Shown: piece by piece, positions 1 to 64,000 of the stretch | Numbering within the stretch: position 1 is the first letter of the stretch | Layout: each line of letters opens with the position of its first letter | From: Vulcanimicrobiota bacterium | GTDB taxonomy: Bacteria > Vulcanimicrobiota > Xenobia > Xenobiales > JADMJV01 | Assembly: GCA_019637395.1 (NCBI GenBank) | Contig: JAHBVR010000004.1 | Span: 1 to 64,000 of the forward strand | DNA length: 64,000 nt | Direction of reading: 5' to 3' | The notes under the pieces: generated by a model | Told to the model about the DNA's origin: nothing | Seen by the model: only the letters and a program-made list of their open reading frames with translations | Databases searched by the model: none | Made by a program: the position numbers and the translations under genes

Positions 1-160
1 CTCTATCGAAATAATGTTCGATGGCTTGAGCTTGTTCTACAAGTTATAGTGCCCCGGCCGACATCGTCTTTCCGGTGCCGGGCGGACCGATGAGCAGGAG
101 CTTACGCAGGGCTCAAGGCCATAGCTGCTCCTGCAACACCTGATTCAGGCATCCTCGCGA
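1..160 (-). pseudogene. Decayed AAA+ ATPase fragment
   Basis: Read on the minus strand, bases 112 to 47 encode ALRKLLLIGPPGTGKT followed by MSAGAL, a clear Walker A P-loop of the AAA+ type. The same frame is interrupted by TGA at 115-113 and TAA at 46-44. Upstream of the TGA the frame reads LNQVLQEQLWP, which resembles the helix preceding the P-loop in SpoVK-like AAA proteins. I infer a degraded gene; it runs off the left edge, so a frameshifted but longer remnant is possible. No Walker B is visible within the window. Confidence 0.5.
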
Positions 161-273
161 GGGAATTCAGAGAGCTACGAGCCGTCGCCCAGCAGAACCT
201 GAAAAGGCATACTAAGCCCCCGGGTTTGTTCCTGCGCAGGGACCTCCTCGGCGGCGGGTGAACGCTCGGGGGA

Positions 274-1872
274 ATGGAGCAAATGGTCTTGGTGGCCGTC
301 AGTCCCGACGGCAAGCGTCATGAGTGGACTTTGGAGGACGAGGAATACCAGGTGGGCCGCGCCGACGGCCAGGCCCGGCCCTATCATCTGGCCGTGGAAG
401 GCGATCCGCACCTGTCGCGCCGGCACTTTTCCGTGCGCCTGCACAACGGTCGCATGCAGGTGCGGCGCCATCCCGGCGCGCGCAATCCGATTTTCTGGAA
501 CGGTCAGGAAAACGATGCTTTCGAAGTCAAGGTCGGCCAGTTTTTCACCACCGGCAAAACCCAGTTCGGTTTGCGCCGCCAGCAGACTCCCGGAGAGCTC
601 ACTCTCTTTGGCTTCTCTAAAGAAAAAGCCCGCCTGCGCCGCCTGCAGGACTGTTTCGACGCCGTCATTCAGCTACTGGAACGCCTGCGCCAGGACCCCA
701 CCAGCCCCACTCCCTGGCGTCCCGCCTTTGAAGTTATCCACAACCTGTTGCCTCGCGTGGAACATTTGCTTTTTGTGGAGATTCTGGGCTCCAAGCAACG
801 TGTGCTGGATCGTCAGGGCAGTGGCGAGGAATCCATTCCCGCCGAATTTATAAGACAGGCTCTGGAGCAGTATTCGACGGTGACTTTGGTCACGCAGGCT
901 CCTCCTGGACACGATACCGATCAGACCGTGGCCGCCATCGCGCGCTGGCGGGTGCTGTCGCCGCTCCACGGCCTGGAGTCGAGTTCCTATGCCCTGAGCG
1001 CTTCGGGCAGCGGCTATCTGGAACCCGAAGACCTGGAGGAAGTGGCGGCCATCATCGACCTGGTGGCCGAACTGGTGGGCCACCACCTGGTGGTGCAACA
1101 AGCCTCGGAATACAGCAATCTTTTGGGCGTCTTCGGGCACCACGTGGGCACTTTGTTCAAAACCTCGGGTGCCCTGCGCTTGTGGAACGACCGCGCCCAG
1201 AGCCCGGAAGTGCGCGGCGTGATTCATCATCTGCTGCCCATCTGGGGCGTCTCTCAGGCCATCTCACTGCATAAGAAGCAGGGGGAACAGGGGTCCCTGC
1301 CAGCCGACTGGGTGACTCCCGGCTGGAATGACCCACCGGGCGTGCTGGCCAGTCTGCGTTCGCTGGTGGCTTACCTGCACAGCGGCATACGCTCCGAACC
1401 GCCCTTTTTGCCCTGGTGGTTGGAGGAACGACCGCTGACTTTGGAAGAAAGTCCGCTGCTCAGCCTGCCGCCCCTCAATGACAATCCGGTGGTGCTCGAC
1501 AAAACGCTGGCGCTGACCATCGGACTGGTGGAGATGCTCAACAATCTGCGCAAGTATCCCGAGCCGCGCGGAGCCGGCCGCGAAGATCGGCGGGAACTGG
1601 CCGAACTTCCCGAAGAGGAGCGGCGCGTGCACTTTCGTTGCTTTTTGGAAGGACAGACGGCCGTGGTGGAATTGGAGCAGCCGGTGGTCACCGCCGGCGA
1701 CGGCTCCATTCCGCAATCGCGCAGCCTGGATCGAATCCGCTCCCTGGAATCGCGTCTGCTGGGCGCGCTGGTGGAAACCGGACGCCCTGAAAAAGCCTCG
1801 AATACCAGCCTGGAGCACATCGTGCGCATCCGCCAGCGTTGGGTTTATCACTGGGGAAGGTTGATCGCATGA
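274..1872 (+). CDS. FHA-domain protein with histidine-kinase-like C-terminal half
   Basis: 532-residue protein. Residues about 25-100 form an FHA phosphothreonine-binding domain (YQVGRA, then HLSRRHFSV). Residues about 110-280 could be a GAF-like sensor (weak). Residues 290-310 contain VFGHHVGTLFKTSG, reminiscent of a kinase H-box, and residues about 420-435 contain EMLNNLRKY, similar to the N-box of HATPase domains, but no G-boxes are visible. I therefore call it histidine-kinase-like, probably degenerate. It overlaps the next gene by ATGA and heads a three-gene operon with a receiver-like protein and a Ser/Thr kinase, so the FHA domain may read phosphothreonine made by that kinase. A second in-frame ATG at 283 is an alternative start. 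Confidence 0.75.
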   Translation: MEQMVLVAVSPDGKRHEWTLEDEEYQVGRADGQARPYHLAVEGDPHLSRRHFSVRLHNGRMQVRRHPGARNPIFWNGQENDAFEVKVGQFFTTGKTQFGLRRQQTPGELTLFGFSKEKARLRRLQDCFDAVIQLLERLRQDPTSPTPWRPAFEVIHNLLPRVEHLLFVEILGSKQRVLDRQGSGEESIPAEFIRQALEQYSTVTLVTQAPPGHDTDQTVAAIARWRVLSPLHGLESSSYALSASGSGYLEPEDLEEVAAIIDLVAELVGHHLVVQQASEYSNLLGVFGHHVGTLFKTSGALRLWNDRAQSPEVRGVIHHLLPIWGVSQAISLHKKQGEQGSLPADWVTPGWNDPPGVLASLRSLVAYLHSGIRSEPPFLPWWLEERPLTLEESPLLSLPPLNDNPVVLDKTLALTIGLVEMLNNLRKYPEPRGAGREDRRELAELPEEERRVHFRCFLEGQTAVVELEQPVVTAGDGSIPQSRSLDRIRSLESRLLGALVETGRPEKASNTSLEHIVRIRQRWVYHWGRLIA

Positions 1873-3065
1873 GGAATCTGAGATTGTGGCTGATTGACGA
1901 CCGTCCGGTCACCGAGATCGAGACGCTCTTCCTGGAGTTGCAGCCGGTCCCCAACGGCCCGGATGAAGACCCGTCTCTGGGAACCTGGGCCCAGCACTTA
2001 CGCCTCTGGAGCGACCACCAATTCCCGCGCCACGAGCCGGATCTGGTGCTGATCGATTGCCGCTTTGAAGACGATTACCAGTACGTGCCCACCTCGGAAG
2101 CCCTGCGCGGCCATGACCCGCGCGGTCTGCTCCACGGCGCCATTTTTATCGCCCGCATGTTTGGCCGCGATCGCTTTCATCCCTTTGGATTCAGCGTTTA
2201 CAGCATGGATGCCTCGACTTTCCAGAACGACGCCTACGCGCAGACCTTCATGGGCTTTTTGCTGGCCATGCGCGACTCCACCCTGGCCGAGGGCAAAACC
2301 GGTTTCGTACGCGGGCGCAAAGATCGCGAACTGGTGGCCACCTGCGCTCAGGAACTGGGCCGCACCGTCAGCCAGAATCCAGCCACTGCCTGGGGCCCGG
2401 CCCTGCAGATGTACCGCCAGCGCCTGCGCGAAGTGGTCGACCTGCAGGCCATCGTGATTGAAAAAGACAGCTGGTTGAAGTGCCTGGATGGTCTGCGCAA
2501 CGGCCGCACCCAGGACCTGGCTCTGGCCTGGAGACGCTTTGATGGGCAAGAAGACGCCGTTTCTCTGGCCTCTTTGTTCGCCGACGGGCTGACTCACGAT
2601 CAATGGACGCCGGCCGCTGTCCAGACGGCCGTGGACTGGTTGGAGTCGCTGCTGGTACTGGGTGACTATCTGGGCGAGGCGCGCGCCTGGGTGCAGGGGC
2701 TGCTCGACGGTCAGGACCCGGAAAGCCTGCCGGTGCCGCGCGGCCAGGATGCCCACGGCCAACGCCTGACGCGATTTTTTCATGCCTGCGCGGGACTGGT
2801 GGCCTGGTATGAAGACCGCCGCGCCGGAGGGAGCCAGAGCAGCTCCAATCTCATTTTGAGCGTTGGCCTCTCGGATAAGCAATTAAACCGCTATTTCAAA
2901 CCGCTGCTCGACCTGCCCTGGGGCAAGGTGGTGGACCTGCTGGATGAAGGTTGGAGCACCGGCATCTGGCCGCTACCGGGTCAGTGGGAACTGCACCGGG
3001 TGGTGCGCGACTGGGCCCGGCACACCCACAAAACGGAGTTTCCCCTGACCGGACCGGGCGTGTGA
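1869..3065 (+). CDS. Receiver-like (response regulator) protein
   Basis: 398 residues starting at the ATG that overlaps the upstream stop (ATGA), which I prefer over the in-frame start at 1839. The N-terminus LWLIDD resembles the first strand and acidic pair of a CheY fold; DLVLIDCRFED near residue 60 supplies the candidate phospho-acceptor Asp, and FSVYSMDA matches the strand carrying the conserved Ser/Thr. Residues about 150-398 are a helical region of unknown family without a recognisable DNA-binding domain. Its position directly after an FHA/histidine-kinase-like gene suggests a cognate pair. The following kinase gene starts inside its stop codon (GTGA). Receiver assignment is from motif pattern only. 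Confidence 0.6.
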   Translation: MRNLRLWLIDDRPVTEIETLFLELQPVPNGPDEDPSLGTWAQHLRLWSDHQFPRHEPDLVLIDCRFEDDYQYVPTSEALRGHDPRGLLHGAIFIARMFGRDRFHPFGFSVYSMDASTFQNDAYAQTFMGFLLAMRDSTLAEGKTGFVRGRKDRELVATCAQELGRTVSQNPATAWGPALQMYRQRLREVVDLQAIVIEKDSWLKCLDGLRNGRTQDLALAWRRFDGQEDAVSLASLFADGLTHDQWTPAAVQTAVDWLESLLVLGDYLGEARAWVQGLLDGQDPESLPVPRGQDAHGQRLTRFFHACAGLVAWYEDRRAGGSQSSSNLILSVGLSDKQLNRYFKPLLDLPWGKVVDLLDEGWSTGIWPLPGQWELHRVVRDWARHTHKTEFPLTGPGV

Positions 3066-5911
3066 GCGAAGACGAAACGCTCAACATGACCCTGAGCAGT
3101 CTGGAAAGCGGCAAGGTTGCTTCCCAGGCCGCCAACATTCCGGGCTATGAACTGCGTGGCGAACTGGGCCGCGGCACCTTCGGGGTGGTCTGGGAAGCGG
3201 TGCGTACCCAGACCGGCCAGCGGGTGGCCCTCAAACTGGTGCTTCACGAACAGCGTTTGCATTGGGAGTATTTTCGCCGTGAGCTGGCCCTGCTGGTCGA
3301 CCTGGAAGACCATCCTTACACTTTGACGGTGCTGGACGCCGATTTATCCCACAGTCCGCCCTTCATCGTCACTCCGCTGGTGGAGGGGGGCTCTCTGCAA
3401 AACCACCAGAAGGCGGCCCTGCCCATCTGCTATCGCTGGATCGAGCAGATGGCCGAAGCCCTCCACTACATCCACAGCAAGGGCGTCATTCACTGCGACC
3501 TCAAACCTTCCAACATCTTCGTCACCAACAGCGAAACCATTCGCGTGGGGGACCTGGGCCAGTCGCGCCGGGTGGTGGACGGCGAAGTTTCCTGGGGAAC
3601 CATCGGCTACATGGCCCCGGAGCAGTGCGATCAGCCGCTGGGCAAACGGGCTACCCCGTCGGTACTGTGGGATGTCTATGGCTTCGGCGCTACCGCCTAC
3701 TGGTTGCTGACCAAGAAGCGCGCGCGCATCTTTGACAGCGATCAGCGCCGCCTGGCCGGCGCCACCGGGGCTGGGCAGTTGGCCAGCTACTATGTGGACT
3801 GTCTGCGCCACAACGAGCTGATTCCTATCCGTAAGCTCAATCCCGAGGTCAACAAAAGCATGGCGGCCATCATCGAGCGTTGTCTGGAGCTGGACCCGGC
3901 CCGGCGCACTCAGTCCATGGAGGACGTGCTGGAAGATTTTGGGCGCTGGCGCCGCGGGGACCGTTTGTTGGCGCTGCGTCCCTGGACCACTCGCTACAGA
4001 TTGCAGGTGGCTCTGCGCCGGCCTTCGGTGCAGCTCAGTATCTTGTTGTTGCTGCTGCTGATTCTGTCGCTCTACTACGCCGCCACCAGCTATCGCCAGC
4101 GCCAGTTTGCCTTGCTCACCCAAAGCGGCCTGCATGCTCTGGAGTCGGGACGCACCGAGGAAGCCTATCTGCAATGGGTGTCGGCGCTCGGTTTCGCTCC
4201 CGGGGACCCTACTACCCGGGCACGCCTGTCTTTTTTGCCGGTGCTGATGACCTTTCCGGACCGGGCCGAAATCAGTTCGGTGGCCTACAATGGGGACGGC
4301 AGTTTGCTGGCCACCGGCGCCAAGGCCTCCAGCACCAATCCCGCCGCCAGCGCCCGGGTTTGGGACAGCACCGACGGCCGCCAAATTTTAGAAGTAATGC
4401 ACCGCGACGGCATCCAGAAAGTGGCTTTCACGCAAACCGCGCCCAACCTGATGGCGACGGCTTCCTGGGACAAAACCGGGGTGGTGGTGGACGTCGATCG
4501 GAAGCGAACGCTGTTCCAAATCCAACATGGAGTCGGCCGGCAGAGTCCGAGCCTGACCGACGTGACCTTCAGTTCCGACGGAAAGTGGCTGGCCAGCACT
4601 GCTCAAGACGGCTCGGTGCGGCTCTGGGCAGTGCCTTCAGGGAAAATTCAAAAACTGGAAATGCCCAAAGAAGGCCCCGGAGGCCAGTATCTCTTGACGC
4701 AGCCGGTGACTTTCCAGGCCGATGGCAAGCTGCTGGCGGGACTTTCCACCGACCGTAGCATGCGCTTGTGGAGCACCAGCAGCGGCCGCGTGTTGCCTTT
4801 TCGCTTTGAAGAGAATTCAGATATCAACGACATCCATTTCCATCCGCAGTTGCCTTATCTGGCCAATGCTTGCGAAAACGGAACCGTTACCCTGTGGAAT
4901 AGCCAGGACGGTAAATTGGTGCAGCGGTTGCTGCACAGCAGCCGGGTCAACACCATCCGCTTCAGTCATCATGGGGACTTTCTGGCGGCCGGCGGTGAGG
5001 ATGGCGTGGTGCGAGTTTGGGACCTGCGCGGCCAACCTTGGAAGTCATTTGATCTGAGACATCAGAGGCCGGTGCGCAACCTGGCTTTTTACCCCAAAGA
5101 GCCGCTGCTGGCGGTGGGAATGGGGGAAAAGGAAGAGCTCTGGTCGCTGAGCGAGGCCAATGGCGCCGTGCGCGTCTGGAACCTGGCCAATCGCAGAGCC
5201 GTCAGCGATACTCTGCCCCATGAAGGGCCGGTGACCCAGTTGGATTTTCATCCGCGCGCCGACCGGCTGGTTTCCAGTTGTGGCTCGGGTCTACGCGTTT
5301 CCTCGCTCTATCCGGGCTCGGCTCGCTGCTGGGAGTTACGTCTGCCGGGCCGGGGCAGCCATCCGCCCCTGGCCGAGAACCACGCCTTTCAAGCCGAGCT
5401 GATCAATGGCGGTGGCCTCCAGGTCAAGGACTCCAAGGGGCGTAACCTGTGCCAGGTCAGTCACGGTGAGGGAATCGCCATCAATGCCTGGGCCTTCAGC
5501 CAGGATGGCCTGAGTCTGATCACCGGGGCCGAGGATCGTACCGCCCGGCTCTGGCGCCTGCCCGGCGCTAACCCGATAGGCAACCCGCTCCCCCATGAAG
5601 GCGCGGTCACCGCTGTCTGCTTCAATCGTAGCGGGGAATGGGTGGCCACCTCTGCGACGGCCTGGAATTCCACCACCGTGCGTTGCTGGGAGGTGGCCGA
5701 CGGCACGCCCATCTCTCCGCCTCTCTACGGCACCGAAAAAGAGGTGCGGAAGTTGGAATTTTCCGCCGACGGCTACTGGCTGATGGCCGATGGACTTTCC
5801 TGGAAGGTGCAGGTGCCGGCCAGCGAAAGCGACCAACAACTATCGCGCAGCATCAGCCGCCGCCTCAAAGCCGGTTTCGGTCCCAGCGGACTGGTCGTGC
5901 CCATGCCTTAG
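3062..5911 (+). CDS. Membrane Ser/Thr protein kinase with WD40 repeat domain
   Basis: 949 residues from the GTG start that overlaps the upstream stop. Residues about 28-290 are a Hanks-type kinase: glycine loop GRGTFGVVWEA, VALKLV lysine, catalytic HCDLKPSN (Cys for the usual Arg), DLG in place of DFG, and APEQ. A single hydrophobic segment near residues 320-340 follows (LSILLLLLLILSLYY). The remaining ~550 residues contain about eleven WD40-like repeats (for example DGSVRLW, DGVVRVWDL, DRTARLW), likely one or two beta-propellers on the opposite membrane face or tethered to it. Catalytic Lys and Asp residues are present, so activity is expected. It closes the FHA-receiver-kinase operon. Confidence 0.9.
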   Translation: MSEDETLNMTLSSLESGKVASQAANIPGYELRGELGRGTFGVVWEAVRTQTGQRVALKLVLHEQRLHWEYFRRELALLVDLEDHPYTLTVLDADLSHSPPFIVTPLVEGGSLQNHQKAALPICYRWIEQMAEALHYIHSKGVIHCDLKPSNIFVTNSETIRVGDLGQSRRVVDGEVSWGTIGYMAPEQCDQPLGKRATPSVLWDVYGFGATAYWLLTKKRARIFDSDQRRLAGATGAGQLASYYVDCLRHNELIPIRKLNPEVNKSMAAIIERCLELDPARRTQSMEDVLEDFGRWRRGDRLLALRPWTTRYRLQVALRRPSVQLSILLLLLLILSLYYAATSYRQRQFALLTQSGLHALESGRTEEAYLQWVSALGFAPGDPTTRARLSFLPVLMTFPDRAEISSVAYNGDGSLLATGAKASSTNPAASARVWDSTDGRQILEVMHRDGIQKVAFTQTAPNLMATASWDKTGVVVDVDRKRTLFQIQHGVGRQSPSLTDVTFSSDGKWLASTAQDGSVRLWAVPSGKIQKLEMPKEGPGGQYLLTQPVTFQADGKLLAGLSTDRSMRLWSTSSGRVLPFRFEENSDINDIHFHPQLPYLANACENGTVTLWNSQDGKLVQRLLHSSRVNTIRFSHHGDFLAAGGEDGVVRVWDLRGQPWKSFDLRHQRPVRNLAFYPKEPLLAVGMGEKEELWSLSEANGAVRVWNLANRRAVSDTLPHEGPVTQLDFHPRADRLVSSCGSGLRVSSLYPGSARCWELRLPGRGSHPPLAENHAFQAELINGGGLQVKDSKGRNLCQVSHGEGIAINAWAFSQDGLSLITGAEDRTARLWRLPGANPIGNPLPHEGAVTAVCFNRSGEWVATSATAWNSTTVRCWEVADGTPISPPLYGTEKEVRKLEFSADGYWLMADGLSWKVQVPASESDQQLSRSISRRLKAGFGPSGLVVPMP

Positions 5912-5946
5912 CGAGTTTGTTCTTGGAAGTTTGCGGAGCAAACCCC

Positions 5947-5969
5947 GGAGGTCGCTCTAAGCGACCTCC
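5947..5969 (+). terminator. Perfect 10-bp hairpin after the kinase operon
   Basis: GGAGGTCGCT and AGCGACCTCC form a perfect 10-bp stem with a 3-base loop CTA, 36 bp after the kinase stop. There is no T-tract after it, so it may be a pause or processing hairpin, or a factor-assisted terminator, rather than a classical intrinsic one. Confidence 0.5.
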
Positions 5970-6048
5970 ATATGTCAGAGGTTGTCATGGGTGGAAGCGG
6001 AATACCCGGTATATTGTGTTCAGGGGATTGGGAAAGGTGCGGAATTTC

Positions 6049-6300
6049 ATGAAAAAGCTGATTGCATGCTTGGCCCTGGTCGTCATGGCGCAGTCCGTGC
6101 CTGCCGATGAGCCTGCCCGGCACCACGCCGACCACGACCACCACGTCGAAGTCATCCAGGTCGGCCAGCAACAGTGGTTCATCGCCGTCTGCTCGCGCAA
6201 CGATCTCAACGTACGCTTTAACAACATCAATGATGCCCGCCGCGCCGCCGACGACCATGCCCGCGCCACCGGCCACAACACCGGCGTCATCCGGGGTTGA
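6049..6300 (+). CDS. Small secreted His-rich protein
   Basis: 83-residue protein with a clear signal peptide (MKKLIACLALVVMAQSVPA) followed by an HHADHDHH cluster and a short charged domain containing QQWFIAVCSRNDLN. The start is the ATG immediately before the Lys-Lys signal sequence; a longer in-frame reading from further upstream has no supporting start signal. No family recognised. The histidine cluster could bind divalent metal, but that is inference. It stands alone between a terminator-like hairpin and a PilZ gene. Confidence 0.65.
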   Translation: MKKLIACLALVVMAQSVPADEPARHHADHDHHVEVIQVGQQQWFIAVCSRNDLNVRFNNINDARRAADDHARATGHNTGVIRG

Positions 6301-6331
6301 CTTCTGACGGTCATGTGGTGATAAGCAATTT

Positions 6332-6655
6332 ATGAGTACCGAGCGTCGCCAGAGTTATCGCCTCAAATGCAACCTGCCCTTGCGTTACAGTCGCGGGGGA
6401 CAGCGAGTGTGTAGCGGTTATACCGTGGACATCAGCGAGACGGGCGCCTGCCTGGTGTTGGACGAAGCGGCTTCCTCACCCGCCCAGATCACGCTGGAAC
6501 TGGAAAGTAAGGTGACCCTGCTGGCGCGCACCGTCTGGGCCGAGCGTCTGTCTGACGGCAAACGTCTGGTCGGCGTCACTTTCGAAGGGATGCACTTCGG
6601 TCAGCGCCTGACCGTCACCAATTATCTCTCGGAGCTCATCACTCGAGTCGCTTGA
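6332..6655 (+). CDS. Single-domain PilZ protein
   Basis: 107 residues covering one PilZ domain, the usual c-di-GMP receptor. The RxxxR motif is RQSYR at residues 6-10 and the DxSxxG motif is DISETG, so ligand binding should be intact. No effector domain is attached, so it likely acts by protein contact. Its 3' end overlaps the convergent SDR gene by 34 bp (6622-6655). A GAF-GGDEF diguanylate cyclase is encoded about 3 kb away. Confidence 0.85.
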   Translation: MSTERRQSYRLKCNLPLRYSRGGQRVCSGYTVDISETGACLVLDEAASSPAQITLELESKVTLLARTVWAERLSDGKRLVGVTFEGMHFGQRLTVTNYLSELITRVA

Positions 6656-7392
6656 TTCGGTCCGATTTTTAGTAAGGGAGCCTCTCGGCAGGTTTCCACT
6701 TGCTCCATAATCAGATCGGCCATACGTTGAATCGGCTGCCCGCGCTGTTCCAGCAAACTTTCCGCTCGCTCCCGCATGCCGGCGTAGGCCTCCAGTTCGA
6801 CCAGGGACCGCTCCACATGGTTGCTCCATTCGCCCTGCAGAGGCCCGACGTCCACCAGAGTGATGCGTACACCCCACGGACCCGCTTCGGCCGCGATGGC
6901 CTCACAGAGAGCGGTGGTGGCGGCGTTGGCCGCCTCGATGGCGCCCCAGCCAGGGCCGCCATAGCCGGAACAGACGACCAGCACGAAATGTCCGTAACCG
7001 CGCTCGCGAAACTGCGGCAGAAACTTGTGCATGATGCGCCAGTTGGCCCAGAAATGGGTTTCGAAGTAGCGGCGCATTTCTTCTTCCGAAAGCTCCTCAA
7101 AGCATCCGAGCAAACCGTAGCCGTGGCTGAGAAAAACCGCGTCGACCCCGTCCAGGGCCTTACAGGAACGGGCCACCGTGGATTGAGCCCGGTCGCCCTC
7201 ATTGATGTCGCAATAGTAGGCCAGCGAACGGCCCGGCGCCAGTTCCTCGAAGCTGCGCAGAGCTTCTTCGTTGCGTACGCTGCCCGCTACGAAGTGCCCG
7301 CGAGCCAGGGCCATTTCCGCTACGCGGCGCCCCAGCCCCCGGGATACCCCGGTGATGAACCAGCGTCTTTGCTTACTACAATTGCGTCCCAT
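6622..7392 (-). CDS. Short-chain dehydrogenase/reductase-like protein, catalytic motif missing
   Basis: 256 residues with the Rossmann N-terminus FITGVSRGLGR (TGxxxGxG nucleotide-binding motif) and an FLSHGYG strand in the NNAG position. The catalytic Ser is plausible (VCSGYG), but the YxxxK pair is absent: where YxASK is expected the protein reads IEAANAA. It may bind NAD(P) without classical SDR catalysis, or use other residues. It lies 22 bp downstream of a Ser/Thr kinase gene on the same strand, probably in one transcript, and overlaps the convergent PilZ gene at its 3' end. Confidence 0.8.
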   Translation of the reverse strand: MGRNCSKQRRWFITGVSRGLGRRVAEMALARGHFVAGSVRNEEALRSFEELAPGRSLAYYCDINEGDRAQSTVARSCKALDGVDAVFLSHGYGLLGCFEELSEEEMRRYFETHFWANWRIMHKFLPQFRERGYGHFVLVVCSGYGGPGWGAIEAANAATTALCEAIAAEAGPWGVRITLVDVGPLQGEWSNHVERSLVELEAYAGMRERAESLLEQRGQPIQRMADLIMEQVETCREAPLLKIGPNQATRVMSSER

Positions 7393-7414
7393 ATCGGTTG
7401 GTAGTTCTCACTCT

Positions 7415-8302
7415 TCAGCCAAAATACTGCAGCAGGGCGATTCCCGTCAGCAGTCCGGCTCCGAAAGGAAGCCAGGGCAGGCGAATGGCCCGGCTGACCC
7501 GTCGGCGCAGTTGGGAGCGCCAGCATGATCCCTGGGCTGGCGGGTGGCGCAAAAATTCCAGCGCCTCCCGGGCGCTGGCCGGGCGGTCGCCGCGGCGTTT
7601 TTGTAAAAGCCAGCGGGTCAGGCAAGCCAGTGTGCCCGAGGCATTCATCGGATGCGGATCTTCATGCAATATCTTAAAAAGCAGATTGCCCACATCGCGG
7701 GCCTCGAAGGGCAAATGGCCTTCCAGGGCTTCGTAAAAAATCACGCCAACTTGATAAAGGTCGCTGCGCACGTCCAGGGCATGACCTTGGACCTGCTCCG
7801 GCGACATATAGGCTGGCGTTCCCAAGATCATGCCGCTGACGGTGGCCCGGTTGCTGCCGTCCAGATTGCGGGCCAGTCCGAAATCCAGCAGGCGCAGGCG
7901 CCCGTCCGGCTGGACCAGGATATTGTCGGGCTTCAGGTCTCGATGCACGATGCCCTCGGCGTGCAGGTAGTCGACCACTTCCAAGAGCTGCGCGAACAGA
8001 TCGGCTGTTTGCTCAGGATGTCGTTTCAAATACTCCAGCAGCTCCACGCCGCCAACCCGCTCCATGGTATAAAAAGGACGACCCTCGAACTCGCCCCGTT
8101 CAAAGGCCTTCACCAGGCCCGGGTGACTGAGCTGTTGAGCCAGCTCGAACTCGCGTTGGAAACGCTGCAGGTCTTCCTGGCTTTTGCGGTCGGAGTGCAG
8201 CAGTTTGACGGCCACCGGCTTATCGGCCAGTGCGTAAACGTCACCCCAGCCTCCTTGTCCCAGCAATACAGCGTCGGTCAGTCTGGTTTTTACTGTCAGC
8301 AT
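7415..8302 (-). CDS. Ser/Thr protein kinase with C-terminal membrane anchor
   Basis: 295 residues. Residues about 8-250 are a Hanks-type kinase with all hallmarks: GQGGWGDVY loop, VAVKLL lysine, HRDLKPDN catalytic loop, DFG, and GTPAYMSPEQ activation segment. A hydrophobic stretch at the extreme C-terminus (PFGAGLLTGIALLQYFG) looks like a single tail anchor, with the kinase in the cytoplasm and no extracellular sensor. It is followed by the SDR-like gene and is divergent from a LysR regulator, with a 108-bp shared upstream region. Confidence 0.92.
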   Translation of the reverse strand: MLTVKTRLTDAVLLGQGGWGDVYALADKPVAVKLLHSDRKSQEDLQRFQREFELAQQLSHPGLVKAFERGEFEGRPFYTMERVGGVELLEYLKRHPEQTADLFAQLLEVVDYLHAEGIVHRDLKPDNILVQPDGRLRLLDFGLARNLDGSNRATVSGMILGTPAYMSPEQVQGHALDVRSDLYQVGVIFYEALEGHLPFEARDVGNLLFKILHEDPHPMNASGTLACLTRWLLQKRRGDRPASAREALEFLRHPPAQGSCWRSQLRRRVSRAIRLPWLPFGAGLLTGIALLQYFG

Positions 8303-8410
8303 CGTCGCCTCCTGAAATCAGACTACGCCCGGGGCCGGTCAGCGTCCAATACAAGTACCAGGCTGCCCATAAAGGCAACTTATCAGGCGGCGCGAACAGC
8401 AAAACTTCAG

Positions 8411-9319
8411 ATGTCCGCTGAATCAATCGGGTTCCTGGGATTTGAGCTGCGCCAGCTCACTTATTTTGTGGCGGTGGCCGAGGAACTGAATTTCCGCAAA
8501 GCGGCCGAGCGGACTTTCGTCTCGCAACCGGCTCTGAGCTATCAGATGAACCAGTTAGAGGAACGCCTGGGAGTCCGCTTGCTGGAGCGTGACCACCGGG
8601 GGGTGGCCGTGACCGCCGCCGGCCAGCTCTTTCTCCAGGGAGCCCGCGATTTGCTCAGCCAGGCCGCCCGCCTGACCCGGGATGTGCAAGAATTGGACGG
8701 CGGCCAGGAGCAAGAACTGCAGGTGGCTTTGGAAGAATATATTCACATCGCCCGCATGCCGGCGGCCATCCGTCTCGTTCGCGAGCAGTTCCGCACGCTG
8801 CGGCTGAAGACCACTCACCTGCCGGTGGACGAGCACATCGAGGGCATCCTGGCGCGCCGGCTGGATCTCGGTTTTGCCCAACTGCCGGTGGAGCACCCTG
8901 ATCTGGTGAGCAAACCGATCTTGCACGGGCATTGGACGGTGGTGGTGCCGCGCCAACACCGATTGGCGGAGCTGGAGCAGGTTCCTCTGGCCGAACTCAA
9001 GGGCGAACCCATTATTCTCCCACCTGAACGCACCAATCCGCGCGTCTTTCACTGGTTTCTGGGGGCCTGCCGGGAACAAGGTTTCGAGGCCGAGGTGGCC
9101 TACGAAGCCTCTCAGCCGCGCCTGGCACCGGCCCTGGTGGCCGAAGGGGTGGGAGTCTGGATCGCCGTAAGCTTCTCCTATCCCGACTTGCCCGAGGAGG
9201 TATGCGCCCGGCCCTTGCTCGATCTTGACCCCCGGGAACTGACCTTGGGCCTGGTCTGGCATCGCCAGAGTCGCTCTCAGGCCCGCCGCCTCTTTGTGGA
9301 ACAATTGATGATGGCATAA
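8411..9319 (+). CDS. LysR-family transcriptional regulator
   Basis: 302 residues from ATG 8411, the normal LysR length; the open frame extends far upstream but only as the antisense of the kinase gene. Residues 13-72 are the winged helix-turn-helix (ELRQLTYFVAVAEELNF, SQPALSYQ, RLGVRLLER, TAAGQLFL). The remainder is the substrate-binding co-inducer domain, with LGFAQLPVEHPDL and GHWTVVVPRQH typical of that fold. LysR proteins often regulate a divergent neighbour, here the kinase-SDR pair, but no ligand can be proposed. A terminator follows directly. Confidence 0.93.
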   Translation: MSAESIGFLGFELRQLTYFVAVAEELNFRKAAERTFVSQPALSYQMNQLEERLGVRLLERDHRGVAVTAAGQLFLQGARDLLSQAARLTRDVQELDGGQEQELQVALEEYIHIARMPAAIRLVREQFRTLRLKTTHLPVDEHIEGILARRLDLGFAQLPVEHPDLVSKPILHGHWTVVVPRQHRLAELEQVPLAELKGEPIILPPERTNPRVFHWFLGACREQGFEAEVAYEASQPRLAPALVAEGVGVWIAVSFSYPDLPEEVCARPLLDLDPRELTLGLVWHRQSRSQARRLFVEQLMMA

Positions 9320-9350
9320 AAAAGCCCCCCGAGTTCGGGAGGCTTCTTTT
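9319..9350. terminator. Bidirectional intrinsic terminator
   Basis: An A-rich run, then a stem AAGCCCCCCGA / TCGGGAGGCTT with one mismatch and a GT loop, followed by CTTTT. It sits between the convergent LysR gene and the AMIN-like gene and could terminate both. Confidence 0.85.
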
Positions 9351-9367
9351 GGGGAGAGCGGCCCCGC

Positions 9368-9823
9368 TTAGCGGACCTGCGGCGCGATGGGATTGCCGTT
9401 GCGCATGTGGTAGGGGTCCATTCCGAGCACGAAGCTGCCGTTCTGGTAGCCGGTTTGATACTTGGGGAAGGAAACCACGTCGACCAGCACGCGGACGTAA
9501 CCGCCCATCTGCTTGACGCGAACCTGGGCTACCAGGCCTTCGTTGACCGGCAGCCGCGGTTTGGGCTCCAGGCCACCACGGATGGAGCTGTTAGGAATAT
9601 CGATGGCGATGGAACGATAAGCGGACGTTCCCACGGGCAGCTCGTGAACACGGAAAGAGCCTCCGGGAGCGTGCACGTTAACGCGGACCCAGCCTTCACC
9701 TTTAGTTACACTCACGCCGTTGACGACGGCGGCATCGGCCTGGGCGCACAGAACTCCGGCCGCGGACAATGCTGCCAATCCCAGGCACACATTGCGCATC
9801 TTGCCAAGAATCCAAGACTTCAT
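9368..9823 (-). CDS. Secreted AMIN-like domain protein
   Basis: 151 residues with an N-terminal signal sequence (hydrophobic residues about 10-30, ending AQADA). The mature part is beta-rich with GWVRVNVHAPG and GGYVRVLVDV, a pattern like AMIN domains found in PilQ secretins and cell-wall amidases, where they bind peptidoglycan. The short length means it is a stand-alone domain. An AGGAGG Shine-Dalgarno lies 6 bp before the ATG. AMIN assignment is tentative. Confidence 0.7.
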   Translation of the reverse strand: MKSWILGKMRNVCLGLAALSAAGVLCAQADAAVVNGVSVTKGEGWVRVNVHAPGGSFRVHELPVGTSAYRSIAIDIPNSSIRGGLEPKPRLPVNEGLVAQVRVKQMGGYVRVLVDVVSFPKYQTGYQNGSFVLGMDPYHMRNGNPIAPQVR

Positions 9824-9927
9824 TCGTTACCTCCTCTTAGCGCACACTCTTTCGCTTGCGCCTGTCGATGGCCGGCCTTCAACAACCTACCAAGGGTTCC
9901 TTTCCCTCACCTGGAATACCACGGCCC

Positions 9928-10980
9928 ATGTCGCGGGAAGCGGAAGTTCTGAAGATTCTGTTGGAAATGAGTCGCGAGATTTCATCGCAGATTCCCATCC
10001 GGACTGTGGTTCGGCGCCTCAGTTTACGCCTGAAACAATTGCTGCGCGCGGATGAGTGTTCGATCATGATTTTGGATGACGGGCGCAAAGAACTGGCCTT
10101 CTCGGAATCGAGCGGGCTGACCCGTTGGGAACTGCAGAACATTCGCTTCCGGGTCGGGGAGGGCGTGGCCGGTTGGGTAGCCAGGCACAAAAAACCTCTG
10201 CTGATTCCTGATTGCGCCGCTGATGAACGCTTCGTGGCCATTCCCAAGCAGAAGCGGCCCATGATTTCCATGATTTGCGTGCCCATGCTGATCAAAAAGC
10301 GAGTCATCGGCACCGTTTCCCTGACCACCCGTGTGCCCGATCATGTCTTTACCGAGCAGGAATTAGAACTGGCCGTGCTGCTCTCGGCCCACATCTCCTT
10401 GGCTCTGGAAAATAACCGGCTTTATGAAATTTCCGTCTCGGACGGTCTGACGAACCTCTATAACCGCCGTTATTTGGAGCAGCGCCTGGCCAAAGAGATC
10501 TCGTACGCGCGTCGCTTCCGCAAGCCGCTGACCATCGTCATGACCGATGTCGATTTTTTCAAAAAGCTCAACGATACCTACGGGCATCAGGCCGGAGACG
10601 AGGCCCTGCGCCAGGTGAGCGACACCCTGACGGCGGCCTTGCGTGACTACGATGTGGTGGCCCGCTACGGCGGCGAGGAGTTTGCCGTGATTTTGCTCTC
10701 CACTCCCCGCGGCCGCGGCGCTTCCACCGCCGAACGCCTGCGCCAGGCGGTGGAAGACATCGAAATTCGCTTCCGCGGCCAGAAGCTCAAGGTCACCATC
10801 AGTTTGGGCGTGGCCAGTTTCCCCGAAGACAGCGACGACCCGGATGAACTCATCGATCTGGCCGACAAAGCGCTGTATGAAGCCAAACGTCGCGGCCGCA
10901 ACCAGGTTTGTCTTTTCGAAGGCACCCATCCGGGCCGCGAAAAACGACGTCCTCCCGTCGAGCGTCGGGGAAGCTACTGA
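9928..10980 (+). CDS. GAF-GGDEF diguanylate cyclase
   Basis: About 350 residues; the ATG at 9928 (MSREAEVL) is preferred because the longer TTG or ATG starts at 9856 and 9868 lack a ribosome site. Residues about 20-170 form a GAF sensor domain (VGEGVAGWVARHKKPLLIPD). Residues about 180-340 form the GGDEF domain with signature GGEEF and an upstream RDYD that fits the RxxD product-inhibition I-site at the correct five-residue spacing. It should make c-di-GMP from two GTP with feedback control. It is divergent from the AMIN-like gene; three PilZ proteins in this window are candidate receptors. Confidence 0.93.
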   Translation: MSREAEVLKILLEMSREISSQIPIRTVVRRLSLRLKQLLRADECSIMILDDGRKELAFSESSGLTRWELQNIRFRVGEGVAGWVARHKKPLLIPDCAADERFVAIPKQKRPMISMICVPMLIKKRVIGTVSLTTRVPDHVFTEQELELAVLLSAHISLALENNRLYEISVSDGLTNLYNRRYLEQRLAKEISYARRFRKPLTIVMTDVDFFKKLNDTYGHQAGDEALRQVSDTLTAALRDYDVVARYGGEEFAVILLSTPRGRGASTAERLRQAVEDIEIRFRGQKLKVTISLGVASFPEDSDDPDELIDLADKALYEAKRRGRNQVCLFEGTHPGREKRRPPVERRGSY

Positions 10981-11504
10981 GCTTCAACCGACAGGTTGAA
11001 GATACGAGGACCGCGACCCCCACTGGTAGCGTAGATTTCGATGGCTGTCTGCCCCATGGTGGGAGTAAATTGGGCGGTAATTTGACGCCGCTCCCCGTCG
11101 CCCACGCTTTCGCTTGTATGCAACCCCGCCCCCTGAATGGACACGCGTTGTTCGTCTCGGCCTACGGGATCGCCCTCCAGGGTAAACTTGAGCAGATAGC
11201 GATTGTTAGGAGTTACCGCGACGGTTTGCAGTACCCCGCCACTTCCATTCAAGTCCAACCACCGCCTGTTGGTGTTCTTGCTCACTACCAGGTAGATTGA
11301 ATTGCGCGTCACCTTAAATCCAGGCACGCTGGCGTCCACGGCAAGTGGGGCCTTCCAGGTGTTAGTGTGTTCCTCCACACCAGGGGCCTTGGCGGGATCG
11401 GGGGATTCCAGTAGATTACCATTGATCAGCAGGTTGGCGCCCGCCGCCCCGGCCGCCATCGCCAGACCGGCCGCCAAGACCAACGTTAGCATTTGTCGTT
11501 TCAT
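10974..11504 (-). CDS. Secreted DUF642-like (choice-of-anchor) protein, paralogue 1
   Basis: 176 residues beginning at the ATG preceding a signal peptide (MKRQMLTLVLAAGLAMA); GGAGG lies about 11 bp upstream. The mature part begins LINGNLLESP and contains LDLNGSGGVLQTVAVTP and YLLKFTLEGDP, the pattern of DUF642-type galactose-binding-like domains. About 45% of positions appear shared with the next gene on the same strand, which has the same layout, so the two arose by tandem duplication. The 3' end overlaps the cyclase gene by 7 bp. Confidence 0.8.
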   Translation of the reverse strand: MKRQMLTLVLAAGLAMAAGAAGANLLINGNLLESPDPAKAPGVEEHTNTWKAPLAVDASVPGFKVTRNSIYLVVSKNTNRRWLDLNGSGGVLQTVAVTPNNRYLLKFTLEGDPVGRDEQRVSIQGAGLHTSESVGDGERRQITAQFTPTMGQTAIEIYATSGGRGPRIFNLSVEAQ

Positions 11505-11588
11505 TCGCAGTGGTACCTCCAAAGAAAGTGCCACGACCTTCCCTTGGAGTAGGAAAGATTCCTTTGTGTATTTTACCGTTCGGTCGGT

Positions 11589-12125
11589 CTAAATCGATTC
11601 GCACACAAAAGTATGAATGCGCGGACCGCGACCACCTTCGGTCGCGTAAATTTCGATGGGCGCTTGATCGCTGTTGGCGGTGAAGCGCGTTTCCAGCGGC
11701 CGCGTTTCTTTGCTCATGACGGTCTCGCTACGATTGACGCCGGGAGCCACGATATGAATAGACTGGGTTTCGTCCCCCTGAGGGTTGCCTTCCAGTACGA
11801 ACTTGAGAACATAGGTCTGCCCGGCCTGGACCGGCACGCTCTGGCTGACGCCGCCGCCGTCGTTCAATTCCAACCAGCGCCGATTGGTTTGCTTGCTCCA
11901 AACCAGAAAGATCGGTTCGCGGGTGACTTTGAAGCCGGGCACGTTAGCCCCAACTTCCAGCGGAGCCTTCCACACATACTGAAACTCTTCGGCGCCCGAC
12001 ATGGTCGAAGGGTTGGGGGATTCCAGCAGACCACCGTTGGCAATGCGGTTAGACTTCATGCCGGCTGACCAGCCGGCCACGGCCAGACCCAGAGCCAGAA
12101 AACCTGTGAATAAGCGATTTTTCAT
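11589..12125 (-). CDS. Secreted DUF642-like (choice-of-anchor) protein, paralogue 2
   Basis: 178 residues from ATG 12125, which has a strong GGAGG 5 bp upstream and begins the signal peptide MKNRLFTGFLALGLAVAG; an upstream in-frame start lacks such support. It matches its neighbour along its length (NGGLLESPNP, LELNDGGGVSQSVPV, YVLKFVLEGNP, EIYATEGGRGPRI). The shared C-terminal motif GGRGPRI is the most conserved part of the pair. Domains of this kind usually bind carbohydrate or cell surface, but no ligand can be named. Confidence 0.8.
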   Translation of the reverse strand: MKNRLFTGFLALGLAVAGWSAGMKSNRIANGGLLESPNPSTMSGAEEFQYVWKAPLEVGANVPGFKVTREPIFLVWSKQTNRRWLELNDGGGVSQSVPVQAGQTYVLKFVLEGNPQGDETQSIHIVAPGVNRSETVMSKETRPLETRFTANSDQAPIEIYATEGGRGPRIHTFVCESI

Positions 12126-12224
12126 ATCTACCTCCTTTTCACAGGAAATCTTAGCAGGCGATTTCGCTGAGGACGGGGGACCGGTGTTACCAGGGACCGG
12201 TACCGCCGTCACTAATTAGCCGGC

Positions 12225-13919
12225 ATGCTTTTTCTCCTATGGCTGGCAGCTTTATCTTTTGAGAAAGTGCCTTTGGAGCAGGTTCCTGCCGAGCGTTGCA
12301 ACTTGATCGATGTGGATGGTGACGGTTGGCTGGATGTGTGCGCGAAGAACCAGGTGTTCCTCAGCCTTCGGGGAGCCGGCTGGGGGCCCGGGCGCGAGCT
12401 TGGTCCCGGCCTGAGTTATTGCGTGTGGGCCGATTTGGATAGCGACGGTAGACTGGACGGACTGGGGATCACCCGCCAGACTGCCGCCGAGTTTGCCCAG
12501 ACCCCTCGGCATCATCGTGTTTTTCTCTCGGGTCAATGGCTGGACAGCCAGGAATTCGCCCTCCCCTTCCACTGGAATACACTGGGTGTGGCGCTCTCCG
12601 ACCTGGACCGGGACGGCAAACTGGATGTCGCCTTCGGCCAGGCCTACATGGACGAATCCAAAGGTTACGAGGCCCAGCAAATGCGCGTATACGCGGGTCA
12701 TGGCGACGGCCGCTTTGTGGAGAAGACAGAGGAGTGGGGCTTTCTGACGCCGGGACCACCGGGAGCGGCCAATGGCGGCCGCCCGCTCTACGGCTTGAGC
12801 GCGGCCGACCTGGATAACGACGGCTTTCCCGAGCTTTTGGGTGCTGCCTACGGCCGCCAGTGGAATACGCTCTGGAAACGTGGAGTTGAGGCGGTCTACA
12901 GCGAGTGCGGCGCTAAATATGGACTCGACGGCGACTCCATTCGGCACGGCCAGTATTCCGAGGCCACCCGCGAGAAATTCCGCCAGCGCAACCAACCTCG
13001 TCCCGACGAACTGCCTTTTCGCTCCAACGGTAATACCTTTTGTCTGGCCCCGGCCGACTTCGATGGGGACGGCGATCTGGACGTCTTTTCGGCCGATATC
13101 ACCCACTCGTGGGCCGGCGATTCCAGCGACCTCAGCGCCCTGTTGATCAACCGCTGGGAAACCTTTCAGGAGCCTTTCTTTGAACGCTGCATCGAGGTGC
13201 TGGCCGAGCCCGATCCGGAGACCGGCTTTGCAGCCCGTCCTACCCGCGGCCTGGCCCGCGATCACGCTCCTCAGCCAGCCACCAACTGGAACCAGGGCGA
13301 CCTGCAGGCCCACTGGGTGGACCTGGATTGCGACGGCCGGTTGGACCTTATCGTCTGCGAATCGGACTACCCCGGCAATCGCCTGCGCATTTTCCTGCAA
13401 AATTCGGACCACTCGTTCCGCGAGGCTGAGAAAGAACTGGGCATCGACTTCAACAACTGTCCCGGAGTGGCCGTGGGCGACCTCGACCGTGACGGCGACC
13501 CCGACCTGATCACTCTGGGAACCCGGACTCGCTGGCCCGAGGCCCGTCCCAAGCCCGAGCTGGTGCTCTGGCGTAACGGCAGCGCCAATGCGTCGCTCAA
13601 TCTTCGCCTGGTGGGGGACGGAAAAACGGCCAATCGCGACGCTATCGGGGCTCGCATTTACCTGGAAACCGACCAGGGCACGCAAATGCGCGAATTGCAA
13701 GGTTCCTATGGCCACTGGGGCCAGCAAACCCAGCCCGGCGAAGCCCATTTTGGCCTGGGCGGCGCCCTTCCCAAAAAAATCCGCATCGTCTGGCCTGACC
13801 GAGCCGCCAGCCAAACTTTGATTGAAAACCCTCCCACCGGCGGCTGGCTGGTTATCCACCAGGCGGGTGGGGAAAGCGCCCGAATGAACCGCTTCGAAGC
13901 GGGGAAATGGATCCGCTAG
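12225..13919 (+). CDS. CRTAC1-like FG-GAP/VCBS repeat protein with ASPIC/UnbV domain
   Basis: 564 residues. A short hydrophobic N-terminus probably serves as signal peptide. At least seven calcium-binding DxDxDG-type repeats follow (DVDGDGWLD, DLDSDGRLD, DLDRDGKLD, DLDNDGFPE, DFDGDGDLD, DLDCDGRLD, DLDRDGDPD), forming an integrin-like propeller. Residues about 470-550 match the ASPIC/UnbV domain (DAIGARIYLET, HFGLGGALPKKIRIVWPD). Such proteins are extracellular and common in soil and planctomycete-like bacteria. Its stop codon overlaps that of the convergent YkgJ-type gene by 4 bp. Confidence 0.9.
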   Translation: MLFLLWLAALSFEKVPLEQVPAERCNLIDVDGDGWLDVCAKNQVFLSLRGAGWGPGRELGPGLSYCVWADLDSDGRLDGLGITRQTAAEFAQTPRHHRVFLSGQWLDSQEFALPFHWNTLGVALSDLDRDGKLDVAFGQAYMDESKGYEAQQMRVYAGHGDGRFVEKTEEWGFLTPGPPGAANGGRPLYGLSAADLDNDGFPELLGAAYGRQWNTLWKRGVEAVYSECGAKYGLDGDSIRHGQYSEATREKFRQRNQPRPDELPFRSNGNTFCLAPADFDGDGDLDVFSADITHSWAGDSSDLSALLINRWETFQEPFFERCIEVLAEPDPETGFAARPTRGLARDHAPQPATNWNQGDLQAHWVDLDCDGRLDLIVCESDYPGNRLRIFLQNSDHSFREAEKELGIDFNNCPGVAVGDLDRDGDPDLITLGTRTRWPEARPKPELVLWRNGSANASLNLRLVGDGKTANRDAIGARIYLETDQGTQMRELQGSYGHWGQQTQPGEAHFGLGGALPKKIRIVWPDRAASQTLIENPPTGGWLVIHQAGGESARMNRFEAGKWIR

Positions 13920-14848
13920 ATCAACTGTAGCAAAGTTTCCTCCAAAGTCTGCTCCAGTTCTTCCAGGGACTGGCGGTGGAGCAGCCATTCGCCTTCGAGG
14001 CGGTCGACGGCCGGGGCGAAGCCTTCCAGGCGGGTGTAGTAGAAGAGCATGCGCTGGGCGGTCAGCAGCATGAGCAGGCGACCGAGAAAGCGACTGCCCA
14101 ACCAGACGGATTTGCGTTCGATCACGTGGCTCAGGTAACGAATGGCTGGCGGGCTCATTTCTCCGTCGAAGGGATCGCGGATGGGCGCGGTCCAACCGCG
14201 GCGCGTGCTTTTGTATTCCTTTTCGGCGCGTACGGCCGCGGCCACTGCGGCGGCTCCCTCGTTGTCCTGACTTTCCAGAAAACCGATGGCTGACGCGCTC
14301 ATGATCAAAACCAGACGCTCGAGGGACTGAGGGTGGAGGCCCAGCGCCACGCCTAAGGTGCTGGCCACGGCATCGCATAGATCGTGAGGCAGGCGCCTCA
14401 GCCAATGGGCCTCCCACTCTTTGTAGGTCTCCCATCCCAACCGGTAATTGCCGATAGGAGCCGGCTCAAAGCCGATACGCGGCACCCCCCGGGCCAGCAA
14501 TTCCTCGAGAATCGGAACGTGCTCGCTCCAATCGATTCCCACCGCTTGCGCGACGGCCGTACAGCGGAAGGACACGCCGACGTGCACCCCATCCGGGCTT
14601 TCTGCTAAAAGAAAGGGGAACTGGCGGCATACGCTCGGCTTATCGGAGTGGATTTCACACAGGTTCTGCTCACTCAACTCCAGACAACGCCCCCGGGCGT
14701 CCTGCAGCAGTCTCAATCGCGGCCCGTCCTGTTCCAGCCGCCAGGCCTTGCCCTGGGCCTCGGCGGGGTCCACCCATACCCGCCAATCTCGGCAACTCTT
14801 TCCACACTGGACACACCTGTAGCGAACGTTGGAGGGAAAGATAAACAC
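13916..14848 (-). CDS. YkgJ-family cysteine-cluster protein
   Basis: 310 residues from a GTG start. The N-terminal third carries the YkgJ (Zn/Fe-chelating) cysteine pattern: CVQCGKSC at residues 12-19, then a Cys in GRCLEL, CEIH and SVCRQFP. The C-terminal two thirds are helical and unassigned. The family binds a metal or iron-sulfur cluster and has no settled function. The region just upstream of the start is the palindromic repeat array, whose nearest copy ends about 45 bp away, so any promoter must lie in or beside the repeats. Confidence 0.85.
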   Translation of the reverse strand: MFIFPSNVRYRCVQCGKSCRDWRVWVDPAEAQGKAWRLEQDGPRLRLLQDARGRCLELSEQNLCEIHSDKPSVCRQFPFLLAESPDGVHVGVSFRCTAVAQAVGIDWSEHVPILEELLARGVPRIGFEPAPIGNYRLGWETYKEWEAHWLRRLPHDLCDAVASTLGVALGLHPQSLERLVLIMSASAIGFLESQDNEGAAAVAAAVRAEKEYKSTRRGWTAPIRDPFDGEMSPPAIRYLSHVIERKSVWLGSRFLGRLLMLLTAQRMLFYYTRLEGFAPAVDRLEGEWLLHRQSLEELEQTLEETLLQLI

Positions 14849-14893
14849 CCGAATCCCTTAACGCCCCCGCACCAGGATCCTTGCTCGGGCCCT

Positions 14894-15767
14894 ACCGGCC
14901 GGGTGGTAAATCTGGCCGCCAGGTGGTAATTCCGGCGGGCCCTCGGGCGCACTTGCCGACGGGGTGGTAAGTCTTACCGCCGGGTGGTAATTTCACGCGG
15001 GCCCTCGGGCGCACTTGCCGGCCGGATGGTAAGTTTTACCGCCAAGTGGTAATTTCCGGTGGGCCTCGGAGCCCACTTGCCGGCGGGTGGTAAGTCTTAC
15101 CGCTGGGTGGTAATTTCTGGTGGGCCTCGGGCTACTTGTCGGCCGGATGGTAAGTTTTACCGCCAAGTGGTAATTCCGGCGGGCCTCGGAGCCCACTTGC
15201 CGGCCTGGTGGTAAGTCTTACCGCCAGGTGGTAATTCCGGCGGGCCTCGGGCTACTTGTCGGCCGGATGGTAAGTTTTACCGCCGGGTGGTAATTCCGGC
15301 GGGCCTCGGGGGGCACTTGCCGGCCGGATGGTAAGTTTTACCGCCGGGTGGTCATTTCCGGCGGGCCTCGGGCTACTTGTCGGCCGGATGGTAAGTCTTA
15401 CCGCCGGGTGGTAATTCCGACGGGCCTCGGGCCCACTTGCCGGCCGGGCGGTAAGTTTTACTGCTGGGTGGTCATTTCCGGCGGGCCCTCGGGCGCACTT
15501 GCCGGCGGGGTGGTAAGTCTTACCGCCGGGCGGTAATTCCGGCGGGCCTCGGGCTACTTGTCGGCCGGAGTAAGTCTTACCGCCAGGTGGTAATTCCGGC
15601 GGGCCTCGGGGGGGCACTTGCCGGCCGGATGGTAAGTTTTACCGCTGGGTGGTAATTTCCGGCGGGCCTCGGGGGCACTTGCCGCCGGGTGGTAAGTCTT
15701 ACCGCTGGGTGGTAATTTCCGGCGGGCCCTCGGGGGCACTTGCCGCCGGGTGGTAAGTCTGGCCGTA
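14894..15767. repeat. Tandem array of fifteen ~60-bp palindrome-bearing repeats
   Basis: Copies anchored on GGTAA occur at 14905, 14966, 15028, 15089, 15149, 15210, 15269, 15330, 15390, 15450, 15512, about 15569, 15631, 15691 and 15752, with spacing 57-62 bp. Each unit holds the palindrome GGTAAGTYTTACC, then a second GGTGGTAA copy about 20 bp on, then a GC-rich CCGGCGGGCCTCGG segment and CACTTGCCGGCC. TTACC can pair with the GGTAA on either side, giving two mutually exclusive hairpins. Both end copies carry TCTGGCC where inner ones have TYTTACC. The array fills the gap between the anmK stop and the YkgJ-type gene. Variable unit length breaks every reading frame, so I see no gene in it. Confidence 0.95.
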
Positions 15768-15771
15768 ATTT

Positions 15772-16884
15772 TCAGGAGGGGAAGCTGATTTTGCCCAGCA
15801 CGGCGGGGCGGCGGGCTCCGGTTACGGTGGCGACGGAACTGGGGCGGCCATGCAGCGTTTCGTGGGCCATCAAGGCAAAGGCGCAGGCTTCGCGGGCGTC
15901 GGCGGTGATGCCGAATTCCTCGAACCCGATCAGGCGTTGCAGCGGCAAGCCGGCGGCCCGCTCGCGCAACTCCTGCATCAAGACCGGATTGTGGTAGCCG
16001 CCGCCGCCCACCACCATCTCGAACGAGCCGGTGAGCAGCGGTCGCAGCGAATTCAGCAGGGTTTCGGCCGTCAGGGCCAGCGCCGTGCGCATCAAGTCGG
16101 CCGGTTGTGCTTTCTCGAGATAGGGCTCGAAGAAGTCGCGGCCAAAGTCCTCGCGGCCGGTCGACTTGGGACCGGTGCCCGCGAAATAAGGGTGGCGCAA
16201 CATTTCACTCAGAATCTCCGGAACCACGCGGCCGGTCGCCGCCATCGCCCCCTCGAAGTCGGCCGGTTGTCCCAGAAAACGCTCGGCCAGCGCGTCGGAA
16301 ACCACATTGCCCGGGCCGCTGTCCCAACCGCGCACCTCCCCATTGCGTGGAACCCAACTGACGTTGGCCATGCCGCCGATGTTGATGGCCGCCCGATCGA
16401 CCGAGTCCGAGCGGAGCAGCCAGGCGTCGAAATAGGGGACCAGCGGAGCGGCCTGCCCGCCCAGGGCCAGGTCGGCGGTGCGAAAGTCGCTGACCACCAG
16501 TGCGCCGGTCCTGGCTGCAATCACAGCCGCCTCGCCGATTTGCAGTGTGGATGGGGGAGTCTCGTAGGGCAAATGGGCCACCGTTTGTCCGTGCGAGCCG
16601 ATCAAATCGACCTTTTCACCGTCGAGCAGCGCTAGCGCCACCTCGGCAAAGAGTTCGCCCACCAGAAAATGGGCCCGCGACAGCTGGCGCACGCTGGCCC
16701 GGTCCTCCATCAAGGCAAAGATGAGTTCGCGCGTCTCGGGCGGATAGGGGCGGCTGGCGAAGCGCAGCAGCCGCAGGGAGCGGCCTTCGATCTGCACCAG
16801 GGCGGCGTCGATAGCGTCGGCCGAGGTGCCGGAGATCATCCCCAGCACGCGGGGGGCGGTCAGTTGACGATAGCCGACGATCAC
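15772..16884 (-). CDS. anmK: Anhydro-N-acetylmuramic acid kinase
   Basis: 370 residues, the usual length, from a GTG that overlaps the menG stop (GTGA). Family motifs are clear: GMISGTSADAID at the phosphate-binding N-terminus, GSHGQTVAHLP, the INIGGMANVS strand, DSGPGN, and GGGGYHNP near residue 300. The enzyme phosphorylates and hydrolyses 1,6-anhydroMurNAc to MurNAc-6-phosphate in cytoplasmic peptidoglycan recycling. It is the last gene of the menaquinone operon although the pathway is unrelated. The repeat array begins immediately after its stop. Confidence 0.95.
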   Translation of the reverse strand: MIVGYRQLTAPRVLGMISGTSADAIDAALVQIEGRSLRLLRFASRPYPPETRELIFALMEDRASVRQLSRAHFLVGELFAEVALALLDGEKVDLIGSHGQTVAHLPYETPPSTLQIGEAAVIAARTGALVVSDFRTADLALGGQAAPLVPYFDAWLLRSDSVDRAAINIGGMANVSWVPRNGEVRGWDSGPGNVVSDALAERFLGQPADFEGAMAATGRVVPEILSEMLRHPYFAGTGPKSTGREDFGRDFFEPYLEKAQPADLMRTALALTAETLLNSLRPLLTGSFEMVVGGGGYHNPVLMQELRERAAGLPLQRLIGFEEFGITADAREACAFALMAHETLHGRPSSVATVTGARRPAVLGKISFPS

Positions 16885-17561
16885 GGAACCCTGGCCACGT
16901 GCACGGTCACGATGCCGAAGGTCAGCGGAATCGAGCGCACCTCGATCAGCCCGCCCTCGCGCATCGACTGGGTCAGCGCCTCGCGGTCCATAAAGTGGGC
17001 GATGGTCTTGCACAGGTAGTTGTAGGCCGAATTGTCGCCGGAAATCAGCCGTCCCAGAACGGGTAACAGGTAGCGCAGGTAGAGGCCGTGAAACCAGCCC
17101 AGCAATCCGTTGGGCCGAGTTAACTCCAGCGACATGATGCGCCCACCGGGCCGCACCAGCCGGCGCATCTCCCGCCACAGGGCCTGCAGATCGTGGATGT
17201 TGCGCGGCCCAAAAGCCAGCGCGGCTACATCAAAGGGGCCCTCCAGGGGGACCCGGGTGGCGTCACCCTGGAGAAACTCCAGGTGCGGGTATTTCTTGCG
17301 GGCCAAACTGAGCATGCCGGGTGCGAAGTCCACCCCCGTCACCCGGGCGCCCGCCCTGGCAAACTCTTGAGAGAGATCGCCGGTGCCGCAACAGAGATCC
17401 AGCACCCGCTCACCTTTTTGCACGCCCACCTCGCGCACGGCCCGGCGGCGCCACAAAAAATCCAGCCCGCCGCTCAAGACGTGATTGAGCAGGTCGTAGC
17501 GCGCGTGGATGCGGTCGAACATTTCCGCGATCCGAGACGGGGGCAAAGGGGGCTGGGTCAA
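16881..17561 (-). CDS. menG: Demethylmenaquinone methyltransferase (UbiE/MenG family)
   Basis: 226 residues. Begins with the family signature MFDRIHARYDLLNHVLSGGLDFLWRR split over residues 14-40, followed by the SAM-binding motif VLDLCCGTGDLS, then AFGPRNIHD and GDNSAYNYL near the C-terminus, all characteristic of UbiE/MenG. It methylates demethylmenaquinone as the last step of menaquinone synthesis. The start overlaps the mqnC stop by 4 bp and its stop overlaps the anmK start. In this operon a menaquinone rather than ubiquinone role is the better reading. Confidence 0.93.
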   Translation of the reverse strand: MTQPPLPPSRIAEMFDRIHARYDLLNHVLSGGLDFLWRRRAVREVGVQKGERVLDLCCGTGDLSQEFARAGARVTGVDFAPGMLSLARKKYPHLEFLQGDATRVPLEGPFDVAALAFGPRNIHDLQALWREMRRLVRPGGRIMSLELTRPNGLLGWFHGLYLRYLLPVLGRLISGDNSAYNYLCKTIAHFMDREALTQSMREGGLIEVRSIPLTFGIVTVHVARVP

Positions 17562-18598
17562 GCGGCGCTCAAGACTTCAAGTACGTTATAGCAACTGTCA
17601 CGCACCGCCGGCACCCGGCCTACGCTGCGGATCATCTGGGCGATCTGTTCGGCGTTGTAGGAATAGGCCACACCTGTGGCCGAGTTGACCAACTCTTCCA
17701 TGAGCACGCTGCCCAGGTCATCGGCGCCAAAGCTGAGAGCCAGTTGGGCCAGCTTGGCGCCCTCGGTTACCCAGCCGGCGTGGATGTGGTTGAAATTGTC
17801 CAGATACAGGCGGGCGATGGCCAGAATGCGCAGGTATTCGTGGCCGGCCGGCGGCACGGTGCGGGCCAGACCGGTGAAGTCGGGGGTCAGGCTCCAGTGG
17901 ATGAAGCTGCGGAAACCGCCGGTGCGATCCTGCAGCGCGCGCAGTCGCTCCAGATGCTGGATGCGCTGCTCATTGCTTTCCCCAAAGCCAAAGACCATGG
18001 TGGCGGTCGACTCCATCCCCAGTTTGTGGGCGATTTCGTGGACTTCGAACCAGCGGTCGGCGCTGGTCTTGAGGGGGGCCACTTTGGTGCGGATCTCGTC
18101 CACCAGCATTTCGGCGCCGCCGCCGGGCAGCGAATCCAGGCCGGCCTGCTTCAGGCGGCGCAGCGTTTCTTCCAGTTCCAGGCCGCTGTGCAGGGCCATC
18201 TGGTCCACTTCGGTGGCCGTCAGCGAATGCAGGTATACCTCGGGAAAACGAGCCTTCATGCTCGAGAACAGGTCTTCGTAGTAGTCGATTTTCAGATCAG
18301 GATTGTGGCCGCCCTGGAGCATCACGGTGGTGCCCTTGAACTTGAGCATCTCCTCTACTTTGCGGAAGATCTCGTCCTTGCTGCGCACGTAGGCTTCTTC
18401 GTGGCCGGGAGGGCGGTAGAAGGCGCAGAACTTGCAGTAGGTGATGCAAACATTGGTATAATTGATGATGCGGTCGCGCACGAAGGTGACCCGGTTGTCG
18501 GGAAAGCGGCGGCGCCGGTCCTGATCGGCCCGCTCGCCTAATTCTAAAAGATCCATGTCGAACAGAGCTAATCCTTGTTCGGGGGTCAGACGCTCCAT
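17558..18598 (-). CDS. mqnC: Cyclic dehypoxanthinyl futalosine synthase (radical SAM)
   Basis: 346 residues. The radical-SAM cluster motif is ITYCKFCAF within NYTNVCITYCKFC (CxxxCxxC). Other family marks are QGGHNPDL, SLPGGGAEML, FGFGESNEQRI and, near the C-terminus, LSFGADDLGSVLMEE. MqnC converts dehypoxanthine futalosine to its cyclic form in the futalosine route to menaquinone. GADDLGSV with VNSATG fits MqnC better than MqnE. It overlaps mqnA by 13 bp and menG by 4 bp. Confidence 0.95.
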   Translation of the reverse strand: MERLTPEQGLALFDMDLLELGERADQDRRRRFPDNRVTFVRDRIINYTNVCITYCKFCAFYRPPGHEEAYVRSKDEIFRKVEEMLKFKGTTVMLQGGHNPDLKIDYYEDLFSSMKARFPEVYLHSLTATEVDQMALHSGLELEETLRRLKQAGLDSLPGGGAEMLVDEIRTKVAPLKTSADRWFEVHEIAHKLGMESTATMVFGFGESNEQRIQHLERLRALQDRTGGFRSFIHWSLTPDFTGLARTVPPAGHEYLRILAIARLYLDNFNHIHAGWVTEGAKLAQLALSFGADDLGSVLMEELVNSATGVAYSYNAEQIAQMIRSVGRVPAVRDSCYNVLEVLSAA

Positions 18599-19359
18599 GC
18601 TTTTTCCTCCGCAAGCGATCCGGGCAATTTCACCAGGCCCTGCTCAGCCGCCAGTTTATAAAACAGATTCAACGATTTCAGTTCGGTCTCGCCCAGGTGG
18701 TAGCGCATACCGCTAAAGTAGCTTTCCAACGTGGCCGCATCCAGGCCGGTGCGCCGCATGGACTCCTGAATGACCTGATTCCAGTTTTGAGCGCCCCATT
18801 CGCGCGAGCGTTCCAGGTATTTCTCGGGCCCTTCCTCCAGAGTCCGCTTGCACAACCACACCGCAAAGACCATGGGGAAACCGGTTTTGTCTTTCCAGGC
18901 CTGGCCCAGGTCCAACTCATAGGGAGCCGGTGGGGCGGTCAGAGCCTGGTCGCCGATGAGCAGAACGGCCGGCTGTTTTTCTGACAAATGCGGTGTCTGT
19001 TCCAGGTCGATCACTTGAAGGCCGGGCACCAGCACTTGCAGCAGCGTGCGAGAGGTGGCCGAGGCCTTGGTTACCGCAACCGTACGCAGTTGCTCGATGG
19101 GCAGCAGAGAAAAAAGTTTGACGCTTTGGACCGCGGCCGGAGCGCTGAGGCCCACGCCCTGGACCACCCGGTAGAGTTGCCAGCAGCTCAAATATTCGAT
19201 GGAGGAGACGGCGGTGGCGTCCAGTTGGCCGGTGCGCGTCATGGCGTTGAGGGCGCTGGGCTCGGCTCGCACCAGCTCGCCTTGAAAGCCAACCTGATTG
19301 CGTTCCAGCCCCAGGGTGACGGGCAGAACGTTGATGTAGCTGATGCTACCGAGTCTCAT
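18586..19359 (-). CDS. mqnA: Chorismate dehydratase
   Basis: 257 residues starting MRLGSISYINVLP, the typical MqnA N-terminus (LGxxxYxNxxP). AVSSIEYL, LFSLLPIEQL and LLIGDQAL are further family motifs of this periplasmic-binding-protein-like fold. MqnA removes water from chorismate to give 3-[(1-carboxyvinyl)oxy]benzoate, the first step of the futalosine pathway. It overlaps the upstream radical-SAM-like gene by 14 bp and mqnC by 13 bp, so translation is probably coupled. Confidence 0.93.
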   Translation of the reverse strand: MRLGSISYINVLPVTLGLERNQVGFQGELVRAEPSALNAMTRTGQLDATAVSSIEYLSCWQLYRVVQGVGLSAPAAVQSVKLFSLLPIEQLRTVAVTKASATSRTLLQVLVPGLQVIDLEQTPHLSEKQPAVLLIGDQALTAPPAPYELDLGQAWKDKTGFPMVFAVWLCKRTLEEGPEKYLERSREWGAQNWNQVIQESMRRTGLDAATLESYFSGMRYHLGETELKSLNLFYKLAAEQGLVKLPGSLAEEKAWSV

Positions 19360-20137
19360 AAACTTCCATTCCGGCTTCCAGGACCCCCGCCCGGGCTTCG
19401 TCCCAGCCGATCAAATCGGCGGGACGCATCCGTCCCGAATAGGCCAATTGCTCTTCCAGCCCCCAACCCCCCAGCGCATCCGCGCCAAAAGCCAGCGAAC
19501 TCTGCGCCAGCTTGAATCCCAGCGCCCCCCAGGAAGCGCGCACCCATTGCACCGGCTCGGCCAGAGCCCGGGTGCGACTGAGGATCTCCACGTCTTGCGG
19601 GCCGTCGGTGGTGGCCCCGGGGATCACCACCAGGTCGCCCACCGCCCGCGGTAAGGGGACGATTTGTTCGGCGTCGCGCAGCGCGTCCAGGCGTTTTTCC
19701 AGGTCCTCGGGAGTGTGCTCGGGACCGTAGACAAAGCTGGCCACCATCGGCAATTTGAGAGCGGCGCACTGTTCCCAGCCCTGGGCCGCGCCCGTGCTCG
19801 CTCCCGTCAGTTCGCCGGTGAACCAGCAGAAACTATCGGGGCGAATTTTCTCGAGAACTTCAAAGCCGTGGCGTTGCAGCCAGCCCGGCGAGAGGCCATG
19901 CAGTTTGGCGCCGGGGAACCGGGCGCGCAACTGGTGCACGAGTTCGACCACCTGGTCGGGCGTTTCATCTTTGCGCGGATGAAAGTGGACTTCTGTGACC
20001 TTTCGCTCCAGTTTGCCCCAATCGGGTGTTGTCGGCACCAACTGGACGGCACCGTCGGCCCGCAGCCATACGCGCGCGTGGCGCCTGGCCCGCGCCCGCC
20101 GGCCTAACTCAAAAAGATTCATTTCAGCCACTTTCAC
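19346..20137 (-). CDS. MqnE/MqnC-like protein lacking the radical-SAM cluster
   Basis: 263 residues, against about 350-390 for MqnE. The N-terminus (NLFELGRRARARRHARVWL) matches the start of MqnE/MqnC proteins, but the CxxxCxxC segment is absent and VTEVHFHPRKD follows almost at once, where active enzymes read EVHIVGGLHP. The C-terminal barrel pattern returns: ASWGALGFKLAQSSLAFGADALGG, split here, closely follows the MqnE/MqnC tail. PGGGAE and the HxxG segments are not recognisable. I infer a cluster-less paralogue, retained between mqnP (ATGA overlap) and mqnA (14-bp overlap). It may be a scaffold or a partner of true MqnE/MqnC. A catalytic role different from radical SAM cannot be excluded. 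Confidence 0.75.
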   Translation of the reverse strand: MKVAEMNLFELGRRARARRHARVWLRADGAVQLVPTTPDWGKLERKVTEVHFHPRKDETPDQVVELVHQLRARFPGAKLHGLSPGWLQRHGFEVLEKIRPDSFCWFTGELTGASTGAAQGWEQCAALKLPMVASFVYGPEHTPEDLEKRLDALRDAEQIVPLPRAVGDLVVIPGATTDGPQDVEILSRTRALAEPVQWVRASWGALGFKLAQSSLAFGADALGGWGLEEQLAYSGRMRPADLIGWDEARAGVLEAGMEVYETR

Positions 20138-21012
20138 AAAACCAACTCCCAGAACAACGAAACGAGTAACGTCAGGCTGATTCCCACGTTTGCCTGAAAA
20201 AACGCCTTTTGCATCTGGCTTAAGTCCCCTGGTTGCAGAAGGCGGTGTTCATAAAAGAGCAGACCGGCGATCAGCCAGCAGCCCAGTGCGTAAATCCAGC
20301 CCAGCCCGGCCGTGGCTCCGACCATCCAGAGCGATAGCCAGGCCAGTAGATGTAAGCCTTCGGAGATGCGAAAGGCATTCTGGATACCGAAGCGGGCGGG
20401 GATGGAAAATAGACCGGCCTGGCGATCGTGAGCGAAATCCTGGCAGGCATAGAGCACGTCAAAGCCGGCCACCCAGGTGAAGATGACCAGGCCCAACCAG
20501 AGGGGCGTGGCTCCCCAATGGCCGCAGGCGGCCAGCCAGCCGCCGATGGGCGCGCAGGCCTGCACCAGGCCTAACCAGAGGTGGCACAGCCAGGTAAAAC
20601 GCTTGGTATAGCTATAGCCGAGCAAAAGCAGGGCGGCCAGGGGCCAGAGTCTGTAGCAAAGCGGATTGAGCTGGTGAGCGGCCAGTGCCAACAGGGCCAG
20701 GCTGGCCAGCATTAAGAGGGCCACCGAGCCTCCCCGAACCTGACCGGCCGGCAGGGCGCGGCCGGCCGTACGCGGATTGGCCGCGTCGATTTTCCAGTCG
20801 ATCAAGCGATTGGCGGCCATGCCGGCGGTGCGCGCTCCGAACATGGCCAGCGTCACCCAGAAACAGGTGGCCAGTGGGGGCAGACCGCGCTGCCCCAACA
20901 TCATACCCGCGTAGGCAAAGGGCAGCGCGAAGAGGGTCTGTTCAAAGCGGACCAGTTCCAGAAAGAGCCGCAGCCGGCCCGGCCTGTCGATATCGGTGGT
21001 GGTGGCAACCAT
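20134..21012 (-). CDS. mqnP: UbiA-family prenyltransferase, probably MqnP
   Basis: 292 residues with eight or nine membrane segments. The first Asp-rich motif is NRLIDWKIDAANPRT and the second is DVLYACQDFAHDR, both typical of UbiA enzymes that attach a polyprenyl chain to an aromatic acid. In futalosine-pathway bacteria the prenyltransferase for 1,4-dihydroxy-6-naphthoate is MqnP, and its place at the head of the mqn operon supports that. The start is ATG 21012 and the stop overlaps the next gene by ATGA. MqnB, MqnD and a true MqnE are not in the window. Confidence 0.9.
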   Translation of the reverse strand: MVATTTDIDRPGRLRLFLELVRFEQTLFALPFAYAGMMLGQRGLPPLATCFWVTLAMFGARTAGMAANRLIDWKIDAANPRTAGRALPAGQVRGGSVALLMLASLALLALAAHQLNPLCYRLWPLAALLLLGYSYTKRFTWLCHLWLGLVQACAPIGGWLAACGHWGATPLWLGLVIFTWVAGFDVLYACQDFAHDRQAGLFSIPARFGIQNAFRISEGLHLLAWLSLWMVGATAGLGWIYALGCWLIAGLLFYEHRLLQPGDLSQMQKAFFQANVGISLTLLVSLFWELVL

Positions 21013-21135
21013 GTTCTCTTTGTGAAGTTTTTCACAAGCCGGCTCGCTCCTCCTGTCGTGAAGGTGCTGGAGAAAGGATGCCAGTACCTGCGAGTTGGAC
21101 CTGGAGCCCGATACACTGGAGGAAGGGAGGTTGCT

Positions 21136-21453
21136 ATGATTTTTTCTGTTTTAGACCCTGAGGGTAAGGTCCAGGCGAAATTGGACGCTAGCACCGTGCG
21201 CGACGCCTGCCGTGAATGGGCTCGCCAGACCAGCAACGACGCCACTGTCGAAGACCAGGTACGCGAAGCCAAGATTTTCAAGCTCACCGAAGAAAAACTG
21301 GCCGCTCGGCTCGAACCTTACGTAGTCGCTCCTGCCGGCTCAGAACAGGAAGCGCTACGCAAGAACGCCGAGCTGCTCAGCACCGACCTCCATTACCGCC
21401 CCGAAGCCAGCCTGCCCGATCCCCGCATGGTCGACACCGGCGGCGGAGATTGA
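21136..21453 (+). CDS. Small protein of unknown function upstream of a nucleotidyltransferase
   Basis: 105 residues from ATG 21136, which has GGAGG 7 bp upstream; a longer in-frame start at 21022 overlaps the mqnP promoter region. The sequence is charged and helical (DASTVRDACREWARQTSN, TEEKLAARLEPYV) with no recognised family, signal or membrane segment. Its stop lies 46 bp before a nucleotidyltransferase gene on the same strand; a two-gene transcription unit is likely. Confidence 0.65.
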   Translation: MIFSVLDPEGKVQAKLDASTVRDACREWARQTSNDATVEDQVREAKIFKLTEEKLAARLEPYVVAPAGSEQEALRKNAELLSTDLHYRPEASLPDPRMVDTGGGD

Positions 21454-21499
21454 GGCTTCTCCGCCAGGGGGTGGACGCTCGCGCCGGGAAACTACCGGG

Positions 21500-22294
21500 A
21501 TGGGAATCCTTGCCTCGGATACCAGCGCCGCAGCGGAACGCGTCCAACTCGAGATTTTGCGCGCCATGCCGCCGGTTCGCAAAGCCGCGATTCTGAGCGC
21601 CACCATCCGAGCCGGGCTGGGCCTGAAAGACTTGCGGAAAGGTGCGGAAGTGATCGATCCCTTTGACGTGACCGCCGAAGTCGTCTCGGTGCTGGACGGA
21701 CTGGGCGTGGACTATTTTGTGGGAGGCTCGATCGCCAGCGCGCTGCACGGGGAGCCTCGCTACACGCAGGACGCGGATCTGGTCGTTCGACTTGAGGTTC
21801 CGCATCTAGAGCCGTTGGTCGCCGCTCTCCAGGAGCATTTCTACGTCAGCGACACGGCTTTAAAAGAAGCGATCCGCCGGCGAACCTCCGCCAACCTGGT
21901 CCATTTCGAATCGGCTTTTAAAGTCGACCTGATGATCTCCAAGGAGCGCCCCTTCGAAAAGTCTCGCTTCCGGCGCCGCCTGCTCATGCCCGCCGGCGCC
22001 CACCAATTCTGGGTTGCTTCCGCGGAGGATATGGTCCTGGTCAAACTGGAGTGGTTTCGCCTCGGAGGCGAGGTTTCCGAGAAGCAGTGGCGCGACGTGC
22101 TGGCCTTGTTGCTCACTTCGGCCCAGGACCGAGCCTACCTGAGCGAATGGTCCGAACAACTGGGCGTGAGCGACCTGCTGCAGCGAGCCTGGACTCATAT
22201 AAATACCAGTACAACCCAGGTGATGAGCGCGCAGGCCAGGTCCCAGAGGCTGATTTCCATGCCCCAGGAGAGCGATAGCCGGGCGGGCAGATAG
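21500..22294 (+). CDS. Nucleotidyltransferase-fold protein
   Basis: 264 residues. The motif YFVGGSIASALHG followed by TQDADLVV gives the GGS plus DxD signature of polymerase-beta-like nucleotidyltransferases (AbiEii and related families), with a third Asp likely in FKVDLMI. VASAEDMVLVKLEWFR and the helical C-terminus also fit that group. Such proteins occur as toxins of nucleotidyltransferase toxin-antitoxin pairs and as stand-alone enzymes. The final ~33 residues overlap the convergent membrane-protein gene by 100 bp. A preceding 105-residue protein is the only candidate partner. Confidence 0.8.
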   Translation: MGILASDTSAAAERVQLEILRAMPPVRKAAILSATIRAGLGLKDLRKGAEVIDPFDVTAEVVSVLDGLGVDYFVGGSIASALHGEPRYTQDADLVVRLEVPHLEPLVAALQEHFYVSDTALKEAIRRRTSANLVHFESAFKVDLMISKERPFEKSRFRRRLLMPAGAHQFWVASAEDMVLVKLEWFRLGGEVSEKQWRDVLALLLTSAQDRAYLSEWSEQLGVSDLLQRAWTHINTSTTQVMSAQARSQRLISMPQESDSRAGR

Positions 22295-22773
22295 GACACG
22301 GTCAGCGCCGCCAGGCGCAGTCCCGGGCCCCAGGGGCGGGCCAGGGTCATGATCACGGCGAAAAACAGGAATGACCAGATGGGCAGTTTGCGCCACCAGG
22401 AGATTTCGCCGAAGCGTTCTTCCTGAGCCGCTCCCACGGCCAGCATGGTGCCGAACAGCGAAACACCCAGCGACCAGGCATAGCCGATGGGGTGTTTCGG
22501 AAGAAATAGATAGTCCCAAAGCAGCATGCCGATGGCCAGCACGAAGCCGATGCCGTAAACCGCTTCGGCCGCGCGGAAGAGCGCGCGGCGCTGGACGGGA
22601 ACCCACTTGGGGATGCGGGGGAACTCCAGAGCCACGGCCATGGCGTAGACGGCCACCACCTGAAAGGGCGCCAGCAGCCAGAGCAGGACCTCGAAATGAG
22701 CGCGCAGCCACTCCAGCCAGCCCGGCAAAAGTCCCCGGCAGACCCCCAGCAGCACCAGATCCATCAGCATATT
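22195..22773 (-). CDS. Multi-pass membrane protein of unknown function
   Basis: About 192 residues from ATG 22773 (MLMDLVLLG), chosen because the open frame further upstream lacks hydrophobic character and would run into the divergent gene. It contains roughly five hydrophobic segments, including LLWLLAPFQVVAVYAMAVAL, YGIGFVLAIGMLLWDYLFL and LPIWSFLFFAVIMTLA. No conserved family motif was recognised. Its 3' end overlaps the nucleotidyltransferase gene by 100 bp on the opposite strand. Confidence 0.65.
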   Translation of the reverse strand, partial: NMLMDLVLLGVCRGLLPGWLEWLRAHFEVLLWLLAPFQVVAVYAMAVALEFPRIPKWVPVQRRALFRAAEAVYGIGFVLAIGMLLWDYLFLPKHPIGYAWSLGVSLFGTMLAVGAAQEERFGEISWWRKLPIWSFLFFAVIMTLARPWGPGLRLAALTVSYLPARLSLSWGMEISLWDLACALITWVVLVFI

Positions 22774-22861
22774 CCAACTGGCCAAGTGGGTTTCTTTCGT
22801 CAAATTGGGCCGGCAATCCGCTTGCCAGGATGAACCCGGGGGGGTGGCAAAGGCAGAGAAC

Positions 22862-23494
22862 ATGGCATTGAAAACCCTGGAAGAATTAACCGCTCGACGC
22901 ACCGCCTGGTCCAAGGTTCGCACCTGGATTCAACAGGCCGGCAAGCGCGTGGAAGTTCTTCCCGCCGACAACCAGTCGAGCGCCGCCACTCTGCTGGCTC
23001 TGCAGATCAGCACGGCCACTCCGCTGGGCGCCCTGGCCGATCAGACCGGCGGCCTGCTGGTGGATTCGGGCTGGCTGCGTATCCTGGGCAGCGGCCATGA
23101 ACGCATGCCCTGGGGACTGGCCGAATGGAACGGACTGCAGGCGGACCACCAACCCGTGCCCGATAGACTGATCCTGGCTCACGACGCGCTGGGCGGCTTC
23201 TTTGCCCGCGAACACAATAAAAAGATCAGCTACTTCTCCCCGGATTCACTCCGTTGGGAGAATACCCAGCTTGGCTATGCCGATTGGCTGGCCTGGGCCC
23301 TCAGCGAGGACATGGGCGACTTTTACGAGCATTTTCGCTGGCGCGGCTGGGCCAAAGAAGTGGCCAGGCTCGAACCCCAACAGGGCCTGCTGGTCGAACC
23401 CCTGCTTTGGGAAAAAGGCCCCGCCCTCTCCCGTCGCAAACGCACCCCCGTGCCCATCGTCGAACTCTGGGGCCGCTACCAGGACAGCCGTTAG
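22862..23494 (+). CDS. DUF2625 family protein
   Basis: 210 residues from ATG 22862. The N-terminus (LKTLEELTARRTAWSKVRTW), LLALQIST, the central GGLLVDSGWLRILGSGH and the DALGGFFA segment match the DUF2625 family closely in order. Function is unknown for this family; no signal peptide or catalytic motif is evident, so it is probably cytoplasmic. It is divergent from the membrane-protein gene and convergent to the glycosylase gene. Confidence 0.85.
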   Translation: MALKTLEELTARRTAWSKVRTWIQQAGKRVEVLPADNQSSAATLLALQISTATPLGALADQTGGLLVDSGWLRILGSGHERMPWGLAEWNGLQADHQPVPDRLILAHDALGGFFAREHNKKISYFSPDSLRWENTQLGYADWLAWALSEDMGDFYEHFRWRGWAKEVARLEPQQGLLVEPLLWEKGPALSRRKRTPVPIVELWGRYQDSR

Positions 23495-23500
23495 CTGCTC

Positions 23501-24394
23501 TCACTGAGGCCGTCGCTTTTCTTCCATTTCTTCCAGGGTGCGCGGCCAGTCGGATTTGAGCAGCCTGGACAGGGAACGGTCGGCCAGCAGTTTGCCGCCG
23601 GTCTGGCAGACGGCGCAGTAGTTGGTCTCGTTTTCGGCGTAGCGGATGCGCTGAATGGGGGAGCCGCACTGGGGGCAGGGTTGCAGGTATTTGCCATGGG
23701 CGGCCATATCGGCGTGGAAGGCGGTCACGCTGGTGGGGAATTTCGGGCCCCATTCGGCCTGCAGCGCATCCCGCCAACTGGCCAGCAATTCGCGGATGGT
23801 ATGAAACAGGCGGGAACTTTCTTCGGGCGAGAGTTGGGTGGTCAGGCGCACCGGCGACAGACGGGCCCGCAGCAAGATTTCGTCGCTGTAGGCGTTGCCG
23901 ATGCCCGAGAACATGGTCGGGTCGGTCAGGGCCCGCTTCAAAGTGTGGCGCCGCGAGCTCAGCATCTCCTGGAATTCCTCGAGAGAAGCTTGCATCACCT
24001 CCAGGCCGCCCGGGTCGTGCTCGGCCACGGCCGCTTCGCCCACGACCAGATGAATTTTGGCTCGCCGCTTGGTGCCGGCCTCGCTCAATCCCAGCCAGCC
24101 GCTTTCGAACTTCCAGCAGATCAAGCAGCCGCCCGGCATTTTGCTTTCGTTCCAGCGAAAGCGCCCGGCGATCATCAGGTGGATGATAAGAAAGTAATCT
24201 TTTTCAAAACCGATCACGATGCGCTTGCCCAGCCGGCGAAGTTCCCGAACTTCCAGGCCGACCAGGTCCTTGAGGGGCGGCTCGACGGTGCGCAGCACGA
24301 AAGGGTCTTTGCGCTGAATTTCCAGCAGTTTCCGGCCCATTAGATGTGGCCGTAACGAACTCAGGTAGAGTTCAATATCCGGATACTCAGGGAT
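23501..24394 (-). CDS. Formamidopyrimidine/endonuclease VIII-type DNA glycosylase, predicted ATC start
   Basis: Fpg/Nei family: LGKRIVIGF, LIIHLMIAGRFRW, SGIGNAYSDEIL helix-two-turn-helix, and a C-terminal zinc finger (CPQCG, CAVCQTGG). The first ATG (24340) would remove the catalytic N-terminus. Upstream in the same frame the sequence reads PEYPDIELYLSSLRPHL, the expected residues 2-18 with catalytic Pro2 and Glu3, preceded by ATC at 24394 where Met should be. No ATG, GTG or TTG lies between. I therefore predict initiation at ATC, overlapping the stop of the upstream NlpC/P60 gene. With that start the protein is 297 residues, slightly long for the family. An assembly error turning ATG into ATC is the alternative. 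Confidence 0.85.
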   Translation of the reverse strand: MPEYPDIELYLSSLRPHLMGRKLLEIQRKDPFVLRTVEPPLKDLVGLEVRELRRLGKRIVIGFEKDYFLIIHLMIAGRFRWNESKMPGGCLICWKFESGWLGLSEAGTKRRAKIHLVVGEAAVAEHDPGGLEVMQASLEEFQEMLSSRRHTLKRALTDPTMFSGIGNAYSDEILLRARLSPVRLTTQLSPEESSRLFHTIRELLASWRDALQAEWGPKFPTSVTAFHADMAAHGKYLQPCPQCGSPIQRIRYAENETNYCAVCQTGGKLLADRSLSRLLKSDWPRTLEEMEEKRRPQ

Positions 24395-25256
24395 TGCGGG
24401 CCTGCTGATTCTGCGTCCAGACGCTCAGGCGGTGGGCTCCCAGGTAGCGGCTTTTGAAATAGTTGTCTTCCAGGCTGGCGCGAATGACCCCGCGCGAAGA
24501 GGAGGCGTGTAGAAAATCCTGGCCGCCCAGGGAGATACCCACGTGGGACGGCCCGGGAAGATAAGTGGTAAAGAAAACCAGGTCGCCGGGCTGGGGCTGG
24601 TCGATGGGGCTGGTCTGCTGAAACTGTTCGTCGGCCAGGCGGGGCAGGCTGTGGCCTGACAGCCGGAAGACCTCTTGCACGAAACCGGAACAATCCACTC
24701 CGTTCGGTGACATCCCGCCCCAGACGTAGGGTGCTCCCTGAAAACGCTGGGCCAACTCCACCACCTGGCCGGGAGCCAGAGGAGTAGGCGAGGGAATGAG
24801 CATGGTGGCGCGCGGAGCCCAGCCTTTGCGGCCGTCGGGCAGAGTCACTTGCTGCCAATCGCCGCTGGGAGGAGCTTCCACGGGGGGAGGCGGCCCCGGC
24901 GTCGCCACCGGAATATTCAAAGTTTGCCCCGCACCCAGGCATTCCAAATCCACGCCTGGGTTCAGGTTGGATAGTTGCTCCAAAGGAACCCCCAGAGTGC
25001 GCGCCGTCTCTCCCGCCGTCAGTTGGCGTTGCGGCCAGCCGTTGACCGGGGTGGGCAGCAAAATGGGTGTGCCGATTTCCAGATGATAGACGTCCAGGCC
25101 CGGATTGGCAGCCAGTACCTCGGCCACCGGCAGGCCGTAAAGGCGCGCCACCGCCGCCACCGTCTGACCGCGCTGCAGCCGGTGGCTGCAACCCGGCAGG
25201 TCGGCTGCTTGAGCGCACAGTTGCAGGCACAGGAACAAGGGAAAGAGTTTTCGCAC
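24387..25256 (-). CDS. LysM-NlpC/P60 cell-wall hydrolase
   Basis: 289 residues with a signal peptide (MRKLFPLFLCLQLCAQAA). Two LysM-like segments follow: residues about 25-70 (HRLQRGQTVAAVARLYGL) and 75-120 (QRQLTAGETARTLGVPLEQL). After a proline-rich linker comes an SH3-like stretch (GWAPRATMLI) and then the NlpC/P60 peptidase at residues about 165-280, with catalytic Cys in VDCSGFVQ, His in PSHVGI and a third polar His in FLHASSSRGV. It likely cleaves peptidoglycan stem peptides in the periplasm or wall. Its stop is in the overlap with the glycosylase gene. Confidence 0.93.
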   Translation of the reverse strand: MRKLFPLFLCLQLCAQAADLPGCSHRLQRGQTVAAVARLYGLPVAEVLAANPGLDVYHLEIGTPILLPTPVNGWPQRQLTAGETARTLGVPLEQLSNLNPGVDLECLGAGQTLNIPVATPGPPPPVEAPPSGDWQQVTLPDGRKGWAPRATMLIPSPTPLAPGQVVELAQRFQGAPYVWGGMSPNGVDCSGFVQEVFRLSGHSLPRLADEQFQQTSPIDQPQPGDLVFFTTYLPGPSHVGISLGGQDFLHASSSRGVIRASLEDNYFKSRYLGAHRLSVWTQNQQARNP

Positions 25257-25406
25257 CCTGCTTCTCTACTCGTGCCGGGTAAGGTTTCCTCGGTTTTTGG
25301 TTAAAAATATTCAACGGAAAACATTAAGTTTGCCGCAATTCTTGAAGGGTAGCAGGTGGGGTCTGCCAAACCAGAGGCACGGTGGGAGAAAGGACGTCCG
25401 AGTTTT

Positions 25407-26363
25407 ATGACTGAGACCGAGGGTGGAACCGTGGAAAGCAAAGAGTTTCGCGTGGGAGACAAGATCGCGGACCGCTTTACGATCGAAGAAGTCCTGCCTG
25501 CCTTGGGCAAGTATGCTCATTACCGGGCCGCCGAGACCGAGGGTAACAAGGTCGTGCTGTCTCAAATCGGACGTCCCACCAAGGAAAGCGAGCCGGACAA
25601 AGTCAAGCGTGGCCTGGAACGGGCCACCCGCGCCCTTTCCTGGATTCGCCATCCCGGCTTCGTAATTCCCAAAGAGTTCGTGCTGCACGATGGCCTGCTC
25701 TTCTCCGTCTTTCCGGAAGTCAAGGGTACTCTGCTCGACGTTTACATCAAGGAGCAGCAGCCGCCCATCAGCAAGATTCTGCACTGGACCATCGAGATCA
25801 GCGAAATGCTCGACCAGATTCACGAAGCCAGGCAACCCCAATTCGTCGGTAATTTGCCGGTGCGCAACGTGCTCGTCAATGCCGACGGCGAAGTGCAGTT
25901 GCTGGGCTTCGACTTGAATCCCGACCTGAAGCTGGAGTTCATTCCCGTCGACGACAGCGCTCCCAAAGTGCCCGACCAGAAGTTTGACGCCCGCACCGAC
26001 TGCTGGGTTTTGGGCAAGCTGATCCAGCAAATGGTCGAGGCGGGCGGCGAGGATACGCGCAAAGCCTACCGCGAGGAAGCCAAAGTGCGCACCCTGGTGC
26101 AGACCATGACCGCGGACGATCCGGAGAAGCGTGTGGCCAACATGTCCACGCTGAAGAGCCGCCTGGAGCTGCTGACGCGCAAGGAAAAGAAAGTCGACGA
26201 GGCCAGCTTGCTGACCGCACCCATCACCGTGCTCACGGTGGAAGAGGAAGATAAATTCAAGGAACTCAAGCAGAAGATCAAATATCTGCTGGGCGGCGTG
26301 GTCATCGTGTTCTTGTTGGTCGCCCTGTTGGGTCAGACTCTCTTTCCGGAAGGTGGCTGGTGA
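25407..26363 (+). CDS. Membrane-anchored pseudokinase
   Basis: 318 residues. A protein-kinase fold spans residues about 15-240 (FTIEEVLPALGKYAHYRA, LSWIRHPGFVIPKEFV, LLFSVFPEVKGTLLDVYI) but the catalytic motifs are lost: HRDLKPxN is replaced by VGNLPVRNVLV and DFG by GFD. A single hydrophobic helix near the C-terminus (YLLGGVVIVFLLVALLGQ) anchors it. It overlaps the next gene by GTGA and shortly precedes the MoxR-Bat operon, suggesting a regulatory or scaffolding role there. An alternative GTG start at 25356 is possible. Confidence 0.8.
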   Translation: MTETEGGTVESKEFRVGDKIADRFTIEEVLPALGKYAHYRAAETEGNKVVLSQIGRPTKESEPDKVKRGLERATRALSWIRHPGFVIPKEFVLHDGLLFSVFPEVKGTLLDVYIKEQQPPISKILHWTIEISEMLDQIHEARQPQFVGNLPVRNVLVNADGEVQLLGFDLNPDLKLEFIPVDDSAPKVPDQKFDARTDCWVLGKLIQQMVEAGGEDTRKAYREEAKVRTLVQTMTADDPEKRVANMSTLKSRLELLTRKEKKVDEASLLTAPITVLTVEEEDKFKELKQKIKYLLGGVVIVFLLVALLGQTLFPEGGW

Positions 26364-26743
26364 AGCGTTTTCTTTGTTTACTGCTGTTGTTGCTCTGTCC
26401 CGTGGTGCTTTTCGCCCAGGACGGTCTTGAATATGTCGAGGTCGAAGTCAACGACTCTCAGCCCAAGGGAGTATTGGTTCGTCCGGGCGGTAAAAAAGAC
26501 GTCATTCGTCTTTACGGCCGGGGCTTCGAACTGGTCAAAAGGGCGGAAATTCACCATGCCAGCCAGCCTTGTAAGCCGATTACCTGCAAGTTCAAACTGG
26601 TTGCGCGGGGAATGGCCGACCTGGAAGTGACGGCGGCGGCTGACGCCCAGCCTGGGGAAGATTACCAGTTGGTGCTGTTTACTTCCAAGGCTTCCTATCC
26701 GGCGGAATACCTTTCGGTGGAAGTTCGCGACCCCAACGAGTAA
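26360..26743 (+). CDS. Secreted Ig-like domain protein
   Basis: 127 residues from a GTG overlapping the pseudokinase stop. A hydrophobic signal peptide (MKRFLCLLLLLLCPVVLFA) precedes a beta-rich domain with VLVRPGGKKDVIRLYGRGFELV, split at 20 residues, and a Cys pair (CKPITC). The pattern G-V-x-P-G then a strand and YGRGF resembles IPT/TIG immunoglobulin-like domains. Coupling to the pseudokinase suggests a shared job at the membrane or periplasm. Confidence 0.7.
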   Translation: MKRFLCLLLLLLCPVVLFAQDGLEYVEVEVNDSQPKGVLVRPGGKKDVIRLYGRGFELVKRAEIHHASQPCKPITCKFKLVARGMADLEVTAAADAQPGEDYQLVLFTSKASYPAEYLSVEVRDPNE

Positions 26744-26816
26744 TTTTTGGGAACCGATAGGGGATTGACAATGATTCCGAAAGGGTTGTTTTTCATTCCA
26801 CTTCAGGAGCCAATCG

Positions 26817-27806
26817 GTGAGTCAGGAACTAGCCAGCCTTAAAGAAGAAATCGAACAGCAGAGCGGATTGCTGCGCCGATTGCAGAGCGAAATCGGCCAG
26901 GTCATCGTCGGACAGCAAGACGTGATCGAGAAGATCCTGGTTGGATTGCTGGCCTCAGGCCACATTTTGCTCGAGGGCCTGCCCGGATTGGCCAAGACCC
27001 TGACTTTCCGCACGCTGGCCGCCTCAATTCAGGCCAGCTTCCAGCGCGTCCAGTTCACCCCCGACTTGCTGCCCGCCGATCTGGTCGGCACCAACATCTT
27101 CAACCCCCAAACGGCCGAGTTCACGGCCAAGAAGGGGCCGCTCTTCGCCAACCTGATTCTGGCCGACGAAATCAACCGGGCTCCGGCCAAAGTCCAGTCA
27201 GCCCTGCTGGAAGCCATGCAAGAGCGCCAGGTGACCATCGGTGAGCAGACCTACCCGTTGCCCAATCCCTTTTTGGTGCTGGCCACCCAAAATCCCATCG
27301 AGCAAGAAGGCACCTATCCCCTGCCCGAGGCTCAGGTGGACCGTTTCATGCTGAAGGTGCGGGTGGATTATCCCAGCCGAGAGGAAGAATCTCAGATCAT
27401 CGACCGTATGACTTCGGCCGTGATTCCCGAGGCCAAAGCTGTTCTCAATACTCAGCAACTGGCCGAAATGCGCGCTCTGCTGCCCAAGATCTACCTGGAC
27501 CCGCGCGTCAAGAACTACATCCTGGATCTGGTCTTCTCGACTCGCGAACCCGAAAAATTCCGCCTGCCCCATTTGCGCGGCATGATTGCCTGCGGTGCCT
27601 CGCCGCGGGCCAGTTTGTGCCTGGCTCAGGCGGCGCGCGCCTATGCCTTCCTGCGCGGGCGGGCCCACGCCACCCCCGACGACGTCAAGTCGATCGGTTA
27701 CGATGTCTTGCGCCACCGCGTCCAGCCCAGCTACGAAGCCGAAGCTGAGGATAAGACCTCGGAAACCTTGCTGCGCGAGATTTTTGACCGGGTGGAAGTT
27801 CCCTGA
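26817..27806 (+). CDS. MoxR-type AAA+ ATPase of the Bat operon
   Basis: 329 residues from a GTG start with AGGAG 8 bp upstream. MoxR hallmarks are present: Walker A GLPGLAKT, GPLFANLILADEINRAP containing Walker B, and the ATQNPIEQEGTYPLPEAQ sensor region. MoxR ATPases act as chaperones with VWA-domain partners, here encoded downstream (DUF58, BatA, BatB). It opens an eight-gene operon with overlapping stops and starts. The next gene begins on the last base of its stop codon. Confidence 0.96.
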   Translation: MSQELASLKEEIEQQSGLLRRLQSEIGQVIVGQQDVIEKILVGLLASGHILLEGLPGLAKTLTFRTLAASIQASFQRVQFTPDLLPADLVGTNIFNPQTAEFTAKKGPLFANLILADEINRAPAKVQSALLEAMQERQVTIGEQTYPLPNPFLVLATQNPIEQEGTYPLPEAQVDRFMLKVRVDYPSREEESQIIDRMTSAVIPEAKAVLNTQQLAEMRALLPKIYLDPRVKNYILDLVFSTREPEKFRLPHLRGMIACGASPRASLCLAQAARAYAFLRGRAHATPDDVKSIGYDVLRHRVQPSYEAEAEDKTSETLLREIFDRVEVP

Positions 27807-28738
27807 TGTTTGCCTGGCTGCGTCCCGCGCCGCCGCCGCCCCCCCCGGAACCGCCGCCGGCCGGCCAGCGTTTACGCAGGCTGGAGGTGGTGGCTACCCG
27901 CATGGTTCAGGAAGTCTTTGCCGGTCAGTACGAAAGCCTGTTTAAAGGCCAGGGTGTCGAGTTTTCCGAGATCCGCGAGTATTTGCCCGGGGACGACGTG
28001 CGCAGTCTCGACTGGAACGTGACCGCCCGCCTGGGCCGGCCTTTCGTCAAACGCAACGACGAAGAGCGCGAGCTCTCGATGGTGGTGGTCATTGATTCGA
28101 GCGCTTCCATGGACTTCTCCAGCCAGGGGCGCAGCAAGCGCGAAGTGGCCGCCGAGCTGGCTGCCATGCTGGCCTTCTCGGCTCTACAGAACGGCGACAA
28201 GGTTGGTATGGTGCGCTTTTGCAAAGATGTCGAGCACGTGCTCCCGCCGCGCAAAGGCCGGCGCCATTTGATGCGCATTCTCGGGGAAGTGCTGGCGGCC
28301 CCAGCTCAACCGGATGACTCGCGGCTTGATCGCGTGCTCGACGGCCTGAATCAGATGTTCAAGCGGCGCGCGCTGGTCTTCGTGATGTCCGATTTGATGT
28401 GCCCCGACTTCTCCAAAGCCCTGGCGCGAGCTCAGAAACGCCACGACCTCTCGCTTTTTCGCATCGTGGACCCCTGGGAGAAGTCCTTGCCGGATTTGGG
28501 CCGGCTGCGCGTGCGCGATCTCGAAACGGGAGAGACGGCGCGCATCGATACTTCACGTGCCGATTTCCACAAGGCTTATGCTGACCGGCAGCAACAGAAC
28601 TGGTTGAAGATCAAGCAAGAGCTGGACGCTCAGCAGGTCGACTGGGCCGAATTCTCCACCCATGAACCGGTCGAGAAGCCGTTGACGCGATTTTTTCAGC
28701 AGAAAAAGCGCCGTCGCCTGCGCCGGGGGCGTTCTTGA
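27806..28738 (+). CDS. DUF58 VWA-like protein
   Basis: 310 residues. After a proline-rich N-terminus, residues about 45-80 carry the DUF58 signature GVEFSEIREYLPGDDVRSLDWN. A VWA domain follows, with MIDAS-like DSSASM (VVVIDSSASMDF). DUF58 proteins are coupled to MoxR ATPases. Start and stop overlap both neighbours (ATG within the TGATG junction; the following gene starts at TTGA). Cytoplasmic, no membrane segment seen. Confidence 0.94.
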   Translation: MFAWLRPAPPPPPPEPPPAGQRLRRLEVVATRMVQEVFAGQYESLFKGQGVEFSEIREYLPGDDVRSLDWNVTARLGRPFVKRNDEERELSMVVVIDSSASMDFSSQGRSKREVAAELAAMLAFSALQNGDKVGMVRFCKDVEHVLPPRKGRRHLMRILGEVLAAPAQPDDSRLDRVLDGLNQMFKRRALVFVMSDLMCPDFSKALARAQKRHDLSLFRIVDPWEKSLPDLGRLRVRDLETGETARIDTSRADFHKAYADRQQQNWLKIKQELDAQQVDWAEFSTHEPVEKPLTRFFQQKKRRRLRRGRS

Positions 28739-29712
28739 AGCGGCTGCTGCTCTTTTGGTTATTGATTTTGCCGCTTTGGGCCCAGACTCCCAAGCCGCCG
28801 GAACAGCCTATCCCCATCGAGGCCAGCCTCAAACAGGACGGTTTCCAGGTCACCGTCCGGGCGGAGAAGAACCGCTTCGAGCTGGGCCAGCCGGTGCGTC
28901 TGGTCTATCGCATCCAGGGCCCCGAGAACGCGCAGTTTATCTTCCCCGAAGCGGAAAAGTTCGACATCAAGCCATTTGAAGTGCGCGACGCGGCCGCCGT
29001 CACCCTGACCGGCAGCCAGGGGCAGCGCACCTGGGAATTTCGGGTCAAGGCGGCCGCCTACGAAACCGGCAACCTCCATCTGCCCGAGGCAACCCTGAGC
29101 GTCAAGCTCAAGAGCGATGGCGCTTCCCAGGAGCTCAAATTACCCGGACTGGACTTTCAGATCGACCGCGTGCCGGCCGGCAAAGACGACAAGCCGGACG
29201 AAATTCGCGACGCTCATCCGCTGTCGTTCCACGGCATCCCCCTGGTAGTGGTGCTGGCTGTGCTGCTGGGCGCTCTGCTGGTGGCCTTGCTGTGCTGGTG
29301 GCTGGTGCGCTGGCTGCGCCGCCCGCGCAAAGTGGTGGCTGCCCCGGCGCTACCGCCTTATCCCTGGGCCCTCCAACAGTTGGACGAGCTGGCCACCCGG
29401 CGACCGGATCAGCAGGGCCAGTGGGAAGCTTTTTATGACCAGCTCTCGCACGTGCTGCGCTTCTACCTGGCCTGGCGCTTTCAGGTGCCGCTGTTGGAAC
29501 TGACCACCAGCGAAGCGCTGCGCAACCTGACCTTGCCCGACGCCTCGCACCGCCAGTTCAAAGAGCTATTGGAGTGCGCCGACCTGGTAAAATTTGCCCG
29601 TTCTTTTCCTGGTCAGGAGAAGTCGGAGCAACATTTGGAATGGGCCCGTCTGTTGGTGACCGGTAATGCCCCGGCGGAATTGGCGCAGGGCGAGGAGCTG
29701 GTCAAGAAATGA
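28735..29712 (+). CDS. Bat-operon membrane protein (BatD N-terminal/DUF4381-like)
   Basis: 325 residues from a TTG start overlapping the DUF58 stop. A signal peptide (KRLLLFWLLILPLWA) leads to a periplasmic beta domain (residues about 30-150), a central membrane helix (GIPLVVVLAVLLGALLVALL) and a cytoplasmic helical domain (WALQQLDELA, VLRFYLAWRF). This is the layout of the DUF4381 or short BatD-like component found between DUF58 and BatA genes. Probable partner of the VWA proteins. Confidence 0.8.
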   Translation: MKRLLLFWLLILPLWAQTPKPPEQPIPIEASLKQDGFQVTVRAEKNRFELGQPVRLVYRIQGPENAQFIFPEAEKFDIKPFEVRDAAAVTLTGSQGQRTWEFRVKAAAYETGNLHLPEATLSVKLKSDGASQELKLPGLDFQIDRVPAGKDDKPDEIRDAHPLSFHGIPLVVVLAVLLGALLVALLCWWLVRWLRRPRKVVAAPALPPYPWALQQLDELATRRPDQQGQWEAFYDQLSHVLRFYLAWRFQVPLLELTTSEALRNLTLPDASHRQFKELLECADLVKFARSFPGQEKSEQHLEWARLLVTGNAPAELAQGEELVKK

Positions 29713-30713
29713 CGCGCGAATTCTTGCATTGGGCTTATCCGCAGGTGGGCTGGCTGGCTCTGCTCTTATTGCTGGCTCTGTGGCCGATCTGGCTGCGCGC
29801 CCGCCGCCGCAGGCCTAGCCTGGACTGGCCCAGCCTGGCTCTGGTTAAGGGACTCCCCAAGGTCAGCCTGCATTCCGAGGGACGCCGTCCCTGGAGCTGG
29901 CTGCTCACGGCCGTCTTGCTGGCCCTGCTGGCTCTGGCCCGTCCCCAGATGGGACTGGAAACCAAAGTGCAGACTTCGCAGGGCATCGACATCGTGCTCT
30001 GTCTGGACACCTCCACCAGTATGGAGGCCATGGATCTGCTGCCCAATCGACTGGCCGCGGCCGTGGCCGTCAGCAAGAAATTCGTGGAAGGCCGCGGCAG
30101 CGATCGCATCGGCCTGGTGTGCTTCGGCGGTACGGCCCTTACCCAATGCCCACTGACCAGCGACCATCAGACCTTGATGACCTACCTTGACCAGATCGAG
30201 CCGGGTCAAACCGGAGTGGACGGCACGGCTATCGGCACCGGCATCGCCACTTCGGTCAATCGCCTCAAGAAAGCCAACGGCAAGAGCAAGGTCATCATCC
30301 TGCTCACCGATGGCCGTAACAACGGTGGGGAAATCGACCCGCTGGCGGCGGCCGATCTGGCCAAGAAATTGGGCGTGCGCATTTATACGATCGGCGCCGC
30401 CACCCTGGGCCAGGCGCCGGTGCGAGTGCATGACCCGTTAGGCTTCGACCGCCAGGTCATGGTGCGCGTTGACCTGGATGAAGACAGCCTGCGCGAGATC
30501 GCCCTGCGCACCGGCGGCCAGTTCTTCCGAGCCACCGACGCCGACAGTCTGGCCAATATCTTCAACCAGATCGACCGCCTCGAGAAGAACGATGCTCCCG
30601 CTCGCGCCCAGGTCGAATACCGCGAACTCTTCGACTGGCCTCTGCTGGTCGCCATCCTGTGCCTCATGCTCTTCCTCTGGGAAGAACATGGACCCCGAAG
30701 GGAGAGACCGTAG
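29709..30713 (+). CDS. batA: VWA-domain membrane protein BatA
   Basis: 334 residues. Two N-terminal hydrophobic helices (LALLLLLALWPIWL, WLLTAVLLALLALARPQMG) precede a VWA domain with the MIDAS motif LDTSTSM, and a C-terminal membrane helix (PLLVAILCLMLFLWEE). This is the BatA arrangement: periplasmic VWA domain tethered at both ends. The Bat proteins have been linked to oxidative-stress tolerance and envelope integrity in Bacteroides and Leptospira. It starts at an ATGA overlap with the preceding gene. Confidence 0.92.
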   Translation: MTREFLHWAYPQVGWLALLLLLALWPIWLRARRRRPSLDWPSLALVKGLPKVSLHSEGRRPWSWLLTAVLLALLALARPQMGLETKVQTSQGIDIVLCLDTSTSMEAMDLLPNRLAAAVAVSKKFVEGRGSDRIGLVCFGGTALTQCPLTSDHQTLMTYLDQIEPGQTGVDGTAIGTGIATSVNRLKKANGKSKVIILLTDGRNNGGEIDPLAAADLAKKLGVRIYTIGAATLGQAPVRVHDPLGFDRQVMVRVDLDEDSLREIALRTGGQFFRATDADSLANIFNQIDRLEKNDAPARAQVEYRELFDWPLLVAILCLMLFLWEEHGPRRERP

Positions 30714-31692
30714 GTTGTTCCAGCACGCTTTACGTCTGCTGTGGTTGTTGCCCATTCTCGGCCTCGGGGTTTTCTGGTTGCGCCGCTACGCTACTCCCGC
30801 CGGGGTTGCTCCCGAAGTTTGGAAGCGCCTCAGTCGGGAGTCGCGGCCCGGACGGATGCGCACCGTCGCCTTTCTGCGCTGGGCCGCGCTGTTGTGCTGG
30901 GTCATCGCCTGGGCCGGACCGCGCTGGGGGATGGAGCGCATTCGGGTCGAGCGCACTTCCTATGATATCGTCTTTGCCGTCGATTGCTCGCGCAGCATGT
31001 TGGCCGAGGATCTGCCTCCTTCGCGCAAACTGGCGGCACGCCAGGAATTGACCGAGCTCATGCGCCGCCTGGAGGGCAATCGTTTCGGTCTGGTGGGCTT
31101 TGCCGAGGACGCCTTTGTTTTCTGTCCCCTGACCCGAGACAGCGGCGCGGCCACGCTCTTCCTGGAGCAGCTTCAGGAAAACTCGTTCCCGCGCCAGGGC
31201 ACCAATCTGAGCAAAGCCCTGCAAGCCGCCGCCAGTCTCTTCCCGGGCAAAAGCAGCCTGGGCGCCCGGGTGATTGTCCTTCTCAGCGATGGCGAAGACC
31301 GCCATACCAGGCCGGTGGAGGTGGCTAAGCAACTGGCCGCCAACCATATCATCGTCTATACGGTGGCTCTGGGCAGTCCCCAGGGCGCGCCCATCCCATT
31401 GGAAGAGGGCGGCAACTACAAGGATTCCAAAGGGGAAACGGTCATCACCAGGGCCGACGAGAAGATGCTCACCGAAATCGCGCTGACCACTCGAGGTAAG
31501 GCTTTCCGCCTGGCCAACGCCAGCGACCACCTGGATGGGTTGGTGCAAGCCATCCAGGAACAGGACCGCCGCCGCCTCGAGCAGGAGTTGAGCAGCCGCC
31601 AACGCCACCAGTACGCCTGGTTTGTGGTGCTCGGACTGGTTCTGCTGGCTCTGGCCCAATTGTTGCTGCCGCGTATCAAGGAGCGGGCATGA
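30688..31692 (+). CDS. batB: VWA-domain membrane protein BatB
   Basis: 334 residues from ATG 30688, with GGAAG just upstream and a 26-bp overlap with batA; an earlier in-frame start at 30469 would lie wholly within batA. N-terminal helices (LLWLLPILGLGVFWLRR, LRWAALLCWVIAWAGPRWG) are followed by a VWA domain with MIDAS AVDCSRSM and a C-terminal helix (FVVLGLVLLALAQLLL). Overlaps batC by ATGA. Confidence 0.92.
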   Translation: MDPEGRDRRLFQHALRLLWLLPILGLGVFWLRRYATPAGVAPEVWKRLSRESRPGRMRTVAFLRWAALLCWVIAWAGPRWGMERIRVERTSYDIVFAVDCSRSMLAEDLPPSRKLAARQELTELMRRLEGNRFGLVGFAEDAFVFCPLTRDSGAATLFLEQLQENSFPRQGTNLSKALQAAASLFPGKSSLGARVIVLLSDGEDRHTRPVEVAKQLAANHIIVYTVALGSPQGAPIPLEEGGNYKDSKGETVITRADEKMLTEIALTTRGKAFRLANASDHLDGLVQAIQEQDRRRLEQELSSRQRHQYAWFVVLGLVLLALAQLLLPRIKERA

Positions 31693-32426
31693 AACGGCTC
31701 TTGCTCTTCCTGCTGCTCGCTCTCAGCCAGCCGGCGCTGGCTTACTATCCCATGCACATGTGGCAGGCCGAGCGCAAAGCCGCCGAGGGTAAGTGGGCCG
31801 AGGCCGCCGCTCTTTACCGGGAAGCCCTCAAAGAGCAGCCCAAGTCGGCCGAAGCCACCTACAACCTGGCCCTGTGCCTTTACCGCCAGGGGCAGTTCGA
31901 CAAGGCCGAGCCCATTTTCAAAAAAGCTCTGGAATTGGCCCCGCCGGGCTCGCTAAAAGGCCAGGCCGCTTACAACATGGGCAATACCCAGTTTCGCCAG
32001 AAGAAGCTCAAGGAGGCTTTGGAATCTTACAAAGTGGCCTTGCGCTGGAATGAGAACGACGATGACGCGCGCTACAACATCCAGGTGGTGCTCGATCAGC
32101 TCAATCCGCCCAAACAGCCGCCTAAAAACGACAAGAAGAAGGACAAAGACAAGCAGAAGAACGATCAGAAAAAGGACAAGAAGAAAGACCCCAAGCAGGA
32201 TCCCAAAAAGAAGCCGGACTCCAAGCCGAAGCCCGACAAAGGTTCGCCCACTCCCACGCCCCCGGGCAAGAGCGAACAGAAGCCCCCACCGCCTCCCAAG
32301 CCGGCCGATCGCGATAAAGAAGACGCCGAGCGCCTCCTGCAATTCTTCCAGAACCGCGAGAAAGACGCTCAAAAGAAGCGCTTTCCAGCCCGGCGCGCGG
32401 CTCCCACCGGGGAGGACGATTGGTAA
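31689..32426 (+). CDS. batC: TPR protein BatC with charged low-complexity tail
   Basis: 245 residues with a signal peptide (KRLLLFLLLALSQPALA). Residues about 25-135 contain three TPR-like units (AAALYREALKEQPKSAEATY, FKKALELAP, NMGNTQFRQKKLKEALESY). From about residue 140 to 210 a Lys/Asp/Pro-rich stretch rich in KKDK and KPDK repeats forms an unstructured linker, ending with a short charged tail. It is a periplasmic adaptor in the Bat assembly; the lysine-rich tail is typical of BatC. Confidence 0.9.
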   Translation: MKRLLLFLLLALSQPALAYYPMHMWQAERKAAEGKWAEAAALYREALKEQPKSAEATYNLALCLYRQGQFDKAEPIFKKALELAPPGSLKGQAAYNMGNTQFRQKKLKEALESYKVALRWNENDDDARYNIQVVLDQLNPPKQPPKNDKKKDKDKQKNDQKKDKKKDPKQDPKKKPDSKPKPDKGSPTPTPPGKSEQKPPPPPKPADRDKEDAERLLQFFQNREKDAQKKRFPARRAAPTGEDDW

Positions 32427-34138
32427 GGCGCCTGTGGATTCTCCTGGTGATGCTGGCGCTGGCCGCCTGGGCTCAGGGGGTGGAATGGACGGCGGCTCTG
32501 GACACTACCCGTTGCAACGTGGGCGAGCAGGTGGTTTTAGTGTTGCGCTTGAGCGGCTCCACCAGCGATCCTCTGGAGCCGCGCCTGCCCGACATCGCCG
32601 GCGTGAGCATGGAGTTTGCCGGAGCCAGCAAGAATGTCTCGATGATCAACGGGGTGACTTCTTCCTCCAGCACCTATACCTATATTCTGACGCCCACCCG
32701 GCAGGGCACCATCGTGGTGCCGGCTATCTCCATGAGCGTGGATGGACGGAGTTACTCCACCGAACCTCTGACCTTGCAGGTGGGAACCAGCTCCAGCTCC
32801 GGCCCGCCGCCGGTTCCGCCCGGCGGCACGACGCCCGGGCTGGGCCCCAACGGCGCCGGCTGGGGTGGACCGCAAAACCAGATCCCCCCCCCGGTGCCGC
32901 CCGATGCTCAGCCCGTGCTGGTCGAGTGCGAAGTCTCCAACACTCGCCCCTATGTGGGCGAACTGGTGGTTTATACTTTCCGCTTTCTCCACCGGGTGCA
33001 GCTTATCGGCAGCGTCAACTTCGAGCCGCCGCCGCCGACCGGGATGCTGCGCGAAGACCTGGGCCAATCTACCAGCCAGGCCACCCGCAACGGCGTGCAG
33101 TACGCCCAGAGCGAAGTGCGCACTGCCTACTTTCCCACCTCCCCGGGAACTCTCACCATCGCTCCCACGCGGTTGAGCTGCCAGCTGCCTCCGGATTTCC
33201 TGGACGTCAATTTCTCGCTGCGGGGGGACGGCGTGCGCGAGCTCTCCACCCAGCCGGTGGAGCTGGAAGTGCTGCCCCTACCCACCCAGGGCCGCCCGCC
33301 TTCCTTCACCGGAGCTGTGGGACGGCACTTCGAGTTGACCGCCTCGCTCAACAAGACTCTGATCAAGGCGGGCGAGCCGGTCAAACTGTCCGTCACCCTG
33401 GTCGGCGATGAACACCCTGATTTACTGCTTGATCCGGCGCTGCCCAACTGGCCGGGCGTGCGCAGTTACAGCTCGGACGCCGCGGCGCTGCCTTATGAGA
33501 AGCCGAATTTTCGGGCCAGCAAGACCTTCAAGATTCCCCTGGTTCCTCAGCAAGGCGGGGAATTCAAGCTCAGCGATTTGAGCTGGTCCTACTTCGACCC
33601 CTCGGCTCGCCGCTACGTCACGCTGACCGCCAACCCGATGGTGCTTAAAGTAGAGGGTGGATTGCCGGTGGCCGGCCAGACACCGGCTCCCGGAGCCGCG
33701 GTGGATCCTTTGCGCGGTCCTAAACCGGGACTGGATTCGTCCCAAGGTTGGGCGCTGGAGCCGGGAGTGGCGCTACTCTCCGCTTTACCCTGGGGAATCA
33801 GCCTGGTCTTGCTGCTCTTTGGTCACGCCCATCAGCAATATGAGCTGAGCCTGCAAACCAGCCGGGCTCGCCTCAAGCGCATCGAGAAACAAGTAGGCCG
33901 TGCCAAGACCCTGGAGGAGTTGGCCCAACTGGCCTACCAGGGGTTGGAAATTCGCCAGGGCATGGCTTTGATCGGACTGCCGCTGGTGCGTTTGCGCGAG
34001 ATTCTCAGCCGCGAAATGGTCGACGAATTGGAGAAGGCCGAAGCCGCCCGCTATTCCCCCGAAGGCGACAACGACGCCCAAAAAGTGGATACTTTCCGCA
34101 AGTTGCTACTGCGCGAATTGCGCGGAGGTGAGGGGTGA
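32420..34138 (+). CDS. batD: BatD-family aerotolerance protein
   Basis: 572 residues from a TTG start (GGGGAGG upstream) that overlaps the batC stop. A signal peptide (LWILLVMLALAAWAQG) leads to repeated Ig-like beta domains (VGEQVVLVLRLSG, ISMSVDGRSYSTEPLTLQV, VKLSVTLVGDEHPDLLLDP) over residues 20-420. A membrane helix near residue 450 (ALLSALPWGISLVLLLFG) precedes a cytoplasmic helical domain. A Gly/Pro-rich linker is at about residues 125-155. Structural component of the Bat complex. Confidence 0.92.
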   Translation: MVRRLWILLVMLALAAWAQGVEWTAALDTTRCNVGEQVVLVLRLSGSTSDPLEPRLPDIAGVSMEFAGASKNVSMINGVTSSSSTYTYILTPTRQGTIVVPAISMSVDGRSYSTEPLTLQVGTSSSSGPPPVPPGGTTPGLGPNGAGWGGPQNQIPPPVPPDAQPVLVECEVSNTRPYVGELVVYTFRFLHRVQLIGSVNFEPPPPTGMLREDLGQSTSQATRNGVQYAQSEVRTAYFPTSPGTLTIAPTRLSCQLPPDFLDVNFSLRGDGVRELSTQPVELEVLPLPTQGRPPSFTGAVGRHFELTASLNKTLIKAGEPVKLSVTLVGDEHPDLLLDPALPNWPGVRSYSSDAAALPYEKPNFRASKTFKIPLVPQQGGEFKLSDLSWSYFDPSARRYVTLTANPMVLKVEGGLPVAGQTPAPGAAVDPLRGPKPGLDSSQGWALEPGVALLSALPWGISLVLLLFGHAHQQYELSLQTSRARLKRIEKQVGRAKTLEELAQLAYQGLEIRQGMALIGLPLVRLREILSREMVDELEKAEAARYSPEGDNDAQKVDTFRKLLLRELRGGEG

Positions 34139-34842
34139 GATTGCTTTTGATCTTACTCTGGCTGTGGTTGTGGGCTCCGGGCTGGCCGGAACCAGCCAGG
34201 GTCGATCAGTTGCTGGAGCAAAAGCGCTGGTCGGAGGCGGTTCCGCTCCTGGAAGAGCAGGACCGGGTCCAGAACAACGACGCCGGCGCGCGCCTCTACT
34301 ACAATCTGGGGCTCTGCTACCAGCACCTCAACGACCTGGGCCGGGCCCGCGCCTATTACCAGGCCTCCTTGCGGCGCAATCCCTGGAATTCCAGCCTGCA
34401 AAGCAACCTGGCCCTGCTCAAGGCCGCTCTGACCGAGCCGGAGCCGGAGGAAACCTGGACCCAGACGGCCACCCACTGCGCTCCCCCGGCGCTGCTGGCC
34501 GGCTGCATGCTGGGATTCAGCTGGGCGGCTTGCGGGCTGGCCTGGATGTATCGTTTACGCCCGCGCGAACGCTGGTTGTGGGGCGGACTGGGCTGCTTCG
34601 CCCTGGCCGCCGTCTCCACCACGCTCTGGTTTGCCGCTCGCTGGCATCCCGTCCAGGCGGCCGTCCTGCCCGAGACCGCCTTCTTGATGAACGGTCCGGG
34701 TGGGGAGTTCACCCAGAGCCTCAACGTACACGCCGGCAACCTGGTCGAAGTGGTGCGCGAACAGGGCGACTGGGCGGAAGTCGAGGCGCTGGGTAAACTA
34801 CGCGCCTGGATTCGCCGCGACGAGCTTATGATGGTCCCTTGA
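34135..34842 (+). CDS. batE: BatE-like TPR/SH3 membrane protein
   Basis: 235 residues from a GTG overlapping the batD stop. A hydrophobic N-terminus (RLLLILLWLWLWAPG) is followed by TPR repeats (RLYYNLGLCYQHLNDLGRA) to about residue 105, two hydrophobic segments at about 120-185 and a C-terminal SH3-like domain (LNVHAGNLVEVVREQGDW). This is the BatE arrangement and closes the Bat operon; the next gene (dus) again overlaps by TTGA, so it may be co-transcribed. Confidence 0.87.
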   Translation: MRLLLILLWLWLWAPGWPEPARVDQLLEQKRWSEAVPLLEEQDRVQNNDAGARLYYNLGLCYQHLNDLGRARAYYQASLRRNPWNSSLQSNLALLKAALTEPEPEETWTQTATHCAPPALLAGCMLGFSWAACGLAWMYRLRPRERWLWGGLGCFALAAVSTTLWFAARWHPVQAAVLPETAFLMNGPGGEFTQSLNVHAGNLVEVVREQGDWAEVEALGKLRAWIRRDELMMVP

Positions 34843-35873
34843 CCATCGGTTTTTATCACATCGAGCCGGCTACCTGCCTGGCGCCCATGGCCGGCCACAC
34901 CAATCGCGCTTTTCGCGAACTTTGCCGGGAATTGGGCGGCCTGGGCCTGGTCTGCACCGAACTGGTCAGCAGCCAGGCCCTGGAATACTCGCGCCAGCGG
35001 GCCATGAGCTTTTTTGACTTCGACCCCTCGGAAGCGCCCATGGCCGTGCAGCTATTTGGCGGCGACCCGCAAACCATGGCCGAGGCCGCCCGCCTGGTGG
35101 TCGATTTGGGAGCCCCCATGGTGGACATCAACATGGGCTGCTGGGTGCCCAAGGTGGTCAAGAAAGGCGGCGGCGCCGCTCTGCTGGGCGATGTCTGCCA
35201 GGCCACCGCGGTGGTGGAGGCAGTCTGTAAGGCTGTCGAGGTGCCGGTCACGGTGAAGGTGCGCAGCGGTCTGACGGCCGCTAGCGAGACGGCCGTGCCC
35301 TTCGCACGCGCCGCCGAAGAGTGCGGCGTCCAGGCCATTGCCGTGCATGCGCGCAGCGCCGAGCAAGGTTTTTCCGGACGACCGGACTGGGGAGTGATCA
35401 CCCGCGTCCGTCAGGCCGTGAACATCCCGGTCTTCGGCAACGGCGACTTGACCACGCTGGAAGAAGCGCTTCAGATGCAGCGGGAAACCGGCTGCCACGG
35501 TTGGATGGTGGGCCGGGCCGCCCTGGGAGCGCCCTGGATCTTTGCGCAATGGGCCGGTCTCTTGCCCGGGGGCATTCCGCCCCTGCCGTGGCGCGCGGCT
35601 GTGGCTCTGCGCCATCTACAACTGACCGAGCGGTTTTCGTCCCTGAACGAGTTTAAAGCGGTGCGCGAACTGCGCGGCCAGTTGTCTCGCTACGACCTGG
35701 GTGTCCGTGAGCAACTGGTGCGCCTCGAGAATTATGCGCAGGCCCGCGAGCTGTTAAAAAGACTCAGTGGTGGGGTTGAGCTGACGGATCTTCGTGAGCA
35801 CTGGCGTCCTCCACACCTTCCAGCTCCGGAATCCGGCGCCACAGAGCGGCCGCAATCTCCTGTCCCACCGTAA
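34839..35873 (+). CDS. tRNA-dihydrouridine synthase (Dus family)
   Basis: 344 residues from a TTG overlapping the batE stop. FMN-dependent TIM-barrel: LAPMAGHTNRAFREL, AVQLFGGDP, DINMGCWVPKVVKK with the catalytic Cys, VPVTVKVRSG, IAVHAR and VFGNGDL. The normally invariant Pro after the catalytic Cys (GCP) is Trp here. The enzyme reduces uridine in tRNA to dihydrouridine. The 3' end overlaps the convergent rhodanese-NifU gene by 110 bp, so the last 36 residues (Pro/Ser-rich) share DNA with it. DusB-like by length; the exact type is not decided. Confidence 0.92.
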   Translation: MTIGFYHIEPATCLAPMAGHTNRAFRELCRELGGLGLVCTELVSSQALEYSRQRAMSFFDFDPSEAPMAVQLFGGDPQTMAEAARLVVDLGAPMVDINMGCWVPKVVKKGGGAALLGDVCQATAVVEAVCKAVEVPVTVKVRSGLTAASETAVPFARAAEECGVQAIAVHARSAEQGFSGRPDWGVITRVRQAVNIPVFGNGDLTTLEEALQMQRETGCHGWMVGRAALGAPWIFAQWAGLLPGGIPPLPWRAAVALRHLQLTERFSSLNEFKAVRELRGQLSRYDLGVREQLVRLENYAQARELLKRLSGGVELTDLREHWRPPHLPAPESGATERPQSPVPP

Positions 35874-36738
35874 TGGCGGCCGAACTGCAACCCTGGCAAC
35901 CGCCCCCCAGTTCGATGTGAGCCACTCCCTCGCGCATTTCCTTCAGGAATACCACTCCCTTGTGAGATTGCAGATCGGGCTGGACATCTTCTTTCAGCAC
36001 CTGGCGCACTCGCTCCGTCCAGTCGCCCCGAGTTTGCGGACGCCAGGGGTGCTTCTCGATATCCCAAGCCTGGATGAGTGGAGTCAGCGCCGGCCAATCG
36101 TCGCTGCTGGACCGCAGCACCGCCAGATAGTCCCGGGAGCGCCACAGGCGCAGGCACTCGAAGGGGACCAGCGCGGGATCTCCCTCCAATGGCTCGGACA
36201 CGGGAGCGCAGCGAAAGCGGGCCTGCTTCCAATCTGCCAGAATGCGGCTGCGCCGGCCCCCGACCACCGGGTAGGCCGGCTGGATTTGCTCGGACCAGGC
36301 CAGCAGTCCCCCATCCAGGACCTGTGGCTGGCAGCCCAGTTTGGCGGCCAGATGGACCGCCGCCGCTCCGGCCATGGGGCCGCGCTGGTCAAAGAGCAGC
36401 ACTCTCTGCCCGCGGACCTCGGCGGCCAGCCGGGCGTCCAGCAGGCGCGCGCCGGGAAGGGTTCCCAGGCGGAACTCCTCGGGCGAGCGGCAATCCACCA
36501 GGGCGGCTTCTCCCAGGGCCCGGGCGAACTGAGCCGGCGCCAGCCGGAACTGGCGTTGTTCCAGTTCGCTCTGGTGAAGGCGCTGCAGCACCGCTTCCAC
36601 GTCGAAAACCAGGTAGCGGCTGAGTACCTGGCGCAGGCGTTGCTCCGGCCGAAATCCAAGTTTCTCGCGTCCCCCCACTCCGTAGCGGGCGAACAGGGTC
36701 AGGCCGGCGCTGGGCCACTCGGCCAGCAACTCTCCCAT
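35764..36738 (-). CDS. Rhodanese-like / NifU C-terminal fusion protein
   Basis: 324 residues. Residues 1-25 (LLAEWPSAGLTLFARYGVGG) resemble the ScdA/DUF1858-type N-terminal helix motif without its Cys pair. Residues about 70-150 are a rhodanese-like domain (LVDCRSPEEFRLGTLPGARL, VLDGGLLAW) with the catalytic Cys replaced by Asp (LLFDQRG), so inactive as sulfurtransferase. Residues about 240-310 are a NifU C-terminal domain with the Fe-S scaffold CxxC (GGGCQGCSSA). An iron-sulfur carrier or assembly role is inferred. It lies 14 bp after deoB on the same strand. Confidence 0.8.
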   Translation of the reverse strand: MGELLAEWPSAGLTLFARYGVGGREKLGFRPEQRLRQVLSRYLVFDVEAVLQRLHQSELEQRQFRLAPAQFARALGEAALVDCRSPEEFRLGTLPGARLLDARLAAEVRGQRVLLFDQRGPMAGAAAVHLAAKLGCQPQVLDGGLLAWSEQIQPAYPVVGGRRSRILADWKQARFRCAPVSEPLEGDPALVPFECLRLWRSRDYLAVLRSSSDDWPALTPLIQAWDIEKHPWRPQTRGDWTERVRQVLKEDVQPDLQSHKGVVFLKEMREGVAHIELGGGCQGCSSAAITVGQEIAAALWRRIPELEGVEDASAHEDPSAQPHH

Positions 36739-36752
36739 GGTGACGTCGGCGT

Positions 36753-37928
36753 TCAGATCAGAGGCCGTCCCAAAATGGGTTCGCTCACCTCGAAAGCCGC
36801 CGCCACGGTGGCTCCCAGGTCGGCGAAGGTCGGCCGGATTTTGAAGTCCCGGCCCCCCTCCAGGCTCGGGCTGTAGAGCAAAAGCGGCGCATATTCCCGG
36901 CTGTGGTCGGTGCTGGGGGTGGTCGGATCGTTGCCATGGTCGGCCGTGATAAGCAATAAATCCGTCGGCTTCATCACGCCCATCAATTCGGCCACAAAAC
37001 CGTCAAACTGCTCCAAACAGGCGGCAAACCCGGATGGATCGTTGCGGTGCCCGTAGAGCATGTCGAAGTCTTCAAAGTTGACGAAGAAAAAACCGCTGTC
37101 GTGTTCCCGGGCCAGCCGCATGGTGGCCTGATGGTGTTCCGGATTGTTCTGGGTGCGCTCCGCGTAGACAAAGCCGCGCCCCCCGAAGACTTCCGGAATG
37201 ACGCCCACGCCGGCGGTGAAAACGCCGGCCGTATACAGGGAGTCGATTACGTTGGCGGGCGGAGTGATGGGGAAGTCCTTGCGCCGCTCGGTGCGGCGGA
37301 AGTCCTGGGCCGTCTTGCCTTCAAAGGGGCGGGCGATGACGCGCTGCACGCCGTGGGGAGGCTGAAGTAATTCCCGAGCTTTGCGGCAGATGTCGTAGAG
37401 CTCTTCGATCGGGACCACGGCTTCGTGGCAGGCGATTTGAAAAACGCTATCGGCGCTGGTGTAGACGATCGGGGAGCCGGTGGCCAGGTGCTCTGCGCCC
37501 AGTTCCTTGAGCACGGTGGTTCCCGAACTGGCCTTGTTGCCCAGCACCCTGCGCCCGATGGCCTTTTCGAAATCGGCAATCAGGTCGGCGGGGAAGCCAT
37601 CAGGATAGGTGGGAAAGCGCTCGTCCACGCTGATTCCCATCATTTCCCAGTGACCGGTAACCGTGTCTTTGCCGCCCTGGCTGGTTTCTTGCAGCCGTCC
37701 GTAGCTGCCCACCGGATGGGCCACCGGGCCGGCACCGGCCAGGTCGAGGGCGTTGCCCAGGCCGAGCGAACGCAGGGTGGGGATTTTCAGGCCGCCCACC
37801 ACCGCTCGGGATATGTGCACCAGCGTGTCGCCCAGGTTCTCGCCAAAATCCCCAAATTCCGCGGCATCCGGGGCCGTGCCCGCGCCGCAACCATCCATGA
37901 CCAATAAAAATACGCGTTGAAATCTCAT
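36753..37928 (-). CDS. deoB: Phosphopentomutase
   Basis: 391 residues from ATG 37928. Alkaline-phosphatase-superfamily metal sites typical of DeoB are present: LLVMDGCGAGTAPDA, GKDTVTGHWEMMG, SADSVFQIA, FFFVNFEDFDMLYGHRND and LLITADHGNDPTTPSTDHSREY. It interconverts ribose-1-phosphate and ribose-5-phosphate (and deoxy forms) in nucleoside catabolism. It is divergent from the methyltransferase gene and precedes the rhodanese-NifU gene. Confidence 0.96.
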   Translation of the reverse strand: MRFQRVFLLVMDGCGAGTAPDAAEFGDFGENLGDTLVHISRAVVGGLKIPTLRSLGLGNALDLAGAGPVAHPVGSYGRLQETSQGGKDTVTGHWEMMGISVDERFPTYPDGFPADLIADFEKAIGRRVLGNKASSGTTVLKELGAEHLATGSPIVYTSADSVFQIACHEAVVPIEELYDICRKARELLQPPHGVQRVIARPFEGKTAQDFRRTERRKDFPITPPANVIDSLYTAGVFTAGVGVIPEVFGGRGFVYAERTQNNPEHHQATMRLAREHDSGFFFVNFEDFDMLYGHRNDPSGFAACLEQFDGFVAELMGVMKPTDLLLITADHGNDPTTPSTDHSREYAPLLLYSPSLEGGRDFKIRPTFADLGATVAAAFEVSEPILGRPLI

Positions 37929-38058
37929 TCCGCTCGGTTTGCGACAAGTTTCCCCCACCCTCCCAGAGAAGCCCGGTAGGCTGGTGTGTATTACTTACCA
38001 CCGGTGGTGGCGCGAGTCCGGGAGAGGCAGTCCACCCCAGAACCAAGAAGGCGGGGGA

Positions 38059-38928
38059 ATGGGAATGCTGGCCGATCGGATCGCCAAGAATGCCCGCCAC
38101 CTGCGCAAGTGGGGCAGGCGCCAGGGGTTTTCTTGTCTGCGCCTTTACGATCACGACATTCCCGAGTACCCCTTGAGTGTGGACGACTATGACGGCCATT
38201 TTCTGGTGACGCTTTCGCAGGGAGCCGAGTTTGACCCGGACCTGCTCGGGGGCCTGGATTACTGCGAGCTGGTCGTGAAAACGCGCGGCGAGCGCGGCGG
38301 CGAGCTGGACCCGGCCCGTAGCTTCCTGGTTCAAGAAGGCCCGATGAAGTTCGAAGTCAACCTGCACGCGCACCAGGATACAGGACTCTTCCTGGATCAC
38401 CGGCTGACGCGCGAGTGGGTGCGTTCGCTGAGCCGGGGAGCGGAGGTCCTCAACCTTTTTTGCTACACCGGTAGCTTTTCGGTGGCGGCCGCGCTGGGCG
38501 GAGCCGGACGCGTGACCAGCGTCGATCTGTCGCACAACTATTTGGATTGGGCCGGGCGCAATTTTCTCCACAACGGTTTGTCCATGCATCCGCATCTGTT
38601 CGTGCAGTCGGATATCCTGCAGTGGCTGCCCCAGGCGTTGGACGTTGAGCAAAGTTATGACCTGATCGTTTGCGATCCGCCCACTTTCAGTAACTCCAAG
38701 CGAATGAAGCAGACCTTCGATTTGCAGAAAGTGCATGGCTCGATGTTGCGCGGCTTGCAGGGTCTGGTGCGAGCCGGGGGACGATTGATCTTCTCTTGCA
38801 ACGATCGGGGCTTTCGCCTGGATGACGGGCTGGCTTTCGAAGAAATCAGCGCTCGCACTCGCTCCGAGGACTTTTGCCGCAGGGGGGGCCATCGTTGCTG
38901 GCTATGGAGCAAAGCGGGCACTCCATGA
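38059..38928 (+). CDS. RlmK-like 23S rRNA methyltransferase domain protein
   Basis: About 289 residues; ATG 38059 or 38065 follow a GGGGGA site. The N-terminus LADRIAKNARHLRKWGRRQG and LRLYDHDIPEYPLSVDDY match the RlmK half of RlmKL, which makes 7-methylguanosine in 23S rRNA. The class I methyltransferase core follows: TGLFLDHRLTRE, VLNLFCYTGSFSVAAALGG, DLIVCDPPTFSNSK and LIFSCND. The RlmL half is absent, so this is a stand-alone enzyme. The 3' end overlaps the next convergent gene by 83 bp. Confidence 0.88.
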   Translation: MGMLADRIAKNARHLRKWGRRQGFSCLRLYDHDIPEYPLSVDDYDGHFLVTLSQGAEFDPDLLGGLDYCELVVKTRGERGGELDPARSFLVQEGPMKFEVNLHAHQDTGLFLDHRLTREWVRSLSRGAEVLNLFCYTGSFSVAAALGGAGRVTSVDLSHNYLDWAGRNFLHNGLSMHPHLFVQSDILQWLPQALDVEQSYDLIVCDPPTFSNSKRMKQTFDLQKVHGSMLRGLQGLVRAGGRLIFSCNDRGFRLDDGLAFEEISARTRSEDFCRRGGHRCWLWSKAGTP

Positions 38929-39364
38929 GGCCGGGCCAGTCCAGCACCTGCCAGGCAGCCGTTTCTACGTCCCAACTGAGCGACCAGGTGCACTGTGGGC
39001 AGCGCCAGCTCACCCGGCTGCGCCCCGCCTGGCGGGTGACTTTTAACCTCTCGGCCCGGCGCCGGGGTGGTGGCCACTCGCAGCCGCTGCGCTGAGCTAC
39101 CCACCACCAGTGGTCCCACTCGGCCGCCAACTCGCGCAATTGGGCCAGGCCGGCATCCAGCCTGGATAATGTTCCCAAGGTCGCGAAGTCCTTCAGGCTA
39201 TCCAGGCAATCTCGCGCCTGTTGCGGTGCCGGATACTGGCTCGAGGCCAGATCGGCGGCACAACATTCCCACTGCGCGGCCCACTCGACCACGCTGATCT
39301 GCTGGGCCAGCAAAGCCTCGGTGGCCGTCAACAGCAGCCCCATGGCATGGGGAGAGGGGCTCAC
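38846..39364 (-). CDS. Zinc-ribbon-like protein of unknown function
   Basis: 172 residues from a GTG start 3 bp after the PilZ gene stop. The C-terminal part has two CxxC pairs (WRCPQCTWS and ECPLCS) about 30 residues apart, a zinc-ribbon pattern. The N-terminal half is helical. No family was recognised. The last 27 residues overlap the convergent methyltransferase gene, so the true extent is less certain, but the CxxC pairs lie mostly before that overlap. Confidence 0.6.
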   Translation of the reverse strand: MSPSPHAMGLLLTATEALLAQQISVVEWAAQWECCAADLASSQYPAPQQARDCLDSLKDFATLGTLSRLDAGLAQLRELAAEWDHWWWVAQRSGCEWPPPRRRAERLKVTRQAGRSRVSWRCPQCTWSLSWDVETAAWQVLDWPGLMECPLCSIASNDGPPCGKSPRSECER

Positions 39365-39367
39365 CCG

Positions 39368-40141
39368 TTAGAGGACGGGGCTACCGCCGCCGGAGGGCGG
39401 AGGTGGGGGAGGGGCGCCCGGCAGATTGATAGCCAGAGAGCGGGCCTCACCGTCGCCCTGATAGACTTCCGAGTCGGTAAGCGGGACCGTGCCCATCGAG
39501 GTCTTTTGCTGAATATCGCTCTTCTCGCGAGCCAACAGCAATTTTTCGAAATCTTCCAGCTCTTGCTCGATCTGCGGGGGCAAATTGACGAATTCCACGC
39601 CGATCATATAGCGCTTTCGTTCCACTTGCTGGCACCAGCATACTTTCCCCTGACAAAGAACGCGCGGCATGTTACCGCCCTCCAGTTCGATATTCAGGGC
39701 CAGAATTTTGCCGTTGGGAATTTCCCCTTCGGTCTGAATTTGCAGTCCGAGCGCGTTGTAGTCGACGGACAGGGCTTTGAAGCCGGGCAAATCCTTGCTG
39801 AGCAGTCGCAGGCTCAAGCGATGGCGAGGACGGCGGCGGGCGCCGGCATCCCCTTTGCTGATAACGGCGGCCTTGTCCATTACCTGGCGAATCTGGGCCA
39901 ACTGGTTGGAGCCGGTCGGCACGTCGGAGACCGCGATGCGCATCTTTTCCCCGGGAATTGGACGCTGAGAGGTGACCACAACTGGCAGTTGTAAGGTCTG
40001 TGGGCCATTCTCGGTGGGAACTTCCACCCGGACGCGAACGGTCTGGCCGCTTTTATACGCCTTTTTGCACTTAAACGTAAGTCGGCGGTCTACCAGGCTT
40101 ACGAATTCAACCACTTCAGGCGGGAACAAGAAATCAAACAA
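39368..40141 (-). CDS. PilZ-domain protein with YcgR-like N-terminal domain
   Basis: 257 residues from a TTG start with AGGAGA 8 bp upstream. Residues about 15-95 form a beta domain like the flagellar-brake N-terminus of YcgR proteins (RLTFKCKKAYKSGQTVRVRV). Residues about 100-205 form a PilZ domain with RPRHR for RxxxR and DYNALG, an imperfect DxSxxG with Asn for Ser, so c-di-GMP affinity may be reduced. The C-terminus is Pro/Gly-rich. Its stop is 3 bp before the start of the zinc-ribbon gene, so the two are probably co-expressed. Confidence 0.85.
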   Translation of the reverse strand: MFDFLFPPEVVEFVSLVDRRLTFKCKKAYKSGQTVRVRVEVPTENGPQTLQLPVVVTSQRPIPGEKMRIAVSDVPTGSNQLAQIRQVMDKAAVISKGDAGARRRPRHRLSLRLLSKDLPGFKALSVDYNALGLQIQTEGEIPNGKILALNIELEGGNMPRVLCQGKVCWCQQVERKRYMIGVEFVNLPPQIEQELEDFEKLLLAREKSDIQQKTSMGTVPLTDSEVYQGDGEARSLAINLPGAPPPPPPSGGGSPVL

Positions 40142-40351
40142 CAGCCTGTCTCCTCTTTTGACTCTCTGGGTGTTCGAATAGCTATCAATTGTTCCTCTTG
40201 AGGGGCAGACGTTTCCCTAAAAAGACCCCTCCGTCACCCCGGGACACCAGTGGCCGGCCCGCGCGGTCCCGAGCGCAAGCTCCGCCCTTGGTCCCCGGTC
40301 CCGGAGGTCAAGCAAGGGGGGAGGTGAGCCTGGGAAGAGAAGTGCTGTAGC
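40142..40351. other. 210-bp GC-rich intergenic region between divergent genes
   Basis: It lies between the divergent PilZ (TTG 40141) and GTPase (GTG 40352) genes, so it should carry both promoters. About 40 bp near 40170-40210 are AT-richer. From 40235 to 40310 it is very GC-rich with several short self-complementary GGTCCCGG and CCGGGAC elements. I find no gene or tRNA. Confidence 0.5.
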
Positions 40352-41665
40352 GTGAATGCTGAATTGAGACTCCTGCTGGAAGCCCTGCCTCGCGATACCC
40401 GCCCGATGGTGGAGAATCTGTGGAATCAGATGCCCGCCGATGTGCGCCGCGAGGCCGAATTGACCATGGGTAGTTTTGTCAAACTGCTCAAGCAGAACCC
40501 CGCCAGCGCCGGCGATTTACTCAAGATGCTGCAGCGCAACGCCGCCCCCATGTTGCAGGACGCCAGCAATGTGGCCATTGTGGGCCCGGTAAATGTGGGC
40601 AAGTCCACTCTTTACAATGCCCTGGTCAGTCGTCAGCAGGACAAGGCCCAATGCAGCCCTGTCCCGGGCACGACCAAGATGGCCCAACGAGCCGATGTCG
40701 GCCTATTTGAACTGGTCGATACCCCCGGCGCCGATCATGGGGACGAAACCGGCAGCAAAGAAGCCGATGTAGCTTTCCAGGCGGCCGAGGACGCCGAATT
40801 TCTACTCATCGTGTTTGACGCCACCGGCAGCGTGACCAGCAGCGACCGGGCCCTCTACCGAAAATTACTGGCCCTGAGCAAGCCTCACCTGGTGGTGCTC
40901 AACAAGATCGACCTGATCCCGGCTGCCCAGCGCAAACTGGTGCGTGAGTCGGCCGCCCGCATCCTCGATATCTCGCTGGAATCGGTGCTGCCTATCAGCG
41001 CTCAGACCGCGGCCGGCGTGGAGCAGTTGGTGCTGGAAATCACCGCGGCCGAACCCAAGCTGCTGCTCAAAGTGGCCGAAACTTTGCCGTCCCTGCGGCG
41101 CAAATTAGCCTGGCAGGCGATTCGCCGCACGGCCATGCTGTCGGCGCTGGTGGGGCTCAGCCCGCTGCCGCTCATGGACGTGATTCCCCTTACGCTACTG
41201 CAGGGAAATCTGGTTCTCACCCTGTCGCGCATTTACGGCAATAAGCTCTCGGCCAAGAGTTTACTGGAACTGGGCTCCACTTTTGGGGCCGGATGGTTGG
41301 CGCGCTTGCTTTTCCAAGAGTTGACCAAGCTGGCCGGCGTGCCCGGCTGGGTGCTTTCCGCCTCGGTAGCCGCTTCGGCCACCCTCACCATTGGCTTCAC
41401 TGCCCTCAATTGGTTTGAAACAGGCACGATGCCCGATAAGAAAGAGATGGAAAAACAGGCCCAGGGACTGCAGCAGCGCCTCAAAGAAGGGTTGGTCCGT
41501 CTGGGTAAATCCAAGCCCAGCAAAAAGCGGGTGACCGAGGAGTTGGAAAAGCTGCTGCCTACCGAACCACCCCCAGAAGTGCCCGGAGATCGTGCGGATG
41601 CAGACCCTCAAAGCTCTCTACCACTCGATCGGCCGGTAGATCCTCCGCAGCCCGAGACGACGTAA
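40352..41665 (+). CDS. Dynamin/Era-like GTPase with C-terminal DUF697-like membrane domain
   Basis: 437 residues from GTG 40352. GTPase motifs are complete: G1 GPVNVGKST (residues about 79-87), G3 DTPG, G4 NKID and an SA-type G5 (ISAQTA). Residues about 255-350 are a hydrophobic alpha-helical region (RRTAMLSALVGLSPLPLMDV, ASVAASATLTIGFTALNWF) as in YcjX/DUF697-type GTPases that work at membranes. The C-terminal tail is polar. The last 107 bp overlap the convergent HAD gene. Confidence 0.9.
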   Translation: MNAELRLLLEALPRDTRPMVENLWNQMPADVRREAELTMGSFVKLLKQNPASAGDLLKMLQRNAAPMLQDASNVAIVGPVNVGKSTLYNALVSRQQDKAQCSPVPGTTKMAQRADVGLFELVDTPGADHGDETGSKEADVAFQAAEDAEFLLIVFDATGSVTSSDRALYRKLLALSKPHLVVLNKIDLIPAAQRKLVRESAARILDISLESVLPISAQTAAGVEQLVLEITAAEPKLLLKVAETLPSLRRKLAWQAIRRTAMLSALVGLSPLPLMDVIPLTLLQGNLVLTLSRIYGNKLSAKSLLELGSTFGAGWLARLLFQELTKLAGVPGWVLSASVAASATLTIGFTALNWFETGTMPDKKEMEKQAQGLQQRLKEGLVRLGKSKPSKKRVTEELEKLLPTEPPPEVPGDRADADPQSSLPLDRPVDPPQPETT

Positions 41666-42218
41666 TCCCGAGCACGGCCATGCCGCCACGGCGGGCCGCC
41701 TCCACGCCCTGGGGCGCGTCTTCCAGCACCACGCAGCGCTCCGGAGCCCTCCCCAGGCGCCGGGCGGCCACCAAAAACACTTCGGGGTCGGGCTTGCCGT
41801 GGCGCACATCCTCACCGGTGGAAAGGGCGCTGAAGAAGTGGGCGATGCCCAACTGCCGGAGCACCAGTTGAATATTGGGCAACGGCCCGGAGCTGCCCAC
41901 CGCCATGGTCACTCCTTCGGCGTGCAGCGCGGCAATGAGCTCGAGCACGCCGGCAATGGGGCGCATCAGCTCCGGCACCAGTTCACGGTAAGTGGTTTCC
42001 TTCCAGTCGGCCAGGCGGTCGAGTTCGGTCTGTTCCACTTCTTGTTCCAACCACATCGGAACGATTTGCTGGTTGTGCATTCCGAAGGTCAATTGAAAGA
42101 GTTCGCGTGTGAACGGCTTGCCTTCCCGCATTCCCAGCCGATGCCAGGCCTGGAAATGAGCTTCGCTGGAATCGACCAGCACCCCGTCCATATCAAAGAT
42201 GGCGCTCCAATCACTCAC
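41559..42218 (-). CDS. HAD-superfamily hydrolase, beta-phosphoglucomutase-like
   Basis: 219 residues from GTG 42218, which overlaps the stop of the upstream CARDB gene; the open frame upstream of it is unrelated. Motif I is FDMDGVLVDS (nucleophile Asp and acid/base Asp), motif II GSSGPL, motif III HGKPDPEVF and motif IV VLEDAPQG. Cap type and lengths fit beta-phosphoglucomutase or phosphoglycolate phosphatase-like enzymes; the substrate cannot be told. Overlaps the convergent GTPase gene by 107 bp. Confidence 0.92.
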   Translation of the reverse strand: MSDWSAIFDMDGVLVDSSEAHFQAWHRLGMREGKPFTRELFQLTFGMHNQQIVPMWLEQEVEQTELDRLADWKETTYRELVPELMRPIAGVLELIAALHAEGVTMAVGSSGPLPNIQLVLRQLGIAHFFSALSTGEDVRHGKPDPEVFLVAARRLGRAPERCVVLEDAPQGVEAARRGGMAVLGITSSRAAEDLPADRVVESFEGLHPHDLRALLGVVR

Positions 42219-43518
42219 TGACGCTTTCCACCTCGACCTGATAGGTGTTGCGAATGTCGGCCGAGGCGTCGGCCTTCGCTCCCTGGGCGGTGACTTCGAT
42301 GCGCAGCTCGTGTTTGCCGGGCTTGTCCGCGGACCAGCGCAAGTCCAGAGCCGCTTCCGCCCCGGGTTGGAGCGGCTGGTCCAGACGAGCGCTCCACACC
42401 TTGCTGCCGTCCACCCAAAGCACAGCTCGAACCGAATCGCATGGTAAGGTGCCCAGGTTCTGAAAAGCCGTGTTGATGACCCATTCTTTTTCCAACCGGC
42501 TCCTTTTCGGCACGTTGGCTCGAAAAGCACCGAATTTGTAGCCCGGCCGGCCGGATACCTCCACAATTTTGGGCGGGCTGGTGACACCCTGACAACTGAC
42601 GGTCAGTCGCTGTTCCCCAGCCTGGGTGGGAACCCAGGTCAAGGTCAATTCCGCCTCGCCCCCGGGGGGCAGGGACTGAAAGAATTTTTTCTCGGCTTCC
42701 ACTTTGTCGTTCACTTTCAGTACCACAGGGAGCTTGAGCAGCTCCACGTCGCTGGTATTGGTGAGCGCGAAAAGGACTCGCACCGGGCTGCCTACCACCG
42801 CGTTCTCTGGCTCGATGGACAGGCCGCGCGCGCTCACGTCGGCTTTGCTGGCGTGGGCCTGCCATTCCAATTGATACTGGTTGTTGCTGGTGTCGGCGTC
42901 TTCCAATTCGCCGGTGGGGTCGACCCAGCAGCTCAGCCTGTGCTTGCCCCCTTCCACGGGTCGTTTGTCCTGATAGATGAATTGGTAGCTGTCGCCCGCC
43001 TGCACCGCCTCCAGTACCTTTTTCTGGGCAATGGCTTTGCCGTCCCAAAACAGTTGATAGGGAACCGAAGGAGCCGGGGCGGTTCCTTTGTTGACTACCG
43101 TTACTGTCCAGCGCAGGCCCTCGCTGCTTTGTTCAACCGCGATATCGGCCGGGGACAAATCGGGGACGCGGTAGGGTTGGAGTTGCATGGTCAGGACCTG
43201 CTCCGGACTGCGCTCTTGGAGTTCGGCCGCCAGGTCGGCCGGCAGCGAGCAACTGCCCTCGAGCAGGACCTCTCCCTGAGCGGGTAGATCGGCTGTGGAA
43301 AAGACCTGGCCGATTTTCTTCCCCTGCAAGTAAATCGAGCAGAGCACTCCCCGGCTGATTTCTTTGGAGCGATTGACAGCCCGCACCGAATAGCCGATCT
43401 GACCACCGGGCTTGAGTTCCCCGTGCCAGTGGGGAGAAGCTGCGTCCAGGCGGGGGCGGGCCGGGACCGTGGCGGTCAGGGCCAACAGGCTAAGAAGAGT
43501 CGTCAATGTCTTGCGCAT
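42211..43518 (-). CDS. Secreted CARDB-repeat protein
   Basis: 435 residues with signal peptide MRKTLTTLLSLLALTATVPA. Three to four Ig-like CARDB domains follow (for example GLRWTVTVVNKGTAPAP, VDPTGELEDADTSNNQYQLEW, VVLKVNDKVEAEKKFF, NTAFQNLGTLPCDSVRAVLW). CARDB domains are adhesion-related extracellular modules. No anchor is visible. The stop overlaps the HAD start by GTGA-type coupling, an odd pairing of a secreted and a cytoplasmic protein. Confidence 0.85.
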   Translation of the reverse strand: MRKTLTTLLSLLALTATVPARPRLDAASPHWHGELKPGGQIGYSVRAVNRSKEISRGVLCSIYLQGKKIGQVFSTADLPAQGEVLLEGSCSLPADLAAELQERSPEQVLTMQLQPYRVPDLSPADIAVEQSSEGLRWTVTVVNKGTAPAPSVPYQLFWDGKAIAQKKVLEAVQAGDSYQFIYQDKRPVEGGKHRLSCWVDPTGELEDADTSNNQYQLEWQAHASKADVSARGLSIEPENAVVGSPVRVLFALTNTSDVELLKLPVVLKVNDKVEAEKKFFQSLPPGGEAELTLTWVPTQAGEQRLTVSCQGVTSPPKIVEVSGRPGYKFGAFRANVPKRSRLEKEWVINTAFQNLGTLPCDSVRAVLWVDGSKVWSARLDQPLQPGAEAALDLRWSADKPGKHELRIEVTAQGAKADASADIRNTYQVEVESVSE

Positions 43519-43624
43519 GGCCGGCGGTTCGCTTCCGGTAGCCCGGTCCCTTGCCCGCTAGGCTAAACAGAGTATGTGAAATACACTACAGTCATTCCAA
43601 AATTCATTTGGTATTCTAACCAGC

Positions 43625-43846
43625 ATGGATACCGAGTCATCCGGCGTGCTGAGCGCCCCCATCAGTCGTGACCCCGGCCGAGCCCACTGGGTTTTTTGGG
43701 AACTCGGCCTTCTCGCCACTCTGGCCGCGATTATCGCGACCCCGGCCGAAACCAATCAGCAAGCTGTTTTAGCGGTCTTGTCCCTGCTCTTCTTACTGGG
43801 ACTTTCCAATCAGGGAAGTGAAAAACCGCCGGCCCCCAAAGGCTAA
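43625..43846 (+). CDS. Small membrane protein
   Basis: 73 residues with two hydrophobic segments (WVFWELGLLATLAAIIATPA and QAVLAVLSLLFLLGLS) and a polar Pro-rich tail. No family recognised. It is flanked by an AT-rich upstream region and a strong terminator, so it is probably a single-gene transcription unit. Confidence 0.6.
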   Translation: MDTESSGVLSAPISRDPGRAHWVFWELGLLATLAAIIATPAETNQQAVLAVLSLLFLLGLSNQGSEKPPAPKG

Positions 43847-43850
43847 AAGC

Positions 43851-43889
43851 AAAAGAGGGCGATGCGCCGAGCGCATCACCCTCTTTTAT
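43851..43889. terminator. Bidirectional intrinsic terminator
   Basis: A 17-bp stem (AAAAGAGGGCGATGCGC against GCGCATCACCCTCTTTT) with one mismatch and a CGA loop, bordered by A-rich and T-rich runs, between the convergent small membrane protein and zinc-ribbon genes. Confidence 0.9.
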
Positions 43890-43898
43890 TGAACCGAG

Positions 43899-44435
43899 CT
43901 ACTCGGCCGCGGAGTTGGCTCCAGCTTCCTCGCCCTCGGGGGGCGCGAAAACTTTCTCCAGGTCTACTCCTTTTTCCACGGCCACAGAAGCCAGGGTTTG
44001 CGTCAGCACGGCCATGCCTTCGCTGCCCATCTGCACCTGGGTTTGCGCTTCGTTGAGGGCGGTCCAGGTTTCATCGCCCCAGTTGCCCGCCGGGTCGAGT
44101 TGATCGACCAGACCCCGCAGGTTTTCAAAGGCTTCCCGAATCGGCATCATAAAGCCGCCCAGAGTTCCCTGTTGCACATCGTCCCAGTCCAGAGTCATCA
44201 GACCCTGGCCGCATTCATCCATGAAGTGGACCAGGGTTTCCAAGGCTCCACTCGCCCGCTCCAGACGCTTTTCCGCTTCTTCGGGTGAAATGGTTCCTTC
44301 GGCCAATCCGACTTCCAGGACTTTCAACTGGGGCAGATAGCCACGGCCATCCGCAACGTAACCGACATAGGAGCCGCAATCCGCGCAGGCAGGCCCGAGG
44401 CTTTGTTCGTCGTGACCACAGTGAAGACAAAGCAC
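43899..44435 (-). CDS. Zinc-ribbon protein partnered with the self-cleaving-domain gene
   Basis: 178 residues. The N-terminus has two CxxC pairs (CLHCGHD and CADCGSY), a zinc ribbon; residues 30-160 are helical and acidic. No family recognised. It starts 4 bp after the stop of the DUF1521-like gene and is the second gene of that pair, so a function connected with it is likely. The terminator at 43851-43889 follows. Confidence 0.75.
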   Translation of the reverse strand: MLCLHCGHDEQSLGPACADCGSYVGYVADGRGYLPQLKVLEVGLAEGTISPEEAEKRLERASGALETLVHFMDECGQGLMTLDWDDVQQGTLGGFMMPIREAFENLRGLVDQLDPAGNWGDETWTALNEAQTQVQMGSEGMAVLTQTLASVAVEKGVDLEKVFAPPEGEEAGANSAAE

Positions 44436-44439
44436 CGGA

Positions 44440-45564
44440 TTAGAAGCCGAAGCCGCCCATTCCGGGGAAGCCGCCGCCTACTCCAGGGAAACCGCCCCCG
44501 AAGCCGCCGCCCATGAACTTGTCAGCCGTGCCCAGGTTCTGGAATCGGCCGGTGCCGTCGTCTTTCATTACCGAGGTCTGCGCCGGATCATAGCCGCCGT
44601 TGGCCTGGAAATTGGGGCGGCCGCCGGGCAGAATGATTTGCACTTTTTGAACTACGCCCTTGGGATTGTCGGCGCCCATCATCACCTGGGTACCGTCGTT
44701 GAGGGTGAAAATGGCGTTCTTTTTGTCGAAGTCGCTCTTGGAGCCGTTGGGGTGGTCGATGTGCGGGTCACCCCAGACGCGCCATTCCTTGGGTTTGCCG
44801 TTTTGTCCGGCCTGGTGGCAGCCGCAGCCACCGGCCAGGCCACCGCCCATGTTGCTGGAGATGGCGATGGCGGCGTTGAAACCCGGCCCTGAGAAGGCGG
44901 CCGCCTGATTAAACTGGCCGTTCTGAGCGCCGAATCCACGCCCGGCGCCGTTTACGCCCTGGGCATTGCCACCCGGTTCCTTGACCTTGACTTCATCGCC
45001 CTGCCAGTTAATGGTGGCACCGCCCGGAGTCGTAAAGCTTTGGCCTTTGGTCAGTTCGATAGTGCCGCCTTGCTGGCCGCCGGGACCCATCGGGCCCATT
45101 GGACCCATCGCGCCGGGCCCGCCCATTCCTGGGAAGCCGCCGGGGAAACCGCCAGGTCCGCCGGGAAAACCTCCGGGTCCACCGGGAAAGCCGCCCGGTC
45201 CGCCGGGAAAGCCGCCCGGTCCGCCGGGGAAGCCGCCGCCGTTGAAACCGGCCCCGCGCTGACCCTGGGCCGCCAGGGCTCCCATCATGCGTCCGAGAGC
45301 GAACATAGCGCCCTGCAGTTGCTGGGGATTGGCGCCACCAAAGCCGCCCAGGCCCATCATCGGGTTGCCCAGGCCGCCGCCCAGACCGCCCAGCGGGCCG
45401 CCGAAGTTTTCAAAGGCTCCCGGCGAGGCGGAAAAGCCGTCAAATCCACGTCCTCCGAAGAGAGATTGACCCGGGCCGAAGGCGGGGAAACCGCCGCCCA
45501 GAAAGGGAGAGCCGAAGCTGGTGTTGAGTCCGAAACTTGCGCTAAAGTTGCCGCTAATTGCCAC
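44440..45564 (-). CDS. Gly-rich protein with DUF1521-like (metal-induced self-cleaving) domain
   Basis: 374 residues from GTG 45564 with GGAGG 9 bp upstream. Residues about 20-75 are Gly/Phe-rich; 110-165 are Gly-Phe-Pro-Gly-Gly-Pro heptads grading into GPM triplets. Residues 168-345 resemble DUF1521 (MIIA): WGDPHID at 264-270, then SDFDKKNAIFTLNDGTQVMM. In the rhizobial effector NopE1 such domains cleave at GD/PH(V)D on calcium binding, so cleavage between Asp266 and Pro267 is predicted. No signal peptide is evident, so a non-Sec export route or a cell-associated role is possible. A GCGCH motif precedes the domain. A VWD-type domain is the alternative. Confidence 0.8.
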   Translation of the reverse strand: MAISGNFSASFGLNTSFGSPFLGGGFPAFGPGQSLFGGRGFDGFSASPGAFENFGGPLGGLGGGLGNPMMGLGGFGGANPQQLQGAMFALGRMMGALAAQGQRGAGFNGGGFPGGPGGFPGGPGGFPGGPGGFPGGPGGFPGGFPGMGGPGAMGPMGPMGPGGQQGGTIELTKGQSFTTPGGATINWQGDEVKVKEPGGNAQGVNGAGRGFGAQNGQFNQAAAFSGPGFNAAIAISSNMGGGLAGGCGCHQAGQNGKPKEWRVWGDPHIDHPNGSKSDFDKKNAIFTLNDGTQVMMGADNPKGVVQKVQIILPGGRPNFQANGGYDPAQTSVMKDDGTGRFQNLGTADKFMGGGFGGGFPGVGGGFPGMGGFGF

Positions 45565-45807
45565 TGTATCTGCCTCCAGGACCTCTTGACGAGGTGATTT
45601 GTTTCAAGTCTACCAATTCACAAGGCCCGTTCGGCGGCCCAGGACCTTAAATTTCTGCAAACTCTGTTTCCAACCTGTAAACTGCGTTGCCAAAGTGTTT
45701 CAATAATGTCCTTTTTATTTTATTTGTTTCAAGATATTGAAATGATTAAAGCGTGTCGAGCCGGCGGGGTGCCCAGGCAGCACCCGCCGACTGGCGCGCA
45801 TATTAGA
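45565..45807. promoter_or_regulatory. AT-rich intergenic region upstream of the Gly-rich gene
   Basis: 243 bp without a gene. Bases about 45640-45750 are markedly AT-rich (runs such as TTTTTATTTTATTTG) in an otherwise GC-rich window, a likely promoter region for the minus-strand Gly-rich gene. No precise -35/-10 pair is assigned. Confidence 0.4.
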
Positions 45808-46005
45808 TCATTTCTTGCTCTGGGCGTGTCGCCGAAAGAGTTCCTTATGCTGGGTAACCAGCCGTTCAATGGCTCGCAAGCCGGGGTCCAGGCTACGCGG
45901 CGCCTCAATTACCGGCTTGGGGGTTTCCGGAGCGGCCGCTGAAAGCCATTGCTCCAGGAAATCCAGGGCCTGATCTTCGTCTTTTGTAGAATCACTGGTG
46001 CTCAC
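45808..46005 (-). CDS. Small acidic-helical protein
   Basis: 65 residues from GTG 46005 (MSTSDSTKDEDQ), which has GAAGG 8 bp upstream; a GTG three codons earlier has no such site. It is helical with DEDQALDFLEQWLSAA and a basic C-terminus. No family recognised. Codon pattern looks coding; confidence is limited by its size. Confidence 0.5.
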   Translation of the reverse strand: MSTSDSTKDEDQALDFLEQWLSAAAPETPKPVIEAPRSLDPGLRAIERLVTQHKELFRRHAQSKK

Positions 46006-46079
46006 GCACGCCACCTTCTCGCCCCCAGCGGATTTATGCGTTCAAAATACAAGGGCGGTCTGAAAAGAAGCTAAAGCGC

Positions 46080-46958
46080 TCAATGTTCGTCGTCGGTAGG
46101 ACTGATGGAGGCAGGGAGGCGGTAAGGGGAGAGGGTTTCGATTTTGGCGGAGGCGCGGAGTTCTTCAACGAAATCGCCGCGGCGGGCGGCGGTGAGGCGT
46201 TCCTCGATTTGGGGACGGAGTTCGTCCAGACCCGTCTTGCTCGAGACCACGCGGAAGATGTGGATGCCGTCCTCGCTCTCGATTGGCTCGCTGATCTGGC
46301 CCGGTTTCATGGTGAAGAGAGCTTCCGCCAGTTCGGGCATCAGTTCGCCCCGATGCACTTCACCCAGCAGGCCGCCTTGCGATTTGGTTCGCGTGTCGAG
46401 GCTGTATTTCTTGGCCAGTGCGGCGAAATCAGCACCGGCTTTCGTAGCTTCGGCGTGTACCTTGTCGGCTTCCGCTTTGTCGAGCAGCAAGATTTGCTGC
46501 ACTCTGACACTTTCTAATTCGCTGCGGTGTTGCTTGAAGAACTGATTTTCTTCTTCCAGAGTCAATTGGCTCTTTACCAGCGCGTCGAGCGGCCCCATGG
46601 TCGTCAGGTTGCGGCGCAGATCGGCTTCCTCCAACTGCCCGCTCTTGAGCATGGCCTGGACCTCGGGCTGGGCCTTCATTTCTTTCAGGCGCTTGTCGAT
46701 CAAGGCGGTATCGCTCTTGATGTTGCGCCTGACGGCTTCCTGCATGATCAGGCGCTGGTGGACCAGGTCGCGCAAGACGTCGGGGCCGAAACGTTTGAGC
46801 AGCTCGCTGCGCAACTCGGCGGCGGGAATAGCTTCCCCGTTGACCCGAGCGGCCACCTCGCGGTCGGTGCGCATTCTTTGCGCGCAGAACCCGTAGCCGA
46901 GAGCGAAACTGCAGGCGGCCACGGCCGTCAGCCGCAACAAACGATGACCGGTAGACAT
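46080..46958 (-). CDS. SurA/PpiC-type peptidyl-prolyl isomerase
   Basis: 292 residues from ATG 46958. A hydrophobic N-terminus (LTAVAACSFALGYGFC) acts as signal or anchor. Residues about 35-140 form the SurA-N-like helical domain (VNGEAIPAAELRSELLKRFG, DLVHQRLIMQEAVRR). The parvulin PpiC domain is at about 150-250 (SVRVQQILL, DFAALAKKYSLD, GGLLGEVHRGELMPEL, MKPGQISEPIESEDGIHIFRV split). It should fold secreted or outer-membrane proteins in the periplasm. Standing next to many secreted-protein genes. Confidence 0.9.
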   Translation of the reverse strand: MSTGHRLLRLTAVAACSFALGYGFCAQRMRTDREVAARVNGEAIPAAELRSELLKRFGPDVLRDLVHQRLIMQEAVRRNIKSDTALIDKRLKEMKAQPEVQAMLKSGQLEEADLRRNLTTMGPLDALVKSQLTLEEENQFFKQHRSELESVRVQQILLLDKAEADKVHAEATKAGADFAALAKKYSLDTRTKSQGGLLGEVHRGELMPELAEALFTMKPGQISEPIESEDGIHIFRVVSSKTGLDELRPQIEERLTAARRGDFVEELRASAKIETLSPYRLPASISPTDDEH

Positions 46959-47081
46959 GGCCGTGGCTTCTGAGCATAGCCCATTTGCCCCTGCGAGTAG
47001 GGAAGGCGCCGCAGGGGTAGAGGTTGAACGGGGGGGACCTAGGTGGGGCTTCCCCTCCTGGAACCTTGAACTGGGGGTCCG

Positions 47082-48215
47082 ATGCAAAGCACCATTGGGC
47101 AGGCCTATCGGGCTGTGGTGATCTATTTAGACCGTTTGCTCGACCGCCTGGTCGTCTTTCGACCTTCTCACCGCAGCGCTCCCTTCTGGAAGATGGCCAT
47201 CGCCGGGCTGCTGGTTCTGGCCTTTCTGGTGCGCAGCCTTTACGGCCACGTCCTCTCGGTGGATGTCTTTCTGCTGCCGGTCTTGTTGGCGGCCGCTCTC
47301 TTCCGCAACCGCGGCCTGCTGGTCATCCCCCTGGCGGCGGCCGCTTATTGTTTGGGCGGCCTGTTTTGCAACGGCATCGACAACCGGCACATTTTCCTCA
47401 ACACTCTGGGCCAGGTGGTGGAATGGGTACTGCTTTGCGGTTTCGGACTGGTTACGCTGGACCGTTACGGCACCATCAAACGGCTCCAGGCGCGTCTGGC
47501 CGGCGACCTGGAACTGGCCCGGCGCCTGCAACTGGCGCTCATGCAGAACCGCTTCGAACTGGGCAAGGTGGCCTTGCGCGGCAAGGTCAACCAGACCCTG
47601 GAGGTGGGCGGGGATTTCTACTATTTCCGGCCTTTCGGCCAGAAATACGTGGTTTTCTGCCTGGGCGACGTGATGGGCAAAGGCATCTCGGCCTCGCTGC
47701 TCATGGCCCTGGTCATGGGCTTCATGTTCGAGTGGGGCAAGAAGAGCCCCTCGCCTTCCTTCGTGCTGCGCAAGCTCAACCAGCGTTTGATCCAGTGGAA
47801 TCAACAACAATCGACTTTCGTTACCATGTTCTACGCGGTCTACGATGAGGAAGAAGAGCGCCTCTACTTTGCCAACGCCGGTCATCCGGCTGGGCTACTG
47901 TTGCGCGCCGACGGTCGAGTAGAACCGCTGGAGGGCACCGGGATTCCTTTGGGAGTGCTGGAGGAAAGCGAATGGGGGGAGAAGCAAACTCCCATCGCCG
48001 GAGGCGAGCGCCTGTTGATGTATAGTGACGGAGTACTCGAGGCACGCGACCCTCATGGTGAGGACTATGGGATGGAACGCCTCACCGCCAGCTTGCAGGC
48101 CACCCGCAAACTTCCCCTGGAAGAAGCCCTGGCCCAAATCGAATCAGACGTGCGCCGTTTCTGCCAGGGTCGCCTGGGTGACGACCTGGCCATCCTGGTC
48201 ATGGAAAGGACCTGA
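47082..48215 (+). CDS. Membrane SpoIIE/RsbU-type PP2C phosphatase
   Basis: 377 residues. The N-terminal ~135 residues hold four or five membrane helices (WKMAIAGLLVLAFLVRSLY, FLLPVLLAAALFR, VVEWVLLCGFGLVTL). The cytoplasmic PP2C domain follows with the metal-binding Asp motifs VGGDFYYF, CLGDVMGKGISA, YSDGVLEA and GDDLAILV. These phosphatases usually act on anti-sigma-factor antagonists. The next gene starts 3 bp after its stop. Confidence 0.92.
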   Translation: MQSTIGQAYRAVVIYLDRLLDRLVVFRPSHRSAPFWKMAIAGLLVLAFLVRSLYGHVLSVDVFLLPVLLAAALFRNRGLLVIPLAAAAYCLGGLFCNGIDNRHIFLNTLGQVVEWVLLCGFGLVTLDRYGTIKRLQARLAGDLELARRLQLALMQNRFELGKVALRGKVNQTLEVGGDFYYFRPFGQKYVVFCLGDVMGKGISASLLMALVMGFMFEWGKKSPSPSFVLRKLNQRLIQWNQQQSTFVTMFYAVYDEEEERLYFANAGHPAGLLLRADGRVEPLEGTGIPLGVLEESEWGEKQTPIAGGERLLMYSDGVLEARDPHGEDYGMERLTASLQATRKLPLEEALAQIESDVRRFCQGRLGDDLAILVMERT

Positions 48216-48218
48216 TCT

Positions 48219-48665
48219 ATGTCGCTCTCATTCCAGGTGCAACAAGACTATGGAGTGGCCGCCGAGGCCGTGCTCAACTGCGATCTACCGCGCTATCTGG
48301 CGGTCCTGCTGCGAGTGGCGGGCATTCATGAAGTCTCGGTCAGCGAGCGCAACGCGGCCGCGGCCACGGCTTATGCTCTGGCCGAGGAAGCGGTGCGCCA
48401 GCAAGCCTTTGCTCACTGCGACGCGGAAGCACCGGACTGGCCCGGCCTGCTGGTCCCGCTGCGCGCTCCCCAGGTAGCTGCCTGCCTGTTTCGGGATGCC
48501 TGCAAAGTCAGTTGGGCCGATGGAGAAATCGACCCGATCGAGCTGGAGGTTTTAATGCAGATCGCGGCCGAACTACAACTGCCGGATTGGCAGCGCGACC
48601 GTTTGCTCGAGGGAGTGGCCGAACAGGAGCGTGCTCGCCTGAGGATTTTAAGCCTCTTCAGTTGA
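48219..48665 (+). CDS. TerB-like protein following the phosphatase
   Basis: 148 residues, no signal peptide. The C-terminal ~60 residues match the TerB/TerB-like helical pattern (ACKVSWADGEIDPIELEVLM, LQLPDWQRDRLLEG) with acidic residues that bind metal in tellurite-resistance TerB proteins. It is co-transcribed with the SpoIIE phosphatase. The end overlaps the convergent DUF2167 gene by 18 bp. Confidence 0.7.
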   Translation: MSLSFQVQQDYGVAAEAVLNCDLPRYLAVLLRVAGIHEVSVSERNAAAATAYALAEEAVRQQAFAHCDAEAPDWPGLLVPLRAPQVAACLFRDACKVSWADGEIDPIELEVLMQIAAELQLPDWQRDRLLEGVAEQERARLRILSLFS

Positions 48666-49526
48666 CTTTTTCTTGCCGGCGATCATGTTCTTCAGGGCGA
48701 GGAAAGGCAGCGCCAGCAAAGCCAGAGCTTTGGCGCCCAGGGCTTTGACAAAGAGCAGCAGCGGCTTGGCCATGACGTAGAGGAAGGCGATCAGACCGGT
48801 TTTCTTGGCCAGCAGTGTGCCGCCGGCGATCAAAGCCACCAATCCGCCGGCGGAAATCTTGTCCCCCTGCTGGTAGTCTTCATAACGCTCGCCTGGATTG
48901 AAGGCAACCTTGGCGGTTAGCTCCTGCGCTTTGGGACGGCAGGCGGGCAGGTCCGCGTTGTCACAGATCAGGTTGATCGAGAGAACCCCCTTGCGGGTGA
49001 GCACGCGGGTGTTGTAGTTGACGAACTGCTCGCCTTTATCGTCCTTAGCCTGCAGGCTCCAGGTCACCACATGGGTCTTCGCGTCGTATTTCGGTTCCTG
49101 TTCCCAACCGGTTACGTGGAAGGCCTCCAGGCCTTTGGCTTTGCGATCCTCATTGCGGGCTTCGGTGCCCTCCTGATAGCTTTCCAAGATCGCTTTGGGA
49201 TCGATTTTGCCCGCGTCCTTATCTTCGACGTAGCCGGTCTTTTCATAGCGCAAGAGCACCGCGAAATTTCCCTCTTTGCCGGCGGGAACGACCAGCCCGA
49301 TAGCGTCCTCGGGACTGCTGCCGCCGCGCTCCATCTGTTCCTTGGTCTTGGCTTCGCCAAAATAGACATAACCTGCTGGTAGATTCAGTGTGCCCAGATT
49401 GCTTGCCAGACTGATCTTGGCTGGTCCGGTCGAATCCGGTTTCTCGTCGGCTCTGGCCGGGGCTCCTCCCAAGAGCAAGCATCCCACCAGGCAGGCAACC
49501 AGTTTTCCAGACCACTTACTGAGCAT
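48648..49526 (-). CDS. DUF2167 membrane-anchored protein
   Basis: 292 residues from ATG 49526 with GGAGG 9 bp upstream; a longer in-frame start lacks a site. Signal peptide KLVACLVGCLLLGGAPARA. The body matches DUF2167 in order: LPAGYVYFGEAKTKEQME, IGLVVPAGKEGNFAVLLRYE, TGYVEDKDAGKIDP, ILESYQEGTEARNEDRKAKG, HVVTWSLQAKD and TRVLTRKGVLSINL. A C-terminal hydrophobic region follows (GGLVALIAGGTLLAKKTGLI, ALALLALPFLALKN), so it is membrane-bound with the main domain outside. Function unknown. Confidence 0.9.
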   Translation of the reverse strand: MLSKWSGKLVACLVGCLLLGGAPARADEKPDSTGPAKISLASNLGTLNLPAGYVYFGEAKTKEQMERGGSSPEDAIGLVVPAGKEGNFAVLLRYEKTGYVEDKDAGKIDPKAILESYQEGTEARNEDRKAKGLEAFHVTGWEQEPKYDAKTHVVTWSLQAKDDKGEQFVNYNTRVLTRKGVLSINLICDNADLPACRPKAQELTAKVAFNPGERYEDYQQGDKISAGGLVALIAGGTLLAKKTGLIAFLYVMAKPLLLFVKALGAKALALLALPFLALKNMIAGKKKSTEEA

Positions 49527-49602
49527 TTCTTCCAACCTCCTACGGTCGGCGTTATTTCTCGTACGGCAGGCTGGCAACCTCTGAAGGCGAAAAAGCGGCT
49601 TT

Positions 49603-52775
<3,173 letters not shown>

Positions 52776-52785
52776 TCAGGCCGCC

Positions 52786-53538
52786 TCAGCGCAATTCCAC
52801 CAGGCCTGTCCAGGTATTGTTTTGGGAATTCGTCTCGCGCACGCGTCCCTCGGGATCGATGGTCATCTCGAGCTGCGCCTTGTCCCCCGGCTTCAACCCC
52901 AACCGTCCGATGCTCAAACCGCCGGTGGTGCGACTCTGTCCCGCCGGGGGCACTCGATAGCGGTAGTAGTAATTCCCGCCGAACTTGCGCTGGCCGCAAC
53001 GGCTCGAGATCAAGAAATCCGCGCCCGTTCGTCCTCGCCCCCGGTTGGCGTAAACCACCTTCAGGTAACTTGGCCCATCATAAAAAACCCGCTCGATCAC
53101 CAGGTCGGGAAGATCCGGATGCTCTTCGTTATAGGGCCCGCTATCATTGTGCATCACCCCCGACGAGCGCTCCAACTGTTCGTAAAAGGTCTTGTTGCTC
53201 GAGCGCGCCTGGCCGTCGGCCTGAATCTCCACCTGCAGCATCTGCGAACTCCAGTCCGCCGGCACCCCCAGACTCCGCAGCGGAATGGGAGGGCTGCTGG
53301 TCACCTCAAACACCCTCTTCGGCGCCGGCACGTTGACCTGCACCGGGCCCTCCCGCGCGCCTTGGCGCGCAACCAGCAAGCGAACCGAGCCCTTGCCTGA
53401 CCCCGGCCCCTGGTTCTGCAAGTGGACCGTGACCGTCTTATCGGTCCGGCTCAAGTGCGTCACGATCACATCGGGCAGCTCCAGAGGAGCCGCCAACCCC
53501 ACCGTCAAAACCCCGGCACTCACCACCCAGGCGCGCAT
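52786..53538 (-). CDS. Secreted CARDB-like protein
   Basis: 250 residues from ATG 53538. Signal peptide MRAWVVSAGVLTVGLAA, then two Ig-like CARDB-type domains: LPDVIVTHLSRTDKTVTVHL with LQNQGPGSGKGSVRLLV, and LPDLVIERVFYDGPSYLKVVY with GRVRETNSQNNTW. Similar in type to the larger CARDB protein at 42211-43518. Extracellular, function unknown. Confidence 0.8.
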   Translation of the reverse strand: MRAWVVSAGVLTVGLAAPLELPDVIVTHLSRTDKTVTVHLQNQGPGSGKGSVRLLVARQGAREGPVQVNVPAPKRVFEVTSSPPIPLRSLGVPADWSSQMLQVEIQADGQARSSNKTFYEQLERSSGVMHNDSGPYNEEHPDLPDLVIERVFYDGPSYLKVVYANRGRGRTGADFLISSRCGQRKFGGNYYYRYRVPPAGQSRTTGGLSIGRLGLKPGDKAQLEMTIDPEGRVRETNSQNNTWTGLVELR

Positions 53539-53748
53539 CGTCAAAACTTTTGCCGGGCTCGCAAATGATTCCTCCGCCTTCCACAAGAAAGACGATCATT
53601 GCGTAAGCTGACGGCTAGCAGCCCTGACCCGGCTCTGATTCATCTGAGAAATTAACAACCTGGCAATCTTTTGCCTCCTCAGACGACCTATTGATGACCA
53701 CCCTCGGCTAAGCTGATCTCAGATACCCGAGCAAGGAGACAGCAGCAG

Positions 53749-54072
53749 ATGAGCACTCTCGAACTGGACCTTCAGAACCGCCGCCGCACCCGCCGCATCA
53801 ATCGCGCGGTCAGCGTAACCGCGGTCGACCCCTTTCAGCATCGCCGACTGGGCGTTGCCCTTAACGTAAGCCCCAGCGGTGCCCGCCTCGTGCTCACCCA
53901 GCCCTGTCCCGAGGTTTTCATGATGGAATTGGATGCCCATACGAAAGTGATGGCGCGTCCCGTCTGGAAACGTCCCCTGGACCGCTCCATGGTGGTCGGC
54001 GTCCGCTTCGAATTCCGCTGCGACAGCGAGCGCGAGAAGGTCATCCGGTTCCTGCAGCGCCTGGCAGCCTGA
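53749..54072 (+). CDS. Single-domain PilZ protein
   Basis: 107 residues with a GGAGA site 9 bp upstream. RxxxR lies in NRRRTRRINR and NVSPSG gives the (D/N)xSxxG motif, so c-di-GMP binding is likely. Third PilZ protein in the window and similar in size to that at 6332-6655. Single-gene unit, with an AT-richer upstream region at 53640-53730. Confidence 0.85.
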   Translation: MSTLELDLQNRRRTRRINRAVSVTAVDPFQHRRLGVALNVSPSGARLVLTQPCPEVFMMELDAHTKVMARPVWKRPLDRSMVVGVRFEFRCDSEREKVIRFLQRLAA

Positions 54073-54109
54073 ATGAGAGGCGTTCGCTAGATATCCACCA
54101 CCCGGAGCG

Positions 54110-56524
54110 CTAGTCTTCCAGCAAGAACTCGTTCCACATCCGCTGGATGCGCATGCGCGCGGCGGTGATGCCGGTACCGTGTTCGAACAGATCGTTGAGG
54201 CCTTCCTGGACTTCTTCCAGCAACTCCGGTTGGAAGAGGAGTTCTTCCCGCAAGCAGCCGTAGGTTGCGGCCGTGATGCCGACCAGGCGGGCGGCGGCGT
54301 GGTCGGCCACGGGATCGAGGCGCTTGAGGAATACCTCGTCGCGGAAAGCGAATTCACGGGCGTAAAGGAAGCCCACCCAGTCGGTGGCCTGATACCAGTG
54401 CAATAAGAGCGTGCGGCACTCGTCTTCGAATTCGGGAGCCTGGTGGTTCAGGGCCTGGAGCCGATCCATCAGGCTGGGGTGAGGCACGGAACCTTCCTCC
54501 AGGTAAAGTTCCACGGCCGCCTGGGCCAACTGCAGGCGCTGAGCGTCATTGAGGGCGCTGGATTGATGGGCCAGCTGGCTGTGGCCGCGATACATCCTGA
54601 CCAGGTGGCGGAAGACCAGGAAGCACAGTTCTTCAGGCGGCATTCCTTCGATATCGCGGTGGAAGATCAGGGTTAGTTCCGGCTCCGCGCTGGCGTCGAC
54701 CAGGAACAGATCATCGCCATCGTAAGTCAGCACCTTGAGTTCGGGGAAGTCAAAGAGGGTATAGTCCACCGCTCTCAAGGCCTGGCGCAGGGTGCCCACG
54801 AAAGCGGCCGGGCCGGTGTTCTCCAGTCTCTGCTCGAATTGCTCCGAGGGGATCGGTAGCTTCAGGCCTGCTTTGGGTAGCAGGTTGTCGCGCAGGAAGG
54901 TGACGACTTCCTCTTCCTCCTCGTTGCCCAGATGCGAGACGAAATCGCGGTTGAGGCCTCGCTTGCCCATGCCGATGGCAAGTTCTTGCTTTTGCACTTC
55001 GGCCCGCGGGGAGCTACCGAACTGATAAAACAGGGCCAGGCGGTCGGGGGCATTGCCCGTGGCGGTAGACTCGGCCGAAGACAGGATTTCGAAAAGATAG
55101 ACCATCTCCACGCCGGGAAGGGCTTCGGTCAGGTAGGGTACGATGTCTTCTTGGCCGGCCTTGAGGCGGGCCAGGGCCAGGTTGGCCTTGGCTTCGTTTT
55201 CCACCCAGGTTTCAACTTCCAGCGCCTGCTCCAGCACTTCGCCGGCCAGATCGGGCTGGCTGCTGACCAGTTGAAGGCCTTCGCTGATCTGGTCGAACTT
55301 GGCTTTGGCCGCGGCCGGGGACCAATCCGCGCCTGCTTCGACCACCAGTTCTTCGAGCGCCGGTTCCTCGGCGATGGGCTCTTCAGCCACGGGCTCCTCG
55401 GCGACCGGTTCCTCGGCGATGGGCTCTTCAGCCACGGGCTCCTCGGCGACCGGCTCCTCGGCGGTGGGCTCTTCAGCCACGGGCTCCTCGACGGCCGGCT
55501 CCTCGGCGATGGGCTCTTCGGCCACGGGCTCTTCGTCGACCGCTTCCTCAGCGATGGGCTCCTCGACGACCGCTTCCTCAGCGATGGGTTCCTCGTGGGT
55601 TTGCGATAGCTCATCTTCAAGGCTCAGGCCGAGGCTGCCCATGGTGGAGGCCAGCTCGGAATCCGCCTCCAACCGCGAGGACAGATCCGGCGTCGGGGCG
55701 GGATCCGCCGGCCTGGCTGGCGGAGCGTCGCCGGACACCTGTTCCCAGGCTTGAGCCAGAGCGCTCTTGAGGCTGGCCTGGTCTTGCTCTTCGCTGAAGA
55801 GCTGGCCGCCGGTGTCCTGTAGCGTATCGAACAGTTCTTCCAGCTTCTGGATGTCCGAACTGGCGTGGGGCAGTTCCATCAACTCATAGACCTGGTCGAC
55901 CAGCGTGCGACCCGGAATTCCCAGGGCTAAGTCCAGGTGGGACATGAGGATTTCGTAGGCGCTGCCGGGAGCGGTGCTGGTGGGCACGGCCGTAAAGTCG
56001 TCGCCGCTGAGAAACTGCTCTTTGAAGTCGTGAACCAGTTGCTCGAGCTTGGCGATGCGCCCTTCGCGAGTGGTCAGCTCTTCTTGCAACTCGCTCATGT
56101 TTTGCTGGCGCCGTGCCAGTTCGTCCTTCTGGCGCTCCAACTCGGCTTCGTGGCTGACCACCCGCTCGCGGCTCTGGGTCAGTTCGCCCTGGAGCTCTTC
56201 CACCGAGTGGTCAAGACGCTGGCCGCGAGCCAGAGCGTCGGAGAGTTCGGCTTCCAGTTTTTGCTTTTCTTGACTGGCGCGCTCCAGCGTTTCGGCCATT
56301 TCCTGTTGCAGTTTCTTCAGTTGCTGATCCAACTGGCGATTTTTAAAGGCTAACTGCACGCCTTCGCCGGTCAGACGTTTGACTTCTTCGGTCAGACGCT
56401 TGTTGGTGGAGCGTAATTCTTTGATCTGCTCGAAAGCTTTTAGATCCGGTTCGCCTAATTGGGCCTTGAGGTTGGCATTTTCTTCTTGTAATTGAGCCAG
56501 TTGCGCTTGAGAGTCAGCCGACAT
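54110..56524 (-). CDS. Coiled-coil protein with EEPxAEEP acidic repeat and helical C-terminal domain
   Basis: 804 residues from ATG 56524 (GGAG upstream). Residues about 1-175 are a long coiled coil (LQEENANLKAQLGE, EKQKLEAELSDA). Residues about 310-400 consist of a degenerate Glu-Pro-(Val/Ile)-Ala-Glu-Glu repeat, roughly 15-18 copies. The C-terminal ~370 residues are a helical domain of unknown family; its segment ELCFLVFRHLVRMYRGH follows the pattern of an M48-type peptidase helix but lacks the HExxH. No signal or membrane segment. Divergent from the gene at 56621, with which it likely shares regulation. Possibly a cytoskeletal or scaffold protein. Confidence 0.8.
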   Translation of the reverse strand: MSADSQAQLAQLQEENANLKAQLGEPDLKAFEQIKELRSTNKRLTEEVKRLTGEGVQLAFKNRQLDQQLKKLQQEMAETLERASQEKQKLEAELSDALARGQRLDHSVEELQGELTQSRERVVSHEAELERQKDELARRQQNMSELQEELTTREGRIAKLEQLVHDFKEQFLSGDDFTAVPTSTAPGSAYEILMSHLDLALGIPGRTLVDQVYELMELPHASSDIQKLEELFDTLQDTGGQLFSEEQDQASLKSALAQAWEQVSGDAPPARPADPAPTPDLSSRLEADSELASTMGSLGLSLEDELSQTHEEPIAEEAVVEEPIAEEAVDEEPVAEEPIAEEPAVEEPVAEEPTAEEPVAEEPVAEEPIAEEPVAEEPVAEEPIAEEPALEELVVEAGADWSPAAAKAKFDQISEGLQLVSSQPDLAGEVLEQALEVETWVENEAKANLALARLKAGQEDIVPYLTEALPGVEMVYLFEILSSAESTATGNAPDRLALFYQFGSSPRAEVQKQELAIGMGKRGLNRDFVSHLGNEEEEEVVTFLRDNLLPKAGLKLPIPSEQFEQRLENTGPAAFVGTLRQALRAVDYTLFDFPELKVLTYDGDDLFLVDASAEPELTLIFHRDIEGMPPEELCFLVFRHLVRMYRGHSQLAHQSSALNDAQRLQLAQAAVELYLEEGSVPHPSLMDRLQALNHQAPEFEDECRTLLLHWYQATDWVGFLYAREFAFRDEVFLKRLDPVADHAAARLVGITAATYGCLREELLFQPELLEEVQEGLNDLFEHGTGITAARMRIQRMWNEFLLED
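55360..55605. repeat. In-gene repeat coding the EEPxAEEP acidic tract
   Basis: Degenerate 15-18 bp units (GGCTCCTCGGCGAYSG, GGCTCTTCAGCCAYGG on the plus strand) repeated about 16 times, encoding the acidic Glu-Glu-Pro-Val/Ile-Ala tract of the coiled-coil protein. Units keep the reading frame, so length variation between strains would not break the gene. Confidence 0.85.
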
Positions 56525-56620
56525 GGAACGCTCCGTTTCAGGTGTTGGCCGCCCCTTTGCAATCCCCGCAGCAAAACCCTGGTAGGGAGGGAGCCGACCG
56601 GGTGGGTCCAAAGGGGCAGG

Positions 56621-58840
56621 ATGCGCAAGCGCACGGAAATGGGTGAAATGGATGCGGTGCGCCGCATTCCCACGGTCAAAGGTAAGGATTACAATCCTCG
56701 CCAGAACGCTTATCGTCTGGCTCTGGCCCAGGATTTATGGGCCGAAGCCCGGGCCGCCCGGCTGGACGCGCAGAGAAAACGGACGCCGACCAATCCCGCC
56801 AATCGCAAGCCGCTGAATGTACAGTTGTTCGTGACTCGCTATCGCTCGTCAGTGCGTCAATGGCCACAGATCGAGAGCTTGATCGAACGCCTGAACGAGC
56901 TCTTCGCGGCCCCCCAAATTGTCTTTCAATTGATCGAGCCGGCCGAGTGCAATCGCTCGGTTTCTTTTGCCCAACGCTGTCCTTTCGCAGCCGATCTTGA
57001 CCACGATTACGAATGGATCCATCTGGGGGTGGTGCCGCGCCTGCCGGAAGAACTGCCCGTGCTGACCTCGTGCGGGCGCTGCTGCCTGATTTCCGATCGC
57101 AGCCGCGACCAGGATATTGCCCGCGCCCTGGCCCAGCTCTTGGGCCTGGAACCCGGCAGCGATTTGCCGTTTGCGGAACCCCAGATTCAGTGGCTGCGCT
57201 GGCAGGCTTTTTTGCTGCAAGGCCAGCCCGTGCCGTTGCCTTTGGTGAGTGTGCCGGTCTGGGTCTATCCGGTGGTGACGCCGGATGAATTTCACAGCCA
57301 GCGAAGTTTGGAACAAATTCGCCAGTTGCTGGAACGGATCAATTTGATCTGGTTGCAGGCGGGCCTTTCCCTGGAACTGGCCGGTTGCTGTCCGCTGCAG
57401 CGCGAAGACCTGGGCGAAGAGGGATGGGAGCAGGCGATCACTCCCGATGTCGAGCCGCTGCTGCCCTTGCTGCGCTACGCGCCCCATTGCCTGCATTTGC
57501 CTATGATCCGGGCGGTGCCCGTGCCATGGTCGTGTTTTGCCTTTCCCGAGCAGCGCCTGGCCATCGTGCGCGACGGCATCACGGCCCTATCGGCGGCCCA
57601 GGCGCTGGGACGCCTGCTGGGCCTGACCGAGGTGCCCGGAGCCGATCAGTTGATGAGCGGGGGAGAAGGCAACCGCCTGAGCAGTGACGAGGTGCGCCGG
57701 GCGCGTCGGCGCGCTCTGGAACTGACTGGTTTGGCCGAGGATGCGCCCCTGGACGAAGTGACTCGCCAGGCTCGCCGCCAGTGGCTGGCGCCGGCCCGCC
57801 CGCTGCAGCGAACGATCGAGTTTCAACTGCTTTTGCTGCGGGGCCCGGATACGGCGGCGCGCCAGAGCCTGCCGCAGGCCCAGGAATGGGTGGAGGAAGC
57901 GGCGGCCGTCTGGGCTCAAGCCGGCCTCGGGCTGCGGGCTCATCTAAGTGAAGTGCAGGTTTCCCAGGCGGCGGTGGAGGCGGCTTACCCCAACCCCGGC
58001 GGCGCCCGCAAACCCAGTTGCGCGGGTCTGACCAAACTGCCCGGCTATGCCGCGGGCGGTTATAATTTGTGTGTCCTGCAGCACTTGCCGGTGCACAATA
58101 AACCCGAGCAGTTCCAGGCCTACCTGAACTGGCCCGGTCCGCGGCTGACCTTGTTGGCCGAAGACTATGCGGCTCACGGCCGGGTCAAGCAGCTGGCCCT
58201 GGCTTTGGGCGTCGCCTGGGGCGTGAAGCCCGGCAGCGGTTCGTTCGAACGGCTTTTGACCCGGGCTTCGCAAGGATTGCGTCTGGAGGAAGCCGACCTG
58301 GCCCTGGTGCTCACCGCCCTGGCCGGGCCCAGTTTTCAGCCCGCCGCCCAACCGATGGTGCGCTCCGCGGGAGGTCAGAAGCTGGTTTTGCCCATCAAGC
58401 TGCGCCGGGTGCGCAATGCCGGCAATGGTTGCGCCCTCAGCCAGGAAGAAGCGACCGCCCGGATTTTGCAGCATAGCTTTTGGGAACAAGCCAATATCCA
58501 GCCCACTTTTGTTGAATGCGATGAAGTCGAAGTGTCTGATTCCGCCTTGCAGGAAAGTTATCCCGCCCCGTCCCGCATTCCCTTTAATTTTGGCCTGCTG
58601 CGCCTGGGCGGACAACATCCGCTGGCGCTCAACCTGCTGCTGGTCGAAGCGATTCCGGGCGGCCTTGCTTCCAGCTTTCCCCTCTCCAAAATGGTGCTGG
58701 CCGATGTTCGGGGAGCCAGCGCCGGTATGGCTCAATTGTTGGGCGTCAACCTGAACCTGCCGCTCACCAGCCAGTCCCTGGAGGCGGCCCGAGCCGCTCT
58801 GATCAAGCTTTTCCCAGCTCCCCTATCAGGTGCTCCCTGA
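56621..58840 (+). CDS. Protein of four tandem degenerate zincin-like repeats
   Basis: 739 residues from ATG 56621; later in-frame ATGs at 56639 and 56648 are possible. The sequence contains four similar blocks of about 170 residues. Each starts with a beta strand and an amphipathic helix ending like IWLQAGL or VWAQAGLGL and closes with a helix resembling the metallopeptidase active-site helix: IARALAQLLGLEPG, AQALGRLLGLTEVPG, QLALALGVAWGV and GMAQLLGVNL. The second block continues ADQLMSGGEGNRLSSDEV, a pattern usual just after HExxHxxGL in matrixin/pappalysin-type enzymes. No HExxH remains in any block, so peptidase activity is unlikely. No family name can be given; a binding or structural role is inferred. 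Divergent from the coiled-coil gene. Confidence 0.75.
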   Translation: MRKRTEMGEMDAVRRIPTVKGKDYNPRQNAYRLALAQDLWAEARAARLDAQRKRTPTNPANRKPLNVQLFVTRYRSSVRQWPQIESLIERLNELFAAPQIVFQLIEPAECNRSVSFAQRCPFAADLDHDYEWIHLGVVPRLPEELPVLTSCGRCCLISDRSRDQDIARALAQLLGLEPGSDLPFAEPQIQWLRWQAFLLQGQPVPLPLVSVPVWVYPVVTPDEFHSQRSLEQIRQLLERINLIWLQAGLSLELAGCCPLQREDLGEEGWEQAITPDVEPLLPLLRYAPHCLHLPMIRAVPVPWSCFAFPEQRLAIVRDGITALSAAQALGRLLGLTEVPGADQLMSGGEGNRLSSDEVRRARRRALELTGLAEDAPLDEVTRQARRQWLAPARPLQRTIEFQLLLLRGPDTAARQSLPQAQEWVEEAAAVWAQAGLGLRAHLSEVQVSQAAVEAAYPNPGGARKPSCAGLTKLPGYAAGGYNLCVLQHLPVHNKPEQFQAYLNWPGPRLTLLAEDYAAHGRVKQLALALGVAWGVKPGSGSFERLLTRASQGLRLEEADLALVLTALAGPSFQPAAQPMVRSAGGQKLVLPIKLRRVRNAGNGCALSQEEATARILQHSFWEQANIQPTFVECDEVEVSDSALQESYPAPSRIPFNFGLLRLGGQHPLALNLLLVEAIPGGLASSFPLSKMVLADVRGASAGMAQLLGVNLNLPLTSQSLEAARAALIKLFPAPLSGAP

Positions 58841-58873
58841 GGTAGCCTTGAAACGACGGGAGCTGCCTGTTGG

Positions 58874-59902
58874 TTACAAATGATCCCGCGCCGTAACGGC
58901 TTGATCCGGCATGTTGGAAAAGACTCCGTCCAGTCCGGCTTCAAAATAGGCGCGGACTTCCTGGCTGAGATGGCCGTTGGCTTCAGGGTCGTCGTTCGTG
59001 CGTAAGGCCGGCGGTAAAAACTGGTTTTCCGCCCGGAAAGTCCAGCTGTGCACTTTCAAGCCGGCCGCGTGGGCCGCCTCGATCAAACCCGTATTGGCGC
59101 CCAGGCTGCCGTCGGCATGGCGGCGAATGAGCATCAGCTTGTAAGGGGAAACGGCCTGCGCGTAGGCGGCCACTTCGGCCAGGCCGGCGGGACGCACCAT
59201 GTCGGCGTAGGTTTCCTTACGACCGGCTTCCACCCAATCTTGGGGAGCGCCGGCCTCGTCCACCAGTTGCACCAGGGGGATTTCCGTCAACTGCTTGAGC
59301 CGCTGCAGGTTGCCGACCTCAAAGGATTGGATGAAGACCGGGGCCTCGGCGCCGTGGTAGCCAAAGCGAGAAAGAATCGCCAGCATGGGCTCCTCGATGG
59401 GATGGCCGAGGCGCCGAAAATAACTGGGATGTTTGGTCTCGGGATAGACCCCGATGGTGCGCTGATACTGTTTTTCCCAGCCGCGCACGGCCCGCAAGAC
59501 TTCCTCGAAGGTAGCGATCTGAAAACGCCCATCGTAGGCCCGGCTGGCCCGGTTGCGACCGCGGGCGCGCAGCCTCTTGAGTTCGGCCAGGGTGAAGTCT
59601 TCGGTAAACCAGCCGGTGATCGAGCGGCCGTCCACCGTCTTGGTGGTTTTGCGCCGGGCAAATTCCGGGCGGCTGGCCACGTCGGTGGTCTCGCTGATGT
59701 CGTTCTCATGACGGGCTACCAGGTGGCCGTCTTTGGTGGGCACCAGATCCGGCTCGATGTAGTCGGCACCCTGGCGGACCGCCAGTTCATAACCCTCCAG
59801 AGTGTGTTCCGGCAGATAACCGCTGGCCCCGCGATGGGCGATCACGATCGGTTTGGCCCAGGCGGATAGGCTCAGGGCGGCGAGCAAAAGGAAGCGTTTC
59901 AT
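58874..59902 (-). CDS. Glycerophosphodiester phosphodiesterase
   Basis: 342 residues from ATG 59902 with signal peptide KRFLLLAALSLSAWA. GDPD motifs are complete: IAHRGASGYLPEHT, GADYIEPDLVPTKDGH and RHEND. It hydrolyses glycerophosphodiesters to glycerol-3-phosphate and an alcohol in the periplasm (GlpQ type). Length and signal match GlpQ rather than the cytosolic UgpQ. Confidence 0.93.
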   Translation of the reverse strand: MKRFLLLAALSLSAWAKPIVIAHRGASGYLPEHTLEGYELAVRQGADYIEPDLVPTKDGHLVARHENDISETTDVASRPEFARRKTTKTVDGRSITGWFTEDFTLAELKRLRARGRNRASRAYDGRFQIATFEEVLRAVRGWEKQYQRTIGVYPETKHPSYFRRLGHPIEEPMLAILSRFGYHGAEAPVFIQSFEVGNLQRLKQLTEIPLVQLVDEAGAPQDWVEAGRKETYADMVRPAGLAEVAAYAQAVSPYKLMLIRRHADGSLGANTGLIEAAHAAGLKVHSWTFRAENQFLPPALRTNDDPEANGHLSQEVRAYFEAGLDGVFSNMPDQAVTARDHL

Positions 59903-59995
59903 GGGCAGGCGCTTCGGCGCCCGGTTCGCCCCCTCCCACTGCAAAATGTGCATACTGTGACAAAAGTCATGGAAAAATTTCTAAATAAGCAAGTT

Positions 59996-60023
59996 TTGTG
60001 TCGCTCGTTACAGCCGATATTAA
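59996..60023 (+). promoter_or_regulatory. Candidate promoter of the pseudopilin operon
   Basis: TTGTGT (59996-60001) and TATTAA (60018-60023) are separated by 16 bp in an AT-rich stretch of a GC-rich region. GGGGG lies 7 bp before the ATG at 60076. It is the most promoter-like pair near the pilin gene, but is not experimentally supported. Confidence 0.35.
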
Positions 60024-60075
60024 TATTGACCTGTTAGGTTGATAGTCTCAAACTACTAGAACAGGGGGTGCCCAT

Positions 60076-62991
60076 ATGACTAGAGGCACCAGGAAACACA
60101 CACGCGCAAGTGCGCTCATCGCCGTTATGATGGTCATCGCGATGTTGATGGCCGTCGTCCTGGCTATTTCCCACTTTCAGGCCGTGGCCCGTCAGACCCA
60201 TATGACCGAAGAAGCCAGCCTGAGATTCCGCGAAGGAGCCCGGTTCGCCGTTCAGGAGCAGTTGCTCAAAGTGGCTCCGCCCTCCGGGCTGCTGGTGACA
60301 GCCACCAGCGCCAATGTAACTCCAGCCGGCAATCCCGTCATCGTCCCGGAGATGGCCAAGAACATCTTTGATCGCAAAACGGGACTGCCCGATCTGCGGT
60401 CGCTGGAATCCAGCCCGGCCAACAACGTGCTGAAACTCACACCCACTACCTCCGACGTGGGCCTGCGGGTCTTCGGCAGCAATACCTACACGACCGTGAT
60501 TACCAACGTGCCCGGCTATGCGGCTTACGCCCCCAACGGCAGCGTCAACATCACCAACATGCAAAGTTGGGCCAACCCCACTTTCCAGGACCCGCGCAAG
60601 ACGCTGGAGGCCTACTCCGGCGTGATGGCGGTGGTAGGCGCCAAGAAAGATGCCAGCGTCGCCAATGTGACTTACGGGGAAGCCCACGTGATCGAAGGCA
60701 ATGCCAAAATCGATCACGGCAACGGTATTACCTACAAGAAGAAGCACCTGCCCTTACCCGCCTATGAAAAAGCGCTGATCGATCAGATCAAAAGCGCTCG
60801 TCAAGAAATGATCAACAGCGGTAACAGCGGCGATAAAACTCAACAACTTTACTCGGGTGGGCTCACCCCCGGTTCGATTATCTCGCTGTTCTTCGGCGGA
60901 GAATCGGGCCTGGAACAGTTCCTGAGCTTGGGTAACGCCAACCACTTCTTCCTTCCGACCATCCCCTTCTTCAGCCCGGCTCCGCCTTATCTCTACAGCT
61001 TCGCGTTTCATATGCCCTATCCGGCCGACACGGCCAACTACGCGGCGAACGAAAACCTGGCAGCTCAAATCCAATCCCTCAATGATCAGATCAAAAAGGC
61101 CGGCGAGGAACTGGAAAAGCTCTGGGACAAGGTCAAAGCCGCAGAAGCGGCCTACCAGCAGAACAGCAGCCTGGACAATCTGACTGCTCTGAACAACGCC
61201 AAGGCGGCTCACTCCTCCAAGCAGGGGGAAGTCGACTCGCTCAACCAGCAGATGCAGGCTCTCTTCGGCCCGCAGAAGGCTTCCATGGACGCCCAGATCG
61301 CCAGCAGTCAGCCGCGCGGAGTACCTCTGACCCGCTCTCAGGACCCCGACGGCAATGACGGCGTCACCGGCTGGAGTTACGCCAGCGCCGGTGGCATGCT
61401 GGGCAAGTTGATCGGCTTGCTTTTCACCTTCAACTTCGCCGACCTGGCCTCGGAATTTGGTAACCCGGACGTCAAACTGGTCCACTTCGGCAGTAAGGAT
61501 CGCGAGTTCAAGTTCGTCCTGGACGCCAACAACCTGGGCATCGACGCCACCATGACGGTGCCGCGCGGGCGCTCGCTCAAGCTCAGTGGGAAAAACATCA
61601 CCGTTTCGGGCGATCTCTGGTTGCAACGCGGCTCCACCTTTTATGCGGATTGCGATAAGCTCTCGGTGGTGCCGGGCCGGGGCAGCGACCCCAGCAAGTT
61701 CTTCAGCCCGGCCGGCCGCATTTTCATGGAAGAAGGCAGCACTCTAATCTGCCGCGGCGAGGTCGAGTGCGTCGGCTCACCCCAGTGGGGTTCGGTCATC
61801 GTCGGTGGAGTGCCCGGCAAGATCCATCCCATCACCACCGCCATCCTGGCTAAAAAAGTCAGCCTCGGCAACGGCGTTTTCGCCGGTTGCGCCATCGATG
61901 ACCTGGTCGAGGGCCTGGGGGATATGCTCAACAACAACACTCTCAAAGACCTCAACAACAACTTGATGCGGCCGCTGCTGGCCAACGTCGCTCCCAACGC
62001 GGCCAAGGCCTTGGGTCCGTTCTTTGCCCGCAAGCCCTACTTTGCCAAATATGCGACCACCTTCCAGGTCATCTGTCCGCCGCTGCCTCCTTTTGGCCAG
62101 CCCGGACCTCCTATCCCAACTCCCATTCCCTTTCCTATCAAGAACTGCATGGTTCCGGTGGCTCGAGCTTTCGGATTTGTCTACTCGGTCAGTCTGAATC
62201 TCGGCCTGGGCGAGAATTTTTATACTCACAGCGACTGGTGGATTTTTGGAGAGGGCGTCGTGCCCATGGTTCCTCAAGCCGATCCGACCAAGTTAGCCGA
62301 GAAATTCACCAGTTTTGGCTCGAGCACGTTGGCGGCCCTGGATCCGGCCACTATCGTAGGAAAATTCATCGAATCCGCCGCCAAAGATATGGTGGCCTAC
62401 GTCGTCACCGAGGTGTGTAAGCAAATCGTGACCAAAATCGCCTCGGCCGCCATTCCCTATGTCGGTCTGACCGACATCGCCGGCACGCTGCTGGATGAAA
62501 TCACGCAAAATCTGAGCAACCGGTTCGGCGCCCAAACCACCGCCGGCGACGCCATGACCTCGGCTTTGACCAGCTCGGTGGCCAACGCCGGTAAAGCCAC
62601 GCTGGACAACCTGGCCAGCGTGATCAGCCTCAACCTGCAGGATGAGTTCCTGCGCGAATACAACGGAACTCTGGTCTATGCGGAGGAGACCATTACGGTC
62701 GGCGGAAAGAACGCCACCGGCATGTTCGTGGCTGGCGGAGATATTCAGATCAACTCCCTGCAGTGCACAGGCACCTTGCTCTCCCAAAACGGCAACGTCG
62801 CCTGCAGCCGCCTGCTCTTCTATCCCTACTTCAACCAGGCTTCGCTCTACGTTCCCAAGGAAGGCCCCAGCGGCTGGCTGAGCCGCGGCAAGGAATTCCT
62901 CTACGACAAAGACTATGCCAGTAACAAAGCGGTGGATATCGGACCTCCCGCCATACCGCCGGTCGTGTCCGCGCAGGGATGGTTCCAGTGA
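60076..62991 (+). CDS. Large PilX-like type IV pilus/type II secretion protein
   Basis: 971 residues. The N-terminus RASALIAVMMVIAMLMAVVLAI is a single hydrophobic helix typical of pseudopilin-like PilX N-terminal regions, but it lacks the G|F-x4-E prepilin-peptidase motif. Residues about 330-410 are helical with coiled-coil character (IQSLNDQIKKAGEELEKLW), 450-590 are beta-rich, and the rest has no recognised family. GGGGG 7 bp before the start. Overlaps the next pseudopilin gene by GTGA. Much longer than typical PilX (~200 residues), with a large added C-terminal region, so probably a specialised minor pilin-like component. Confidence 0.8.
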   Translation: MTRGTRKHTRASALIAVMMVIAMLMAVVLAISHFQAVARQTHMTEEASLRFREGARFAVQEQLLKVAPPSGLLVTATSANVTPAGNPVIVPEMAKNIFDRKTGLPDLRSLESSPANNVLKLTPTTSDVGLRVFGSNTYTTVITNVPGYAAYAPNGSVNITNMQSWANPTFQDPRKTLEAYSGVMAVVGAKKDASVANVTYGEAHVIEGNAKIDHGNGITYKKKHLPLPAYEKALIDQIKSARQEMINSGNSGDKTQQLYSGGLTPGSIISLFFGGESGLEQFLSLGNANHFFLPTIPFFSPAPPYLYSFAFHMPYPADTANYAANENLAAQIQSLNDQIKKAGEELEKLWDKVKAAEAAYQQNSSLDNLTALNNAKAAHSSKQGEVDSLNQQMQALFGPQKASMDAQIASSQPRGVPLTRSQDPDGNDGVTGWSYASAGGMLGKLIGLLFTFNFADLASEFGNPDVKLVHFGSKDREFKFVLDANNLGIDATMTVPRGRSLKLSGKNITVSGDLWLQRGSTFYADCDKLSVVPGRGSDPSKFFSPAGRIFMEEGSTLICRGEVECVGSPQWGSVIVGGVPGKIHPITTAILAKKVSLGNGVFAGCAIDDLVEGLGDMLNNNTLKDLNNNLMRPLLANVAPNAAKALGPFFARKPYFAKYATTFQVICPPLPPFGQPGPPIPTPIPFPIKNCMVPVARAFGFVYSVSLNLGLGENFYTHSDWWIFGEGVVPMVPQADPTKLAEKFTSFGSSTLAALDPATIVGKFIESAAKDMVAYVVTEVCKQIVTKIASAAIPYVGLTDIAGTLLDEITQNLSNRFGAQTTAGDAMTSALTSSVANAGKATLDNLASVISLNLQDEFLREYNGTLVYAEETITVGGKNATGMFVAGGDIQINSLQCTGTLLSQNGNVACSRLLFYPYFNQASLYVPKEGPSGWLSRGKEFLYDKDYASNKAVDIGPPAIPPVVSAQGWFQ

Positions 62992-63437
62992 AAAGGCGCG
63001 GCTTCGGCATCGCCGAGGCGCTGCTGTCCATCTGCATCTGCTTTATGGCCTTTGCCGTCTTCATGAGCGTGTTTTCCAGTGCCAACCGCGCCAGCGTGCA
63101 AAGTCGTAACCGCACGGCCGCGATTTTGCTGGCCAACACCTTGATGGACGAGCTGGAAGCTCATCCTTACGGGGAGAAGAGGCCTCGCTCTTGGGACACC
63201 GAGGTGGATCACCCGGTGCGCGTCTGGGTCGAGGGCAACCTGGTGGAAATGGATTTTCACAAGGAGATCAAGTTCGAGACCAAAGGCGCCATCGGGGATT
63301 CGGAGGACTCCAGGGACATGGCCACCATTACCATCAGTTGGCGCGAAAACATGGGCGAAAAGCAGAGTCCGGTGGTCCGCCCTGATGACAACAAATCGCT
63401 GGTGGTGCGCTACCCGTTGTGGAGGGGACAACAATGA
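62988..63437 (+). CDS. Pseudopilin, type II secretion/type IV pilus-like
   Basis: 149 residues from GTG 62988, which overlaps the preceding stop. Class III prepilin motif RRGFGIAEALLSI: cleavage after Gly, Phe at +1 and Glu at +5. A hydrophobic helix (LLSICICFMAFAVFMSVFS) follows, then a globular domain. Overlaps the next pseudopilin gene by ATGA, which together suggests a minor-pseudopilin operon. Confidence 0.9.
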   Translation: MKRRGFGIAEALLSICICFMAFAVFMSVFSSANRASVQSRNRTAAILLANTLMDELEAHPYGEKRPRSWDTEVDHPVRVWVEGNLVEMDFHKEIKFETKGAIGDSEDSRDMATITISWRENMGEKQSPVVRPDDNKSLVVRYPLWRGQQ

Positions 63438-64000
63438 GCAGCCGCCGCGGCATGACCTACATCGAGGTGCTCATCTACGTGGTGCTGGCCGGAATGGCTT
63501 CACTGGCGGTAGGCGCGCTCTTTTCGCTGGGCCGTAAGACCCAAAATACCACCATGTCGGGCTATCTGGTCAGTGGCCAGGCGGATACGGCCCTGCGCTG
63601 GATACGCCGGGATCTGCAAGAGACGGCCATGGTCAGCATCGTCACTTATCCCAACGCCGACAAAACCAACCAGCCGCCCGGGTGTTCTTTCACCAGTGCC
63701 CGCGACCTGGGTAACATTCAGAGCGGAGAAGCCAAGCTCAACGTCAGCCAGTATGCCAAACCGAATTGGCGCAAACATGTCTTCTACAGCCTCAAGGACA
63801 AGGATGGCCGGCGAGGTGACCTGATTCGCTGGGAACTGGGTTTGACCGAGGCGGAGAAGGACTTCGTGCCTCACACCGCGGCCACGCTGCCCAATGCCTT
63901 CAGTGAAAACAAGTATCGGCACGTTCTGCTGCACGATGTGCTGCTGGCCAACCAGAAGGTGCCGAACCTGAAGAGTCTCCCCAACTATCAGACCGATGCG
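63434..64000 (+). CDS. Pseudopilin, partial at right edge
   Basis: At least 189 codons, open to the end of the window. Starts at ATG overlapping the preceding stop. RRGMTYIEVLIYV contains the prepilin motif: cleavage after Gly, Met +1, Glu +5. A hydrophobic helix follows (VVLAGMASLAVGALFSLG), then a soluble domain with a PulJ/GspJ-like LRWIRRDLQETAMV segment typical of minor pseudopilins. Length and C-terminus are not seen. Confidence 0.88.
   Translation, partial: MSSRRGMTYIEVLIYVVLAGMASLAVGALFSLGRKTQNTTMSGYLVSGQADTALRWIRRDLQETAMVSIVTYPNADKTNQPPGCSFTSARDLGNIQSGEAKLNVSQYAKPNWRKHVFYSLKDKDGRRGDLIRWELGLTEAEKDFVPHTAATLPNAFSENKYRHVLLHDVLLANQKVPNLKSLPNYQTDA

Follow-up and report, generated by a model that had tools for sequence, protein, structure and literature searches.

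A candidate cluster-less pseudoenzyme, probably derived from MqnE, in the menaquinone operon of one Eremiobacterota lineage

What is the gene that stands between mqnP and mqnA in the menaquinone operon of this bacterium? The window (the whole 64,000-nt stretch of DNA analysed here) carries on its minus strand the gene order mqnP-X-mqnA-mqnC-menG-anmK, where X denotes the gene in question (Table 1). A first-pass annotation had read X as a relative of MqnE (aminofutalosine synthase) and MqnC (cyclic dehypoxanthinyl futalosine synthase) that had lost the CxxxCxxC motif and was kept by selection, and had suggested a scaffold, a regulatory partner or a non-radical catalyst as its possible role.

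As shown by ORF analysis of the window, the 263-residue frame of X is free of internal stops. At its start the minus strand reads ...GGGAGTTGGTTTTGTGAAAGTG..., in which the GTGA start shares 4 bp with the mqnP stop, and GGGAG precedes the start upstream. The mqnA ATG lies inside the last codons of X, and the two genes overlap by 14 bp. Both the intact frame and the coupling to both neighbours were as first described. The overlaps of X with both mqnP and mqnA make its translation together with MqnP, MqnA and MqnC probable. Rfam and promoter scans of the operon found nothing. Directly downstream of anmK, window positions 14884–15760 hold an array in which a 61-bp unit with palindromic cores GGTAAGTCTTACC recurs about 14 times; lengths of 120 and 241 bp were seen for the unit as well. 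A coding-like 15/45-bp tandem repeat lies at window positions 55360–55595.

Table 1. Positions of X, its operon neighbours and the related Y genes.
Feature	Position	Strand	Evidence
mqnP, prenyltransferase gene that opens the operon	20134..21012	-	NF041586 MqnP_DT 353 bits (below the 430 cut-off); above TIGR01475 cut-off; UbiA 176 bits
X (263 aa), candidate pseudoenzyme without cluster, probably from MqnE	19346..20137	-	GTG start; intact ORF; Foldseek; purifying selection; conserved in 10 genomes
X residues 28-43, low-confidence loop in place of MqnE CxxxCxxC loop and helix 1	20009..20056	-	AF2 pLDDT <50 at 28-44; alignment
X residues 200-227, invariant RASWxAxGxKxAQ...G...GW block (strands 7-8)	19457..19540	-	Positions invariant in 10/10; weak PF19288 match in 7/10
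mqnA, chorismate dehydratase	18586..19359	-	PF02621 189 bits; overlap read from sequence
mqnC, intact radical-SAM cyclic dehypoxanthinyl futalosine synthase (CITYCKFC)	17558..18598	-	TIGR03699 455 bits, above the 428.1 cut-off
Presumed menG/ubiE-type methyltransferase (named from established family knowledge)	16881..17561	-	ORF; conserved syntenic partner
anmK, end of the conserved run	15772..16881	-	PF03702 332 bits; synteny
Y proteins, mqnE slot of sister family f4	L047:1-1020, L048:5418-6596, L052:3118-4278		

Family profile HMMs matched X at its C-terminal part alone, where the first-pass annotation had seen an MqnE/MqnC tail: TIGR00423 gave 25.5 bits over residues 177–234. The MqnC model (TIGR03699) gave 24.8 bits and the MqnE model (TIGR03700) 19.5 bits, against cut-offs of 428.1 and 434.55, and all three scores lie far under the curated thresholds. 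PF19288 (CofH_C) matched seven of ten X proteins weakly (E up to 0.1, best 5.8e-6), and the X of the window scored 14.8 against it, under the gathering score of 27. The Radical_SAM Pfam domain PF04055 was matched by none of the ten at E 0.1, a direct search of the PDB with the X sequence returned chance matches only, and neither Pfam nor NCBIfam holds a curated family for X.

Profile alignment and structure comparison gave a clearer answer. Alignment of X with in-operon MqnE by hhalign gave an E value of 1.4e-15 across 202–219 columns. AlphaFold (AF2) models of moderate confidence were obtained for the X of the window (pLDDT 75.9, pTM 0.81) and for a second member about 35% identical to it (pLDDT 79.9, pTM 0.85). 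With both models, the first four Foldseek matches in the PDB were MqnE chains (6xig/6xi9; TMq 0.63–0.68), and with the second model ranks 5 to 14 were all radical-SAM barrels (HydE, BioB, ThiH, PylB). The sole viral-library match below 0.001 was likewise a protein annotated as aminodeoxyfutalosine synthase. The two approaches agree with the MqnE/MqnC-like identity first proposed, and the homology of X to the MqnE family is real; a mere likeness between barrels was rejected on the same evidence. The first-pass view that the first ~80 residues had largely gone is inaccurate. In both divergent members the eight strands of the barrel are all predicted to be kept, and what is lost relative to MqnE is dispersed over the cluster loop with helix 1, helices 3 and 4 and the turn ahead of beta-6. 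As modelled, the barrel of X is miniaturised, not truncated.

Within window positions 19300–20399, no CxxxCxxC motif occurs in any of the six frames and tblastn gave no credible match to the MqnE N-terminal region. The three cluster cysteines are gone from all ten X proteins, so that the absence reported for the window extends to the family. A frameshift hiding the cluster segment was rejected, given the empty six frames and the identical loss in ten genomes. The motifs GGGAE, HxVGG and FHP and other invariant positions of MqnE are not conserved in X, which keeps 22 of 85 such columns in the alignment. Radical-SAM chemistry needs a [4Fe-4S] cluster, and as X is without the cluster ligands of its family, this chemistry is excluded for it.

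X was found in 10 of the 15 genomes of its order, and in 10 of the 10 where the mqnP-mqnA region was found. Of the remaining five, G011 (assembly 85% complete) yielded neither mqnC nor X, and four gave no MqnE/MqnC match at all. The order mqnP-X-mqnA-mqnC-menG is common to the window and G001, G003-G006, G010, G012 and G013, and a contig of G002 holds mqnP-X-mqnA. The search for the same gene beside mqnA and mqnP in relatives, which the first-pass annotation had proposed as a check, therefore found it at that place in ten genomes. In a contig scan, the named genomes with X were of Eremiobacterota/UBP9 type only, bar one contig labelled Burkholderiales. That contig, JAAZKF010000342.1, carries X and an Eremiobacterota-type operon, and its label is probably wrong.

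Elsewhere in the phylum the slot of X is occupied by a full MqnE (G018, G019 and G022). MqnE adjoins mqnA and mqnC in G025 and G027. In many genomes of f12, a large family, about 1.9 kb separates the MqnE match from the MqnC match, the distance expected for mqnE-mqnA-mqnC. Sister family f4 (G015-G017) has a half-degenerate protein, here called Y, in this slot. All three Y proteins score best against the MqnE HMM, at 119–158 bits (cut-off 434.55), and keep 40 of the 85 MqnE-invariant positions. Y has three cysteines, with broken spacing in one of three proteins (CAPSSSCRVC, C-x5-C-x2-C), and has lost GGGAE and other motifs; it possibly still binds a cluster.

An intact MqnE above the TIGR03700 cut-off was found unlinked to the operon in all ten X genomes, in all three Y genomes and also in G011, and genomes with MqnE in the slot had one MqnE only (in those checked). 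The intact copy of the genome of the window lies at 193.8 kb of its contig C1, and X as a stand-in for a missing MqnE was rejected on this ground. The presence of an apparently working copy elsewhere also calls for caution before the operon gene of genomes with X or Y is labelled MqnE. Together with strong selection, it suggests that X is a remnant now in a non-catalytic or new job.

The dN/dS of X was 0.07–0.19 between pairs among five genomes of the genus and overlapped those of mqnP (0.05–0.12), mqnA (0.05–0.15) and menG (0.07–0.13) in the same genomes, mqnC being tighter (0.015–0.08); these are NG86 estimates with partly saturated synonymous sites. X is kept by purifying selection. The claim of selection, not decay, is thus borne out by these values and by the same placement in ten genomes.

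Between families X is 35–44% identical, and 32 residues are invariant across the ten genomes of three families. The RASWxAxGxKxAQ...G...GW block is the counterpart of KAxWxxxGxKxAQ...FGADDxGG in MqnE. The invariant Y137-G-P139, L162-P163, R200-A-S-W203 and G224-W225 lie at the C-terminal ends of predicted strands 5 to 8, and several of these strand-end residues are new relative to MqnE. R190, W203 and E229 occupy ancestral MqnE positions. Nine columns carry derived residues common to X and Y, among them R200, P163 and P139; the position of R200 is K in 43 of 43 MqnE proteins. Such remodelling of the predicted barrel mouth, common to X and Y, argues for altered function, not decay.

From which enzyme did X descend? 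The unlinked MqnE proteins are monophyletic (support 100/99), with Y genomes beside X genomes within the clade, as is expected if one ancestral event supplied the second MqnE; the in-slot MqnE set of this tree includes G020, the slot of which was assumed. X and Y together are set apart from all else by a branch with support of 99/97, but as both are long branches, part of their joining may be an artefact. The best tree groups them with MqnC/CofH at support of 47/6, and the held-together tests gave p-AU of 0.15–0.31. Trees alone do not place X on MqnE versus MqnC. Alternatively, a duplicated copy of mqnC (or of CofH) could have taken the place of mqnE in the slot and given rise to X. This would fit that unsupported grouping and the bit scores of the X of the window, which are slightly higher for MqnC than for MqnE. 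The X profile ranked Y (136) above in-slot MqnE (112), MqnC (103) and unlinked MqnE (65), and the nearly equal 112 and 103 are the main caution on an MqnE origin. We nevertheless consider the mqnC origin improbable, since across the phylum the slot is that of mqnE, Y scores best to MqnE in three of three cases, and in-slot MqnE is both the best tblastn query (3.7e-15) and the first found in the search of relatives. For these reasons descent of X and Y from MqnE is favoured, and it is fairly well supported. Most likely, X descends from the original operon MqnE, which would have been displaced by the unlinked copy and kept as a pseudoenzyme. In the ancestor of this Eremiobacterota class, the unlinked intact MqnE would have taken over catalysis. 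The operon copy would then have lost its substrate and SAM motifs with the cysteines retained (the state of Y), followed by the [4Fe-4S] ligands and several helices (the state of X), while the eight-stranded barrel was kept and its mouth remodelled. We infer this order of events, as we do descent from MqnE rather than MqnC.

The rest of the pathway bears on what X may do, and candidate genes exist for most of its other steps. In the genome of the window, an MqnD-like gene on contig C19 was assigned from an N-terminal motif and a PF02621 match, and genes of the UbiD and UbiX types are present. A second MqnD-like PF02621 protein is encoded at C35:169012-169785 (-) (L059). No futalosine hydrolase above the curated cut-off was found in this genome or in most phylum genomes searched; locally, an HpnG-like phosphorylase at 220 kb of contig C8 (L163) is the best candidate. 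X as the missing futalosine hydrolase was not supported, as the gap does not track X.

X is an enzyme homologue without catalytic ligands, is under purifying selection and has a live paralogue in the same genome, as is characteristic of a pseudoenzyme. That it is a slowly decaying relic without function, held open for translational coupling from mqnP through X to mqnA, would fit the extensive loss of catalytic motifs, the shrinking length, the fast divergence of families and the tight overlaps. Coupling, however, requires an open frame and no particular sequence, whereas the dN/dS values and the invariant residues show constraint, and a compact eight-strand fold is predicted for two divergent members; we regard a relic as very unlikely. 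Sites of TIM barrels lie at the C-terminal strand ends, and it is there that many of the invariants of X are found (Y137, P139, P163, R200-S202-W203, G224-W225), several of them new compared with MqnE. X may have been re-purposed as a non-radical enzyme or binding protein, its barrel mouth taking up an intermediate of the futalosine pathway, either an aromatic carboxylate or a nucleoside, for a side step or a hand-over, and one step, that of futalosine hydrolase, is without a clear gene in the genome of the window. Against this, the genome has mqnA, mqnE, mqnC, the MqnD-like gene, mqnP and genes of the UbiD and UbiX types, the hydrolase gap also occurs where MqnE is ordinary (G019, G020 and G022), and R190, W203 and E229 are simply ancestral. 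Re-purposing is a tentative reading, less probable than a partner role, yet the conserved strand-end residues, as placed in the models, could equally serve ligand binding or catalysis.

The function that we judge most likely, by analogy, is that of a non-catalytic partner of MqnE/MqnC. Made in step with MqnP, MqnA and MqnC, X would bind the unlinked MqnE and/or MqnC and activate, stabilise or position it. This role is favoured because dead paralogues beside live ones have precedent and because X overlaps mqnP and mqnA; as the unlinked MqnE lies outside the operon, co-expression of X with it is not implied. We give the combined reading, descent from the operon MqnE and a prozyme-like partner role, a probability of about 0.5. 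Taken more broadly, we lean slightly towards the view that MqnE, Y and X form a series in which a radical-SAM enzyme was converted to a barrel without a cluster but with a new conserved pocket. In menaquinone synthesis this barrel would be either an obligatory partner subunit for MqnE/MqnC or a catalyst or carrier that uses no radical.

It is by the cluster motif that radical-SAM proteins are normally identified, so that a descendant under selection but free of the cluster can easily escape notice. The first-pass annotation knew no described family member of this kind, and besides the lack of a Pfam or NCBIfam entry, no evident case of a radical-SAM pseudoenzyme like X appeared in titles and abstracts of the open-access literature, the coverage of which is incomplete. 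Little open-access literature was found on MqnE structure or on menaquinone in Eremiobacterota. Because related lineages have intact, half-degenerate and cluster-less forms in one and the same slot, the change from a radical enzyme to a non-radical protein becomes traceable and testable here.

X resembles MqnE (TIGR03700; 6xi9, 6xig) in its predicted barrel fold, its C-terminal KAxW/GxKxAQ/FGAD block and its operon slot. Unlike MqnE, it is without CxxxCxxC, has 63 of the 85 invariant MqnE positions changed and is about 90 residues shorter. With MqnC (TIGR03699), the next gene but one, it has a homologous barrel and C-terminal region in common, but the MqnC of the same operon is intact whereas X is without cluster and motifs. 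A dead paralogue helps a live one in the AdoMetDC prozyme (PMC5201418) and in DHS (PMC3663545) of trypanosomatids, and in PDX1.2 of plant vitamin B6 synthesis (PMC5897740, PMC6829848). X is like these in that a dead paralogue has been kept alongside a live one of its pathway. The prozymes and PDX1.2 have a demonstrated effect on the live paralogue, whereas X is a bacterial relative of radical-SAM enzymes known from sequence and models.

Follow-up and report, generated by a model that had tools for sequence, protein, structure and literature searches.

Organization of the Glycosylase Locus

The locus described here lies in a stretch of DNA of 64,000 nucleotides (the window, i.e., the whole stretch that was analysed) and raises the question of where the translation of a gene encoding a putative DNA glycosylase starts. 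The earlier note on this DNA had claimed that the frame lacks a usual start codon (ATG, GTG, or TTG) ahead of Pro2 and Glu3 and carries ATC at the position of the initiator methionine, and both statements were confirmed on the minus strand (24394-24392). The ATC and the codons following it (CCT GAG TAT CCG GAT ATT GAA CTC TAC) give the sequence I-PEYPDIELY. The frame remains open from the ATC down to the TGA ending at 23501, and in the 5' direction it is next interrupted by the TGA at 24427-24425; none of the three usual start codons occurs in the frame from there until the ATG of codon 19 (24340). The features of the locus are reported in Table 1.

Table 1. Features of the putative glycosylase gene and of its junction with the upstream gene (positions in the window).
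Feature	Position	Strand	Remarks
Fpg/Nei-superfamily glycosylase frame	23501..24394	-	297 codons from ATC plus stop; Pfam, dN/dS
Proposed start codon ATC	24392..24394	-	ATC in G000-G003, GTG in G004
Pro2 and Glu3 codons (CCT GAG; catalytic residues)	24386..24391	-	Both invariant in 12 orthologues
LysM-NlpC/P60 gene, upstream	24387..25256	-	Pfam; TGA stop (24389-24387) inside the glycosylase gene
Weak SD-like AGCAGG, 6 nt 5' of ATC	24401..24406	-	Read directly; kept in G001-G003; function inferred
First usual in-frame start, ATG (codon 19)	24338..24340	-	Rejected; position not common to relatives
Zinc-finger region, four Cys, Asn255 at the place of the Fpg Arg	23600..23683	-	Pfam, residues 238-265; alignments

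The 3' end of the NlpC/P60 gene reads AAT CCC TGA, and the two genes share 8 nt (24394-24387, ATCCCTGA), counted from the first base of the ATC to the last base of the upstream stop, which corresponds to a -8 nt overlap geometry. The description of the ATC as overlapping the preceding stop is therefore correct as far as the two genes are concerned, but the ATC triplet does not overlap the stop triplet itself. A strong, extended SD sequence like those of the near-cognate genes of S. aureus is not present upstream of the ATC, where only the AGCAGG stretch is found.

The Encoded Protein

The Pfam domains Fapy_DNA_glyco, H2TH, and zf-FPG_IleRS were all detected above their gathering scores; on this basis, the protein is a member of the Fpg/Nei superfamily and a predicted glycosylase/AP-lyase. 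It shares with Fpg/MutM, to which its best solved relatives belong, these domains, Pro2-Glu3, Lys57, the H2TH motif, and the four-Cys zinc finger, with P2, E3, K57, and the four cysteines being invariant in 12 orthologues. It differs from them in that none of the Fpg and Nei NCBIfam equivalog cut-offs is reached (the scores for the Fpg equivalogs being 105.6 of 203.3 bits for TIGR00577 and 115 of 212 bits for NF002211) and in that Asn255 replaces the zinc-finger Arg of Fpg (Arg260 of L. lactis Fpg by alignment position), a residue that binds phosphate (PMC3188539). This Asn is also invariant in the 12 orthologues, which possibly points to a distinct glycosylase subfamily; several Fpg/Nei clades have been described, including BaFpg2, of narrow bacterial distribution (PMC3188539). 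The AlphaFold model of the protein is poor (pLDDT 66, pTM 0.48, five sequences), and its MutM matches, having TM-scores near 0.45-0.5, merely agree with the result obtained from the sequence.

The PEYPDIELY stretch had been regarded as an exact fit to the start of the family; the stretch is indeed present, but the wording was slightly too strong, as PELPD(I/V) is found in relatives that do not belong to the genus. The N-terminal proline of Fpg is the nucleophile (PMC5422863), so that either a downstream start or a fusion with the upstream protein would spoil the expected chemistry.

Conservation of the ATC Codon

The comparison within the genus included five genomes, G000-G004 (Candidatus Eremiobacterota), the window gene being that of G000. 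The glycosylase gene is present in all five, its identity to the window gene being 89% in G001, 91% in G002, 87% in G003, and 73% in G004. Four of the five genomes (G000-G003) have ATC with the same 8-nt overlap, and G001, G002, and G003 all carry ATCCCTGA at the junction; G004 has GTG at the same codon. In this last genome the GTG overlaps the upstream stop as TAGTG; the frame relation to the NlpC gene differs, but the position of the start codon is the same. For three of these genomes (Candidatus Eremiobacterota MAGs and isolate SZAS-1), the ATC was seen again in the records JALHOV010000211, JAFKGI010000014, and JAFEBA010000001. This comparison of the codon in related genomes had been suggested in the earlier note, where ATG at 24392-24394 was named as the result that would speak against the claim; ATG is absent from this position in the three nearest species, all of which have ATC. 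Outside the genus, the orthologues with a readable N-terminus are seven, starting with ATG (three) or GTG (four). In the orthologue of G006 (L108, C139), the match begins at residue 83 and lies within a longer frame that lacks the N-terminal half, so that either the gene is broken or the assembly contains a frameshift.

The first usual start corresponds to codon 19 in G000, 33 in G001, 13 in G002, and 14 in G003; hence, no usual start is common to the four ATC species. Between the upstream stop and Pro2, the ATC is the only codon differing from ATG by a single base in each of the four species. A second ATC, located five codons upstream in G000, was rejected as a start, the other three species having no near-cognate codon there. 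Four related species retain this ATC, which is therefore probably a weak but real start and not a sequencing error.

Among the four ATC species, the whole gene exhibits a dN/dS of 0.045-0.10 at a dS of 0.85-2.2. Six of the codons from 2 to 12 are variable, and in all six the changes are synonymous and fall at the third position; of the ten codons upstream of the ATC, seven are variable, only three of them synonymously, with changes spread across all three positions. As judged from these substitutions, the constraint at the protein level reaches from codon 2 onward, up to the ATC. Initiation at ATC, regarded in the earlier note as a requirement of the catalytic N-terminus, is thus supported by the start codons of the genus (ATC in 4/5, GTG in 1/5), by the exclusively synonymous changes in codons 2-12, and by the lack of a common downstream start.

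Other Unusual Starts in the Genus

The ATC had previously been treated as a one-off, but other near-cognate starts were found within the genus. The infC gene starts with ATT in all five genomes (L037, L093-L096); in the two genomes compared, its first usual start comes no earlier than codon 19-29. The T2SSF gene (type II secretion F; G000 C23, L173:7411-8625, minus strand) has ATA behind AGGAGG in G000 and behind GAGGAGG in G003; the codons that changed before its first usual start are all synonymous (10/10), and the constraint reaches the ATA. In both G000 and G001, a HATPase gene has ATC behind GGAGGAGG and overlaps the 3' end of a putative gcvPB (this assignment being our own reading), and an lplA-like ligase gene has a CTG start in a CTGA overlap; the two genes are neighbours in G000 (C33, L153:770-1699 and L153:1699-2349). 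Another Fpg paralogue carries ATG in apparently the same 8-nt overlap as the focal gene (ATGCCTGA), and the gene following the lplA-like one has the junction GTGCCTGA (L002, L085, L087, and L109 for these genes).

A different situation is found in a Nei-like paralogue (G000 C15:31095-31877; L130-L133 with its relatives), in which TCG occupies the Met position in G000, G001, and G002. Its junction, TCGCCTGA, has the same geometry as that of the focal gene and is located over the 3' end of a putative transketolase gene, as we read it; in G003, the gene starts with ATG, as TAATG. An alignment with G003, made by eye, suggests that the former stop and the ATG were lost through a deletion of about 7 nt. 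The gene is under selection in the three TCG species (dN/dS 0.11-0.14 at dS 0.77-1.06). Upstream of the proline, the frame contains a TTG seven codons before it in G000 and a GTG twelve codons before it in G002, so that a longer protein is possible for two of the three species; in G001, no upstream usual start exists in this frame. Near-cognate initiation does not account for the TCG, and no explanation for it was found.

Proposed Mechanism and Alternative Explanations

On the whole, it is likely that the translation of this Fpg/Nei-superfamily gene starts at the ATC, probably by means of ribosomes reinitiating after the translation of the upstream gene. According to this model, ribosomes ending the NlpC/P60 gene at its TGA would move backward by some bases and begin anew at the ATC (termination-reinitiation). 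Initiation would take place with formyl-methionine, whose removal by methionine aminopeptidase would then expose the catalytic proline. The weak codon would limit the amount of enzyme and make it dependent on the translation of the upstream gene, and the ATC start might perhaps also be sensitive to IF3. The weakness of the AGCAGG stretch fits a dependence on coupling. Since the efficiency of ATT is about 0.3% of that of ATG in E. coli (cited in PMC10666635), the yield of glycosylase may be low. The anticodon arm of the initiator tRNA is ordinary (GGG CTCATAA CCC); the initiator-tRNA pattern gave one match, versus two for the control pattern, but ARAGORN identifies the matched site as tRNA-Met. 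The pattern for the end of the 16S rRNA gave a single match, which is not rRNA-like, and its reversed control matched equally often; no reliable anti-SD sequence was obtained from it.

The same junction might be read as a programmed +1 frameshift at CCC TGA onto CCT, producing an NlpC-glycosylase fusion. In agreement with a frameshift, all four ATC species retain the CCC TGA, and tRNA-Pro still pairs after slipping by +1 from CCC onto CCT. It is nevertheless very improbable, because the G004 gene is provided with a GTG and lies in the other frame relative to NlpC, and the seven readable orthologues outside the genus begin with ATG or GTG; moreover, within a fusion the proline nucleophile would no longer be N-terminal, and a repair enzyme would be attached to a LysM-NlpC protein beginning, in our reading, with an apparent signal peptide. 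Even less probable is a true start at a usual codon located downstream, which would yield a shorter protein lacking Pro2-Glu3: an ATG is present at codon 19 in the window, but the position of the first usual codon changes from species to species and codons 2-12 are constrained at the protein level in all four. It is equally hard to believe that the ATC arose by an error of assembly or that it represents a mutation by which the gene was silenced, given the agreement of four separate genomes and the low dN/dS values reported above.

If translation does start at the ATC, the codon might still have no regulatory value and be simply tolerated by drift, the coupling to NlpC being sufficient and the overlap tying the base; we give this possibility slightly less than an even chance. 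As the C of the ATC also opens the final NlpC codon (Pro), some of its conservation could be due to the NlpC gene. In addition, the overlap recurs with usual starts, both in the Fpg paralogue and in the gene following the lplA-like one, and this geometry can therefore arise simply from Met-Pro-Glu starts. On the other hand, a single substitution, which would also turn the last NlpC codon from Pro to Ala, would be enough to recover ATG, yet the ATC persists in all four species at the dS values found among them.

The TCG of the Nei-like paralogue, having the same geometry as the focal ATC, may hint at something other than near-cognate initiation. One conceivable, though unlikely, scenario is that the ribosomes of this genus, after termination, reinitiate at a set position next to the stop, almost irrespective of the codon found there. 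If this were true, genes embedded in such overlaps could retain ATC, CTG, or even TCG start sites; should the TCG start prove to be translated, the need for any near-AUG codon would be challenged.

Comparison with Known Near-Cognate Starts

Near-cognate starts are already known in bacteria, and the focal case is unusual in its codon, its overlap setting, and the kind of gene. In Myxococcus, infC may begin with AUC. Established examples are infC and pcnB of E. coli, starting with AUU (cited in PMC9845219 and PMC13009471), and, in S. aureus, infC, ccpN, and citZ (AUA) and cvfC1 (AUU) (PMC13009471). The focal gene shares with them a codon one base from AUG, the lack of a usual start and, as for several of them, conservation among relatives; it differs from them in having AUC, an 8-nt overlap with a stop, and a weak SD-like stretch, and in encoding a DNA repair enzyme. 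The yields of the S. aureus genes were measured, being about 10% of that of AUG for ccpN, cvfC1, and citZ and up to 30% for ccpN (PMC13009471), whereas the focal start is proposed here on the basis of sequence comparison. In the portion of the bacterial literature covered by a non-exhaustive search, the only AUC/ATC starts met with were a reporter mutation (PMC10303841) and a disrupted copy (PMC10210955).

As for the overlap, that of -8 nt is among the short ones typical of termination-reinitiation, being less efficient than shorter ones, according to PMC10666635. The focal pair shares 8 nt just as the -8 nt pairs do (ATGNNTGA), but it starts with ATC rather than ATG, and its coupling is putative. 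A conserved ATC in a coupled pair represents a natural test of the strictness of start-codon selection in post-termination ribosomes. From a practical viewpoint, gene finders accepting only ATG, GTG, and TTG would shorten the enzyme, with the loss of its catalytic residues.

Survey of Start Codons in the Genus

Unusual starts were surveyed by comparing orthologous frames within the genus, the flags being accepted or rejected by eye. The G000-G001 comparison included 297 genes, 10 of which were flagged; four were accepted (the focal ATC, the HATPase ATC, the lplA-like CTG, and the Nei-like TCG) and six were rejected, having a usual start just 3' of the estimated boundary or being low-complexity or shadow frames. 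The infC gene belongs to this set but was not flagged, and was found directly. In the G000-G003 comparison (162 genes), two of the four flags were accepted (the focal gene and the T2SSF ATA). The G001-G003 comparison (220 genes) gave six flags, of which two were accepted (the focal and the Nei-like genes), three were rejected, and one was neither accepted nor rejected. The latter (G001 C80 49840-57079, minus strand, L056-L059 region) is a very long frame, conserved with respect to G003, whose first 98 codons contain no usual start. In an earlier, looser survey of 89 ORFs, the focal gene alone stood out; a further looser one gave 40 flags in 340 ORFs of G000 and 24 in 223 ORFs of G001.

Unusual starts thus amount to 5/297 in the G000-G001 set, or 2/294 without the three genes known beforehand; the former value is not an unbiased rate, since the contigs had been picked for the focal gene, its paralogues, or infC. 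CUG is the start of 0.024% of the annotated ORFs of 69 model genomes (PMC9845219), a rate that comes from annotation and is a different measure from our comparison. A hand-adjusted Fisher table (4/88 unusual starts in coupled genes vs. 1/209 in uncoupled ones, p 0.03) hinted at a concentration of unusual starts in overlaps; it was not relied on, because its margin deviates by about one from the surveyed count and the search had been guided there by two of the four cases.

As for the controls, G025/G039 yielded only six matching ORF pairs and no usable comparison. In genus g6 of the same order (G010 vs. pieces of G011, G012, and G013), 46 genes gave four flags, one of which was accepted (infC, ATT) and two rejected as shadow or repetitive frames, a sample too small to judge the focal genus. 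In the fourth flagged gene, L219 (G010 C8 18785-19670), a GTG in G010 stands opposite an ATC in its G011 counterpart.
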